Below, piece by piece: positions 1 to 64,000 of a DNA stretch of 64,000 nucleotides. Numbering within the stretch: position 1 is the first letter of the stretch; each line of letters begins with the position of its first letter. Below the pieces are notes generated by a model that did not search any database, was not told the origin of the DNA, and was given only the letters and a program-made list of their open reading frames with translations. The stretch is from Viridothelium virens (Eukaryota; Ascomycota; Dothideomycetes; Trypetheliales; Trypetheliaceae), in assembly GCA_010094025.1 (NCBI GenBank), contig ML991789.1, positions 358,930 through 422,929 on the forward strand, in the 5' to 3' direction. Position numbers and translations under genes: made by a program.

Positions 1-321
1 GAGAGAGAGAACTAGCACCGAGCCAGCGCTCTTCTCGCATCCTTGGTGAAGCAAGAGTCTGCATCAACCAGCAAAAATTAACCTTAGCTGCGCTTCTTGT
101 CCTTGTTGCGAAGAAAGTTAAGTCTCAACCAGATTTTATGCATATGCTCGCATGGCGTTGTAAAGGTCTGCATTCATCAAAGGTGGCCTGCACGGAGTCC
201 CTTGGCTTCGGGCCTTGCCACAGTGACGCTTGTGAAACTTCCAATCTTCCTTCTGACAGTCTCGATTGCAGTAGGGGACTTTCTTGCATTTGGCGCAGGT
301 TTTTAACGGATTCTGTGACGT

Positions 322-885
322 TTACGGCTTGTCACAAGTTGCGCAGAAACGCGGAAGACCATCTTTGCTACTTTCAAACGTAGCGTGGAGGTCCAAGGAG
401 TTGAAGTCCCAAGGCGTGCCGTCATTCTTGTAGGCAGCAAGTGCTTTCTGCAGGAAATATTAGTATTTTCTTCGGGTCATGTCTCGAAATATTGTGTCTT
501 GTATTGAGTACACTTGGAATGCAGCTCTGCATAGCGATGTACATACTTTAATCTGGCGTTCGCCATCCTCGCAGAGACCACAGCTCGCGTAGATGTTTTG
601 CAACAATGCCAAATGTCGATCTTCAATCTTTGCACCCACTCGCATGGCACAGGCGCCGAGAATGACTGTAGAGTACTTGGGAGTGATTCCAATATCGTTG
701 CTAGTCCCACGCGTTTCCCACTTGTCGAACATCGCGCAGAGCTTCCCGTCTTTCTCGAGATCGGCACGAATGGCAACCGAATCATCGGTTGCAGCGGAAA
801 GATCAATGCCTGCTTCATCAGAAAGCATGGATTCCATATCGAGATCATGGTCGGACTCGAAGAGGCCCAGACCCCAGCAGCCCAT
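322..885 (-). CDS. Small conserved-looking protein, function unknown (2 exons)
   Basis: Exons 885..547 and 447..322 give 154 residues. The intron has a GTATGT donor, a TACTAAT branch site and a CTGCAG acceptor, and the phase is 0 on both sides. The start ATG opens the motif MGCWGLGLFESDHDLD, which resembles the openings of small proteins of the MGxWGxGxFxxD type (weak resemblance to DUF4259-like proteins, from memory). The product is acidic in its first 50 residues, has six scattered cysteines, and ends in exon 2 with the stretch ALAAYKNDGTPWDFNSLDL and a short CATCDKP tail. There is no signal peptide or membrane segment. The splice is well supported because the exon 2 frame is open only after removing the intron and reads as ordinary protein. 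I do not recognise a function. Confidence 0.7.
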
Positions 886-1671
886 CCTGGTAAATTGGTA
901 GACTGGGAATGCACCAACGGGAACGAAGCGATAGATGAGGTGATGGAAATTAGATGAATGTAGCGGTCAATTTTTGAAAAGTGAGCTGGATAAAAAGACC
1001 TATTGGACCGTCCCGGGCCGAAGCATGATCCGGGAGCGGTGATGTGAGCCATAGGTATCTACCTTACGTTGTCTACAGCCTATCAATCCACAACACAATC
1101 GAGAATCAAGCGATTGTAAAATGAACGAAATGTTGAGTGATGTTGGACAATTTATTAGTTCTGTAATCAATAATATAGGACTCTCCCTTAAGTTTGATCA
1201 GGAGATAAGAGAGTTACATCTCGTCCAGAAAGCTGTATGATGTGAAGCAAAAGTAGGGATGTATACCCTCAATAACAAAAAATACCGAACCATCGCACGC
1301 TTGTAGCTAATCGATGCCAAATGCGGTCTCTTCGACCAAGAACTACCTAAAACTCCGAGATATGCGAGTGATTGACCGTAGCAGTCAATATAGGAGCTCG
1401 TGAGATATATGGAAGACTGAATGATGGGAAGGTTTCAGGGGTTCCCTACTAATTATTATCATGACAAATCCTTACTAGCGCGACCCATTATCTCCATTAT
1501 CTCCGAGATAGGACGAGCCTTTACAAAGCACTAGTGCAATTCTATCCCCAGGGTAACTTAGTGTCCCTTCGTATTCGACTAAATGTTTTGTGCGTGTACA
1601 AGATCAGGCCAGAATGTCCCCATGCTGGGTTCTCTCGTCTCCCATCAGCGGGTGACATTTACCAGGACTCT
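886..1671. other. Intergenic, no gene seen
   Basis: About 0.8 kb between the start of the small protein gene and the stop of the cutinase gene. Reading frames here are short and lack coding character. It presumably holds the cutinase 3' end and the promoter of the small protein gene. Confidence 0.6.
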
Positions 1672-2646
1672 CTAACCCACAACACTTTGAATGTATGCAA
1701 CCGCTTCTGTGGTGTCCACGCCAACGTATGAGAGGTGTGCAGCAGTTATCACGAACTCTCCTTCGCAGACATCATCCCCAGTGGCACAATACGTCCTGAT
1801 AGGTCCGGAGTAGCCCTTAATTTGAGCGCCGTTGAATGGGTCGCCAAATACGACGACGGCCTAAGACATTTTTGTTAGTGTGTTGGCCCTCAGAAGAAAG
1901 TCTGATCTGCCGGCTTTTCTACTTACTGCAATTTTAGATTTGGCAGAAGCATTTGCATTTCCTACGCCATTGTGAGAGACCATCGCACCTTCACTGTAGC
2001 CCGAAACGACGATCTGTAGTCACCGTCAAAATAATTTCAGGTTTCAGCTCGGTTGCCTTTCGCGCACCTTTGTGTTGGGGCATTCCGATGCTACAGATTC
2101 GATTTGGTTCGTCGCTATCACTCCTCCTGGAAGACCCAGGCAATCATCGCCATCAACGGTCGCCTGGTAGGGAACCCCCTGAATATTCCATTTGCCCGGT
2201 GCGGCCAAGTTGAGTCCGGCCTGTAACGCTGGTCCAACAGTCTCGCCCAATGTCCCGATTTCAGAGGTGCCTCGGGAGAATATGAGAGTATACGGTGCGC
2301 ATCCGGTCTGGCGTTGCTCAAGAGAAGGGGGATTTGCCAGCTTCGCCTCATTGGTCGTACGACGCATCAGCTCAGCGCCTTGCCATCCCTTCCCAGACCT
2401 TCTTGCAAATCGAAGAGACGGAGGAAAAGGACCGGTATAAGCGCCTTCGAAGGCGTAAGATGCAATACATGCGTCACCGCTTGCGGTGCCTCCAGTGGGG
2501 AAGTTTGCCAGACCTCCAGTATATGGAGTCCCCGTTGATCCCGAGATCTGAGCGATCTTACAAGATTGAACCTCGCACGTTTGCGCATGGGCAATGCCAG
2601 CGAGAAATAACACAGTGGCTGCGAGCATAGCCCTTAGAACCGCCAT
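1672..2646 (-). CDS. Secreted cutinase (carbohydrate esterase family 5), 3 exons
   Basis: Exons 2646..2068, 2013..1927 and 1860..1672 give 284 residues, all introns phase 0 (donors GTGCGC and GTAAGT). Residues 1-21 form a signal peptide ending IAHAQ. The family block GCAPYTLIFSRGTSE comes near residue 114. The nucleophile lies in GYSEG, encoded by exon 2 (many cutinases have GYSQG). The catalytic Asp is in GDDVCEG and the His in AAHLSY, both in exon 3, so the Ser-Asp-His triad is complete. The enzyme would hydrolyse cutin or similar polyesters outside the cell. It is longer than the usual 200-230 residues: between the signal peptide and the esterase core there are about 90 extra residues, Gly/Thr-rich then basic. 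I looked for a further intron there and found none whose phases match. Confidence 0.88.
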
Positions 2647-5487
2647 CGTAGAAAGTATTGCCGGGAAATCAAGATTTGAGACTTGGCTGGTGCTTTCAAC
2701 GTTATCTTGGGTTAACGCTCAAGTCCAGGATGTCTTGCAAGTGGTAGTGAGATGTCAAGCCTCGTTTTATAGATTGAGGACATTCTGGATTATGCGGACC
2801 TCCCTTGCTCTATGTCAATTCTCGCTCCAACAAAGCCACGTATAGACCGCTCGATGAAGCTTTGCTCCTTCTCCTCACCCCACGAGAGCTTTCTGGCTAC
2901 AATGTTAAGAGAATTACCTCGACCCGAGGCTCAATCTTTGGACAACTCCTCTCAAGGAGGTCAATGCATTGTGTTCAAGGTAGATTTACCTCACCCCAAT
3001 GAAGCAGCTGAAATAGTGGGCCCTGTCCCTATCCAACAAATAGAAGCATTCTTTACCCACTTCTAAAATACGGCTTAGACACCCCGCAAAAGCCAACATG
3101 AAAACGGCCCACCTGACTACAGCTGAACGTGTTCATGAAATAGGGGCTTCAAGAATCACGAAGTTACCTCGGTCTGGTCCGAATCACTTAGTCGTCTATT
3201 TATGACGGATATCAAGCTAATCTGAAGCTAGGTATATCAGACGCGGGGGGCAATCCTCTTCGCCGGATCAGACGTGAAATTCGCACTATTTCGAAACGAA
3301 TCCGGCTAATTTTAACAAAGTGGGGGTGGGGAAGATGTTGAGAACTATGCGTCAAAGCATCTGCCTCGGAGCGACACAGTATAGCTTCAGAGGGCTAAAG
3401 TATAATTATCATGTTTGTCAAGCTTTGACGCATCGAGGAGCTGAGGTGGGCATTAGGCCGGCAATGGGAAATGTTGAACGTATGTATATATATGGTAGGT
3501 TATCCAAGGTCTAAAGTAATACCAAAAGATTCCGGGATTAATGGCTGAAGATCTTTTTGCTTCGCCATAGGAGGACAGTATTTGGGATCTGCTGCAAATT
3601 CTGTCGAATAGTCAAATTCATGGGCTGTCTAGATGGAAAATGCAAGACCTGGCCTGCCCCGCTCGAGATAAATGAATGAGGCACTACTCTGCCGTGTTTA
3701 CGCCACTGCATTATGATAAAACGCATTTTAAAACAGGTCAAGAGGTCAAAGCTTCACACATGGCTCTTACGATAGTCTCGCGGCTACATGCCTACTCTAT
3801 GATTTTGCTCAGTCACCAGTAATAAGGACCGTCTCCAATACAGCTTATAATACAGTTTAAGGGTAGCTCCCATACAAATGATTGGTGGACATATTCACTG
3901 ACCGAATGTCACAATGCCTCACTAGGAGACACTTTTCTAGTCAAGAGTAAAGTAGTGCTGCGGCTTTTGCGTACGGATACTTTTTGTATGTGGCTCTGAC
4001 TATGTGGTCCTGACTAAACAAAAAATTTCTGTTCTTGCAGGTCTATCACATTCGACAGTGCTGAACTCTGCGGGCTGGCATCTATGGTCTGGAAATTTTA
4101 CAATGCAATAGACGCTAGCGTGATTTGGCGGAGTTCTTCGATACGCTTGCGATACTTACCTAGATTACGGATACCCTACTTTGATTTTAGTGTCCTACCG
4201 TACTCTACTCTACTGTAAGGTCAAAGCACAAACACCCACCAGAAGTAGGAATACAAAGGGAGTTTCTCCGAAGCAGTTTTCATTCCACCAATCTCACCAT
4301 CCAGATTCGTGAGGATGCTGAGGATGAAGTGTTCTTTGCTAAGGTTGCGAAGGCCCAGACCTCTTTGCTGAAGTACTTGCCTTTGGGTGACAGTAAGATC
4401 AGTCATCGTCTGCTTTCCATCTCCTGAGCACTTTGAGACGCAGATGTGCAGTTGAAACCATGCTACTTTGTAATATATATCCCGAAACTGCGATGTGAGA
4501 CCCCGTTATGAATGTTGGGCTGTTACTCTAGTTCGTCGGCACGCGGTTGAGAATGGAAAAAACCGCGCGCGTAAAATAGAGCTTGAAGGTTCCTTTGTTG
4601 CGCGACTCTCAATCTCCAAAATCAAGGTCAAGTAGGATAGAAGCTATCAAATTAAATGGTACCTCTATTTGCTGAATATAAAGTCTGTTTTCTTATATTG
4701 TTAAATCAGAGCGTGGAGGTACGACAGTCTCATCCGATGAGGCACCCCCCTGGTCCACTGAGAGTTAAAAAAGATATGCAATACGGTCGTACCTGCTACA
4801 GCAAATGCATATCTGGAGTCAATGATTCATTCTGTTACAAAGACGAACGCCTCCAAGACCTATTGCTACGTCACGTTATCTGACAGATTCCATCCCGACG
4901 ACCTTAGGTAAGGTAGGCGGGAGACTTTTTGAGTTTTCGGGCCCGTAGGAATCGGGCGCCTCCAAGAATATCATGCCCGAGGTTTGCGCCAACAGCGCGG
5001 AGCTCCAACAGTTCCGAGCGCCGATGCCTTTTTGTCAGCTTGCTCTGCTTATCTAGCGTCAAAACAATTGGTCAGTACATTCAACCACCGATCACTACAC
5101 CTATGTTTGCGAGTACGATGCGATTTTTGGTCATCTCGGTAGCTTTGTTAAGGAAGAAATGCGACTGAACGATGACGAAATCGTGGACGTACGATCATGC
5201 TGCCTGCAAGTGGCAAGTACCTTCGTCACTTCCATCGTGACCCATTGGACCTCGGATTTGGATCCAGGAGATAGAAGGCTTTGGTACGACAAGCAAGGTC
5301 CGGGCGGAGTTAAAGTTGGTATATAAAGCCTTGCTCGTCGCCGATGAATCCCAATATCCGTCTGGCACAATACCTTGCAAATCTTCTCATCTTTGACAGC
5401 CATATACTCAAGCAATAAAGCATTGCCTCATCCACACCAGGGGGAAGAAAATCTATACTCCAAGCTTCTCTACTCAAGTCTTCCATC
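2647..5487. other. Long divergent intergenic region
   Basis: 2.8 kb between the cutinase (-) and the first MDR gene (+). Several ORFs of 60-85 codons occur, for example 2812..3066 (+) and 4221..4406 (-), but none has recognisable motifs or splice partners. I see no gene here. Confidence 0.5.
5320..5328 (+). promoter_or_regulatory. TATA box candidate for the 5488 MDR gene
   Basis: The sequence TATATAAAG lies about 160 bp before the ATG at 5488 and is followed by a pyrimidine-rich leader, a typical fungal core-promoter arrangement. The assignment rests on sequence and spacing only. Confidence 0.5.
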
Positions 5488-6519
5488 ATGTCTAATCAAG
5501 CAGCCTGGATGAAGAAGGAAAAGGCGAACCTCGTGGTTGACACGGCCGAATTCCCCGTCCCAGAGTCGAATGAGCTCTTGGTCAAGAATGCCGTCATTGG
5601 TTTAAATCCAATCGAGGCCAAGATCCAAAAGCTCTCCCTCATCCCCATACCCTACCCAAACATCCTCGGCCTGTCATTTGCTGGCACGGTAGAAAAGGTC
5701 GGCTCCTCTGTTACCGCCTTCAAGCCTGGCGATCGCGTTGCGGTAGAACGATCTTCCGCTATGGGCATGAAACCAACCTCTGGCGCATACCAGAAGTACG
5801 TTATCGCTGACTCCCGGACGACCTCCAAACTTGAAGACAACACCACCTTCGAGGCCGGTGCAGCCACCATAGTCAATCTTGCTACCGCTGCCGTCGCTTT
5901 GGGCATCAGCTTGAAGCTGGACCGCCCGAACCCCACCGGTCCAAATCCAGCTAACAAGGCTAAAAAAGTCCTCATCTATGGTGGATCTTCCAGCGTCGGT
6001 GGCTTTGCCATTAACTTTGCCATCAGCGCTGGCTATACCGTCATCACGACCTCGTCCCCAGCCAACTCGGCGACCGTGAACTCTCTCCAGCCAGCCAGAG
6101 TAATTGACCACACGCAACCGGCTGAGACTATCGTCGCCGAACTGAAGGCGGCCGGGCCGTATGACGCTGTCTTTGATACCATTGGGTTGCCTACAGTCAC
6201 AACCATTCTCGGTCAGGTCCTGGCGGAGACGGGCGGTGAATATTACACCACGATCCCACCATTTGGGCCCCCAAATTTGCCCGCAAATGTGCAGCGACGT
6301 ATGGAGAGCTATCCGAGTATCATGGAGCGACCCGAATATGAGGAGTTTCGGGAGTGGTTTTATGGTTCGCTTGGTCAGTATTTGGGCACTGGACGAGCAG
6401 ACAAGCTATTGGCGCCAGAGAAGATCGAAAAAATTGCAGGTGGACTCGGGGGCCTCCAGGGTGCGCTTGATAAGTTGGACAAAGGCGTGAGTGGCAAAAA
6501 GTTGGTAGTAGAGTTGTGA
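5488..6519 (+). CDS. Zinc-independent MDR oxidoreductase / enoyl-reductase-like protein
   Basis: Single exon, 343 residues. It is a medium-chain dehydrogenase/reductase: GroES-like N-terminal half with GLSFAGTVEKVGSSV (about 61-75) and the PGDRVAV turn (80-86), then a Rossmann domain with VLIYGGSSSVGGFAINFA (about 161-178) for NAD(P)H. The catalytic-zinc ligands of true alcohol dehydrogenases (GHE motif) are absent, which fits the quinone-oxidoreductase / trans-enoyl-reductase branch common beside fungal metabolic clusters. Substrate unknown. Its neighbours are the SfnB-like and SfnG-like flavoenzymes and a second MDR gene, so it may process aldehydes or enones released by them, but that is inference. 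The ATG follows a TATA element and a CT-rich leader. Confidence 0.85.
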   Translation: MSNQAAWMKKEKANLVVDTAEFPVPESNELLVKNAVIGLNPIEAKIQKLSLIPIPYPNILGLSFAGTVEKVGSSVTAFKPGDRVAVERSSAMGMKPTSGAYQKYVIADSRTTSKLEDNTTFEAGAATIVNLATAAVALGISLKLDRPNPTGPNPANKAKKVLIYGGSSSVGGFAINFAISAGYTVITTSSPANSATVNSLQPARVIDHTQPAETIVAELKAAGPYDAVFDTIGLPTVTTILGQVLAETGGEYYTTIPPFGPPNLPANVQRRMESYPSIMERPEYEEFREWFYGSLGQYLGTGRADKLLAPEKIEKIAGGLGGLQGALDKLDKGVSGKKLVVEL

Positions 6520-7091
6520 TGCATCAGAACCATGTGGCAATAACCTCGAGCAATAAGAGTTGTTGACGTTTTATCAATTGTCCATTTTTGGCTTGATAGA
6601 GTCTTGCAGTCCTGAGGATGCTCCTGTTGGCGCTAAACCTAAGTGTGTCTCACGTCCGAGCGGTATTTGAACTGCTCCTGTTTCTACCTATTGGTAATTC
6701 TAGACCCCAAGCTTGAACGTACTGTAACATACTCGAGTGTACTAATACTTCAAAGGTAAGGCATCATAGGAGGCGGAAGGTAGTGGAAATCGCAAAAATG
6801 CATGACTACCGGCGAACCTGCTGTATAGACAGCAAGTGGCAGCTTAAGATACCAAGCCGAGCCGTTCTCCTATGCTCACGGTAATGACAAGAAGTAGCTT
6901 CGATGGCAAGTATAAGGCACCTTTAATCGCCTTCCACATCGCAGCACTTGCTCGTGGGCGACGACAGATTTCAGAATATTCATGCGATGTAAGTGTTACT
7001 CCGTACTAAAACGATGACCAAATCCTTTATTAAGTGAGCTGACTATAAATGGCGAGTATCCGAGGGGAAACTTGCCGAACGATAAGCAGCT
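6520..7091. other. Convergent intergenic region, no gene seen
   Basis: 570 bp between the stop codons of two convergent genes (MDR on +, acyl-CoA-dehydrogenase-like on -). It should contain both 3' ends. No coding signal was noticed. Confidence 0.6.
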
Positions 7092-8822
7092 TTAAGTATA
7101 CCATGTTATAGCTGGAATTTCTCCCAGCAAGGCGAAACGACCAAGTTCCTTATTCTTATAAGCCACAGGATCGTGAAGACTATGCGTTCGAACGTCTCGC
7201 CAAAACCTATCCAAGCCCACCTTGGTTGCAGTCGCTCTTGCTCCGGTAACTTCAAAGACGCCTGCTGTTACCCTCAGGGCTGTATCTGTCGCGACGACCT
7301 TGACGGAAGCTACCCATTCTGCTGCCTCACCACGCTCTTGAGGCGTTATGTCACGTTCCTCTGACCTGTTATTATACAAGTCTGCGATGACGATGCCAGC
7401 TCTATCAGCAAGAGCCTCGGCTGCGCGGAGATGCGCAAAAAAGTTACCGTAGCGCTCCAAGATGTAAAATTCATCGCTGGCAGAGTCTTTGTTATCACCT
7501 CCGAAGGGCCAGGCGCGAGTATTTGCTTTCGTATATTTGAGAGAGAAATCTAAAGCACCCAGAGCAATGCCGATATAGAAATTTGAGAAGACGAGTTGAA
7601 TGCTGAAGTGGAACCAATCGTCAGCGATTTTCGATGCAGACAGGCAAAGAGACTTACGTTGGAAGGAGGAGGCTAGCCCAGGGAGTATCCAAAAATTCAG
7701 CCAGGGGCTTCTTAAGCTTCGGGTCCCAACCTAAGGCGTCTTCCCAAGGTACGGCTACTCGATCGATCTTGACACTGCCCGATTCTGTCAGGCGGAGTCC
7801 CATGTTATTCCAGTTATGCTACAAAACACGTTAGAAGAGCAAGCTTGCAACGTTTCGCCGCATTTAATTCAGTTGGGCAGGATTCAGGGCATCCATCAAG
7901 AAGCATCTTAGCGTATCTCGACCAGTCGAACTTTTCATTTATCTATTCTGTTGACATGACTCTTCAGTCTGACCACCACTTAAGATCAAACCTGCAAGGA
8001 TTGTACGAATTCCGAGCTTTTGGCCGCAAATTCTCTGAAACTCCGTTGCCGCTCGCAGGTTACAAACCACACCGAGAGCTTGAGCTCAGCAAACCAATTT
8101 GCACAAACTTGGATGCTTGACTACAGGCGGGAAGGTGCTTCTTGGTGTTTTCTTGGTGTATTCTTGGAGGTCTGTGACGCTTGAGATGGACTCACCGCAA
8201 ATTGGATGCCACTTTGCTGAGTGGGACAAAAGGCAAAGATATGTGCATCGGATCCTTCCAATACCCCTTCCAAAACTGTTAGGTCAGATATAACACCTCC
8301 TGTATTGAAATTCTTGAAGCCATTGAAAACTATGTGTTCATTTTCACTGGTGATGTTCAGATCACTGTCCCTCGGATTTACAGCACCTCCAATGAAGTAA
8401 TTGTTCTTGATAATCAATTCCTGGAATCGGTCGCGTTGCTCATTTGTGCCGACTACATGCGCCGTCCAGGACCAAAGCAAATGATATCCTAATAACATCC
8501 CAAGTGAACCGTCGCCTTTCGCGACCTCGCGAATGACTTTGTATCCGACGTTCCAGGCTTGACCACCGCCGCCGAAAGCTTTGGGACCAAGGATCTTAGT
8601 AAGTCCCGACGATTTAAGGAGTGCAACTTCAGCTTCAGGGATCTTTTGCTCTCTATCACGGGTGCTCACGTCTTCAGCAAGGATTTGAGCAATGTTGGAA
8701 GCCCGCAAGATCCATTCCTCTTCAGTCTGCGGCAGTACTGAGCTCGCAAATACCTTGAAGTGATCATCATATACAGCTGGATCTGTGGCCTGGAGAGATG
8801 TGTCGATTGCGCTTGGAGACAT
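7092..8822 (-). CDS. Acyl-CoA-dehydrogenase-fold flavoprotein, DszC/SfnB-like
   Basis: Exons 8822..8196, 7818..7658 and 7602..7092 give 432 residues; donors GTGAGT and GTAAGT, phases 0 and 2. The start is the ATG reading MSPSAIDTSLQ. The frame is open 9 bases further upstream but only to a TTG. The protein has an acyl-CoA dehydrogenase layout: alpha-helical N-terminal domain (IPEAEVALLKSSGL), the middle region with GDGSLGMLLGYH (about 107-118) and FNGFKNFNTGG (about 167-177), and a helical C-terminal domain (VTAGVFEVTGARAT). Such length and motifs match the DszC/SfnB group, which includes FMNH2-dependent S-oxygenases and partners of dimethylsulfone metabolism rather than beta-oxidation enzymes. 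The SfnG-type monooxygenase 5 kb away supports an organosulfur role. No peroxisomal SKL-type tail is present. Confidence 0.85.
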
Positions 8823-11335
8823 CTTGTTCAACTTGATCGTTTCAATGCAAAAACCGAAAGAACCACAGGACGTTCAAGAAATTACCTAGCCCCAAATTTG
8901 GACGCTTTGCAGCTGTGAATCAAGGTCACAGTCTTAATAAACAGAATTGCGCGCCGTCAAAAGGCGCGATCACATCGAATGGCGTGATGCGGTCGGCGTT
9001 GATCTGGATGAGCAAGATTGCGTGATGCGGAGTATCGCTCGATACTGAGTGGCTCCAGGCTTCTTATGAGACGAAGATCAGCGCACCATCTTTAGGTGCA
9101 TTCTGAGAGAGCCCATGTGTATGGGACAACCCAAATACAACCAAGGTACTTGTCACAGCAGTCTGCTCGTTGGCTACGAGACCAACACCATTGTACGGCT
9201 CTCGCGTGATTCATGCCGCCCTTACCGAAAAGAAAAAGCTTCGCGAGCGTCCTTCGAGCTTCATCTGAGTTGGATCTACTGAATGCAGTCGAACAGGAGA
9301 GGCAGCGAGTAGATAAGAGAACGGCTGAAAACATACCATGGGTGGTAACAAGAAAACTTGGGTGGATTTATAAGGCTCAATATTTTGCTGATGACTTTTC
9401 GGATTAAACAGAGTTTAAAAGGGATATTTGGGACATTTCTGACCAATTCTCTCTCAACGTCATAACGGCCTGTTCTCCTCGACAGCGTGAAAGGATCTTC
9501 CAAGAGACGCCCGAAATTCGTGGAAATATGAAGAGGTCAAAATACTAGTCGCCTTAAATAATTGCGGAAGAGCATACATTTCTTATTACACTCCCAGGTA
9601 GGCATCGATTTGTTGATAGACAGTTGCCCGGACAACATGACAAACGCGAGATCGCTGCTATCTACTCCAGAGCTTAACCAGTGTTACAGTCTCTCCTACT
9701 TGTTTGAAGTATTGCTTACTTCGTCCTCTCAAAAAACGACCGGTATCTCCTATTGGCAATCCAAGCCTTAGTACGTCTTGAGACATCAAGTTGCCGACCC
9801 TATGATACCCCAGCATCCCCATCACGAAAGCAATGGCGTCTGCTGCCTCTTTGATCCCAGTTGAAGTGTTATCGATTCCGTCTGCAGATGCTAAATAGGA
9901 TGCAGCCACTAATGTAAAGACCATTTTCACCGTAAAGAATACCCCACTGTAAATAAGGTTACTAACTTGCTCAACATCGTATAGGTCTTTCGATTGGTGA
10001 TGCCCTTTGACGTACGGAGACGTGAATCCTATGAGAAAGAGAGCATCCCAAGCTACCCACACTGCGAACCGAGTCGGAGACATTTAATGTCAACACAAGA
10101 ATGAGATCGGAACAAGGCTCTAGAGGCTCTCGAAAAAAAGAACCACTGAAAACCCAAAAGCCGGGGCTGTTACTGTACGATACGAGATCGGATCCATGAC
10201 TCTCTTCCACACCGAATGTTTCAAGTGAGGATGGCCCCGAATTCTGCTTAGAAGAGACTGAATGCTGATAGGACTGTATTTGCAGAGTGGTTCCAAAAAT
10301 CGTTTCCCATCGTGTCGATATCACTACAACTTTCCCTGCAACGAAGAAAATGTTTCCAATAAAGATATCGGTAGTGGTCGAGTTGCACTGTTCCGTGAGT
10401 GATAGGGACGAGGTCGTCAGGGTCATCGCAAGAGCCCCAATCGCGAGAGCCTTCTATAGTTCGCAGTTGCTTCCGCATTCTCGAATGACTTTCGGCTACT
10501 CACTGGATTTCTGACCTGTTACTTGATGGTCCCTGGTACGAGAACTAATTCTGTCTCATCCAAAGTCCTCAAGCAAAAGACTGTAACGCTCTATTCTTTC
10601 TTGGCATTTTCTGGGTAATATTACTCTCCCTCGTCGACAGAGTGCGAAGATGTTTTGGCTCTGGTCCGGGAGGAATGAGACGAAGCGGACAAGAAGCACG
10701 GACTGTAGAGCCCAGGATATGGCCACTTCTCCGAGAGCAGATCTGTTCAGCGTAGGATCTCTAGGTTGTACAAGCAATTGACCTGGTCTTTCCGCGGTGC
10801 CTCGTCTACTATCATCGTCGTTGAGGCTCACATCGACCTGCATCAGTGGTATACTTTAGGCCTGCACCAAACCCACGGCTCTGACAGCATCCCTTTTCGA
10901 TAGCACCTCATCGAAGCTATGGACGTTCGATTCTGTGGTATATTGAGTTCTTGGGGTGCTAAACTCGGTCAATCGCGCTTAAATGTCGCGGCCTGAGAGC
11001 CCCTCATCACGCAATCAACCAAACTGTCGCCAGTGTCATGATCGTCGGGATTTTGGCGAATGAAGGCAGAGGATTATAAGGTCCCCCCGCGCAGGTCTAA
11101 TGACCTACAAAGATGGCTGTTGTATATTTCTGATAATTTTACGATTATCGGTAACATACAGCGATAACGTCCATATTTTCGATACAGTATTCGAGCCGCC
11201 TTCGTCATCATCGAGCAAAGCGCCAAAGCTCTAAAGAGACTTGATGATGTTATTCTCATTCCTCTTGTTCATCATAATTGTTATTAGAGTTGTCCAAGCA
11301 GCTGGATCCTAGCTGCACGTTCCTCTCATTTAGCC
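8823..11335. other. Intergenic region with one doubtful gene
   Basis: 2.5 kb between the SfnB-like gene (-) and the second MDR gene (+). Apart from the possible membrane-protein gene at about 9658..10560 (listed separately) I see only short frames. The first 200 bp is rich in ATGCGG/GCGTGATG words and contains a near match to a sulfur-regulator site (see findings). Confidence 0.45.
9658..10560 (-). CDS. Doubtful multi-exon membrane protein
   Basis: On the minus strand two overlapping frames read like protein but cannot be joined with certainty. The 3' part (10083..9658) contains hydrophobic runs such as VWVAWDALFLIGFTSPYV and VFFTVKMVFTLVAASYLAS followed by DAIAFVMGMLGY. The 5' part (about 10460..10100) has TTDIFIGNIFFVAGKVVVIS. 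A plausible acceptor is TTCGCAG just inside the 3' part, near 10065. The frame before its ATG has stops, so an intron or a decayed gene is needed. I recognise no family. Its position between the sulfur-metabolism candidates would suit a transporter or membrane partner, but that is speculation. It could equally be non-coding. Confidence 0.25.
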
Positions 11336-12750
11336 ATGGACATCTTGACTGAGGAAGAAAGTCGTTTGGTCATGGAGAGCATGGCCCCAAAATTTACAAA
11401 GCGCGAGCTCGAGGGGCATGAACCTACCCGGCCTGGGTCGCCAGGACAAGATGTCCTGCTCATTCATGGACCTGGACAACAATATAGGTTGACCTCACAG
11501 CAAGAGATACCTTCTCTGAATTCTCCATCCGAAATACTAGTCAAAGTACGTGTGTATGCAGCTGGAATTACAATGTTGCTAACTGAATTTAGGTCATAGC
11601 TATCGGGCTGAATCCTATCGACTGGAAGGGACCGTGAGTCTTGAGCACGGTCGATCATTATCACTGACTAATATTGGTGTCAAGGGACTTCAATTTCGGA
11701 CTGCCATCATTACCCTGGATCAATGGTCGAGACATGGCTGGCGTTGTCGTGAAGGCGCATAAGCGCTTGCGTAGGATACGAGTTGGCGATGTTGTACATA
11801 CTCCCACTCTGAATTTTCTATTGTATAAGTACCTAACATTAACCCAGGTCCTTAGCCCGTCTACAGACTATCGTGATATTCGCAAAGCGGCTTTTCAAGA
11901 ATTTTCCATAAGTTCTGAGCATAATGCGGCTCGAGTCCCGAGAGATATGCCGATTCAAAGCAGTGCGGTTATGGGCGTTGCCTACGTTACTGCTGCTATT
12001 ACTCTCGGTATCTGCTTTGGACTGGATTTTTCGACTATCGGTAGCTATTTTCGCGCTCCGAATCTACTTCATCTTCTCCAGGAAGTCGATCCGAATGCTC
12101 TAGCTACAGATGTTCGGGACGAGTGTCTCAATGGAATCGAAGAACTCGATCGAGTTAAAGCTGGAGACTGGATTGCCATTTGGGGGGCTTCATCTGCTAC
12201 AGGAATGATTGCCCTACAATTGGCGAAACTTTGTGGTTTACGCGTGATTGGCGTAGCCGACGTCGCTCGCCACGGGGATAAGCTCCTTCAAGCTGGAGCG
12301 GATCTTCTAGTCGATCGTCACGATACCGACCGTGCTGTAGCTATCATACGAGGGGTCACCAAAGGCTCCCTTAGATTTGGACTCGATACCGTTGGCAAAG
12401 ACACTGCAACACGGTTACAGGAATGTCTATCAACAACAGCCGAGGACGGTCGAAAATCGCATCTCGCGGGACTTACTGGCGTCCCAAAAGTTCCGACTGA
12501 CAATGTGGTCCTTCACAAAGTACCAATCAAAACATTTCATGATGTTCCTCAGGTTGGCGAATGTCTGATGGTCTTGCTCGAGAAGCTCTTAGTGGCAAGA
12601 AAATTACTGCCCCCGGAAGTCGAGACTGCCATGGGAGGCTTGAATGGAATCAATGAGGCGCTAGATCTGCTGCGAAAGGGAACGATCTCAGGGAAGCGCG
12701 TTGTTGTTCCGTTGGATACCTCTATTGAACGTGCAACTATTACGATCTGA
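11336..12750 (+). CDS. Second MDR oxidoreductase (trans-enoyl-reductase-like), 4 exons
   Basis: Exons 11336..11545, 11593..11633, 11685..11790 and 11848..12750 give 419 residues. The three introns are 47, 51 and 57 bp. The last is in frame, and I removed it because splicing restores the family sequence RVGDVLSPSTDYRD and an AACCCAG acceptor follows a CTAAC branch site. The GroES-like half has IGLNPIDWKGP (about 74-84) and GRDMAGVVVKA (about 99-109). The NAD(P)-binding motif IWGASSATGMIALQLA lies near residues 230-245. No zinc ligands are seen. A roughly 30-residue stretch before the Rossmann fold (FSTIGSYFRAPNLLHLL) is longer than in the neighbouring MDR at 5488. It lies on the same strand as and 1.2 kb before the SfnG-like gene. 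Substrate unknown. Confidence 0.82.
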
Positions 12751-13987
12751 GCAAGAAATCGTGCTGATCGCTACACCTTGCCTATTCTTTGATGTTCATA
12801 TCGGCAGTGTCAGGGCAATGGGGGGCTCGTGGATATGAAATACAGAAATACCAATCCTACTGATACTTCGTGATACCAGGTGGCCAATACTTTGACTTCC
12901 GCAAAGCCAGGGGCCTCTCGCCAAAAGGGCTGAAAATCGCAGCGGCGAACTTGATAAGATGCCTGGCGAAAATTATTGGCAGAGCTACCTAATTTCCTAT
13001 TTGTTCTCTTTGCAAATAGAGAGGCCTCGGTCGAACCTGAAGCCATAGTCTGTTATAGGCGAATATTTCAGCCATCGTATCTTCCCTTCACAGGGAGCCC
13101 TATCGACGTTTCTTGCTGTCACTTCTTGTGGAGATCTACGATTGCTTGGTTCATTGTCTGAAATAAGTTTCAATACGCCTGCTCTTTAAGAGCACGTAAT
13201 TTTACAGTCAGTCTGTTTATTCTTGGCCCGCCCGATGCAAGATGACAAAAATATCCTGGTAAGCTCCAGCCCTCCGCAACTCTTCGACGAACGCACAGCC
13301 TGACTTAGATAGGCATTTGGTGATTTACTGGACGATCAAGGCCAAAGTGATTGACAATTAAGACGACGCTATCCCTTAAACGTCTAGCAGCTCGATGTTA
13401 GGCTTTTGATCACGCCATTGCTCACCAAGAAGATGCTATGTTCACGTATGCGACCAAACAGGCTGTCGGCATAGTACAGCAACTTTCTGCGGTAGATGTC
13501 TCTCACTTCCTTCAGTGGAGTAATCTAGGCCTGATGAAATGATCTCTTCAAGGATTGGTAGCGAATGAGGACCACAGAAGATCTCAGGGTTCAGAAGCTT
13601 TCCCTCGTCAAGCAGGGCACGCTGCATCGTCGTGGGCATCGGACAGATTAACTTCCTGTATGTCGGCAATCCGCCGATCGGTCAAGATGAACCTGTGTCG
13701 TTACCCCCACCTTACCACCTGGCTCATGCTATGACGAAGTATTGCAAATCCTGGCGAAAAGCTTGCTTCTAAGTGTACCAGCCACACAAGCGTCGACGGC
13801 TGGAGGTCTCCCTAATGTCGTGGATATAGATATAGTAAGTGATGCGCTAGTTGCGCTAATGGGCATGTCAGGTAGGAAAACCATGGCACGGTATGCCGAC
13901 GAAAGCTATCTTTGTCGAGCTTCCCATATTTATTTTTCTTAATCAATCTACTCTGCCTCTCTTGCACCAACAAGTACCTCTGTCCAG
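12751..13987. other. Intergenic, no certain gene
   Basis: 1.2 kb before the SfnG-like gene. A minus-strand frame at 13669..13442 contains the protein-like stretch GKLLNPEIFCGPHSLPILEE, but it has no partner exons that I can find. It may be a fragment or chance. Confidence 0.4.
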
Positions 13988-15480
13988 ATGTCCACAATGG
14001 CCACAAGTAGTACCAATGGTATTCACGGAAGAATCGTCAATGGAGGGTTGGACAATGGATTGGATCACGCTAATCAACTGAACTCAGACCCAAATCGCAT
14101 CAAATTTGCGTAAGACTTATATGCATCTTCCCATTCCTAGAGTCATTGAATTGATGTCGTGACCTAGATATTGGGTTCCGAACGTGTCCGGTGGTCTTGT
14201 TATCTCCAAAATCCCACAACAGACTGATTGGACTCTTGACGCCAACATCAGATATGCTCAGATTGCTGAGAAGGTTGGCTTCGAATACGCATTGTCACAG
14301 ATTCGATTCATGGCCGGCTACGGTGCTGTGAGCGAGCTCTAATCTCATGAAGCAGAGTAGTTACTGACAAGGCCCCGCTTCATAGGACCATCAACATGAG
14401 TCCGTCTCAATCTCGCAAGCCTTGCTCCACTTTACCTCCAAACTCAACGTAATTGCTGCACTTCTTCCTGGCCCCTGGAATCCAGCAGTAGCAGCTAAGC
14501 AGATTGCGAGCATTGATCAATACACGAATGGGTGAGCTAGATTCCGAGGATATTGGTTCAATGGTGCAAGCCTGACATGCTTCAGTCGGATTTCTGTGAA
14601 TATCGTTTCCGGATGGTTCAAGGCAGAGTTCACTAGCATTGGCCAATGGTGGCTTGATCATGCCGAACGATACCGGCGAAGCAATGAGTTCATCCGATGT
14701 CTGAAGGGCATCTGGACACAGGAGAAGTTCAATTTTAGTGGCGATTTCTATCAGGTAAATTATGCAGTCGCTTAAGAGGTTGTCTATACAGCGCTAACGA
14801 ACACGAAAAAGTTTCACGACTATCCTCTCCAGCCGAAGCCCATTTCGAGACCTGGACGCCCACATCCCGAGATCTTTCAAGGAGGCAATTCCATTGACGC
14901 GCGCGAAAACGCTGCTACCGTCTCCGACTATTACTTCATGAATGGGAATACGCTCGAGGGGTTTCAGACGCAGATTAAAGACGTTAAAAATCGCGCCGAG
15001 CGAGAAGGCCGTTTAGCTGATGTGAAGTTTGCCGTGAATGGCTTCGTCATTTGTCGTGAAACCGAAGGAGAAGCGGTGCAGGTGTTGCAGGAGATTCAGG
15101 GCAAGGCCAACAAAGAGGCGGTTGAGGCTTTTGGGGACGCAGTCAAGAATGCTGGCGCTAGTACGAGCAACAAGACGGGAATGTGGGCGAACTCCAAATT
15201 TGAGGATCTCGTTCAGTATAACGACGGATTTAGAACAAAACTCATTGGAACGAAGGAGCAAATTGCGGATCGTATTTTGTTGTTGAAGAGTCTGGGGGTG
15301 AATATCTTGTTGACTGCTTTTCTTCATTACGAAGTGGAAGTAGAGCAATTCGGAAGTGAGGTATTGCCACTGGTCAGGAAGCTTGAGGCCGAGGGTCGCG
15401 GGAAGGATGCTGAGCTTGAGATCAGGTTGACTGGCGATGTGTACCGCGAGAAGAAGACAGGAGAAGAGTCGGCCACATGA
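13988..15480 (+). CDS. SfnG-type FMNH2-dependent dimethylsulfone monooxygenase (5 exons)
   Basis: Exons 13988..14109, 14168..14327, 14386..14531, 14586..14754 and 14812..15480 give 421 residues with matching phases (2,0,2,0). It is a bacterial-luciferase-like TIM barrel. The conserved string of the SfnG branch is present almost entirely: YWVPNVSGGLVISKI, EYALSQIRFMAGYGADHQHE, ALLPGPWNPAVAAKQ, VNIVSGWFKAEF, HPEIFQGGNS and DLVQYNDGF. Such enzymes use reduced FMN from a separate reductase to cleave dimethylsulfone to methanesulfinate, feeding sulfur assimilation. About 40 residues at the N-terminus, encoded by exon 1 and rich in Ser/Asn/Gly, are additional to the bacterial length of about 365. 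Location is probably cytosolic. The SfnB/DszC-like gene nearby is the expected partner. No flavin reductase was recognised in the window. Confidence 0.92.
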
Positions 15481-16976
15481 ATTGCTCGCTAGTATTCTCA
15501 TTGTACGAGAGAAACCGCAGTAAGATCTTCTCTGCAACCAGTTGGTGCTCCTGTCCAGCCAGATCTTCAGCTTTGCCGGTTCTGAGCTTGCCACATTGAT
15601 ATCCGCTTGGAATGCAATGCATGCAAAGCTGTTCACGATTCCTCCTGGAAGGGATGCGACCAAGTTTGTCACTTGGACAATTTGAGGGTAAAGGTATCAG
15701 CGAGAGCCACTATGAAGGCAATGTTTGGCTCGAAGATAGTAGATATATGCATTCACTGATCGAGAAGTCCATCGTTGTGACGAGGTCGCAACAAGGCATT
15801 CCGGCCGAGAAAGCTATCATCCCGCTATGCCCAGTGCTGCGAACTGTTTGTTCAAAACTCTGGTAGTTAGGGTATATTGTGCACTTTCGCTTTTGGAGGC
15901 CTAGTGCGGTGAATGTAGGGGCAGTTCCTGGACCTGACGATGGTGAAACGCCTAGCGATAAGAAGTACTGTGAATCTGGGAGGACGGAAGGCCAGGCGGC
16001 TTGGGTAGTATCAGTGACGAGGCAGTGGAAGATTTCCCTACTTTAATAGATAATGCGACTGATGCAGTTCGATGCGCCGATATCTCTAAGCGTTGTTTGA
16101 TAAGGAGCAGCGCAGCCGGATGAGGGAATGGCGGAATTCGTGAGGAGTACGGAGTACGCATGATACGATATCCTAGAGTACCCCATTTGGTCCTTTCCAG
16201 ATATGCGCTCTTCCAATTCACCTTTTTGCATACCTCTTCGCCCGTTGCTGATCCTTGGGGATCCTAAAGAACAATTATTACTCTTTAGCATTGTGCGAAA
16301 CTACCTGCCAGGTGGTAGGTGCCTTTACCTAGGGCTGTCACGTGTTCTCATTTCCCACTGATCGCCTCAGGGGTTGCCAAGACGGCGAAATTCCGCAATA
16401 ATCTACCACACCGTCTTCAAGATAACCCTAACCGTGCATTGCATGAAATCTCTGGATACCAGTCAGTACCAATCAGAACAGCACGAGAGCCGCTTTCCAT
16501 GGATATACCACCAATGTGACGTGCTAATTAGGGCCTTCCCCTTCTACAGTATAACTCCGTAAACAGGTAGCCCTTCCTAATACAGTAGTGCCGCGTCGCT
16601 TCGAGAAAGGAATATGTTTGGAGACCACTTAGCCTCCTAACACACTTTGTCCTATTTATGAGCACAGTCCAGTCATACACACAGTCGCCATTCTGTCAAG
16701 TGTCGCTAAGCCAAGCGCCTCGCGAGCCTGGTGTTGCGTGAGATATAGTGCCAAGAGCTCCCTCAAGCCGCCTCCAGCGGTCCTTCGTAAAACTCGGTCT
16801 CGAACAGGCCGGAAATGCCTCTCAGTTCAAGAACCTGAAAACTGCTTTATAAGGTCTGTGGTGTACCTTCTGCTCCTTCGTTCGGGTACTCTTTACTTTG
16901 ACATCAGTACAGTTTACTGCAACCTTTTCGTTTCCAGTCTGTCTTTACCAATATTCTTTATTGCCATTCTTTAACT
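15481..16976. other. Intergenic, no gene seen
   Basis: 1.5 kb between the SfnG-like gene and the LPMO gene. Short frames only. The last 130 bp is the LPMO leader, which is CT-rich before the ATG. Confidence 0.55.
16846..16853 (+). promoter_or_regulatory. TATA-like element of the LPMO gene
   Basis: TTTATAAG lies about 125 bp upstream of the LPMO ATG, with a pyrimidine-rich segment between. Assigned by sequence and spacing only. Confidence 0.4.
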
Positions 16977-18161
16977 ATGAAGTCTTACGTTTTTTCAACG
17001 CTTGCAGTCGCCGCAAGCATTGCTCAGGCGCATACTACTCTCTATGCCCTGTGGGTAAATGATGTGGATCAAGGACTTGGAAATACCGGAACCGGTTACA
17101 TCAGGAGCCCCCCCAACAACAATCCTGTCAAGGACCTGACCTCGCCCGATATGGCCTGCAACGTCAACAATGTACCTGCACCTAAGTATGTCAGTGTCAA
17201 GCCCGGTGATAACGTCACTTTCGAGTGGCACCACAATTCGCGTGATGCCAGCGACGACATCATTGCTTCATCTCATAAAGGACCGGTTCAAGTTTACATG
17301 GCCCCCATGACCTCTTCGCAAGGCTCCGGTCCTATATGGCAAAAGATTGCTGAACATGGCTATGACGCAACATCTAAGAGATGGGCTGTAGACGACTTGA
17401 TCTCCAATAAAGGCAAACACAGTATCATCGTTCCTGATGTCGCGGACGGTAACTATTTCCTGAGGCCGGAGATCATTGCCTTGCATGAAGCAGACACCTT
17501 ACACGACCAAAATTCCGCTCGTGGAGCTCAATTTTACTTTGAGTGTGCACAGCTGAAGATTTCAGGAGGTTCTGGCTCCGCTATGCCCGCTGGCGTGTCG
17601 TTCCCTGGCGCATACAAGGACAGCGACCCGGGTGTTCATTTCAATCTTTATGGTAGTTTTTCCACTTACCCTGTTCCCGGACCGACTGTCTGGTCTGTTG
17701 GTGCGGTCGCGACGTCTACCGTCCTATCACAGGCTTCTACAGCCGCGCCTTCTTCTGCTGTCGCCCCGTCAGGTACACCAGTTTCGTCCTCTGCTACCAC
17801 TTCATCTTCATCTCTGGTGGAAGCTGCTCCGACAGCGGCCTCCTCGATCAGCTCCACGTCCAGTGATGTCGCTCCCGCTTCTGCTAGTACGTTTGCCAAT
17901 AGCATAACCGCGTCTGTTTCATCGACAACCACCACTACTGTTCCCACTACCCTCGCTACTAGCGTGAAACCATCTTCTGCTGCTACTACTGCAGGAGCTC
18001 CTGGTGAGGATGACGACGGAGAGTGTCCCGAGGACGGTGATTTCAATCCCACTACGTCGGAGGCAAGTCCTGCCATGCCCTATTCAGCCACGACTGCAGC
18101 CCAAAGCGCAGCATCGGCTGCTGATGGGGACGATGGGGATGATGGTGACTGTGAGCCTTAA
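16977..18161 (+). CDS. AA9 lytic polysaccharide monooxygenase with Ser/Thr linker and acidic tail
   Basis: Single exon, 394 residues. Residues 1-18 are a signal peptide cleaved before His19, which would be the N-terminal copper-brace histidine. The second copper histidine is His100 in [11 protein letters not shown], after the family motif [12 protein letters not shown], and the axial tyrosine is Tyr187 in QFYFEC. All active-site residues are therefore present. The catalytic domain ends near residue 235. About 110 residues of Ser/Thr/Ala/Val low complexity follow, a probable O-glycosylated linker. The C-terminus is very acidic ([12 protein letters not shown] and [12 protein letters not shown]) and has three cysteines; it is neither a CBM1 nor a GPI signal. 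The enzyme oxidatively cleaves cellulose or related glucans outside the cell. The cellobiose dehydrogenase at 32198 is a likely electron donor. Confidence 0.93.
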
Positions 18162-21100
18162 GGTAATCTTGGGGACTTTTGTGTGGAGGGAAAGCGTTCA
18201 AATGTATTACAATCTTCTCTTTTTACCTTAACGGTATGAGGAATCTGGATATTCGTGTTCATGTCGTTACATTCAAAGTCAGGGAATAAGGTTGGCGCTC
18301 TGCAAATCCACATGAGAGGAAGGCTTTGTTGATAATTGTACAACTATGGAGTCCCGCAACTCCCTCACTTTTGAAATTGTCCGAATAAAGTGTTTCCTGT
18401 TCAGATTGATCGAGAAATTGCCCGAAAAGTGGAGAGAGAATACATCTGGACATGACGCGAAGGTAGAAGGTGACATATTCTAATCCTATCGCCGCAGCGT
18501 CCCTCGGCCAGCGCATCTAGCTTCTAAAACATTTTCAGCTGAAAGTTGCTGTTTATGATGCCTCTTCCCACTCCAATCTTTGGTTGTATTAGAGCTTACG
18601 GAGAAGTTGAGAGCGGGTGGACGCGAATGTCAAGTTCAGCCGGAGATGGGATTACGAAAGGTAGCCTGACATCAGAATATTTCTGTCGCCAGAAGCAGTA
18701 TGAGACACTACTCGGCCTTGTTTGGCTGGCTGACTGACCAGTAAGCAAAAAGCGCGGCGGCTTGGAGCCCTTAGCCTTGCACCGGAAACATGAGAGCCGT
18801 GGTGTCGCGCACATTGGCGGCAGCTAAGGACGAATCTATTGGACCTAGCTCCCTAAGGAGCAGATCCTTACAGCTGAATCTCGACCACGCTGCCGATCGC
18901 CCAGTGCTGAACCCTGACAGCGGTATCCCGAACCGAAAACATTTCCTTGTGCTAACGATGAAACAATATCAAGATTGGTTGGGAGCGTCACCGCAAATCC
19001 AGGAACTCGGCTTTAATTGCCTTTGAAGCTTTTCGCGGGGCTACGCCTGCCTGTTCGTGGTATATCGAGGGCTCCAGAAAGGCACATTCCATGGCCCGCA
19101 CTAGTTGGCAAAGTTCGGAACAGAAGTCTTCCGGATCACTTTGGGCGCTGCTTGAATGATTTGGTATGACTATGGCTACTGCTTGTCCCTATTCACCAAG
19201 CCGATCCTTTCAAGGCCATATTGTGCAGCATGAAATCAATCGTTCCTGCACCTAGCTGTAGGTGAATTTGCCAGTCGTTTTGACTTGAAGCTACTACTAC
19301 AGCGTGCTCCTGACCATTTTTGTTTCAATCTCAGTATTTCTTCTCTATATTGGGAACCTTTGGAGAGATAAATTAAGGGAGTCTGGCTATGAGAATTTCC
19401 CCAGCCGAGGCCATGATGTTGAAACAGGAAGAAAGAGAGCTATTTCAGGACATGAAGAGTCTTCGAGAAATGTAAGTATAATAATCTAGACCTCGAATCG
19501 CCCCGTATGCTAGCTAACTGGAGTCTGGCAAAAAGACTACATCAAAGGCCTCTGCGTCCAAGGATGGAATTTCACTTAAGCAGAGATCGACAGCAGCTCC
19601 GAGAGCCTCAAGTTGGACGCCACAACGAACGTAGTACGGTGCACCACATCAAAGATGACCGCCAACATGAACATGATAGTCCTGGCGTTGAAAAGGAAAC
19701 ATCGCACAAACGACAACCTGGTGCTCAGAGCAACTTGCAAATCCGAATCGAAATGAGTAATAGAGGTCGGCCGGGAGAGTGCGTGGGAAATGAAGCTTTG
19801 TGCATCAACTGTTCGGATAGTCGCAGAAAGCGATTCCACGCAACGACCAACGATGGTGTCAGTGCGGAGGCGAGGCAGGACGAGAGAAGGAGAACACGAG
19901 TCGCTAGCTGCCGGTAGTCGTTTCAATACATGCATTTCGGCAGTGTAGGTATGCAGTTCCGTCCGCGGATTTCGTTGAGCTCTTCCTTCTCTTGCATTTA
20001 GCGGCCTCGCTGTTCTTCGTTCTATTATTTGACTCAAGACTTTGAGATTTCTGAGAAGCTTCGCTTTGAATGCATGTTTTGCGAACATTAAGATTGGCCT
20101 ATCTTTGCTTTTGGCGATGGTAGTTGGCGCACATACCTAGTGCCTGTGCTACTCAACAACGATTACTACCGCATCGCCGGGATCGCGTCTTGCATGGTCT
20201 TGCGGCCCTTTAGCGTCTGCTCGGCAAAGCTTCATCATCTCACATAGATACCGCAATTAAGTCCTCCTTCTTTTTCAGAGCATGACTTCTACTCTGAGAT
20301 GCTAGGTCAGCGGACAGACACCACAATGCACAGGTTTCGGGTGCTCACCACATGTGCACGTTCAACCTTCTGGGTGCCTGCAGTTAGTATGAACCCCATC
20401 TTGGACTCCCACCATCACATGAACTGGCACTTTGCCAATGTGAATGCTGAGTTCCTTTCAAATTGATGGACCATGCCACGAGAATACTCACAATTTCGCA
20501 CACAGTAGATAACGGCACACGTAGCCGGTGTCGTGCGCTTGCTCTTCGTGGTACTATCCCTCGGACATGTCTGAAGGCGTGAAATTGACGCTTCGTGCGT
20601 TGCAGCACCGCTGAGCTGATAGACTTTATCTATATTCATGCATGGGGTTGTCACTTCCTGTCCTCTTGTCTTGCTGAGTATATCATCTTCCCGAACGTTG
20701 TCCAGAAAATCAAGGGCGGAAGAGCATAAGTCGATCTCTGATACAAATCTTGGCAAGCTATTTGAGAGCTTGCACCCAACGGTGCGACAGCCGTGAACCG
20801 CATCGGTGTTGACCTCCGGGCTAGATGTATCAACATCGTATATGGCCCTTTCCGCAGCCGCGCGAAGATAGCGGCAAACCAATCTCAGCTGCCTTCGTCA
20901 AAGCAGAGGTCCTAGATGATAATACCGAAGTATTTGAGTAACTGGAAGAGCAGATTTGATGTCCAATACGCGAGCACTTATTTCGCATCTTTTGTCGCGA
21001 GAAACAAGAACGGGTTACGCACAGCGATAGAGTTTCTGGAAGCGAAAGAGGATATTGCATTGAGCATGCAGCAAAGCTTTGGTACCGATAAAGCTTGCGA

Positions 21101-21299
21101 ATTGCCAGTTCTGAGCCAAACTGCACGGTCTTTTTGTCGCTCTCCCAACTACTGGCGGAAGATGGAGACGATTGCCGCTAATGAACTATGGGGGGAAACT
21201 GAGATTCGGACGACAAACACAGGCATTGCACAAAACTAAAAGAAAAAAAAAAGGGAAGTCTGAGGTATGAGAGGGTCTGTGTGTTTTTGGGAGTCCGGC
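18162..21299. other. Long intergenic region, no certain gene
   Basis: 3.1 kb. A possible exon at about 19398..19470 (+) encodes the helical stretch EAMMLKQEERELFQDMKSL and ends in a GTAAGTATA donor. Downstream frames read partly like protein but contain stops, so this may be a decayed gene. Frames at 20415..20882 and 20830..21126 (-) have no ATG or motif I recognise. Confidence 0.4.
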
Positions 21300-22716
21300 C
21301 TATTCGCGTGTGGCCTTGCTGGCTTTTTCTTTGAGCGGTGCCGGAAGTTTGTTTGCAGTGCCGTTCTGGTTGCCCTTGATCTCGTGACCAACTGTCTGCG
21401 TGATGACCTTGACGATGTTACGAAGCCCGTGCTGTCTCTCATCCCGGTTCCGCCCAAGAAATAGACTCGCTACAGGCCATGCATGAATTGAGCCCTTTTC
21501 CTCGTGAACACTGAGATCCACGTTTGCTTTCTTTAGTAGTCGAATAAGATCTCTAGTCTCGGGTGCAAAGACTTCTTCGGTTCCGAACAGAAAAGACCAT
21601 CCGTGCAAGGGGCTTGCTCTTCTCCACCATTCAACGTCTTTGCATTTTCCTGGTGAGACCAGCGGATCGTCTAGTGAGCCCATAGGTCCGGCGTATTGGT
21701 TCCCGTAAAGATGCAAGCTATCTGCATCGAGATAGTCACTTGGAGTATTCCGATTTTTCACAGAAACCAGCGTCACCCAGGGCGATATTAGTATGCCTAG
21801 TCCGGGAAAATTGCGACGCTCATTAGGATCCATAGATTTTTGTAACAGCATGCCGAGGATAAGTGTAGCGCCAGCAGAGTCTCCACCAACGCAGATTTGT
21901 GACGAGTTTTCCACTCGCGAAAGGACGTAATTATAACCGGCTAGAGTTTGCTGCAGCTGAGTCGGATACACAGCATCCGGAGCTAGTGAATATTCCAGGG
22001 CAAATAGAGCCGGATTATGAAGTCCCGATTTCTTGAGGAGTGCCACCCAAGCAAGAAGAAATTCGATGTAGAAATAACTTGAGCCCATTGAAAAGCCGCC
22101 GCCTGCCGAGTGTGAGCCCTCGCCGGCGACCTGAACATTGACAATGTATGAACGCACCATGACAATAGTAAATGACGACATCCGGTTGCCGAGATTCGTC
22201 GATAGTCACCCAAAGCCCCTTGACACCTTCCTGCGTCAAAATTAGCAAAGTGGAGGAAGACAAACGCTTCCATGCCACAAACTCGATTAACCTCCCGCCA
22301 AGGGACTGACGACTGCATGTACCTATGACGAAGCAGGCGGAAGTAGAAGAATGGAAGTGCAACTTCTTTGGAGAAGAAGACTTTGCCCACTGTTGCAGGT
22401 ATGTTCGCGAATGCGTAGCGAACGCATCTAATCACAAAATCCTGAAAGGGAGAAGCTTGCTGAACAAACGGTGTTTGTCGATCTTTCGAGATGAGAAATC
22501 TCTCATGTATGAACTTGGTTGGAAGTAGAATTGCTTCATAGCTAAATATGAGTCTGGAGCTGGTTGAGGAGTGACACCAAGACACGTACCAAGAAATGGT
22601 GACGCTTTGATTGCAACCTGTAGCGATTTCCAAAATCCTACACGCAATAGCAGCTGCGGGAAGAGAAGAGCAATAAAAACGAGACAATCCAAATACGAGA
22701 TCTGGCCTAATATCAT
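21300..22716 (-). CDS. Membrane-anchored alpha/beta hydrolase, HSL (fold-3) family
   Basis: Exons 22716..22590, 22533..22292, 22230..22158 and 22102..21300 give 414 residues. The three introns are 56, 61 and 55 bp and the phases match (1,0,1). The frame before the ATG at 22716 is open but contains only a GTG start. An N-terminal hydrophobic segment (LVFIALLFPQLLL) should anchor the protein in a membrane. The oxyanion-hole motif HGGGF is assembled across the third intron (about 147-151) and the nucleophile is Ser in GDSAG (about 221-225). A histidine lies in GSIHAW. This is the hormone-sensitive-lipase class of esterases/lipases, related to fungal steryl-acetyl hydrolases; exact substrate unknown. 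The last 40 residues are Lys/Asn-rich, beyond the catalytic domain. Confidence 0.85.
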
Positions 22717-23943
22717 ATTGCATAGGAGACAAGAGAAGGAAGCGAGGGTAGAGGTCAACAACAGAGAGATGATGATGTCGAGGATTGGCTCGCCCACTTG
22801 CGTTCAGCTTCCACCTTACCGTGTCTCCGCTAAACTTACCTCGGGCTAGCTTAGCGTAACATTGTCCTTCCACTGTCAACTACTCCAGAATTCTTCTACG
22901 GATCATGATCAGAGGCGATAATACCCTCTTCGGTATGATTTTGTCGTTCAACGGACTCCTCATTATTGATCCAAGACTTGAGGCATAAGCCTTTCTTTGG
23001 CCGCTCATATGCCCGAAGGTAACCGTGTTGCGCATTAGATACGTTGCACCTCCGATCGGAATCAGCTGCGTAAAATGAACATCATGCATCACAAACTGCT
23101 CATTCTGGGATCGAATTCTCAAATGAGTGTAAAGTAGCTGACCGAGGTGAAGCATATCGCTGCATTGCAATCGCATGAGAAGATTGTACTCATGTACGGA
23201 GTATGGGCATGCTGAATCAGGTATTTACAAGGTCGGCATAAGCGGAGGAACCCCTCCTCCACTCATCCGGCATTGTTGAAGGACCTCTAGTCGTCTTCCG
23301 TTATTATGGCTATCGACTACGGTATAGTTTTCCCAGTGGTCAGACGGTCAGCGACTTAAGAATCATCAATCTCGAAGTAACGATGCCGAGGTTCAAACCA
23401 CTATCCAACTCGACCTATGGGCAGGGGCACCAGGAGCAAGACGAGCCTGAGATTTTGTGAGCGGGTATTAAAGCTTTTGACGGCATGTGCGTACGATATA
23501 TGGACATATCTGGACTGGTAGTACTACAAAAGGGCAGAGGACCAAGATGAATCTCCCAAAGATCTTCACATAAGCACATCAATGACGCAAAAAGCAGAAA
23601 AGGGCTGGGCTTCTTTTTTCTTTTGGCGTGGGGAAGCAAATGTATGCGGGTTCATGCAATAAAATCCACATAGAGCACTTTGGTAAGCTATTTTCTCGAG
23701 CTCGGAAACGCTGCTTGATGATGCATGTGGTCATCCTCGAGAGCTCCGCTGTCAAACACGAAACCCCTTCCTGAGCTGCAGTATGGAAAGTATTATCAAT
23801 AGGCTCATTCTTCACACCGAGTCGGCCGGAATTCTTTCGGACTCATTCCAATCATTGGTCATCTATTTTTCAGAATGATGGTACCAAAAGTAGGAGCTGT
23901 GGCTGTGCTCACTATAGATTATGTACAGCCGCTTAGGACACGC
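22717..23943. other. Intergenic, no protein gene seen
   Basis: 1.2 kb between the HSL-type hydrolase and the dienelactone hydrolase. Short frames only. It contains the tRNA-like sequence listed separately. Confidence 0.5.
23321..23407 (+). pseudogene. tRNA-Leu(TAA)-like sequence, probably decayed
   Basis: The order of elements recalls a class II tRNA: acceptor-like GGTATAGT and ACTATCC at the ends, a D-loop-like AGTGGTCAGACGG, a CTTAAGA anticodon-loop-like heptamer (anticodon TAA), a long variable region, and GGTTCAAACC like a T loop. However, the T stem and anticodon stem do not pair well by eye, and the 5' acceptor side has an extra base. A degenerate tRNA copy or chance similarity is more likely than a functional gene. 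Confidence 0.25.
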
Positions 23944-24854
23944 TCAGGTAAAGTGCTCGCGCAACCATTCCTTAACAATCTCATACCCCCGCTCGTACCC
24001 TTGCCTCACGCTGTGATCCTCCAAATTGGCCCGCGCGCTCATCCAGCCATGCTCCATCTCCTCGAACGTCAAAATTTGACTCTTCTCCTTAATATCCTTC
24101 CCATTTCCAACCTCCCGCCCCAATGCCTCCTCAAACGGCAGCCTCTCCTCTTCGTCAATCTCATCTCTCGAGTTCAGCACGAGCATTGGCACCGATATCT
24201 TGGCTGCCACCTCCGCGGATGGAAAGCCCGGGTGCAGATGTACGCACGTCGCAAAGGGCTTGTCAGATCTGGAGGTAGCGTGGAAGGCGACGTAGCCGCC
24301 CCAGCAATATCCCAGAAGGGCCCAAGATGAGATTGAGGGAAATAGGAGTTCCAAGGAGGCTTTCAGAGACCACAGACGAGTAAGCGTCTTTTGGGTGTCA
24401 GCCGGGCCAGCGAGGAAGGTATTAAGATTCTCCTCCTTTTCGGGGCTGCTAGGGGGATACCATGAATACTCTGCAGGGTGGCCATCGAAGAAATCAGGCA
24501 TGATGGTGAGGTAGGCGGAGGAAGCGAGTATATCGGCACCGCGGAGTGTCTGCGGGTAATAACCAAAGATATCATAGAGAATTAGGAGGGCATGGGTTGA
24601 GGTGCGGGGACCAGAGATATCTGGTGTTAAATATGAGATGACTTATACTTGGTTGCTATACGTTCTTTTGTGATTTGAACAAGCGCAAAGCGAAAAGAGG
24701 TACACTTAGGACGTTGAACAGGGACTGACGACCATGAATACATACACATTTTCGTGTTGTTATGAATGATGAATTCGCCTTTTGGCTCGTACTTGTTGGA
24801 GGTTATGGGAGGGTTTTTACAACATGCTTCCGATTGTTTGAAGATTTCAGTCAT
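23944..24854 (-). CDS. Dienelactone hydrolase family protein (2 exons)
   Basis: Exons 24854..24746 and 24620..23944 give 261 residues. The 125 bp intron has a GTATGT donor, and the join reads KMYISGPRTSTHALL, continuing the fold. The start ATG reads MTEIFKQSEACC; the frame is open further upstream only to a TTG. Typical family features are the N-terminal SEACCKNPP, YDIFGYYPQTLRGADILA, the nucleophile Cys142 in GYCWGG, Asp near 189 in LNSRDE and His227 in MEHGW. This is the Cys-Asp-His triad of dienelactone hydrolases. Fungal members act on lactones or esters in aromatic-compound breakdown, or have unknown substrates. Cytosolic, no signal peptide. Confident on family, not on substrate. Confidence 0.9.
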
Positions 24855-26121
24855 GATAAAGCCCGTGGCCGGATGGGGTTGAGTCGGCTTTGAGGTGCCT
24901 TCCAAGATGTTAACAAAATGTCGAAATTACTTGCGGTGGACTTCGCGTCTCCAAGCGGGACTTCATCTGAGTCATACAGTTAGCCTCTCGGTACGTTCGC
25001 CGAAGGATTCCTCTAGTGCAAGACAACGGTGTATATCAATCTCATCGAGGTTGATAACCACACCCGTTTCTATAGACTAGTATAGGATACGAGCTCAATT
25101 GAGAGCACCATAGAAGCGTCAGTAGCGAATGGTCCAGTAATCGGGTATACGGAGCAGGTGTAGGGCACACGATTAAGAGCTATGCCAAAGAAGGGTTACC
25201 ACAAAATATCGTACGAAGAGTATCGGTAGCAGATGAGACCCAAAAAAGTCTTGCGGCGATACAGCGAGACCATACTTTAAGGCAGCTGTACACCGTACTC
25301 CGTTCAAAGGCACTGGCGAGTGGTACGATAAGCGTGCCTCGAAGTCCGGCATCTTGAGTCGGCAAAGACGTCAACCCTCACGCCGGTCACCCAGGAATTC
25401 GAAGCTGCCACTTCAGTCACTCATCTTTGGCGTCCGGAATTTATCATGCGATAAAATTTTGCACGCCCGCAGATTCTCTCATACGCGGGCGATCTGCAAT
25501 TCTGTTGGATTGACCTTTCCTCAGCTGATGATCTTGGATAATTGCAGGACGGAGTACCGAAGGGTTTTGCGGTACTCTATTCTACTCGGACAACACTAGC
25601 CTGGACTACCCTGTCAAATCATATTCAAGCGAGCCTGAAGGATCAGACGAAAGAACTCCAAGAAAACAACGTCCTGACAGATGAAAATCTTCCTTGGTCA
25701 AATTGTGCTGATTCAATGAGATTCCAGCCGGGGAATTCTCGCTGATAGCATTGATCGTATACCACGAAACCCTTCGACATCTAGACTACTCGGCTATCGT
25801 CAATGGACAGCACCGGTCAAGATACAACGATACGGTCGATGACATATCGTCCTTGCCGAGCTAGTGCAGTGATGCGCGCACCAACCGAGTCTGGCCAAAT
25901 CTGGGGTCCCCGGAATTTTCAAGGAAAGGTAAAGGAGCTGAGGCGTCTTCCTCCACCAGTTCCGAAAGGTAAGCCATAAGAATTGAGGCATGAGCGCTAT
26001 TCGGGTAAGTGGGTAGATTTTCATCTCCTTCTGCTTCTATCTCACATTCTGCAGCTTTCTGCATTCTTCTTTTCTGGTGAAAATTGATCATTATATATAT
26101 ATTGGCGGGTACATCAAGGCT
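24855..26121. other. Intergenic with one small candidate ORF
   Basis: 1.3 kb between the dienelactone hydrolase (-) and the MFS gene (+). Apart from the 76-codon minus-strand ORF listed next I see no gene. The last 30 bp holds a TATATATATA run only about 22 bp before the MFS ATG, unusually close for a core promoter of that gene. Confidence 0.45.
25861..26091 (-). CDS. Small hypothetical ORF
   Basis: An uninterrupted ATG-initiated ORF of 76 codons. It has a basic start (HQKRRMQK), then an acidic middle (ECEIEAEGDENL) and the segment ILMAYLSELVEEDASAPLPF, which looks like real protein. No family, signal peptide or intron partner is recognised. The TATA-rich run at 26091-26100 overlaps its ATG on the opposite side. 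It may be a fragment of a longer decayed gene. Confidence 0.25.
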   Translation of the reverse strand: MINFHQKRRMQKAAECEIEAEGDENLPTYPNSAHASILMAYLSELVEEDASAPLPFLENSGDPRFGQTRLVRASLH

Positions 26122-28038
26122 ATGGTGGGATACAAGTACGCCTTCTCGCTGTCAAAGGAAGAGGTGAAGGAGGCTCTTCCGCCAGGCACGGACAAGCTCG
26201 TGGGTAAGCTGTGCCGTCCAAAAAAGGCAAACTCTATTTTCAACGTGTCGACCTAAGCTTTCTGATCTGTATTGACAGACCATGCGCTCGAGCGAACGAA
26301 ATCCGGACGAGAAGCCGGAGAAGACAGAATCGTCCTCGTTCCTCGACCGTCAGCCGACCCTGCAGACCCTCTCAATTGGCCCTTGTGGCGAAAATTTGCC
26401 ATTTTGGCATGCATGTCACTATATTCGTTCACCATTAACTTTGCATCGGCGAGTCTTTCCAGTGCTATTCCATTCATGATCATGGCTTTCCCCCCAAAGC
26501 CAACGTCAGTGTCAAACCTAACTCATCTGCTGTCTGTAAGTATTAGACCCTCCGGAGAATAAACGCGCGTTTAGAACCTAATCGACTGATGTCAGGTCAA
26601 TGTTCTAATGCAAGGTGCTTCAAACTTATGGTGGGTGCCGTTGGCCAACATCTTTGGTCGTAGAACGGTCAACCTCACCGCTCTCTTGATGTTTACACTG
26701 TGCTCGGTGTGGTGTGCCGAGGCAAAGACCTTCACAAGCTTGCTAGTTGCAAGGATATTTCAGGGCATTGGTATGGCACCAGCTGACTGTGTGGCACCCG
26801 ATGTTGTTGGAGAGGTCTTTTTCATACATCAGCGTGGTCGTGCAATGGTACCTCGCTCCTTCAAGAATTCGATCTTTCCTTGCTCATACTATTACAGGCG
26901 ATTTATACCGTCTTCCTCTCCCTAGGTTCTCTCGTCGGCGCTCTCACAGGCTCTTACATTGCCGCTACCCGTGGCTGGCGCTGGACGCAATGGGTCAATA
27001 CCATCCTCGCCGGCTCTGTCTTGATCCTTTGCTTCTTCTTCCAACCAGAAACCCTCTACGGAAAACGCCAAGAGGCTTCTAAACACAGCACTACTAGAAA
27101 GACCGCACGGCCCGTAGAGTCTCCGTCGACCTCGCTCACTGTCGACGAAAAGGACCATCAGGTGTCGCGGGTTGAAGAGGCGCCCTATGTCGGTGAATCC
27201 AGTACGAGCTATGCACCGTTCACCTTCAAGCGCAGCCTACGCATCGGCGTCTACAGAGGCAACAATATTGTTGGTAAATTTCTTGGCCCTGTGCTGACGC
27301 TGCGCTATCCCGGTACCTGGCTCGTAATGCTCCAATATGGCGGCCTCGTGGGTGGCATCGTAACCATCTCTGCGATTGGTCCGCAACTCGTTGCCGGCCC
27401 TCCTTACCTGTGGGGTCAAAATGCAGGTGCAATCGATAGTGGAGGAATCATTGGCACGGTATTGGGCGCAATCTATGCATACTTTGTCACCGATTGGTCG
27501 ATCAAGAGGCAGGCCGCGCGGGACGCGAGAGGGGGAGGAAGGGGTTACGCCGAGCCGGAATCGAGGTTGTTGACGATGATACCAAGTTTGTTTGTGGCAA
27601 CGACGGGATTGTGGGTTTTTGGTTTCTCTGCACAGTACCCTGGGGGAAAAAACTGGGTGGGTTTGCAATTTGGATTGGGGATGCTGGCGTTCGGGTTAAT
27701 GCAGGTGCCAAGCGTGGGATTTAACTACGTAAGTTCTTGCCAATGCTTCCGATATCTTGCCTGGAAAGGTGACGCTAATGATGGGCTAGATAATCGAAGC
27801 ATACAACGCAGTGAGCGGCGATTGCTTCGTAATGATTACGACTCTGAGGGCGATAATCTCTTTTGCTTGGACATTCTTTGTGTCTTCCTGGATTCAGGAC
27901 CGTGGACCAGCCGAACCTTTTGGAATATTTGGTATGCTACTCGGGATCTTTTCCTTGTTGACGGTTCCCATGTGGTATTATGGAAAGCGAACAAGGATTG
28001 CCACCGCCAAATGGCTACCTGCAGAGGTCGACCACTGA
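26122..28038 (+). CDS. Major facilitator superfamily exporter (DHA1-like), 5 exons
   Basis: Exons 26122..26203, 26279..26535, 26596..26847, 26898..27728 and 27790..28038 give 556 residues with matching phases (1,0,0,0). It has a hydrophilic N-terminus with the common fungal motif DPADPLNWPLWRKFAIL, then membrane helices grouped six plus six. The loop after the second helix reads GRRTVNLTA. The central cytoplasmic loop is about 70 residues and polar (KRQEASKHSTTRKTARP). The last exon, AEPFGIFGMLLGIFSLLTVP, ends two helices. This layout matches fungal drug:H+ antiporter-like MFS proteins in the plasma membrane. Substrate unknown. Exon 1 is short and its ATG is only about 22 bp after a TATA-like run, so the true start may differ. 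Confidence 0.85.
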
Positions 28039-28390
28039 ATGTTTAGGTGCCAATTTAGATATGGAAGGCACGAGACTCAACAGTACTACATAATCATTTC
28101 CTGAATCAAAAGTGACAAAATTCCACAGCCTGTAGAGTCTGTCAATGCAGCGACCCGCCCGATATGGCACAACCGTGTCTTGAAGTACGTGCTTGTCATA
28201 CACCAATTCTGTGAAGCAAACAACAGGGTGTTGCGAATTTCATCCACATTATGAGAAGATTGAACATATCGTCGGATGCAGTGAGCCGCAAAGCGTCATC
28301 AAGTTAATGTTTAAAGAGAAACGCGCCTGTCGCTCATATGCCCCTTCTACGATGTCGAAAAATTCTGGCGTCCTTGCCGTAAGAACCACC
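28039..28390. other. Short intergenic, no gene seen
   Basis: 350 bp between the MFS stop and the ATG of the membrane protein. The frame of the latter is open upstream to 28193, but the ATG with the perfect ACCACCATGG context at 28391 precedes the signal peptide and is preferred. Confidence 0.55.
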
Positions 28391-28957
28391 ATGGCGTACT
28401 CTAAGCTGCTCTTTATCTATGTTGCCTTCGTATACTCCTGCGTAGTCTTAGCTCAAGACGAAGACTGCTCCACAGATTCGATTGGGAATATTTACTGTCC
28501 GCCAACGCAAACGACTTCAATTTCTACGACGGTCACTCTCTCCCGAACGTTGACTCTGACAAGCATCCCAACTGCTCGATCGTCGTCACCATCAGGCTCT
28601 GCCTTCCTCTTAATTGAGCCAACGGGACTAACTCAGCCATGCTCACCAAATCCTACACAATCTTCAGCGGCAAGTGCCAATGCTCGGAACCCTGGAAGTC
28701 GCTCTCATGCGCTTGCTCCAGGAGCAAAGACAGGAATCAGTATTGGTATAGTTGCCGCTGTTTGCTCGATCTGTGCGGTTGTATGGCTCCTCTGGCGGAG
28801 ACATTCCTCCTCACAGCATTCAAAGGAATCGGAAGAGACAGTCGAGAAGAACAGTACGAATGGCGAAACTGTCCCAACGCCTGAACTTGACGGAACAACT
28901 TATACTGCCTGCCATATATCTGACGCAGTTTCAGACCCTAAGAGCCATTCGTATTAG
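28391..28957 (+). CDS. Single-pass membrane protein with Ser/Thr-rich ectodomain
   Basis: 188 residues from the ATG in context ACCACCATGG to a TAG at 28955. Residues 1-18 (MAYSKLLFIYVAFVYSCV) are a signal peptide. A Ser/Thr-rich extracellular stretch with repeated TTSIST/TVTLSRTLTLT follows, then one transmembrane helix GISIGIVAAVCSICAVVWLL, then a basic stop-transfer (WRRHSS) and a cytoplasmic tail. The architecture is that of fungal Mid2/WSC-like or Skg6-like wall-stress or polarity proteins, but no diagnostic domain is visible. The same reading frame continues after the TAG for another 156 codons (next entry), so this may be only the first part of the gene. Confidence 0.7.
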   Translation: MAYSKLLFIYVAFVYSCVVLAQDEDCSTDSIGNIYCPPTQTTSISTTVTLSRTLTLTSIPTARSSSPSGSAFLLIEPTGLTQPCSPNPTQSSAASANARNPGSRSHALAPGAKTGISIGIVAAVCSICAVVWLLWRRHSSSQHSKESEETVEKNSTNGETVPTPELDGTTYTACHISDAVSDPKSHSY

Positions 28958-29425
28958 TCGTGTCGATTGAGTACCCACCAGCAGGCAGATCCCGGAACTT
29001 GTCGAGCCAACGAATCCGGAACAGGAGACGAGCTATTCATACCGAAGCAGGAGCATCTTCCCATTCACAAGCCTCAAACCTTCATTACCAATGCAGATCC
29101 CAAGGAGGGGTGTGAACAAGGGTCACCACCACGTTCTGACATCGAAGTCCCTCGGATCCTCAGTATTGGACGACCTCCCAGAGACGATTCTATTCAGCAT
29201 TCTGTTCGATCATCTCAGGATGAGCAGCACAGTCTTGAATCTCAAGCACAGGCACTGCAAAATGGTACTATATCCGGGCTGGTCGAGGAGGAAAGAAGGC
29301 TTAATAAGCAAATAGCTGAGGCAAAACGGTTGACGAATCTGTACCAACGGAAGGATCGAATTCAGGCGCAGCTTCGTGAAAGAGCGCCACTAGAAGGAGA
29401 AATAAACCAAGAAGACACAACGTGA
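28958..29425 (+). CDS. In-frame continuation beyond TAG: coiled-coil cytoplasmic tail
   Basis: Directly after the TAG the same frame stays open to 29423..29425. It reads as a hydrophilic tail ending in a strongly helical, charged segment (EEERRLNKQIAEAKRL, YQRKDRIQAQLRER) like the tails of many fungal single-pass membrane proteins. There is no ATG at its beginning, so it is not an independent gene. Either a 135 bp in-frame intron (donor GTACGA at 28854, acceptor GCAG ending at 28988) removes the stop, or the gene carries a nonsense mutation. The intron option lacks a good branch site near its acceptor. Confidence 0.5.
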   Translation, partial: SCRLSTHQQADPGTCRANESGTGDELFIPKQEHLPIHKPQTFITNADPKEGCEQGSPPRSDIEVPRILSIGRPPRDDSIQHSVRSSQDEQHSLESQAQALQNGTISGLVEEERRLNKQIAEAKRLTNLYQRKDRIQAQLRERAPLEGEINQEDTT

Positions 29426-32197
29426 TCAAAGATACCAACACAGCAATACGTGATGAGAATAGCAGTTGACATTCATTGCTGTTTAATAGGGGACTGGAGG
29501 AAGGGGAATTGGAAGACTGTGACTTTCTGCTTGGGTGTACCCACCTAAATGCTTGTGTCATTGAAGAGCTGGCTTCGCAAATCCAGGAGACAAGGTTCAT
29601 AGGCCTATAGACTATGTGGTGATAATGTGCTAGAGTTGCTAGAGTAGAAAACGACAAGGTGGATCGAATGACGTGCTGCCCCTTTAATTGTGCGTGAAAC
29701 TTTTGATCTTACGTGTCATCGTTCCTTTTCCCTTTTCACTCGGCATTATTAGGATCACACCGACGTCTCACTTTCCTGGATATCTCTTTCGAAAACACAC
29801 GCACGTCTGAGGTGAATTCGCTAGGACGTCGGAACAGATGCAGAGTCAGACTGATCAGGGCCAGAGCAAGGTACTGTGAAGAGTCTCTATAGTCCTATGC
29901 TGAAGTTCTACGGATTTACTTCATCACATGTCCCACTTGCGCCAGTAGGAAAGTCGTCGTTATCGAGGGCCGCTTCCTCATGGTTGGTGTAACACGAATC
30001 TTTCAAATCGCCATGATATCGAGGTGATTTCGAGGCCTTCTTTTGAAAAGTTGGCTACCTTGGAAATATCTCTCAGAGCCGTCCTTTCCCATGATTCTGG
30101 TTCTTCAATCTAATGTCGATTTCAGCGATCGTTTGGATCTCTCATTGTGCGGGCTTAGAGGAGCCACGAGAGCTCTGCCTCTCACTGCAAGTGACGGATT
30201 TGTGTGTTCGTCGCTCACTCATTCTTTTTACTAATGGGTCATGTATGAAGAGAAGTACTGCCAGCCTTGAACGGGTAACGTAAGTCCGTCGCGGCCTTTG
30301 GGGCTATTGTCAATTCGGTAAGAAAAAATCTTGCTCTGGTTCCGGGTATGGATGTTTATAATGGTTAAAGCGTCAGCGCCGGGCTAAAAGCCCTTGGAGC
30401 TTAACACCAGCTAGCGGCAATTGAGCTGCAGAGTCCAGTCTATTGAGGAGATCCACGTGCAAGCCGGCAGTCAGACTGGTAACCGGGGTGGGTCGATTTC
30501 ATGGCATAATTGTTCTAGCACCCTGCAAGACCGCATCGGCCATCGAGTATGACATTCCATTTCTTTGGGCAATCCTAAGCAAGATAGAGGCCCTTCGTCC
30601 ATTGGGCTGAGAGATCTACAGGAGTATCACATCTTGAGACCCCATACAGTCAATGTTTGGGCACAAGAGAGGTACTTGAGGCTTGACTGGATAAGAATCG
30701 TGACGGGACAGAGTGCCCGTCATGCCCTGATGTAGCCTAATTATCACCATGTTACAGGTCTGAGTAAGAATTCCGTTAAGAGCAACACTGGCTAACAGTG
30801 TTTACCTCCGTTAATGAGTATATCCTCGGGACCAGTCTGGAAAAAGAAGAGCAGGTGCGGAGATACTTACAGGCGCCACAGCCGACGCGAGCAATCCGGA
30901 ATCCGGCACACGGCGCACTCTTGTGTATGAATATCAATAGCGTTCTCGGATTTCTGGAACTGATGATCTGACGCTTTTGGGCGCAACCGCGGCGCGTGCA
31001 AACCTATAATTACTGTCGTTGCGGGTAGAACTGGCTCAGATAGCGTAGCAGCTTGATAGAATGAAGAGCAGTTTAGCCGGATAGTAAATTGAATTACTTA
31101 CTAGGTAGACGACGAGGTAGTTTTCTTTTGACTGGTTCAAGTAATGCCGCTAATGCGAGGTCATCCTCATGACCGGCGGAACGATGCTACAGCGCTATTG
31201 CAGGAAAAGCTACCTCGCGGTTGAAAGTCGCAAAGGATAATGAGTATCGTATTGTTGCGAGGATGAGTCTATGGGGCATTGCGGCTGAAGACACGCGTTT
31301 CACGAGGGCGTATGCCGATGTGGCTGACGAAGAAAGCTCTGTCTCAAACAGGTCGCGGCGTATTGATGCTCCTGCTTCTTGACTGCTTTTTGATGGGTCA
31401 TTTTGCATATACTGGAGGACGCAAACCAGGATATCGATTGTTTATCTGGTAAGCGAAAGCTTGATTGTGCGGTTTCGTGCAAGCGATTCGGCTTCAACCG
31501 GCGGAAAAACTGGGGACGACCAGGGTGTGTACTAGGTACCTAGCTGGAGCCTTCTTCCCTTCTAATCTATTTCACACCCACCCGCCCGGCCTTTGGGGCC
31601 TTAATGTTATTGCCATCTCTTCTCATAGGTCCGATGCTGCCTCGACACTCAAAAGTTCATTTCGCCAGACTTGGCGGCAAAATCACTGAACCCTCGAAGT
31701 GTCTATGTGACCCTGCCATATGCGTTCTTTTCAACTGATCTCTCGGGCCCGCCTGCAGGCAATATTCGTCCAGTTATTGAAACAAGAAGGTAGTACAGGA
31801 TGTCCCCACGTCCCTCCAATGAAGCAGGGTCCTGTACCTATGGAGACACAACCGCCGGCCCGCTTCGTCCAACCATAGTCCTTCAATGTGGAGGGAGATT
31901 CATAGCCTCTTCGTGAGGCGCAAGTGCATCTTGTGTTGATCCATGCGTCTAGACCAAAACAATTCCTTTCATCTGCTGGTATGGGCCAGGCGTCAGCACT
32001 CTGCATGTTTACTAGGCAGGAATTGCATATCACGGTCTGGTGACTTTCTCCTCCCTTTTTCCCTGCCCCACGCAATTTGCTATCTTCTTCCTATTTATTA
32101 GTCCTTCGTTCCTCAATTTTTCTTCAATAGCAGAAGTCTTGGCGTCCTGTCTAGTCATTCTTTTGGTCGTGCTGAGCACCCTTTGTCAACTTCCAAG
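29426..32197. other. Long intergenic region, no gene seen
   Basis: 2.8 kb before the cellobiose dehydrogenase. The few ORFs (for example 31187..31408 -) lack motifs and splice partners. The last 150 bp, rich in CT and with a CTATTTATTA element at 32091-32100, is probably the CDH promoter and leader. Confidence 0.5.
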
Positions 32198-34564
32198 ATG
32201 AAGTTAGCCAATACACTTCTCAATGTTTCCCTTCTTGTGGGCCTCTGGGCCACCAGTGCCTATGCCCAAGCTGCCATTGACAGCTTCATCGACCCTAGCT
32301 CTGGCATTCCCTTTTCTAGAGCCTCTGTAGACTCGTCCGAGACTGCTGGAGGATTTCAATTTGGTGTGGCATTACCAAATGGAACCGACTCTCAAGCCGA
32401 ATATCTCGGATACTTGGTAGGCGCCCGAACCTCTGGCGCCGGATGGACTGGTATCTCTCATGCGGGCCCTATGACATCCTCTCTTTTACTGCTAGCCTGG
32501 GTCGATGGACAGCAGATTCAGACTTCATTTCGATACGCCTCGGGCTATGTTGCGCCAGATATCTACACTGGAAATGCGACACTCACCCAGATTGCCCACA
32601 CCATCAACGATACCCATTTCACTCTCACATACCGATGCCAGTGGTGCTTGGCTTGGAATCAAGGCGGTACTGCAGGTTCCCAGCTTCCCGTAACTGGTCA
32701 AGCCTTAGTCCTCGGCTGGGCTCAATCCGATACCAATCCTTCTCCGGTTACTGATTCTGATGCCACCATCATTCAGCATGACAGCATGGGTGAATACGGT
32801 CTACCCGTTGCCGGTGCTCAGCTGTCTAATTACTCTTCGTACATCTCCAAAATACCCACGGCTTCGCCGACAACAAGTCCTACTTCACCAACTTCGACCA
32901 CTACCGCAACTGCTACAGCGACTGCATGCGCAGCCGGTTCCTTTCAAACGGCACCAAGTACGACATACGACTACATCATTGTCGGAGCTGGCGCTGGTGG
33001 CATTCCTCTTGCTGACAGACTCTCGGAAGCTGGGCACAGCGTGCTCCTAATTGAGAAGGGTCCTCCATCCTCTCATCGTTGGGGTGGCACTTTGAGGCCT
33101 GATTGGCTCAACAGTACTAACCTCACCCGTTTTGATGTCCCTGGTTTGGACAATGAAATTTGGAAGGATTCTGCCGGCATCGCTTGCCCCGACGTCGGTG
33201 TGATGGCTGGGTGTGTCCTTGGCGGAGGTGTTGCGATCAACTCCGGTCTCTGGTGGTATGCACCAGATATTGATTGGAACTACAATTTCCCTACGGGATG
33301 GCAAGCTACGGACATGAAACCCAACGTTGAAAAAGTCTTTTCTCGAATCCCGTGGAACGACAATCCTTCTATGGATGGCGTACTTCATATGCCGGAGGGG
33401 CTTGACATCGTTGGTGGTGCTCTTGGTGCTGCAGGATGGAAGAACGTCGAGGCTAATCAGGTGCCGAATGAGAAAACCATGACCTATAGCCGTAGCATCT
33501 GGATGTACTCAAATGGCGAGCGAGGTGGTCCAATGGCCACCTACCTTGTCACTGCCAATGCCCGCAAGAACTTCAAACTCATTATGAACACTGCCGTTAA
33601 CAGGGTCATTAGGAATGGAAGCCATATTACTGGTGTCGAGGTTGAAAACTTCCTCAACGGTGGCTATTGTGGAACCATTAATGTCACTGCCAATACGGGC
33701 CGTGTCATTCTCTCTGCAGGTACATATGGAAGCCCCAAGATTCTATTTCGGAGCGGTATCGGGCCCGCGGACCAGCTGGCCATTGTCAATGCTAGCTCTG
33801 ACGGTCCAAAGATGATCAACAGCAAGCAGTGGATCAATTTACCGGTGGGCGAAAACCTTGGTGACCACACAGACACCGACATCCAAATTACCCACCCGAA
33901 TGTTACCTTCTACGACTACTATGCTGCATACAATACCCCAATACAGTCCGACGCGCAGAATTACATCCAACATCGTAGTGGAATGCTTGCTCAGTCCGCT
34001 CCTAACATTCAGCCTATCTTCTGGGATACAGTCGTCGGCGCGGACAAGGTCACTCGCCAGCTTCAATACACCGCTCGTGTGGAGGGAGATACGAACAAAT
34101 CTATGACTATTTCACAATATCTCGGACGTGGTGCTGTTTCACGCGGTCGTCTGACTATCACACCAAGTCTCGACATGACGCCTTCAACTCTTCCTTACCT
34201 CCAGAATGCTGACGACTTAGCGGCCGTCATCACCGGTCTCGAGAGAGTTGTTAAGGCACTTCAGACTGACCCAAACATCACCATTAGCGTTCCATCCACC
34301 AACCAAACCATCAGTGAATATGTCAATGCGGATCCTATCACCACGAGTCGCACGGCCAATCACTGGGTGGGTACCAACAAGATGGGCACAGATAGCGGTC
34401 TTACGGGCGGTACTTCCGTTGTCGATACCAACACTAAGGTTTATGGAACCGATAATCTCTACGTTGTTGACGCGTCAATTTTCCCCTTCATCGGATCTAC
34501 AAATCCTAGCGCTCTCATCGTCGCTGTTGCGGAGCGTGCTTCGTCGCTTCTGCTGGCTTCCTAA
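32198..34564 (+). CDS. Cellobiose dehydrogenase (AA8 cytochrome + AA3_1 flavodehydrogenase)
   Basis: Single exon, 788 residues from the ATG reading MKLANTLLN. Signal peptide of about 23 residues ending AYAQ. The cytochrome domain covers about 25-215, with heme ligands Met92 (SHAGPMTSS) and His194 (IIQHDSMG) in the family positions. A Ser/Thr linker (about 220-245) leads to the GMC flavodehydrogenase: FAD motif YDYIIVGAGAGG near 257, catalytic His722 in TANHWVG and Asn769 in IGSTNPSAL. No CBM1 follows. The enzyme oxidises cellobiose outside the cell and passes electrons through the heme domain to AA9 LPMOs, one of which is encoded at 16977. All catalytic residues are present, so it should be functional. 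Confidence 0.95.
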   Translation: MKLANTLLNVSLLVGLWATSAYAQAAIDSFIDPSSGIPFSRASVDSSETAGGFQFGVALPNGTDSQAEYLGYLVGARTSGAGWTGISHAGPMTSSLLLLAWVDGQQIQTSFRYASGYVAPDIYTGNATLTQIAHTINDTHFTLTYRCQWCLAWNQGGTAGSQLPVTGQALVLGWAQSDTNPSPVTDSDATIIQHDSMGEYGLPVAGAQLSNYSSYISKIPTASPTTSPTSPTSTTTATATATACAAGSFQTAPSTTYDYIIVGAGAGGIPLADRLSEAGHSVLLIEKGPPSSHRWGGTLRPDWLNSTNLTRFDVPGLDNEIWKDSAGIACPDVGVMAGCVLGGGVAINSGLWWYAPDIDWNYNFPTGWQATDMKPNVEKVFSRIPWNDNPSMDGVLHMPEGLDIVGGALGAAGWKNVEANQVPNEKTMTYSRSIWMYSNGERGGPMATYLVTANARKNFKLIMNTAVNRVIRNGSHITGVEVENFLNGGYCGTINVTANTGRVILSAGTYGSPKILFRSGIGPADQLAIVNASSDGPKMINSKQWINLPVGENLGDHTDTDIQITHPNVTFYDYYAAYNTPIQSDAQNYIQHRSGMLAQSAPNIQPIFWDTVVGADKVTRQLQYTARVEGDTNKSMTISQYLGRGAVSRGRLTITPSLDMTPSTLPYLQNADDLAAVITGLERVVKALQTDPNITISVPSTNQTISEYVNADPITTSRTANHWVGTNKMGTDSGLTGGTSVVDTNTKVYGTDNLYVVDASIFPFIGSTNPSALIVAVAERASSLLLAS

Positions 34565-34905
34565 CCTGTGATGGCCGCAACTATGGCATCTTTGGTTTCC
34601 ATCGTGAAGGGTAGAACGAGGCGAATGGCGAGACGGGGGGCATCCTGAGGGCATCTCAGGGTCTTTGTTTGCTCGATTCTTCATGTAAATACTTCAGTGT
34701 AAATATTTGACCAATTTGAACGACGCAGAGTCCTCCATTGACTTCTGGAGATTATTATACAAACGTGATGAAACGCAAATTGCGATAAAATTTCGGCCCA
34801 TAGCCCGACCTTGGCTTGACCATGTGTCATGAAATTGTTTCTTAATGCACAGCATGTAGCAAAAGCAGGTCAAACCCTAATTTACAAGCATTCCATAGAA
34901 GTATG
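34565..34905. other. Convergent 3' region, no gene seen
   Basis: 340 bp between the stops of CDH (+) and the PrpF-like gene (-). No coding signal was noticed. Confidence 0.6.
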
Positions 34906-36203
34906 TCATTTCCAATAGACTGTACCTTCCATGATCCTCCGAGCCGTTCGGAAAACCGTGGCTGACTTGACGTCGCCTTTACTATCTACATCTGCCGTCA
35001 CTAGCAACCTACCACTACTATGACAAATGGTAGTTCCGTCAGGATCTACAGGATTCTGAGAAGTATTTCTGTATACTACTGAGGACTGCAGTTTTGAAGC
35101 AGCCGCTAGAGCCAGAGCTACCGTGACTGGAACCGCTCGATGAGGTTGACCGACCGAGATGGCGCGCACAACGAGGTCAGCACTCTCTTCACTTAACTCT
35201 GCTCCCGAGAGGATTTTGTGAGCGTGAGGCCTTGATACCATGGCAATCTTGGGTATTGAGCCCGAAACATTGGCCTCATCCGAGGCCAGCCGCATGCGCA
35301 CGGCTGCTTTGCGTCTGATGGTCTCGAGTTGATCAAGTAATGTTGGATGAGCTAAAAGTTCGTCTGGAAGTATGCTACTAGGCACATTCAGATCCGATGC
35401 TTGGACGAAGACGCAGGGGTTGCCCACGTCAATGCATGTTGCTTTCAGACCGTCGAAGGTGTCGTTCACACTGTCCGTAGGAAGAATCTTCCCCGTTTTG
35501 GAGCCCCTGTGCCGATCTTGGTCAAAATATTCCCAGAATTATCGTTTTGAGAGTGGAGGTAAGGTAAAAACGCCTTCAACACCTACCCAGGGCTGACGAA
35601 GGCCAACCGTATCTTCGCTGCCGTTCCTGCTACTCCATCGATCGCATAGTCCCCCTTCATGACAACTTCGCCGTCCTCCACAGCGAAAGCCGCCTCAATT
35701 AACTTGCCGGTATTTGTGTTATGAATCTTCAACACCCTTTCGCCATTTGCCCCTGCCGATACCAGCCCTGCCTCTATAGCGAATGGCCCAATAGCACTAG
35801 TCATATTTCCACAGTTTGCTGACATATCCACCTCATCGTCCTTCACGCCCACAGCAACGAATGTATAGTCGACTTCGGCGTCTTGATGCGATGGCGGCCC
35901 AACAACACAGACTTTGGATAGACTGGAGATGCCACCACCTAAACCGTCAAGCTGGCGTCCATTGGGATCAGGAGAACCGATGACACCTCGAAATATGGGG
36001 CCCCATTCGTCGCGGTCTGGAGGAAGGTCTTCTTGGCGGAAAATGACTGCTCGTGATGTGCCGCCGCGATAGTAGGCGGCTCGAAGGCTGTTCTGCTGCA
36101 TGACTCGTCTCGTTATGCTGTAGATTTGACGAGATTGAATGAATGAGGTCGACTTTTCAAGTTGAAGAAGAACTCTCAAGTGTGAGTTGAGAATAACCTT
36201 CAT
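34906..36203 (-). CDS. PrpF-family isomerase, probably mitochondrial (2 exons)
   Basis: Exons 36203..35587 and 35506..34906 give 405 residues; donor GTAGGT, acceptor GCACAG, phase 2. The family signatures are YYRGGTSRAVIF near residues 45-56, LDGLGGGISSLSKV, the cysteine motif MSANCGNMTSAIGPF, and GGSKTGKILPTD across the splice. PrpF proteins have a diaminopimelate-epimerase-like fold and isomerise 2-methylaconitate, aconitate or related acids. The first about 35 residues are Arg/Ser/Leu-rich without acidic clusters except one Glu (LRVLLQLEK, IYSITRRVM), a likely mitochondrial presequence; the bacterial-type start would be MQQNSLRAAYYRGG. It is divergent from the TcuA-like gene at 36852, suggesting a shared tricarboxylate pathway. 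Confidence 0.88.
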
Positions 36204-36851
36204 TGTAGTAGCGTAACCGACCTACTGCGATAGAGATTCTCTCAGGTCTGCATACCGCTCTTACCTCGGACCAACGCCATATGTTCCCATTCGGACTCGA
36301 ATAATCCGTCGCAACTGGAAGTGAGTTTTTGTTGATGCTATATTCTTGGTGCGGTCGCACTGTCTGGGTGCCGCCGTCACCTGTTACAATACAGATTAAA
36401 ATATGGTGTACGGAATAATTAGAGGACTGCGTTTCTGAGCCTGGAGTTCGGCAAACTTTCCCACTGCTTCCCCGCAATCCACTAAGATTTTATCTTCAAC
36501 GATCTCACCAGTTCGGATGTCTGTCGTTACGACCCCCTGAACATTTGTGTAAGAGGCATCTTTGTAGGTCTTCGGACATGTTTCACCCGATGATCCCTCT
36601 GCATGCTGGTCATCGTGGCCGCATATCCGTTGCCGGTCGGCCTTTGTGTTGCTTCGCGGATACTCCATCACATGTGGAATCTACTCTGAGGTTCTTCCAG
36701 CAGGATTTTTCTCCATAATCTCCCGACATTTCTAAATATCAATCCAGTCCTCGCTCAATTCTCAAAGCTCTTAATACTCAATACTTGAGCTTTCATAGCC
36801 GTACACATTTTCAGTCGTGTCACGCAATCTTTGTCTCCTCCTCTCCTCTAA
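36204..36851. other. Divergent promoter region with a doubtful ORF
   Basis: 650 bp between the PrpF-like (-) and TcuA-like (+) genes. A minus-strand frame from ATG 36668 encodes about 90 residues including VQGVVTTDIRTGEIVEDKIL, followed after a GTAACAG acceptor by a second readable piece (GDGGTQTVRPHQEYSIN). I cannot join them with a convincing donor or name a family. It may be a small gene or a relic. Confidence 0.35.
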
Positions 36852-38453
36852 ATGGCGGACTCAGACGATGTTCCTCTCACAGGTTCCTGGGACGTCCTTG
36901 TCGTCGGCTCTGGGGCCGCTGGCATGTCGACGGCTCTCGCTACTATACAACACGGCTCGCGCTCTGTGCTCATCATCGACAAGTGCCCACCGCACTGGGC
37001 AGGCGGAAACGGCTACTTTACAGCAGGCGCCTACCGTACCGCTCACCATGGCCTACACGATCTCCTACCACTCGTCTCTAACTTACCCAAGGACCTAGAA
37101 TCTAAGATCGACCTGGCTAAATACGATGAGGCTGATTTCATGGCCGACATGCGCCGTGTAACAGGCGGCCGATGCGACGAGGAACTCAGCACAGTCCTTG
37201 TGAACGAGAGCCGCGACTGCATTGGCTGGCTCAAGGACTACTGCGCGGTGAACTTTCAGCTCAGTTTCAGGCGCCAGGCGTACGAGGTGGACGGCCGGTA
37301 CAAATTCTGGGGTGGCCTGGCGCTGACCGTTCGCGAAGGTGGCAAGGGGCTGATTGCGAATTTGAATGCCAGTGCGCGGAGATTAGGCGTCAAGTTCGCA
37401 TTCAATACCGCTGCGCAAAACCTTTTGGTGGATGAGAAGAGCGGCGCTGTGGTGGGCGTGCGGGCGATGAGGGCTGGCCAGCCGCACGAGATTCGCGCCA
37501 AGAGTGTGGTGATGTGTGCTGGTGGATTCGAAGCGAGTCCCAGTCTACGAGCGCAGTACTTGGGCCCGGGGTGGGATTTGGCGCACGTTAGAGGTACGCC
37601 GTTCAACACCGGCGACATGTTGCTGGCGGCACAGAGGGATGTTCAAGCTGCCTCGAAGGGTAATTGGTCGGGATGTCATTCTGTCGCGTGGGATGCAAGT
37701 AGTGATCCGAACAGTGGCGATAGGGTTAAGACAAATGAATTCACGAAGAGTGGCTATCCGCTGGGCTTGATGCTCAACTCGGCGGGAGAGCGGTTTGTAG
37801 ACGAGGGTGTTGATATGAGGAATTATACGTACGCGAAGTTCGGCAGAGCAATACTACAGCAACCTGGTGGTATTGCATTCCAGGTATGGGATAAGAAAAC
37901 GACTGGTTGGTTGAGGGACGAGGAGTATAGGGACGAAATTGTTCCGAAGATCACGGCCGAGAGCTTGGAAGAACTGGCAGATCAATGTGGTGAAAGAGGC
38001 CTGGAAGCCAAACAACGTTTTGTGAACGTTATCAAGGAGTACAATGATGCTGTCAAAGCGCATCGAGCGGAAAACGGCAATGGAAAATTCGACCCTACTA
38101 TCAAAGACGGTCTTGGTACGCAGAGTTCGAAAACTCGTTTGACCCTACCAAAGAGCAACTGGGCATTAACAATCGAGGAGCCACCTTTTTTGGCCGTCAA
38201 AGTCGGTTCTGGTGTTACCTTCACATTTGGTGGACTCGCGATCGATCCCAAGACTGCCAAAGTCAAGAGTGCAGTCAGTGGAAAGCCTATTGAAGGGCTC
38301 TACTGTGCCGGGGAGATGGTTGGGGGTCTGTTCTTTGGAAATTATCCGGGTGGAAGCGGGCTCACGGCAGGTGGTGTTTTTGGGAGAAGAGCTGGAAAAT
38401 CTGCGGCAGAGCGATCACGATGGGGAGAAGGAGGATGGCAAGCGAGACTTTGA
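36852..38453 (+). CDS. FAD-dependent tricarballylate dehydrogenase / fumarate-reductase-like flavoprotein
   Basis: Single exon, 533 residues. N-terminal dinucleotide motif DVLVVGSGAAGMSTALA (about 14-30), then a large substrate domain typical of the succinate dehydrogenase/fumarate reductase flavoprotein superfamily. It includes GGNGYFTAGAYR, VVMCAGGFEAS, GYPLGLMLNSAGERFVDEG and the C-terminal FAD site GLYCAGEMVGG with NYPGGSGLTAGGVFGRRAG. The compact length and the GGNGYFTAG segment recall TcuA (tricarballylate to cis-aconitate) more than mitochondrial SdhA, and there is no mitochondrial presequence. Divergent transcription with a PrpF-type isomerase supports a role in tricarboxylate metabolism. 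3-ketosteroid dehydrogenase-like activity is the main alternative. Confidence 0.85.
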   Translation: MADSDDVPLTGSWDVLVVGSGAAGMSTALATIQHGSRSVLIIDKCPPHWAGGNGYFTAGAYRTAHHGLHDLLPLVSNLPKDLESKIDLAKYDEADFMADMRRVTGGRCDEELSTVLVNESRDCIGWLKDYCAVNFQLSFRRQAYEVDGRYKFWGGLALTVREGGKGLIANLNASARRLGVKFAFNTAAQNLLVDEKSGAVVGVRAMRAGQPHEIRAKSVVMCAGGFEASPSLRAQYLGPGWDLAHVRGTPFNTGDMLLAAQRDVQAASKGNWSGCHSVAWDASSDPNSGDRVKTNEFTKSGYPLGLMLNSAGERFVDEGVDMRNYTYAKFGRAILQQPGGIAFQVWDKKTTGWLRDEEYRDEIVPKITAESLEELADQCGERGLEAKQRFVNVIKEYNDAVKAHRAENGNGKFDPTIKDGLGTQSSKTRLTLPKSNWALTIEEPPFLAVKVGSGVTFTFGGLAIDPKTAKVKSAVSGKPIEGLYCAGEMVGGLFFGNYPGGSGLTAGGVFGRRAGKSAAERSRWGEGGWQARL

Positions 38454-38602
38454 AGTCTCAATATGATTTGGTAAAGACATTAAGGTATCGAACCTACAAA
38501 ATCTACCCTTGCGCTGTATGCCGTACGAAAAAGCCGCCAAACGCCGTGCTCAAATGACAGACGTAACTATGTACATATCACGCAAAAGAAATATCGACAG
38601 CG

Positions 38603-40146
38603 TCACCTTATCTCGCTCCATATGTACGGAAATATGACGATGCAGGCCTTCCAGAATATTCCAAGGCTGGTGATGGTGTTGACCGGCCACATTAGAGGCT
38701 TAGAGGAGGAAATGTGCAAGTACATGGCATATAGGGCAACTGCGAAGAAGTGATAGAAGAGTACAAAGGGTTGACGGATTATGCCTGCCAACAGACCGAC
38801 AGGGCCATCTATACATTGACCACCGCGCTGAAAATATCGGAAACATCCAACCTGAAGGGCCTTCAACTGAGAGTCGTTGGCGGCGAAGAGTGAGTAGAGA
38901 GCCTGAGCAAGGATGTTGACAACACTGGTGAGACTCTTCCGGCTCCAATGAAATTGCCGCATCGCTACTAGCACAGCTGCAGTGTCGCTGAGCTTTGGTA
39001 TGCGCTGAGGACTTAGAAGTTCTCCCAGCAAAACGGCGTCGTTTATGGCCACAGTCATGCCTCCGCCTGTGAGAGGGTGCCGCATGTTCATCGCGTCACC
39101 TAGTATCATCAACCCTGGCATCTTGTTGATACTGGACGGAAGCCAAGAGTTCGGCATCGATCTCAGCTGACCCCGTTCAATTGCTTCCTCGAAAGAAGGT
39201 TGCACACATGCCGGAAGCGATGGAAGTACGACCTTCCGCAAGTGTCCTTTCACGCCGCCATTTTGAATGGACGCCGAAGGTAGATTCTCAGGAACATCAA
39301 TTAGCGCACGAGTTTCGTGCGTACCGATTTGGTAGAGTAGAGAAGGTGCTCCGTCACCGAGTAGAACGTGTCCATGAAGAGGGAGGGGAAGAGTGGCATC
39401 GCGTAATTCAAGACCCCAGAACTTCGACCTTGAGGTAGGGTGATAAGGAAGATTGTCTTTTCGAAACTTGGAGGCATATCCGTCTGCAACGATTGTTAGG
39501 GAGCCAAAAAACTAAGTACTCGATTAGTCTCTGTCCCAGACTCTCCGTGATACATAGAACGTACGTAATCTTCATCTCCTTTGGTAGAGCTTTTGACACC
39601 TAAAATCTGGCCCGTATGCCCACATTTGATCAATTCAGTTACTGTTGTCTCGACGACTGTCACATTCGATGCAGTCATAGCCGCTGCTCTTAATTTCTGG
39701 ACAAATCTCCCGTGATGAAAGGATCTCCCCTCTGGCCGCTCACATGCCTTTCCCTTTCCTTCTACCTGCTCAACACCGTCTATGTGATTGACTCTCGATG
39801 CTTCTTTGGGATAGGGAATTTGGACTTCTGTTCCATAATATATGACATCGTAACCGCGCACCTTCACCGCATCGATATCCTCAAGGCAATGGCTCAATCC
39901 TAGCTTCTCCAGAGCGGCCACTCCACCCGGTTGTAGAAGCTCACCAACGATTCTGTCTGGCTCCTTAAGTGACCGTTCAAGGAGGATGACACTGCGACCT
40001 TGATTTGAGAGCGAAACAGCGGTAGCACAACCAGCGATGCCCCCACCCACGATCACAACGTCTGCATCATGATGGAGTCGTCGGCGTTCTTCACGAGGAT
40101 CGGGAAGGGATGGAGGTGGTGAGGGCGTATCGTGAATCAATGGCAT
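38603..40146 (-). CDS. ERG1: Squalene monooxygenase (squalene epoxidase), 2 exons
   Basis: Exons 40146..39565 and 39511..38603 give 496 residues. The 53 bp intron has a GTACGT donor, a GACTAAT branch site and a CTTAG acceptor. Unspliced, the frame would run into a stop, but the join reads GDEDYFFGSLTIVADGYASK. FAD motifs are ADVVIVGGGIAGCATAVSL (about 29-47) and GDAMNMRHPLTGGGMTVA. The squalene-epoxidase block ERSLKEPDRIVGELLQPGG is present. A hydrophobic C-terminus should hold it in the ER membrane. It converts squalene to 2,3-oxidosqualene, the first oxygen-dependent step of ergosterol synthesis and the target of allylamines. I cannot tell from the window whether it is the only copy in the genome. 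Confidence 0.93.
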
Positions 40147-40727
40147 ATCTTGATTGTGGTGAGAGCATTCGAGGTTTTCTCAAGGAAAGCGACACTTGCA
40201 ATTTTAGATTGGAGAAATGGTCATCTTTCGTACAGACCAGAGTGCCTCGGATGTTTGAAAATCGACTTGCGCCACAGCGGCGTCCCAATGTGGCTGACAT
40301 CGGCAGCAGCCGATTTGGTGTCGTCTCGCGGACTCCGCCTTAGCCACGTTAGACTTAGCCACCATAGACTTGGCTACCTTAGCGTTCTCAAGAGAATATC
40401 TGGAGAGTAATTGAAGATTACATGTTTGATACAGAGACTGAGTATACCTTCGACAAGACTTCTTAGTACCTCACGCCTCCGGCAGCGGTGATGCTTTTTT
40501 GATTTGAATCTGTGCAAACTTGTTGGCCACGATTTGAATTCTCGCTTAGATAAGCCTACGACTTACCATCCCATCCCCAATGTCTGCAGGGCCAGCCATT
40601 TCATGATGGGTCGGTCTTACGACGGTATCATACATTTTGTCCATTACCGACGTCGAGTACTTTATACCTCATTGAAATGCAGAGAAATCATAGGAGCTGG
40701 TAAAAAACATGCAATTCCTGCACAGAT
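40147..40727. other. Divergent ERG1/OMA1 promoter region
   Basis: 580 bp between the start codons of the two genes, carrying three tandem 15-bp units at 40340-40384. No gene seen. Confidence 0.6.
40340..40384 (+). repeat. Three tandem 15-bp units
   Basis: Three adjacent 15-base units read TTAGCCACGTTAGAC, TTAGCCACCATAGAC and TTGGCTACCTTAGCG. They lie about 200 bp upstream of the squalene epoxidase ATG, in the region shared with OMA1. The purpose is unknown. Confidence 0.7.
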
Positions 40728-42209
40728 ATGATGCTGGCCTCACGATTCGCGCCTCGAGTTACCCAGCGGGTTAAAATCCAACCCTCTCTGTTCGCGCAGA
40801 ATCATACCAAAAAAAGCGTCCAGTTTACAAACAACACTCGACTGCAGCTCCCACATCTACGAAAGTACCATCCTCCTGAGTTCCAATTTCGTTACCTTCA
40901 AGACTATTCAAAATCTCGAGCCCTTTGGCAAACCAATAAATCTACGACGGTCACACGAGAGGGTCAGAAGAGATGGCAACACTACTACAGGAAGTCGGAT
41001 CCTTATACAAGGTTCACACAAGGACAACATGTATTTGAAATTTGGCGGCGACGACCAACATTTTGGTATGAAGTCGCCGGAATCGGAGTGCTGGCAGTGG
41101 CATTCTATGAGTGGAATATGGAGACGGTACCGGTAGGTCTGAACATCCTTACAAGATCTTGAGTATGAGATGAGGGCATATCATATCTGCGAATATAAGC
41201 CTCAACGAGGGCTAGCTTTATGTGGAAATGAATTTGTATTGGTCATAAGGAAGCCGCTAAGGGAGTTCTGGTGGCGGACTGATTTGAATACGATGATCAA
41301 AACGCTGAATGCAGATGTTTTAAACAGGTATCTGGCCGTCGACGTTTCAATATCATTTCCCCAGATGCAGAGAGATCCTTTGCACAGCAGCAATATCGAC
41401 AAATTATCCAAGAGTATCGTGGGAGGATACTGCCCAACGGAAATCCGACAGTGAGAACAGTTCAGCATGTATTGGAGAGACTCCTACCTACTGTAGGCAT
41501 GGACGACCTCAAATGGGAAGTATACGTTATTGATAGTGAAGAGAAAAATGCATTTGTAATTCCTGGGTAGGTTGCGCTCTCGGTAACCTCAAATCAAATT
41601 TTCGCCTATTCGCTATGCCGAGATGGTACAGCTTGAGCGTCATGTAAAGTGGCGTCTATTGTCTGTTTATTAACAAACTATTATTCTAGTGGGAAAGTCT
41701 TCGTGTTCAGCGGCATCCTTTCGGTGGCCAATAACCAGTCTCGCTTGGCTACGGTTCTCGCCCATGAAATCGCGCACACTCTCGCTCACCATTCTGCCGA
41801 ACGTCTTTCCTCCTCTCTTGCAGTGTATATGCCTTTGATCTGGATTTGCCAGTTCGTTGGCATCCCTGACATAGTTTCCCAGCTCAGTGTTGATCTGGTG
41901 CTGTCCAAGCCTGGCTCACGTACCCAAGAAGCAGAGGCAGACTATATCGGGATGATGTTGATGGCGCAAGCATGCTTTGAGCCAGAGGCGGCGGTGGGAC
42001 TATGGGAAGCCATGGAAAGGGAGGAGAAAAAAAGGGGAGGAGTTCCACCACAGTTTCTAAGTACCCATCCAAGCAGTCATAGTCGCATTCAGCAGATCAA
42101 GGAGTGGATGGTAGAGGCTCGACAGAAGCAGACAGAGAGTGACTGCAGTAGGACATTGGAATATGCCCAAGAGTTTCGCAAAGCTCTTGGGGGGCCTCGT
42201 CCGTGGTAA
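40728..42209 (+). CDS. OMA1: OMA1-type mitochondrial metallopeptidase (M48), 3 exons
   Basis: Exons 40728..41132, 41328..41566 and 41690..42209 give 387 residues. The phases agree (0 and 2), and the second splice restores the family motif NAFVIPGGKVFVFSGIL. The first roughly 60 residues are Arg/Ser/Gln-rich, a mitochondrial targeting sequence. A transmembrane segment VAGIGVLAVAFYEW (about 118-131) follows, then the peptidase domain with zinc motif HEIAH at 240-244, the second-site Glu in EAEADYIGM, and the late STHPSSHSRI block. OMA1 cleaves inner-membrane proteins under stress and with loss of membrane potential. Complete and typical in length. Confidence 0.93.
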
Positions 42210-44354
42210 CCAGAATAACGACAATGTTAACGTCAAAATTGCACAATGGCATACACTATATGATCACAAGCATGGATTTGATTTCATCTGTTACAATCAT
42301 CCGGATGCCACGATTATCTAACAAGCTTATCTGTTGGTTGGAGTTTCTTAGAAACATCATCCGCGGCACGTATCAACTACAATGGCATCTCAGCATTCCA
42401 CCATCTCTCTCCGTGTTTACAAGACCATAACATCTCTTTGCATCACAGTTTGGGCTTTCGAAACAGTGTCTTCTCAAATTCCAACTCCACTCTACTCGAG
42501 CGAATTGACAATGATTTCCAGGTGTGATCAATGCAATGTCGTTTCAAGCCGGTCAATTCATTGTTCACAGTGCAACCCACTGCTTCGCCTCCCGCATCCC
42601 ATTCACCTGGCAGTACGTCATGGTCACCATCGGTGGCCCAGGTCTTACGTATACACAAGGCAGATGGATTGGCTATCTGTGCGAACTCTCAGCAACATCT
42701 ACGTACGCGAAGGTAAGGAGGAGCACAAACTTGAAGATGGCTACACGATGGATTCTAGAGATGACTTGCAGACCGCCAAACCCGCTCACTTAGGGGATCT
42801 ACGTTTGTTGGGGGTTTCGTTGTAGATGAGGCTCATTTGATCATATCGAGGGCAAGGATGCCTCTCCTTACCGCGCTTATTATCTGTGGAGGCAACAGGG
42901 GTCATGACTGAGGATCCAATAAGTAGCTGTGATAGTGTAGAGTTCCGATGAGAGAGGTGAAAAGAGGAGGTATGGAAGTGAGACTGCAGTCCTGTAGACG
43001 TTGCATATGGGGTTATCACTGCATACTCCATATGGGTTCCTGTAGATACTTGTTTTACAACTTCACCTTCAGCACTCTCTATATCTTCTTTCTCTTGGCT
43101 TTATTACCGCCTGTAGAACTTGACCCACTCTTCTTGGCACAGCGTCTTTCTTTCCACTTGAATTGACATGCGTGATTTGAGAAAGAAGCAAACGGGTCTT
43201 GTAAAAGCTGTTGCAAAGAGGATTGAACAGCTCCCTGAGCCCTCATATAATTCTGCCGGTACTACAGGGTTTGAGCTAGTACGTGAATATGCTACGGCGA
43301 TGAGTCTGGGAAAGGCGCGCTATTTCAATTCTAATTATGGCTACATTAAAACTTGCCGGCTGCCGAGCCTGCTTGATTGGGGACTTGTGCTTATTAGGGT
43401 GTCCCTTCAAATGAAGCTCAGTCTATAACATCGAGCGCAAATATGCATCATTCATGTTGATACTGTCTCTGAATTGACACCGACACCAGATAGTACGCCT
43501 TTTATTAGCTTGGGCGAAAGCCTACATGAGGATCATGCAATGGAAGTGGAAGAAGGATGCCGGAATTGGACGTTATGGTGGATAGTAAGAGCGACACAGG
43601 CTGCAATCTGGGGCATGAATGAAGCTTGGGAGATAGAGGCTAATTCGGTCTTGTCGACGTATGCTGTGAGAACACCAGGCCTCTGAACAGGAAGATCGAG
43701 GCATCCACGCATACCAGTGTGTAAATCTGAATCTGGCCCGGGAAATTAGATAGGGGAACAGGTATTGAAGATAGGAGACTCGGGATTTTAGACAAGAGTA
43801 CAAATAGTGACGAACAGCAGCCTTTGTCTCATGTCTAGCAATATCATAACCCTTATTAACGTATCGTATCATCAATTGCCTCTTCTCTTTAGTGTTCGGG
43901 ATGTTCCACCTCACTGTGCTCTATGTTTCTCATTTAGCGATCAGAGTTCAAGTCTGATCGCAATGAAGATTCGGCGATTTTGGGGCTAGCTGAATAGCTC
44001 TCTGCGGTCACTCAATCTTTCTTGATGTGGAAACGTAAACGTCGATGCCAACCATTCAGTCATCTACGAGGCACGTGCAATCTAGTAGCATGGAAAGGTA
44101 TGCGGAGCGTCGCGTTTGCATTTGTAGACTGGAAAGAACAAATATATTTGCTAGATCAACCAGCACATTCGTCTCATTTCGTGAGGAGTTAAACCCGCAG
44201 ATGATTTGTGGATAAATCTGCAAATTGTATGAAGGGGAAGCGATAGCATCGCTAAAGGGAGCTGGTTGCCATATCACCATAAAAAAGAAAACCCGGTCGC
44301 ATTACCATGCTCTACCGAATGGAACCGCTGCATGCAATTTTACTCGCAGTACCA
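42210..44354. other. Intergenic region with coding-like patches
   Basis: 2.1 kb between OMA1 and the F-box gene. At 42382..42825 (+) three frames in turn read like protein (for example QAGQFIVHSATHCFASRIPF, then REGKEEHKLEDGY), but I cannot connect them by credible splice sites; this may be a decayed gene. A second possible gene is given next. Confidence 0.4.
43168..43686 (+). CDS. Possible small two-exon gene, function unknown
   Basis: An ATG at 43168 opens MRDLRKKQTGLVKAVAKRIE and a readable frame to about 43350. A second frame ending at 43686 (TPFISLGESLHEDHAMEVEE, WTLWWIVRATQAAIWGMNEA) would be joined by an intron whose limits I cannot fix. No family is recognised. Low certainty. Confidence 0.25.
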
Positions 44355-47233
44355 TCACAAATTTCTTCTAGCCCCCTGGGCGCTGCTCTCAGCGGCGCTT
44401 CCACCCCCTAAACCGTTCCTCATGCTCTGTTCGATAGCGAAAGCATCAAGCATTTCGACATCCTCTTTAGTGACTGTCTGTCTCGTCTCTTCATAATCTG
44501 CCGTTGTATGATCTGGCATGCTCACCGGACTGCCACTCCTGCTGGAACTACTCGGAGCCTGAAGCATCGATGTAGAGTATGGTCGCGGTGGTTGCGGTGA
44601 CTGAACCGAGCGGCTTGGATGATGGAAAGACGAATTGGTTGAAGAGCCAGGGAGAGAGGAAATGGAGGCCGAAGGTGGAGGGACGTCGGAATAGAAGTCT
44701 GTCGGTGAGGTGGTGGGAGGAGGGGCGAAGGACCATACCTGCAAGAAGTCGTAACATCAATAATGTAGTCCAAAGCATCTAGATGGGGAAAGAAGTGCGG
44801 GCAAAGCAATTTTATAATACCAAGAGCGTCGTGTTGAACGAATAGACATGCTTACCTCCATCACAGTCTTCTGTGCCCGGCTGGCCATTATTACGGCTTT
44901 TTCCTCCTCAAAAACAACTCGCCAAACTGCATCCGCCGGTTGAGATAGTTCACGTACTAAGGTTCCTCTCTTGAGATCCCAGACCTTCACTCTGCCGTCA
45001 CTGCCACCTGATACAATTCTTGCATCATCAAATTGGAGGCTCGTGACACTATTATCATGGGCTGCGAGTCGGTGGATAGGTTGATAATGTTGTAACGACC
45101 AAACCCGCACGCTACCATCAGATCCGCCTGTCACCAGAGTGTCATGCCGCATTTGGAGTTGACCAACTAAGGAGGTATGTCCTTGGAGAACCGCCAGGCA
45201 TTTGCTATGGGACCCAGGGAATTAGCTTCCGTTATGAAATTTGACGCTGACCCTGAGCTTCACGATCGACTTTCGGAATCTCAAATCTGATACAGAACAG
45301 GGGAAAATAGCTTACCCATCGCTTGGATTCCATATCCTCACGCTGGTATCCAAGCTTCCGGTTGCAATGCGTCTTCCGTCAAATGCAATTGCATAGATTT
45401 GACTAAAGTGACCGGTCAAGGTCCTGAGACATTTTCCTTCGCTGATGCTCCATATCCTAGCGTGAGTGTCGTAACTCCCGCTGACAATTACATCGCCATG
45501 TATTTCGAGACAGCGGACCGACGCTTGGTGACCAACTAACACGTGCTTGCATATACCCTTTTGAATATCCCAAATGCGAAGCGTGGTATCTCGCGAACCG
45601 GAGATTGCGGTACTTGAATCTGACATTTTGAGGCATCGGACGGTAGAAGTGTGACCGTGAAGCGTGTGAACTGGTTGCCTGTCATTAGGCTTGTATTAGC
45701 CAACTTGTCTCTGCATTGCTCCTCGAGCCTTTTCGACTTTCTTTCCATGTGCGTGTCGCACTTTATCACATTCCCACTCGACCAGAGGATAGAGCTGCGG
45801 GTTTTTAGACTCACCCTGAAGCCATGTTCCAAACCCTCACATCCCTATCACATCCGCCACTGACCAAAGTGTCGCCCCATGGAACCATGGCCCACACGCC
45901 CATGACGTGACCCTGAAGTGTTCTTTGATGCTGTCCTTCAGTGTCGAACACATGTATTTTAGCGTTATCCAGAGCAACGACGATGTACCGATCGGTCAGA
46001 TGTAGACTTGTCACAACCCCTTGGTCGGGCTGAATTTGCCTTGGTATGACATGTCCGCCACTTCGCCAGGCGGTTTCAACCTGATAGCGTTGCTTGAAGT
46101 GAGACCGATATGACATCGCCTTAGGTCTGCGACGATGACGGACAGGAACTGCACGGTCGACACTTCTTGTTCTTAGGAGATCAGGAGCCTGGACTGTCGG
46201 GAGGGGGAGAGGGTTAGAGTGAATGTTTTTGAATGAAGAGAACTTGGCGGAATGCACGAGAGATGGATCTTCTGTTTGTTGCGTGATGGTGGTGGTAGGG
46301 GTGGTGACCTGCGGCGGTGCACTCTGTGACTCTTCATTGCTAAGTCGGCGGTAGGCATGCTTTTCGCAAAGTGATTTCCAGGCCATATCATCGGATACCA
46401 GCTCCCTCCACCGCTTAGACACTTGAGAAGAACGGGCGAGCGTGGTAGGATCATCAATAAAGGTAAGGATCTACAGAGGGGTAGTTAGATTGGAAAGCGA
46501 CGGTGCTAGTATCCAGGAGGCAAGATGGAGGTCGAAGAAAAAGAGGAATACATACTCGTAAGCAGAGCTCCGTTGGAAGCGTAATAAACGGGTCTTTCTT
46601 TAGTCGCGGACTGACAAAGTCATGGACGAAGGCTAATTGGTGGCTGTTGCACATATTCAGCAGCTCAGCGAGCAATCGCTGTTTCTCTGCATCATTCATA
46701 TCCGCGAACCGTGCTCTTATATCTCGAACGTGATGATCTTCATGCTCGGCTGCTGTACTCCAGTCTGGAGCTCGCTGTGTAGGTGTGGGACTTGGTGCTG
46801 GAGTAGGCGGTGAAGCCGGTGCTGAAGGGAGAAGGTTGCCCGGTATAGTAGATGCCATGGGGCTACTTGGGGTCCGGATCTGTCTTGGCTGAGATCGAGT
46901 TACTAGGCTTCTCTTCCGTGACCTGGATGCTGAAGCGGACGCAAAGGAGGGAGGAGTTGACATTGTCGAAGTTGAAGCAGGTTCATCGTCGTCTGACTCC
47001 ATCTCAAAGTTGCGGTCAAAGTTGCGGTTTGAAGGCGCTTCGTTTTCGTCCCGAATGTCGTAGTCTCGGTTCATGTCGGACGTCGAGGCAGGTCGAACGC
47101 AAATGCGCTTTCTTCGGAGAAGGTAATGTTGGTCGTCGGAGTCGGGAAGTATGGGTGAGGTTGTCCTAGAACTCTCGGTAGACAAAGTAGCTTTGTTGTG
47201 GTTCGAACACAGCTCTGTTTGCTGGGCGACCAT
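44355..47233 (-). CDS. F-box/WD40 substrate receptor of an SCF ubiquitin ligase (Cdc4/Fbw7-like), 5 exons
   Basis: Exons 47233..46556, 46470..45815, 45678..45316, 45204..44856 and 44738..44355 give 809 residues with phases 0,2,2,0. The N-terminus is low complexity and acidic/Ser-Pro-rich. The F-box lies near 215-260 (DPFITLPTELCLRILTF, SKRWRELVSDDMAWKSLC). About eight WD40 blades follow, from TSLHLTDRYIVVALDN to AVIMASRAQKTVMEVWSF, including TLHGHTSTVRCLKMSDSS and VVSGSYDTH-type strands; eight blades is the Cdc4/Fbw7 number. The tail is Ser/Pro-rich. It should bind phosphodegrons and deliver targets such as cell-cycle or transcription regulators to SCF. The ATG reads MVAQQTEL. Upstream the frame is open, and a 5'-UTR intron ending TTTCACTCAG near 47385 is likely. 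Confidence 0.9.
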
Positions 47234-48101
47234 GCAACACGACGGCACGCCCTGGCCAAGGCACGACAGCTTTGAGGGAACAGTTGGAGGCGAGAATGGG
47301 TGACGAGAGGGGAGAGCGAGCTTGGTCGCGACTAGTGTTTCGGCCTGGGCGGTATGGGAGGAGAAGCGTAAGAGAGGCTGAGTGAAAGATCAGTCTACTA
47401 TGTAGACAATGAAGAGCAACGAGAGAGATTTAGTAGCGAATACCTGAGTACTTAGAGAGAAGTTTCGGTGTCGAGGCAGTCAATGTTTAAGAGAGTGTGC
47501 GGTGTCGTACATGTCATGTTCGGGCACAGGGGCGAGGCCGACTCTGCTGCTGACCTCACCCTCACGGCAGACTTCACTAAACCTACAGGTAGAGTACCCT
47601 GGATCTGGGAGCTGCCAAAGCCATCCGAGTACCGATTTGGGAATAATTCAATACCACCCAACGCCTTTTTCATATTCCTTGCCCTACTGAAAAATCTATA
47701 TCATGCAAATAAGCGCGTCTACCCTCTTCTGGAAGTCTTTGTTGGTGGGGTACTTCCCACTTCAACTCTTATGGCGCGTACAGTATCAATGTGTAACCCC
47801 CCAATCTTCGATGTTGGTAGCCACCAAAGCCCCTCAAGTTGATACAAGATGGGTGTGTCATCAAACATCCGACGTAGTGTAACATCTACCACTACCGTTG
47901 CAAGAACATTTCTGGACGCTGAGAGCTAGGGTTCTCTTGCTGTGCGGCCACGTGCAGTCTATCTCAGCTGACGGTGAGACGGGATCTCAATATCCAGCGT
48001 ACCAGGCATAGCCCAGGTTGTTTATTGGATCTAGTTCGGTCGAGACGGGAGCGAACTTCACTAATCCAAGATTTTGTACACGTAAATTAAGATCGCTCTA
48101 T
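47234..48101. other. Intergenic; F-box leader and ZIP 3' end
   Basis: 870 bp with no gene of its own that I can see. The part next to 47234 is probably the 5' leader of the F-box gene with one intron. Confidence 0.5.
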
Positions 48102-49565
48102 CTAATGTGAATGCCCGAACTGCGTCAGAAGTGGTAAAAGCATGCCAAAAATGCCCCAACAGGTATCACCCAATGACGGACCTGCCTTTTTGTGTCCATT
48201 GCGCCCGAACGGCTCATACACGGCTTGATCCGCATGTCCGTTAGTTGTAGCCATTGCGTGTTCATGGCCAGCGTTCTCTTGCATTGTATGCATAGCAACG
48301 TACCTATCGCAAATATTAGCTCTGAACTTCAAGAGAGATAGGCCAGAACACCCACAGAAAAGTTCCTCCGGAGAAAAGTAGTAGTACGCCTGTAACAAAC
48401 TTTGTCCCATTTTCACCACCCAAAATCCCACTGCCGAATAGATGTACAGCAATAAATGTCGAGATAGCACCGAACGGCGCTGCCAGACTAAAGATTACGA
48501 GATGTGTTCTGGCTGTTCGTCTTGTCAAGCCCTGTTTCAGCAAAACGCTCGTGAGGCCAAACGCAGCCGGTGCTTTGTGTATCATGATGGCTACAAAGAC
48601 GATAAACCCTAGATTGGAGCTGGACATTGACGAGCCCGCACCCAGAGCGATTCCGTCGGCGGCAGCATGAATGACGAGCCCAATGGTTGTTGATGAGCCT
48701 TTCTGGACAGGGCCATGGGGTACATCAACGATGTCCTCTTCGTCGTCGACATGAGATGGAGAAGGTGAGGATGCGCGGTGTAGACCTTGGGAGAGGTTAC
48801 TCAACGAGATGTGCATGGGTTTCTGTTTCGCATGAGCACGCTCATGTGCGTGTTGTGGTAGTCGGTCGATAAGGTACATGAGGATGAATCCCAGTATAAG
48901 AGAGATGCCAATCCAAACATGTAATTCGTGATCGTTACCACGGGTCGTACTAGCATGAAACTTTTCCGGCACGTTCGACCCGGTTAGACTGGCAGCCTTG
49001 TCCTGATTTTTACTCTTGCTACTCTTGGTACTGCCGGAACTGCCAGTCTTATCCTTGCTGCTATCCTTACTGGATCCACCAAGATTAAGCCATCCACTTC
49101 CGCGGCCACTTTCATATTCTTCTTCTTCTGCTGGGTCACCATCAAGGGTTTCACCCTCGCGTTCAATTCCCCATCCAGGCAGCTTCTCCTTGTTTTGAAG
49201 ATCCTTGTAATCCTGATCGTAGCCTCGCCCCACAAGAGGGAATGTGACCGCTTCAATATTCCGGACTTGAAGATTGTTCCTGCTAGTCGATCGCGATGAA
49301 GCAGGCATCTGTGAACTGTATAAAGTTTCGACCCCTTCGGGTATGATGACTATGAGAGCTGTGCCTACGAGCACCCCAGTTCCAATGGCGGAGATTGTCC
49401 GCAACGATTTTTGGGAAAGGGCAAAGGATAGGGGAAGAGCTCCAGCAAGGAATGACCTTTGTAATATTAGCCATTGGGCAGTCTGCAATGAGTCAAGGTC
49501 GAGTGAACTTACGCTACGGCCATTATGGTGCTCAAAGTGAGCAATACTAAGAGACCGTCCCACAT
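48102..49565 (-). CDS. ZIP-family metal transporter (ZIP9/Atx2-like), 3 exons
   Basis: Exons 49565..49513, 49456..48356 and 48303..48102 give 451 residues. The minus-strand frame stays open far upstream of 49565, but the ATG opening the helix MWDGLLVLLTLSTIMAVA is the family start and the 56 bp intron follows it (GTAAGT donor). The last join gives FLYVAMHTMQENAGHEHA. Helices after the start include FLAGALPLSFALS. Metal-binding motifs sit in TM4 (HAAADGIALGA) and TM5 (HKAPAAFGL). Between TM3 and TM4 there is a very long, charged, Ser/Lys/Glu-rich loop with one extra membrane helix (LHVWIGISLILGFILMYL) and His-rich text (QHAHERAHAKQ). This matches the ZIP9/Atx2 group, Golgi transporters for zinc or manganese. 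Confidence 0.9.
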
Positions 49566-49979
49566 GGTCGCTGTCAAACGTTGATCGTGTTGGTGAAGGT
49601 CCGATTACCGCATGATTCAATAAGGTGTAAGTTGATCCCGAAATAGAGTGAAGCAGCGGTCGCTGGAATGCCTTTAATGAATGAGCGAAATCAGAAGGGG
49701 TGTTGGAGAGAACGTGTAGGAGATGTGGTCTCTCGTGGAGTTTGTTAGGGAGTCGGACTTGCTGCCCGTGGGTCTTGAATCGGGCCTCGTCATCGCGCGC
49801 TTGGCGTTTCGATACTAGAGCGTACCGACGCGAGCGCGTGGGACCTTGAAATTTCCATTCGAATACTAACGGAGTAAACATTCTTTCCCTTCTGGCCCTG
49901 TCAACCCACAAACCACCTGTTCTCCTTGGCTCTAGGGGCATTGAGAATTGCTTGCCTTCCTTCAGTTACGCGCTAGATT
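49566..49979. other. Divergent ZIP/HAT1 promoter region
   Basis: About 410 bp between the two start codons. The ZIP frame remains open here, but I treat it as leader and not as coding. No separate gene. Confidence 0.55.
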
Positions 49980-51841
49980 ATGGCGCATTCTACGCCGCCT
50001 CCTGACTTGAGCTCAGAAGAGCGCCTGGCAGAACTCGGAGCTAACTGTACATTCACGTTGCAGTACCCACTGCCATTGGAACCAGATCTGACGTTTTCGT
50101 GTAGGGTCAATTGATTCCAACGACGCGACCGAGATTAAATTATGGCGCGTTTCCGAACAGGACGGCACCGTTCACTGCGAGCACAGCTTTCACCCAAGCT
50201 ATACTTATCCCATGTTCGGCGAGGAAGAAACAATCTTTGGGTACAAGGCCTTGCACGTCGATCTCAACTTTGCCGCACATGATATGCGACTTCAGCTAAA
50301 TGTGCGATATGCCAAGAAATTTGCCCCCATCGGGGACATTGAAGCATTTGATATCAACAAGGCCATGGAACCTTTCGTACCACCGGGTGAGCATTGGCGA
50401 GCTCTCATAATAATGGCCCAGTACTAAATGGTAGAGCTCAGATGCATTTGGTTCTCTAGAAGGATTCAAGTCCACTTTAGAAACCGACACAACCGCAACG
50501 GCTTTCACTCCTCCAGGAAAGATCATATACAGTTATTCTGTTTCTGGCGATACATATCAAATATGGTGCTCGAATCTCACGGATCCACAAGCTCAGGAGA
50601 TCGCTCGCAATGCTCAAATTCTCATGCCCCTTTTCATCGAAGGTGCTACAGTAATCAATCTTGACGATGCTGACGAGAATGTACTTCGCCGATGGAAACT
50701 TTATCTTGTTTATAAGATCTCCCCTTCCGGTGTCAATGGCTTGGCCAGCTCCGCAGTCTCGAAATTCAGCCTCATTGGATATTCAACTTCCTATCGTCTC
50801 TGGTATCTTGCTCCGAATCGAACGCCGAAGCCCGTCTTTCCTCAAGACTATAATTTCCCTCCAGATGAGCTCAGTTCCTCAATAACTTCATCCCTCCCAA
50901 ATAAGGCTTCCACGCTTACTCCACCCTCTTCTGCGACAGGCTCATCAAACCTTTCTCACGATCCCATGGCGGACGTTGATTTTCCAGTGCGTGAACGGAT
51001 TTCGCAGTTCTTGATTTTTCCTCCTTTCCGCGGAAGAGCCCACGGGACACAACTCTATAACGCTATGATCTCACTTTTCCTGGCCGATCCTTCGTGTCTT
51101 GAAATCACAGTCGAAGATCCCAACGAAGCTTTCGATGACCTCCGCGACTACAGCGATTTATCACGATTACTGAAGAACTCCGCAATTCCATCGCATCTTG
51201 CCGACGCTACAGTCGCACCAGACTTCCAAGATCTGAAAATCGACGAAAAAACTGCAAAGGACGCTATACTGAAACTGCCGAAAAATAGGCAAGATGCTGT
51301 ACCATTGGAGTCGTTGATAGACATGAAGTCCTGGAATGGCATTCACAGAGCCTCGAAAATTCACCATCGCGAATTCGATCGCCTTGTGGAGATGCATCTC
51401 CTCACCTCAATTCCGCCTTCTCATCGTTCTGCCTCTCGAATAGCGTACAAGCACAATGCCCCGCAAGCTAAAGATCGCGAATACTACTTTTGGCGATGTT
51501 TGGTCAAAGAGAGGTTGAAGATACATAATCGAGATTCACTTGCTGATCTTGAAGATGGGGAAAAAGACGAACGACTCAACGAGGCCGTGACCAATGTGCA
51601 GAATGACTATGAACGAATTCTGGAAACTGTGCGACGAAGAGAGGAGAAGGCCGCCACTTCTGCAATTGAGGAAGGGCATACGGGAGAGGAGAAGAGACAA
51701 GCGGACAGAAAAAGAAAGATGGCGAGAGTCGTGCTGGATGACGATGATGATGACGATGAAGATGACGATGGCGAAGGACAAGATGTAGTCAATGGAGATA
51801 AGAATGCGAGCATGGTGAAGAAGGCGAAGATGGATGGATAG
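49980..51841 (+). CDS. HAT1: Histone acetyltransferase type B catalytic subunit
   Basis: Exons 49980..50046, 50105..50386 and 50442..51841 give 582 residues. Phases are 1 and 1, and both splices restore family sequence (NWSIDSNDATEIKLW and PFVPPDAFGSLEGF). The N-terminal HAT1 domain has FHPSYTYPMFGEEETIFGYK. The GNAT core shows the acetyl-CoA loop FLIFPPFRGRAHGTQLYNAM, where many homologues have QGGGHG, and VEDPNEAFDDLRDY. Hat1 acetylates newly made histone H4 at Lys5 and Lys12 with its WD40 partner Hat2. The C-terminus is long and highly charged, with a run of Asp/Glu (VVLDDDDDDDEDDDGEG) and a basic end that may be a nuclear signal. Longer than yeast Hat1 because of the linker and tail. Confidence 0.93.
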
Positions 51842-54042
51842 AAGACTGCACTGCTAGGGAAGAAAAGCACATTTTCGACAGATTTCAATGAAGAATCGGC
51901 AGGATCGTAGCAGTGGTAAACTGAAGAGACTAAGAATTGGAGATGCTCTGGGCACAGTTTCCCAAGTGGAGACCTGGTATATTTCAGGCACCACATAGGA
52001 CTGTCATCGACCGTCGGAGCCTCACTTACCCATGGAATTCTCCGTATACCACCAGCGAACACTTGGCTTGGCGAAAAGCAGTTCGAGCGTCCTAAGCTAG
52101 TAAGCACATATCCATAACAGAGTGGCTGTACTTATGAAAGGTTTCAAGGATGGGGTAAGCGGAATGGGGAGACATCTTGTCTTGCTTACAATCTTTCATC
52201 CGGTTCGAGATTGTGTAAGTACAGTTTATATCATGCTGAATTTACAACGCTGAAACCCCATAGATCTGCCAAGCAAGCTTCCGAGGGAAGCCATATACTT
52301 GCACTCGTGGTCGGCCCATTTAGTTTTGCCTGAAGCCTACATTCTCCTGAATCCCTTCAGGCTACTAGTCAGCCAGGTCAGTGACAAGTGAACAAATCGT
52401 TTTGAGGTTTAGTTGTTTATTGACGATGTGTTGACGCTTCAGCTCCTTCGACCAAAGGTAGCACTGAACATCGTGTATTTACCATAATGACGTCTCAGAC
52501 GTGATCGTCATCGACATCTTAAACCGCCTCGAACTTATTGATCCGAGAGACAATGCAGACAACTCCAATGCCATCTACAACGAAAGAATGTCATTGATGA
52601 ATTTCGGCGCAAGAGGTACTGGCTGCGCTAGTAGCGTCTATCACTGCCTCAAAAATGAATCACTGCCATTAAAATCGCGAAATCCTATTCGTCGGTTCAT
52701 CATGATTGGGGTTAAAGAAACTCCCGACGGTAATTTCGCCAGATCTGATGTTTTCAATGCATGATGTCAATCTCGCTTCGGATAACGGTCAGGCATGACT
52801 GTGTCTCCTCGTGGTCAACTGGCAATTTTCGAGCCCGAGCAACCGCTAGCATCTAACATGTAATTATGTCAAGTTTATCCGATCCATCTAGCAAAAAGTT
52901 CATAAGTCTTGCTGTCCAATAACCTTACATGATGATGTCTCTCCAGAGAATCTCCAGAATATCGACTTCCCTCGTTTTTCCCCAAAGATCATCTAACTAC
53001 TAGCCCTTTTCTTCTTCATTCGAAAACTTTCCAACAATATTGACCTTCCGCTCCACTTCAGTATTCTTTGGCATTGTGTTCAAGCCGACTAACTCTTGGC
53101 TACTGCTTGTTGCTGCAGTTGCTTGGAGTATCCCATTGATAGCGACACCATCAACAATAGCTCCTTCGATATAGGACAAATGTCCTAAAGAGGCACCGAT
53201 ATGTATCAGTGATGGTATCGTTTCCGTACCCTTGAGCCATCGAGAACTACACAGTGTCGTAATCGACTTTGCTCTCGCTCGACTCAGACTTATCGGTCCA
53301 TAACTAAAAGGAAGTCTCCACTTCATTCCTGGTATCCAGAAACTATGATCATTAATGAACTTGCCAAGAAGCCTGACTTGCCTGTGATATGGGACTCCGA
53401 ACCTACTCAAGAACTATTGGATTGTTAGCGTTGTTTCCAGAGCCGTCGGTCATAAGTATAAATGTGAAATGCGATCAAACATCATGGAAAGAACGCTTGA
53501 AGATGCCTAATACGGGGAAGCGGAACTTTGGAGCGCTGACGAGATGAAATAGACATGCCGGCAATAGCTGCGCCGAACTTATCGGCCGCTCATTTATTAC
53601 CTCGCTACTGTCAACATTACCCAGAATTTCGAAGTGACCCGACAAACGCTTCGAGATGAGAAAATGTTTGGTCTCATCCTATTGGGGAGGGCCTAACAAG
53701 GTTGTGAGCCTTTTGTGCCCCTGTGAGATTTGTCACTCGCCCGCTGAACTATCTACAGATTTCCTTATCCAGAGAAGACTAGAAGCCAAAACTGTTACTG
53801 TCCTAGTTCGATGTCTACTTGCTAGTTCCTCACGTCCGCTACAGTTTCGGCCCTTTCTTTTCCCGAGTAGGTGTTCTGAGAAGTATCGGCAAAGCCATGA
53901 TCGGACACTCTCGAGGATGTTCATGTACAGAGGCTGAGTGCCGCATGATACGAAGGACGCCCAGAAGCCTGCTAATTGCGGTCATGATATCACATCTTCA
54001 AGAAGGTGTAATGAAGATATCTGCTATATAGGGTAACTGTAT
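51842..54042. other. Long intergenic region, one coding-like patch
   Basis: 2.2 kb. A minus-strand frame 53410..53000 (no ATG until 53326) reads like protein (SLIHIGASLGHLSYIEGAIV, QELVGLNTMPKNTEVERKV) but no partner exons or family were recognised. It may be a gene relic. Nothing else seen. Confidence 0.4.
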
Positions 54043-55705
54043 CTACACTTTCTCGTTTCTGCCCGATTCCTCACCTAGTACAGCCTCTTGTTGCCTCCTT
54101 TTTGCTTCCCTCTGAAGTTGGTTCGCATACTTGACCCCAAATCCGTGCTGGAAGATCTGGCGGATGTCTTCAAGAGTCATGCCTTTTACCTCGGGATAAC
54201 AGAAATATACAGCGATCCAGCCAAAGAAGCAAATTCCTGCATAGAAACCGAACGCTCCAGACGGCGTAGTATTCTCCATCTGAGTGAGGAAAGTCGACGC
54301 AACGATGATGTTAGAACCCCAGCAAGTCAATGTCAACATCATGGTTCCAACCGCTCGGACTTCCATGGGATAAAATTCTGATGATAGCCACGCTGTATTA
54401 CCCATGCCCGATGAGTAGAACCCGACATACAATACCATGCAGACCAGAACCACGTCCGCAGGCCACCCGACGCTGCTGTTATTCTTCAGAGAGAGATCAT
54501 GATTGATGGGAATCCAATGGAAGCAGCCAGCAGCACAAACCAAGGCGACAACCATACCCCACATCGTGCTGAGTAAAATGCGGCGGCGTCCAACTCGATC
54601 GACAAGCATTAGATTGACCCAGGTGAAGATGAAATTAGTCGCCGCAATGACTGTACCTACGGCCACAGGGTTGCTGAATCCCACGAGGGCGAAGAGAGTT
54701 GAAGAATAATACATCAGGCTGTTGAATCCTCCGAGTTGAGAGATAGCCATGAGACCGCACGCCGAAACCATGGCACGAAAATTGCTGGGAACCACATAAA
54801 GCTGCTTGATCTGCCACCAGATGCTCTTATCTGCATGAAGACTTCGAACCTGCTCGACGTGGAAAGTGATGTGTTGCACCTTCTGTTCCACTTGTTCTTG
54901 TGTACCATTGGGGAAGATTTTAGCAATCACGATTGCTGCTTCTTGCGGTTTGTTGTGGTAAATAAGCTGTCGAGGAGATTCTGGACAGAGTGGTAGCAAA
55001 CAGCAGAGGACGATCGCCGGAACAGCGCCTAAGCCCGCCATGTATCGCCATCCATGATTGACATGAGCAAATGCTGCACCGATGCCATAACTTATTAACT
55101 GGCCACCCGTAATCGACATGTTGTCCAGACCTATCATACGGCCACGATACTTGGCAGGAGCAACTTCGGCGATGTACAACTGCCTGAGTTAGTAAATTTC
55201 CTTTTTTTGTAGAGACTGGAGAATGCCTTACTGGTACGACCATGGCCGCTGAACCTACACCGAATCCAACAACAAGCCGTCCAACAGTCATCTGTGCAAT
55301 GGAGAATGCAGAAGCCTGTATTATGGCGCCAATGATGAAGAGGATACATCCCATGAAGATTGGCATTTTCCTGCCATACTTGTCGGCGAATAGGCCGGCC
55401 AAGCCAGCACCTAGAAATGCGCCACCAGACGTGATGGATGTAACAAGTTCTTTCTCACTACCGTCGAGAGTCTTACCCAGGTCGGTTCCTAGGTAGACCA
55501 GGATCGCGGAGATGATACCGGTGTCGTATCCGAAGAGAAGGCCACCAACGCCTGCAGTAATTGATACCAACCAAGAATATCTACTTGCTTCAGTATTTTC
55601 TATAGTGTCAAGTGCATCAATTTCTGGGTTAATAAACGTCTCGATATGTTGGACCGACGACTTCCGATCCTTGATATCGGTTGAAAGACGCTCGATAGTG
55701 TTCAT
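54043..55705 (-). CDS. Sugar-porter family MFS transporter, myo-inositol-transporter-like (2 exons)
   Basis: Exons 55705..55232 and 55179..54043 give 536 residues. The 52 bp intron joins AAMVVP to LYIAEVAPAKYRGRM, phase 0. The first ATG in the frame, MNTIERLSTD, is preferred; the frame is open upstream only to a TTG. Sugar-porter signatures are FGYDTGIISAILVYLGTDLG after TM1, ADKYGRKMPIF in loop 2-3, the loop-4 VVGFGVGSAAMV, PESPRQLIYHNK after TM6, and LVDRVGRRRILL in the second half, ending in PEVKGMTLEDI. The TM1 and loop features are closest to fungal inositol/H+ symporters (Itr-type), though polyol or hexose transport is possible. It is divergent from the Zn2Cys6 regulator at 56372. Confidence 0.88.
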
Positions 55706-56371
55706 AGTGGCTAGAAGACAGTAGTATGACAAGGGATAGAGTCTGTCAGTCTAGAGACAGGCCCGTATGAGGGAGAACTGAAGTAGAACTGCGTTCCTCG
55801 TGGGAGAACGTTGATGAGAGACCAATTGCACTCCGCAAGGTGTTGTGCATTGGGACGACACCATGAATTTATAGATTTGACCCACATCATGCATACCGAG
55901 TTTTCTTGGGCTGGAAGCTTTGGCAAGTGCTGTTCTAGGTCAGTAAATGAGTTCCGAGATCTTCCTCGTGGGACACATGGATCAAAATGGCGGAGCACTC
56001 AGAGCGCCTAAAGCGTTACCCCAGGATGCAAGAATGCCATGTTACCCCATGGGGGTGGGGCTCTAGAAGATTCTTAGCCACGGTGCAGGGTCCGCTGCAG
56101 GGTCCGCGCCCCGCGTGGCAATCATCTCCGAGGCCGGCTCCTCATGCCGACCATGTGGGGCAAGTTCTCGGCGAGACTTGCTCTTCCTTATGTTCTCCAC
56201 TTGCCTTCCGTGGACCTCCTCCAACATTAGAAATTCCCCTTCTCCTTTCATCTCTTAGGACTTCCCTGCCCATTTACTCTGTTCGCATCGATCCAGGAAT
56301 TGGCCTGCCATGCTCTAGGCACAATCGGCTCCTGATGCGGCGTTTGGCCGGACCTACTCGCTTAGCATGCA
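55706..56371. other. Divergent transporter/regulator promoter region
   Basis: 670 bp between two divergent start codons. It contains a GC-rich 12-bp tandem duplication at 56085-56108 and a CCCCATGGGGGTGGGG stretch at 56045-56060. No gene seen. Confidence 0.55.
56085..56108 (+). repeat. 12-bp tandem duplication
   Basis: GCAGGGTCCGCT is followed directly by GCAGGGTCCGCG (11 of 12 identical), about 270 bp before the regulator ATG. Tandem GC-rich words in a divergent promoter can be Zn2Cys6 targets, but this is only a possibility. Confidence 0.6.
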
Positions 56372-58795
56372 ATGGCACCGGCTCGGCAGAGTAAAGCTGT
56401 GCCTTGGTGAGAGTTGGGCTTTCCGTCTCCCTAACCAGACCATTTTCTTTGCTGATGATGTAATCCTGTTCTCGATTACCAGTCAAGAATGTCGCAGTAG
56501 GTATTCGCATTATTGTATCTCGTCACTGCAGATGAGCTGATGAAGGGCACCTCCAGATCGACATTTGAAATGTGAGTTGAGGATATCAGCTGTCTGTAAC
56601 GGCGACGATGACAATATGAGACGACGAGAGCTTCATTTCCTGCTGGATAGTATCGGCTGACGACTGTTCACGTATCCGTGTTCGACAGGCGACGGAAGTA
56701 AACCGACATGCCAACGGTGTAAACGAGCAGGCGCAACCTGTGTCTGGGGTGTACTTCAAATTCGATTCCGTCACGGTTCGAGCGCCAGACATGACACCGA
56801 CTTTCCACTTGACCAAACATGGATAAAGTCTCCTACCTGCGGTATGGATTCTGCGGATTCTTTTTCACGGAACTCGCTGCAGAGATATCGTGATATCGAG
56901 GGCGCCTATGGCTTCACTGCCACAGGAGAAGCTCACTGATTCACGACTGTTGAAACGGACAAGTTTTCGACCTGCTTGCAAGAATAGCTAACTGATGAGA
57001 TCAATAGCGGACTACACGTACGTCGATGAAACAGCAGAGATAGCTAGCTACTACACCCTTGATCCAGACCGGAGTGCGTCTACGCCATCAGGTGAACTTA
57101 ATTCCGATGAGACTTTTGTCAGAAACCGGCAAGATGCCCCAGCATCAGCATCTTCAAGCGACGAGACTGAACCAAGTTCGTTCAATCAATGCTTGTCCTC
57201 GTCTTCAAAGCGCCAGTGCAACGATGCGCTTCCCTATCGGCCTTACTTGTCTCCCGACGATGTAATCTCGACTTGTTCCATATCACCGACGTTGTCACAA
57301 CATATTCAGCTTTCTCCCCCACCGAGAAATTATACGTCGCTTCCCAAAAGCGATGCATCGCTCTCACTTCAGCCACATTTTGACGCGCAGGAAGCCTGTC
57401 TGATGCGATACTTTATTGTTGAGCTTGCTCACTATGTAAGTTGTCAAGAGTTGGGAGTAATGGCTCTCGGAGCACCAAGAATAGAGACTGCTGACACATT
57501 CTATCGTTTGATCTCTGTGATGGCGCCAGACACTTTGCCACAGTTATCCCATCTCGCGCAAGAACATGTTCTCCATTACTCTACGCCATCTATACTGCAT
57601 CGGCAAGACACTTGAGTCGTATCAGGAAGTTCTACAATGGAAATTGTGTGCAGTACGCCGGCAAACCACTTCCGAATTTGACACCGGAGACTGCTGTTTT
57701 CTACCATAACAAGTGTATCGACTATTTAATGTCACTTTCAGACAATCCGCAAGATGCCAAAGATGAAAATCTACTGGCGGCTGCCGTCATACTCCGTTAC
57801 TATGAAGAAGTGGACGGTCAGTAGTAGCAAGCTGATATTCATACCATCACCCTTGAATCCTGGCTGACGGGTCGTGTGCTATTTCAGTCTCGTACATAGG
57901 CGAGGACTCCGAGAGCGCACTTCGTGGTATCCAGGTATTTCTTGACGCCCAAACCATGTCTCCTCTCATAGGTATTGGGGTTGCTTATGCTGCTTACTGG
58001 GTTGCTCTACGGCAAGAGGTTCTTACCGCATTCTCCAAACAGCGACCGTTCCGACTTCGCTTAGATCCATGCGATTCACTTCGTTCATTCGGATCGGCAG
58101 ATGATTATGTGTGGGCTAACAGACTTGTAATTCACTGCGCGGATGTCCTCCAATACTGCTTCGGAATTGACGAAGATATCCCACACCACTCTCCCGACCC
58201 CTCACAAGCCTCTCCAGTCGAAGCAAATGCTGGCATTCATCATCCCCTTACGAGAACGTACGAGCCTGTCGCAGCTTCGGATATGACATCGATGCGTCGA
58301 ATCGCTCGATACGAAGAGCTTATCGCGTTCGATGCTCTATGGACAGAGCTCCACCCAGCATCCTTCGATCCCATCTATGTTCATGAGCCAGACTACTCGC
58401 GCTGTGAAGTCTTTCCGGAGCTTTGGTATTTCAACGATTGTCATGTTGCAGGAATCCAGCACCTGGAAATTGCTCGCATCTTGCTTGCAGTCCACAACCC
58501 CAAAATCCCTCGTCTTGGCCTCGGTCATCGCGTAGCGATGCAGAAACTAGACCAAGAATTAAGAACTATCGTCGTACGATTATGTGGAATTGGCTTAGCA
58601 AACCAACATAGTCCACCTGGCATGGTCACCGCCGGTGTGGCTATCGCTGTGTGCGGAGATAGATTCACTGACCGAACGGAGCAGAAGGCCTTGCTAGCAG
58701 TTCTCGTGGAGCTCGAAGAGGAACATGGCTGGCCTACCCAAAGTACACAGAAAAATCTTAAGGATGCTTGGGCTTGGAGCAATGCTAGTTCTTAA
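56372..58795 (+). CDS. Zn2Cys6 fungal-specific transcription factor, micro-exons, possibly impaired splicing
   Basis: Exons 56372..56406, 56483..56496, 56557..56571, 56689..56841, 57008..57435, 57507..57816 and 57888..58795 would encode 620 residues. The six zinc-cluster cysteines (12, 15, 22, 29, 32, 39) assemble across the first four exons: PCQEC, RNRHLKCDG, SKPTCQRCKRAGATCVW. Exons 2 and 3 are only 14 and 15 bp. A Ser-rich linker and a fungal regulatory domain (ACLMRYFIVELAHY, FDLCDGARHFATVIP, LLYAIYTASARHL) follow, as in ARCA-like regulators. The intron between 57435 and 57507 has a good GTAAGT donor and CTGAC branch but ends in TATCG, not AG. Unless tolerated, this would truncate the protein after about 215 correct residues. 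Targets unknown; the divergent transporter is a candidate. Confidence 0.82.
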
Positions 58796-59097
58796 TGCCG
58801 GGGCCCTTGTCGATGCTATCTTTCGATAATTGTAGCCGTACCAAACAAATAGGTTTAGGCATGGAGCCTTTGAAACGAGAAACGAGAAAGAAGAAAATCT
58901 CAAAGCTGACTAATTTTCTCTTGTTACCATGCCATTTATTATCTTGATACTGCATCTAGTATCATCTATCTGAACTAAGATCTACTGCTTACCGACCACG
59001 ATATTTCCTTCAGGGTAATACAAGCATAACGATCCTTTGCTTCACTATTCTTGATCTCAACATAGGGCTATCATTATGAATTAGAATCCAGTCTGCA
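58796..59097. other. Convergent 3' region, no gene seen
   Basis: About 300 bp between the stops of the regulator (+) and the GPI repeat protein (-). AT-rich, no coding signal. Confidence 0.6.
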
Positions 59098-62000
59098 TCA
59101 AAACACAGCAGCTAACACGGTACCAATGCAACTGCAAAAAAGAGCGGCAAACAAAGACCCAATTATCCGTTTTGCACCTGAAAATGGACTTGTACCCTCA
59201 CCTGGGCTGCTCACTTGCGGAGAAACTGTAGATGAGCTAATCCCGGGATCGACAGCCATAGTGGACCCGGTATCTAGGGATACTGTAAAGCTTCCAGCAA
59301 CGACACCACCGGATACAGCGCTGAGCTTCTCACCATCAACTATACTTGCCGCACCATCAACAGTAAGTGAGATGGAACCATCGACGACCATTATGTTGGC
59401 ATCATCTGCCTCAGGAGACACAGTGAAGATATGACCGTCTTCTGTGAAAACTGAGGCACCATGATTGGTGAAGCTCGATCCAATTTTGACACCACCTGGA
59501 TAGGCGCTCACCATCTGGCCATCAATCATTGTAGCAGGACCGCCAGCCGAAAGAGTAATGGATCCATCAAGTACTACATACTGTCCGTTAGGAGCTTCGG
59601 ATATCTGGTATGAACTGGACCCAGTTTTCACGGTGGTTTGCCCGCTTTTAAGTTCATCGGCAGTTAGTGGAGCCAAACCCAAGGCTTCAAACGGCAAACT
59701 GTTCGCTCCCACAACGACTCCAGATGATCCCAAACTTATAGCTGCTCCATTGATAGTTACTGGCGAACTCCCCACATGGAGGGTCGAACCAGAGATTACA
59801 AACGCGCCATTCTCCTCTGACGCAGTGACTGGCTTGCCACCCACTGTAAGAGTCACTACAACGCCTTTCACCGCGGCGCTGACGATATGTCCTCCGATAA
59901 TAGCTGGAGCGCCGCCTACGGAGACTGTTTTGGAGCCAATTAGAACTGCACCGTTTTGCGAAGCCGCAGTATATTGGATGCCGTCGATTTTTACGCCTGC
60001 CGTCCGAGCAGTACCTGGCGCTGATGAGACGACTGGTGAATAAAGAACCATGCTTCCGTCAACCAAGATACCTTTGTCAGCTGCGCTAACAGTATGACCG
60101 TCGACCATGACATCCGAATCTCCGATTTTCAATGTGTGGCCGTCCACGATTGCAGCGTCAGTATGAGAAACTGCAGTGATGAGATGTCCTCCGATGTCAA
60201 CAGCGACCTCCTGGCTAGAGCCTAGCGCTTTGTTGTCAGAAGTGCCATAGCGATTGTTGTCTGCGGTGGATCCTGAATCTGATCCTGCGACTACGCCTCC
60301 ACCTCCCGGATCTGTGTCTCCAACTTCTTGATCTGCAGATCCACTGACGATCGATGCAATCATGGGATCGAATGATACAACAGCGCCACTGATGCCATCT
60401 TGACTCGCGACTGGCTTGACCGCTCCCGAGACTCCGGACCCTTTCGAGGCAAGTACAGAGCCTGCAATTCGAGAGTCTGAAGGACGCAGATCATCCAGCG
60501 AAACCGTATACGATGCCGATGGTCCCGGCTGTAAGCCTGGTTCGTCTGTTGATGCTAGCTTTGGATCGCGTCCTTGGCTAGCTCCAGGTGACTTGCATGA
60601 TTTAGTAGATGATGGATTCGGCTGAGGATTAGTACTTACAGGCCAAGGGCTGACGATCGATTGTGATGAACTAGAACCTCCTCTTTCCCCTGATATAATA
60701 GTTGGACCCATAGGATCACTATTTATCGATGGAGTAGGGTCGGGAGTAGGAGCAGCTGGTCTTCCACTCGGAGCCGGTGGAGGGTGGGGTACGAAACTTC
60801 CAGATGGCGTCGGCCCAGCTGGTACTGCAGCCGTTGATCCTTTTGTTAGGATATGTGGGGGATCATAAACACCCTGGATGTTCGGATAGCAAGTGCTCCA
60901 GGCTGGATCTATAGACAAGAGCTGCGAGGGAAGAGAAAGTTGCGCTTTGTACAAGCCCTCAAACACCGTTTGACATTCTGGTCGTATCAAGACCGGTGTT
61001 GGTGTGTCCGCTAGGTCATCCCAAGCTGGGGCGAAATCACATCCAGGACGTCCTAAACCTTGGAAGTAATACGCGCTATTCGGCGGGTGGATCAAATCTG
61101 TGAGTGTGATTCTCTGGTTAGCATAATCTTCATTGTATAGAGCACTGCTTATCTGGGACGCCCAGTAGCTGTAGTCGGACCCGCCTGATGCAAGAGCCGA
61201 AATGACACTAGCGGTCTGACTCTCCGGCAAATTAACTACCACGCTAGAGACGTCTTCAGGTTCGAGAGTTAAGAGGACGTTTCGATGAGTCGTTCCAGCC
61301 GAGGCATAGGCAACACCTCCGTCAACCACGGTGGTAATTATATTTATCCCATCTGAATAAGTGGTGCAAAGTCGATCTTCATCGCCAAACATAGTCGAGG
61401 TAGCCCATAAAGCATCAAAAGATAGGTATACAGAAGGTGACGTGAAAGTGACGCCTGGCGCAAAGGCTTGCACAACCATGTTCGTCGTGGTACCATTGCT
61501 CTGTTGAGTTGCTGGAGGAAAAAAAAATAGTTGAACATTTTGACCATACAGAGTGCAAGATCCCGGAGTCTGGCGTGAATTGCTGGAGCTGCTGCAAGCT
61601 CCGTTACGTTGCAGAACGAAAGCACCGCATGGAGGCGAATTGGTTGGCACAGGCGTGATACTGGGGACAATCGTTGCATTCGGATTGATACCGAGGCTAC
61701 TGAAATACGATGAATAGAGCGCGCGGCATTCGCTGACCCCCAAGGAGCATGTAGGAGATAGCGGAGCGCTAGCATTCAAAGGAGGTGGCGGCCGGGGTCC
61801 CAAAGATACCGAAGATGAGATTGTCGCGGTATTAAATACGGATGTTGCCGTTGGGGTAAAGATACCACTTGCTCTCGGAATTCCATCAACCGTTGTGTAA
61901 ACAGTACCTGTTCCTTGCACAACAGTGACAGTAAGCAATTCAGTTGTGTAAGTGGTCCAATTAACAAATACACTATTCCAGCTCGATGTGAAGCTATCGT

Positions 62001-62418
62001 ATGCTTGGTAACTCAATCCACAGGTAAAAGCGGAGGACAGATTTCCGACCGTAATGAGGTTCAGACTTGTATGTATAATCGCGTTGAGGGACATGGTGTT
62101 GCTAGGATCTCCAGCTGGACTTGATGCTACTGACAGCTCAGGACTTGACGCAGCACCCAGACCGTGCATAATGTGAGCACCCAGGCCAGCAGTAGAAGAT
62201 GTCGTAGTGAGTTTTGAAGCCTCGATTACTTCCGAAGGATCCAAATCTCCCATGGATTCTGAGAAGTTTTCTGGGGACATTGCGAGTGCAACTGTGCACG
62301 CCTATTTTAGCAGCGTGCTGTGACCCGGGGAAGTTCACTTACATTGGGAAACCAAGAACACGAAGGGAAGAACTTGGAAAAGCGTTGCTCTCTGCATGGT
62401 ACGAGCCAACAGCTGCAT
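59098..62418 (-). CDS. Large GPI-anchored Ser/Thr-rich repeat protein (2 exons)
   Basis: Exons 62418..62343 and 62291..59098 give 1089 residues. The 51 bp intron (GTAAGT donor) lies inside the signal peptide, whose spliced end is VFLVSQFALA; without exon 1 the protein would lack a signal. The N-terminal half (about 30-520) is a cysteine-containing Ser/Thr-rich ectodomain with many N-glycosylation sites. The middle is Pro-rich (PHPPPAPSGRPAAPTPDPTP). The C-terminal half holds about five degenerate repeats of 45-50 residues built from short beta-like units (VDGHTLKIGDS, VGGAPAIIGGHIVSA, LDGSITLSAGGPATMIDGQ, VDGSISLTVDGAASIVDGE). The end is hydrophobic (IIGSLFAALFCSCIGTVLAA) after a Ser/Gly region, a typical GPI signal. 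It is a cell-wall or surface protein. No named domain recognised. Confidence 0.85.
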
Positions 62419-64000
62419 AGCTAGATTTTTGACCAAGAAAGAGCAGAGAGAAATAAGATATACAGCATGTTCACAAGCCATGTAAATGGAAATGAAAGCT
62501 GAACTCAGTTCAGCGGACAACTTGACTGACTAAAATAGGCGTCTTATGCGGCATTTTCTCAGTGAAGGACCCATACCCGCGAACAGCAAGTCCAGAAGTA
62601 TACTCCACAATGCCTTCCAACTGGATTGAGATTCTGATGGCTGGGAGCATGCTTCAAAGCGTGAATTGATGAGATTACAGGGTTGTTGTTGGCCTGAGGG
62701 AATGATCGACACCATCGGGCTGAATATCTGCATTGCCAAAGGTTCCGGTTTACTACCGGATTTCGATAATAGGCAGTGATTTGGTATTAGTACATTGCTG
62801 GGCGTGTCACATTATCGTTTTTGTGCAAGAAGTCGATTGATTTGACCCTCGCACAGAGGCTGAAATCAGTCGATTGGATTAGACAAGGATTGGAAAAAGC
62901 CAGAGTGCTATAATAAGTCCGTGGCTGCTTACTCCGCTATTGCATGGAACAGTACACAGACAGGTGTGTACTTGAATAGGTAAGCAAGCCGAACTGATAT
63001 GCATAATCTGTGCAGGGCGTCCAGGGATGCATTCGGTACGATTCGATTCGATTCGGCCGAATCGGATCAAATCGTCCGATGGATTCTGATGCGCTTGTTT
63101 AACCAGTTATAGGATCCAAACCGCTACATAATTTAAAAACTCTTGTATATTTATTTTACTTTTGTTATGAGCCTATACCCCCTGGTACGAGCGCAGCTCG
63201 TAGCAGGTACGTAGAATAGTCTCAGGGTTTTTCACATAGGAGCGGAGTGTCAAGGATCCGATGTATGTAAGAAGGTTACTAAGCTTTGAATAACTTGTAA
63301 CGAATAAGGACTTGTTTAATTTGGCTCGTAACTAACTGTGGATAAAGTTTGGTGTAGTGATAAAATGTAAGGAAGGAAAGTAAGAGTGCGCCTGGAGTCA
63401 GGCTTCTTAAATATCCATTCTCCCTTTATTACAACCTTCCTTCTTACCAGCCTCACAGCAAGGAGGGCGAGATGTTGTCTCGCTTCCCGTGAGGTGACAT
63501 CTCGCTCATCTTACTGCAAGATGGTCGAGGTGTCTGTACTGTATCCTCACTACTTTTATTACAAAACACACCTAGTGTTACACAATTAGTGTACTACAAA
63601 TAGTGGCTACCTCTAATATATCCTTGGTTAGGAGTGTTTGTAATATTAGCCCCCTCCTGTTACGACCCAGCCGCGTCAAGGCTGAACGCCATCTCCTTTG
63701 TACTTGCTGCAAGCGTTCCACAGACAGGTCGTAACGAGTAAAGGTCACGTGACTGATTAGTGGTGATAAGCCACAGATCAGGATAGAGCGATCTAGGGCG
63801 ATCACCCACAGATCACGGGTTATCACACTGATCAGTAGTGATTAACCCAAGATTAGTAGAGATCTGATCAGAAGGATAACAACTGTGATCAAAAAGATCA
63901 CAAGTATATATATGTAGGAGGGAACCAGCTTAACTGACTTCCTTACGTTTTATTATTATACCAAAACTGTACCTACAGTTAGTTATAAGCCAAATTAAAT
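62419..64000. other. Window end: intergenic, possible transposable-element edge
   Basis: No gene seen. The promoter of the GPI protein should lie in the first few hundred bases. From about 63110 the sequence becomes AT-rich with short repeated words and, from 63658, a set of inverted and direct repeats (listed next). Confidence 0.5.
63658..64000 (+). mobile_element. Possible LTR-like fragment, cut by the window end
   Basis: Begins TGTTACGACC, whose inner nine bases recur inverted at 63727-63735 (GGTCGTAAC). Two related 28-base segments at 63753-63780 and 63828-63855 follow, then many GATCA words, a TATATATATA box near 63905 and an AT-rich leader. A TG start, U3-like repeats and a TATA box resemble a solo or 5' LTR, but the other end lies beyond the window, and no coding or primer-binding site is visible. 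Confidence 0.35.

Follow-up and report, generated by a model that had tools for sequence, protein, structure and literature searches.

Background

Among the closest known systems is that of Acinetobacter, where group D enzymes of the acyl-CoA dehydrogenase (ACAD) fold produce DMSO2 from DMS and DMSO for an SfnG-type enzyme, there called 'MsuD', as set out in a 2026 account of a soil dimethyl-sulfur route in bacteria (PMC13352529). For fungi, a 2018 review (PMC5857272) described the FMNH2-dependent monooxygenase family as then uncharacterised genetically or biochemically, and a sulfur-assimilation role of fungal FMN reductases as then yet to be demonstrated. Regulation of such monooxygenase genes has since been reported in yeasts (PMC11502921, PMC13170222), and fungal PF00296 genes induced by sulfur limitation, or DszA-type genes repressed by methionine, are on record (PMC11502921, PMC13170222, PMC4536894); since these genes have not been established as SfnG, the analogy is limited. 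Those single mutants of FMNH2-dependent monooxygenases that were tested in Candida albicans had no growth defect on sulfonates (PMC13170222). In open-licence literature searches on fungal SfnG and its partner, the pair as a unit was found only in Table 1 of a 2025 paper whose authors discuss dibenzothiophene (PMC11778650): in Exophiala spinifera FM the SfnG and DszC-like genes bear the consecutive numbers g9837 and 9836, and the accessions of the two, KIW15895 and KIW15893, are not consecutive, one number lying between them. The passages searched in papers on DMSO in Aspergillus flavus and on MetR in Aspergillus fumigatus held nothing on the pair.

The locus and its genes

The window analysed here is the terminal 64 kb of a contig of 422,929 bases in the 30.7 Mb genome of Viridothelium virens. 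It also carries genes for an AA9 protein, a cellobiose dehydrogenase, a squalene epoxidase and HAT1, and these eukaryotic neighbors show that the contig is not bacterial contamination. All four genes proposed in the initial annotation were located, with similarities far above chance and in the order given there:

5488..6519, + strand: MDR1, LovC-like MDR oxidoreductase, 343 aa, single exon (translation; Pfam ADH_N)
7092..8822, - strand: predicted SfnG-linked ACAD-fold (group D) flavin monooxygenase, 432 aa, 3 exons (8822-8196, 7818-7658, 7602-7092), clade support 100/100
8978..8988, - strand: putative CYS-3-like site ATCACGCCATT, preceding the ACAD start by 156 bp
11336..12750, + strand: MDR2, MDR oxidoreductase, 420 aa, 4 exons in the chosen model (Pfam ADH_zinc_N, ADH_N)
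13409..13419, + strand: putative CYS-3-like site ATCACGCCATT, preceding the SfnG start by about 570 bp
13988..15480, + strand: SfnG, FMNH2-dependent dimethylsulfone monooxygenase by family assignment, 421 aa, 5 exons (introns 14110-14167, 14328-14385, 14532-14585, 14755-14811; TIGR04021)

Of four open gene models for SfnG we chose the one in which every intron is GT..AG; nine were open for MDR2, and the exon borders of the one chosen are therefore less sure. One SfnG gene and one gene of the DszC/SfnB class were found in the whole genome. Their starts lie 5,166 bp apart on opposite strands with MDR2 between them, a closeness that by simple arithmetic has a chance of about 3 in 10,000 under uniform placement. 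We read these two genes as an organosulfur-scavenging module of bacterial origin, in which SfnG would act after a sulfone-making ACAD-fold enzyme and from which the MDR genes are excluded, and give this reading a probability of roughly 0.6.

Identity of SfnG

The identification of SfnG in the initial annotation was borne out. The fungal protein scores 574.9 bits on the NCBI curated equivalog model TIGR04021 (cut-off 382.95) and matches the solved dimethylsulfone monooxygenase 8t0u with E 2e-145, against only 4.8e-7 for the DszA-type enzyme 5tlc. It keeps all 63 columns that are invariant across 101 bacterial SfnG rows and all 108 near-invariant (at least 95%) columns of bacterial SfnG, and a check for grouping with another luciferase-like family gave no such result. 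It thus belongs to the family of Pseudomonas SfnG, from which it differs in its four introns, about 37 added N-terminal residues, a five-residue insert ahead of PEIFQGG and its eukaryotic host. A further difference from Pseudomonas is that searches with PF01613 and PF00296 found no MsuE- or MsuD-type gene beside it. Family membership suggests that the enzyme cuts one C-S bond, converting dimethylsulfone to methanesulfinate and formaldehyde; release of formaldehyde is likewise presumed for SfnG in PMC8234197.

A third clade of ACAD-fold flavoenzymes

The partner had been described as DszC/SfnB-like. As a statement about a sulfur-related flavoenzyme this stands, but by the curated models the protein is neither: it reaches 223.9 bits on the SfnB model TIGR04022 (cut-off 430.9) and 275.6 bits on the DszC model NF043015 (cut-off 850), and trees place it apart from both. 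Its nearest solved relative is DszC (4doy, E 1.7e-70), and MsuC (6u76) matches with E 1.6e-59. It falls with 100/100 support in an actinobacterial clade of mostly sfnG-adjacent proteins (35 rows including the fungus), from a tree that left out rows below 190 bits, L123_2735 and L121_3. Fragments below 330 aa and identical proteins were dropped ahead of the counts; the 35 linked rows of the residue comparison represent 34 genes, L121_3 being a truncated copy of a gene in L087, and L123_2735, which an earlier tree had put on a long branch within the linked clade, was counted as SfnB-like there (123 bits). Six residues (W117, W119, G146, R151, E221 and W234) are present in the fungal protein and in 35/35 linked rows; position 146 is Asn in 6/6 MsuC, 2/2 DszC/TdsC and 28/37 SfnB-like rows. 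The fungal protein is at most 56% identical to the actinobacterial linked ACADs and departs from the clade at 30 of 155 near-invariant columns. It shares with MsuC and DszC/TdsC the class of ACAD-fold S-oxygenases but differs from them in its separate clade and its other diagnostic residues. In the literature and sequences examined, bacteria included, we found no enzyme with an assigned activity in the linked clade.

We propose that the partner is a reduced-flavin S-oxygenase of the same pathway, which most likely would make the sulfone used by SfnG from dimethyl sulfide or sulfoxide, in the manner of Acinetobacter Dms1-3. The likeness lies in ACAD-fold, reduced-flavin oxygenases feeding a sulfone to an SfnG-type enzyme (PMC13352529). 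Five group D proteins were found in Acinetobacter, and the three of them that were compared score as SfnB family and not as members of the linked clade; the analogy with Dms1-3 is therefore one of fold and position in the pathway and does not extend to a close relationship.

The best placed of the alternatives, though in our view rather unlikely, is that the partner acts after SfnG within the same module, oxidizing methanesulfinate to methanesulfonate as MsuC does. MsuC is itself an ACAD-fold S-oxygenase with the match given above, an MsuC-clade gene lies about 2.6-2.7 kb from sfnG in two loci (L167, L168), and in a Nocardioides locus (L039) with no MsuC-clade gene seen the linked ACAD could fill that place. 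Nevertheless, the fungal protein lies outside the clade of the solved MsuC, and of 38 diagnostic columns it agrees with MsuC in 2 and with the linked clade in 24, these columns having been picked as characteristic of the linked clade; identity with MsuC was rejected on these grounds. Moreover, MsuC is described as having a low kcat, and its deletion in Acinetobacter as causing no significant growth defect (PMC13352529).

A further step down in probability, and unlikely on present evidence, is a fungal 4S-like route in which the pair desulfurizes larger sulfides or sulfones, such as dibenzothiophene-like compounds or natural thioethers, instead of dimethyl compounds. Exophiala spinifera FM, like the present fungus, has both genes, known there from table entries that list them as Dsz candidates; it uses dibenzothiophene, the substrate that its authors discuss (PMC11778650). 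The best match of the partner among solved proteins, DszC, points the same way. Against this, the enzyme that would cleave the C-S bond is SfnG and not DszA, as the weak match to 5tlc indicates, and Trp residues 3 and 5 positions past a conserved His in 35/35 linked rows suggest a pocket narrower than that of DszC.

Conservation of the pair in actinobacteria

Among 296 actinobacterial genomes searched, sfnG lies within 1.5 kb of the ACAD gene in 17 of the 19 that encode an ACAD at least 51% identical (16 of 18 without the genome chosen as center). When loci were drawn by sfnG alone, an ACAD at 47-55% identity was present in 18 of 58. SfnG can also occur without this partner: of 38 actinobacterial genomes that encode SfnG, 20 have no ACAD at or above 51%. 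In the Nocardioides locus mentioned above, the gene run that holds sfnG and the linked ACAD also contains two genes of the SfnB type, one resembling SsuD and two resembling reductases; the SsuD-like gene, the reductase-like genes and one of the SfnB type score below their cut-offs. Among fungi, the consecutive gene numbers in Exophiala spinifera speak for the pairing as well. The fungal pair resembles those of Pseudonocardia, Thermobifida and Nocardioides in having two close genes with a partner 47-56% identical and in a single clade (100/100). It differs in that the genes stand on opposite strands, carry introns and form no operon; their spacing of 5.2 kb, with MDR2 between, is looser than the roughly 1.5 kb of the 17 bacterial genomes, and in the tree the fungal SfnG sits closer to proteobacterial sequences.

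Phylogeny and the age of a probable bacterial transfer

In the SfnG tree (78 rows, hand-thinned from 100 bacterial rows, the solved SfnG and the fungal SfnG) the fungal protein groups with proteobacteria, with support of 94/92, or 99/98 for the set in a smaller sample; in the ACAD trees the fungal partner groups with actinobacteria. These discordant placements do not favor transfer in one piece, though they do not reject it either: forcing the fungal SfnG to join actinobacteria carries a penalty of 14.0 log units (p-AU 0.088). Forcing the 34 bacterial linked ACADs into a clade of their own costs 5.1 (p-AU 0.341). Each of the two fungal genes may be sister to its counterpart in the actinobacterial pair; the trees establish a nested origin for neither of them. 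The 398 genomes searched in the phylum of Glaciimonas include 21 with SfnG and none with an ACAD above 42% identity (E 1e-60). The suggestion that any bacterial transfer was old gains support from the introns, from the long branches on which both fungal proteins sit and from both trees, in which no recent bacterial donor appears. We favor the reading that the two genes form a pair that scavenges organosulfur compounds and goes back to an old bacterial source, with a predicted substrate for the partner and a putative function in the fungus.

The MDR proteins

The initial annotation suggested that the two MDR proteins could treat released carbonyl products, a role that finds no backing here. The best solved relative of both is the enoyl reductase LovC (3b6z; E 5.6e-23 for MDR1 and 3.5e-15 for MDR2), and since the presumed product of SfnG is formaldehyde, a LovC-like reductase would be no obvious sink for it. 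Furthermore, the 58 bacterial sfnG loci yielded no relative of MDR1 (at E 1e-5) or of MDR2. We take MDR1 and MDR2 to be probably bystanders, which would place them outside the module. That all four genes belong to one small cluster for secondary metabolism or detoxification, with SfnG-like chemistry on a special substrate, might be thought from the alternation of MDRs with flavoenzymes, their resemblance to an enzyme of polyketide biosynthesis and the upstream 11-mer site between ACAD and the divergent MDR2, but is very improbable given that a scan of MDR2 and 19 further ORFs of the window turned up no core biosynthetic enzyme and that no MDR relative was found in the 58 bacterial loci.

Remaining steps of the proposed pathway

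The earlier statement that no flavin reductase lies nearby holds for PF01613, the one flavin reductase family covered, which has no match in the window and four on other contigs. The FMNH2 of SfnG would be supplied in trans by a reductase encoded elsewhere. A PF00296 search of the genome yielded three genes, SfnG and two of the NtaA/DmoA type, and no MsuD or SsuD. Methanesulfinate would pass to methanesulfonate, possibly by way of free reduced flavin (oxidation of methanesulfinate without MsuC is cited in PMC13352529), and methanesulfonate would then be desulfonated by one of the TauD-type dioxygenases of the genome.

More tentatively, and with the odds somewhat against the whole, it is conceivable that fungi have kept a two-gene module since an ancient bacterial transfer, in which a hitherto uncharacterized subfamily of ACAD-fold monooxygenases turns volatile DMS or DMSO into dimethylsulfone for SfnG under CYS-3/MetR control, and a dioxygenase replaces MsuD/SsuD. 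If so, some soil fungi would be direct consumers of the dimethyl sulfur pool, and the pair would carry to fungi the soil route described in bacteria (PMC13352529). An intron-bearing pair of flavin enzymes suggests that some fungi share with soil bacteria the little-studied scavenging of sulfur from small compounds such as dimethylsulfone; the locus offers a concrete fungal gene pair with an actinobacterial counterpart, a candidate sulfur-regulator site and a missing step, no MsuD/SsuD having been found.

A shared upstream element

SfnG and the ACAD-fold gene have an identical 11-mer upstream, the copy at 8978..8988 lying inside the intergenic stretch common to ACAD and the divergent MDR2. The 11-mer contains the only two matches in the window to ATBRCGCCAT, which corresponds to bases 1-10 of the CYS-3 site of Neurospora (consensus from PMC8550094). 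The full consensus ATBRCGCCATC is absent from the window, as is the CYS-3 form ATGRYRYCAT, whose 38 sites with one mismatch against 26 expected are uninformative; RCGCCATC occurs eight times in the window, never within the cluster. The placement of ATBRCGCCAT has p 1.3e-4 for 1-kb promoters and 4.0e-4 for whole intergenic stretches, values that are partly post hoc because this form was tried after others had failed. Shuffles of the window gave at least two matches in 14 of 100, so that location and not number is unusual. There is no match at the loci of the two other luciferase-family genes of the genome (L001, L002), an argument against the motif marking such genes in general. The shared putative site suggests that a sulfur regulator of the CYS-3/MetR type would probably turn on both genes together. 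Genome-wide, the 11-mer, which was derived from the two sites themselves, occurs 17 times, against four occurrences of the reversed pattern.

Gene content of the region

The initial annotation correctly recognized four genes in the segment 5488-15480 of the window, which represents the terminal 64 kb of a contig of 422,929 bases from a genome of 30.7 Mb.

Genes in the segment 5488-15480
5488-6519, + strand: MDR1, zinc-less MDR oxidoreductase, one exon
8822-7092, - strand: acyl-CoA-dehydrogenase-fold (ACAD) gene, three exons
11336-12750, + strand: MDR2, zinc-less MDR oxidoreductase
13988-15480, + strand: SfnG, five exons

The first intron of the ACAD gene (7819-8195, - strand) is, at 377 bp, long in comparison to the other introns modelled here, which span 47-58 bp. 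A scan of MDR2 and 19 other ORFs, covering part of the window, identified as neighbors a cutinase-like piece, an AA9 protein, a cellobiose dehydrogenase, PrpF, squalene epoxidase, HAT1 and a ZIP transporter. The AA9 (GH61-type) lytic polysaccharide monooxygenase, which bears a Ser/Thr-rich tail, is encoded at 16902-18161 on the + strand, about 1.4 kb past the end of SfnG, and the ORF resembling cellobiose dehydrogenase, which has cytochrome and GMC domains (32102-34564, + strand; 820 aa without a stop), is located about 14 kb from it.

Identity of the two flavoenzymes

The spliced fungal SfnG scores 574.9 bits against the NCBIfam equivalog model for dimethylsulfone monooxygenase SfnG (cut-off 382.95), with the second-ranked model, RutA, reaching 132 bits, far under its own cut-off. 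Among solved proteins, the dimethylsulfone monooxygenase 8t0u is closest to it (E 2e-145). When aligned with 101 bacterial rows, some of them closely related to one another, it retains all 63 invariant columns and likewise all 108 columns with conservation of at least 95%. It looks like the product of a gene under full constraint to which an N-terminus has been added. No peroxisomal C-terminal signal was seen on either flavoenzyme on reading by eye.

The partner had been described as a DszC/SfnB-type flavoenzyme. The ACAD fold and the resemblance to DszC stand, with DszC (E 1.7e-70), TdsC and MsuC as similar solved proteins, but the name does not, because the protein falls under the curated cut-offs of both DszC and SfnB. 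In a tree of 66 rows it lies inside a clade of 35 rows with 100/100 support, whose other members are actinobacterial relatives, mostly neighboring sfnG (hereinafter the linked ACADs); MsuC and DszC/TdsC are placed elsewhere in this tree. W117, W119, G146, R151, E221 and W234 (fungal numbering) are identical in the fungal protein and in 35/35 linked rows, which represent 34 genes. The position of G146 is occupied by Asn in 2/2 DszC/TdsC, 6/6 MsuC and 28/37 SfnB-like rows. The linked clade has 155 near-invariant columns; the fungal protein deviates at 30 of them and is accordingly a diverged member. A second actinobacterial ACAD group (loci L110, L111, L112, L113 and L129), also found beside sfnG and 34-37% identical to the fungal protein, has Gly at position 146 as in the linked clade, yet forms a separate clade.

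Pairing in bacteria and fungi

Scanning bacterial and archaeal contigs with the fungal SfnG yielded 58 bacterial sfnG loci, several of which end early at contig ends. A linked ACAD with 47-55% identity is present in the same locus in 18 of these 58, though in two of the 18 (L034 and L038) it lies about 4 kb off and does not adjoin sfnG. Beyond these 18, three loci have an ACAD relative at 31-34% identity and one has a copy in pieces. In locus L048, from a Pseudonocardia MAG, a fragmented linked ACAD (9530-10068) adjoins sfnG.

In 296 genomes drawn evenly from the class of a Pseudonocardia genome, an ACAD at 51% identity or more occurs in 19, with sfnG within 1.5 kb in 17 of them (16/18 on leaving out the center genome, which was picked for having the pair). 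The two exceptions are G170, where a search at E 1e-80 gave no SfnG, and G268, where SfnG is on another contig, near a contig end. Nine further genomes have only an ACAD at 35-38%, which sfnG adjoins in five, and of the 38 SfnG-bearing genomes 20 are without an ACAD at or above 51%. The 398 genomes searched from the phylum of Glaciimonas (Pseudomonadota) include 21 with SfnG, but none yielded an ACAD exceeding 42% identity. Plasmid records matching the ACAD at E 1e-30 number 340, and identity is 38-42% in the 50 ranked best.

A Nocardioides locus (L039) encodes in succession a linked ACAD, an SfnB-like protein, SfnG, an SfnB equivalog, an SsuD-like protein and two reductase-like proteins, with only SfnG and one SfnB gene exceeding their cut-offs. 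In Gordonia a region with the order LLM oxidoreductase-SfnG-SfnB is reported to be tied to dibenzothiophene use (PMC9861168, PMC11852219). A Paenibacillus glycanilyticus locus (L069) has two sfnG copies (at 2806 and 8001) flanking an ACAD-fold gene, the product of which is 34% identical to the fungal one.

The V. virens genome contains at least one SfnG and at least one DszC/SfnB-class gene; one of each was found, these counts being lower bounds as the best candidates alone were scored. Further matches to the SfnB model reach at most 57 bits, and the top one looks like an ordinary acyl-CoA dehydrogenase. The SfnG and ACAD starts are 5,166 bp apart; uniform placement would produce such closeness about 3 times in 10,000, a figure that is descriptive because the pair was singled out by the initial annotation. 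A 2025 paper about Exophiala spinifera FM gives in its Table 1 an SfnG (KIW15895, g9837) and a DszC-like protein (KIW15893, 9836), whose genes we take to adjoin from the consecutive numbering by the paper's authors.

The two MDR proteins, which had been counted as members of the neighborhood, are on present evidence probably bystanders. Each has the LovC enoyl reductase as its best solved match, and no relative of either was detected at E 1e-5 in the 58 bacterial sfnG loci, several of which are truncated by contig ends. MDR genes are common in fungi, and hence the presence of two nearby is weak evidence of a role.

Evolutionary origin

Both fungal proteins are on long branches in trees with one fungal row. 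In the SfnG tree an actinobacterial clade excludes the fungus (100/99), which groups with proteobacteria (94/92), although a grouping of the fungus with actinobacteria is not rejected (p-AU 0.088). In the ACAD tree the fungus lies within the linked clade, and placing it outside the 34 bacterial rows, as their sister, is likewise not rejected (p-AU 0.341). The long branches and these placements make an old bacterial origin of both genes the likeliest reading. A single joint transfer is conceivable, as are separate donors for the two genes. The row nearest to the fungal SfnG by path comes from a Burkholderia multivorans assembly, in which this SfnG (L017) sits on a short scaffold.

Proposed pathway

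The pair is a good, testable example in a fungus of a pathway already known from bacteria, and one that includes an unassigned enzyme subfamily, the linked ACADs. The organosulfur function originally suggested for the neighborhood is likely right in its direction. In Acinetobacter, group D (ACAD-fold) oxygenases are reported to convert DMS to DMSO and DMSO2, and an SfnG-type enzyme DMSO2 to methanesulfinate, with a single flavin reductase supplying both (PMC13352529). By analogy, the fungal partner would form the sulfone that SfnG would then cleave. What the analysis establishes is the identity, conservation and pairing of the genes; the two enzyme activities and their order, the reductase used, the last step and the control by sulfur are inferences. 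As PF01613 flavin reductases have four matches elsewhere in the genome and none in the window, the reductase serving the pair would be encoded outside the latter. Past methanesulfinate, MsuD or SsuD is required in the bacterial route. PF00296 matched three genes in this genome: SfnG and two of the NtaA/DmoA type above that family's cut-off. The latter two are located at G000:C28 and G000:C43 (loci L001 and L002), and the L001 gene reads open through 483 aa. Completion of the pathway would therefore fall to some other enzyme. TauD-family matches in the genome amount to 20 pieces, at 14 places by our own grouping.

Candidate sulfur regulation

The Neurospora regulator CYS-3 is reported to have the consensus ATBRCGCCATC, to bind and regulate a 'dibenzothiophene desulfurization enzyme' gene and to regulate mox-7 (PMC8550094). 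The full consensus is absent from the window. Its first ten bases, ATBRCGCCAT, occur twice, against 0.73 expected:

8979-8988, - strand: CYS-3-like core close upstream of the ACAD start (11-mer 156 bp away)
13409-13418, + strand: CYS-3-like core about 570 bp upstream of the SfnG start

The chance of such a core in both upstream regions is about 1e-4 to 4e-4, a figure weakened by other motif forms having been tried first without success. Joint sulfur control of SfnG and its partner thus has moderate support from these predicted sites. Both carry the same 11-mer, ATCACGCCATT, of which there are 17 copies in the genome, and the ACAD-side site lies in the stretch that the ACAD gene has in common with the divergent MDR2, whose start is 2.3 kb off.
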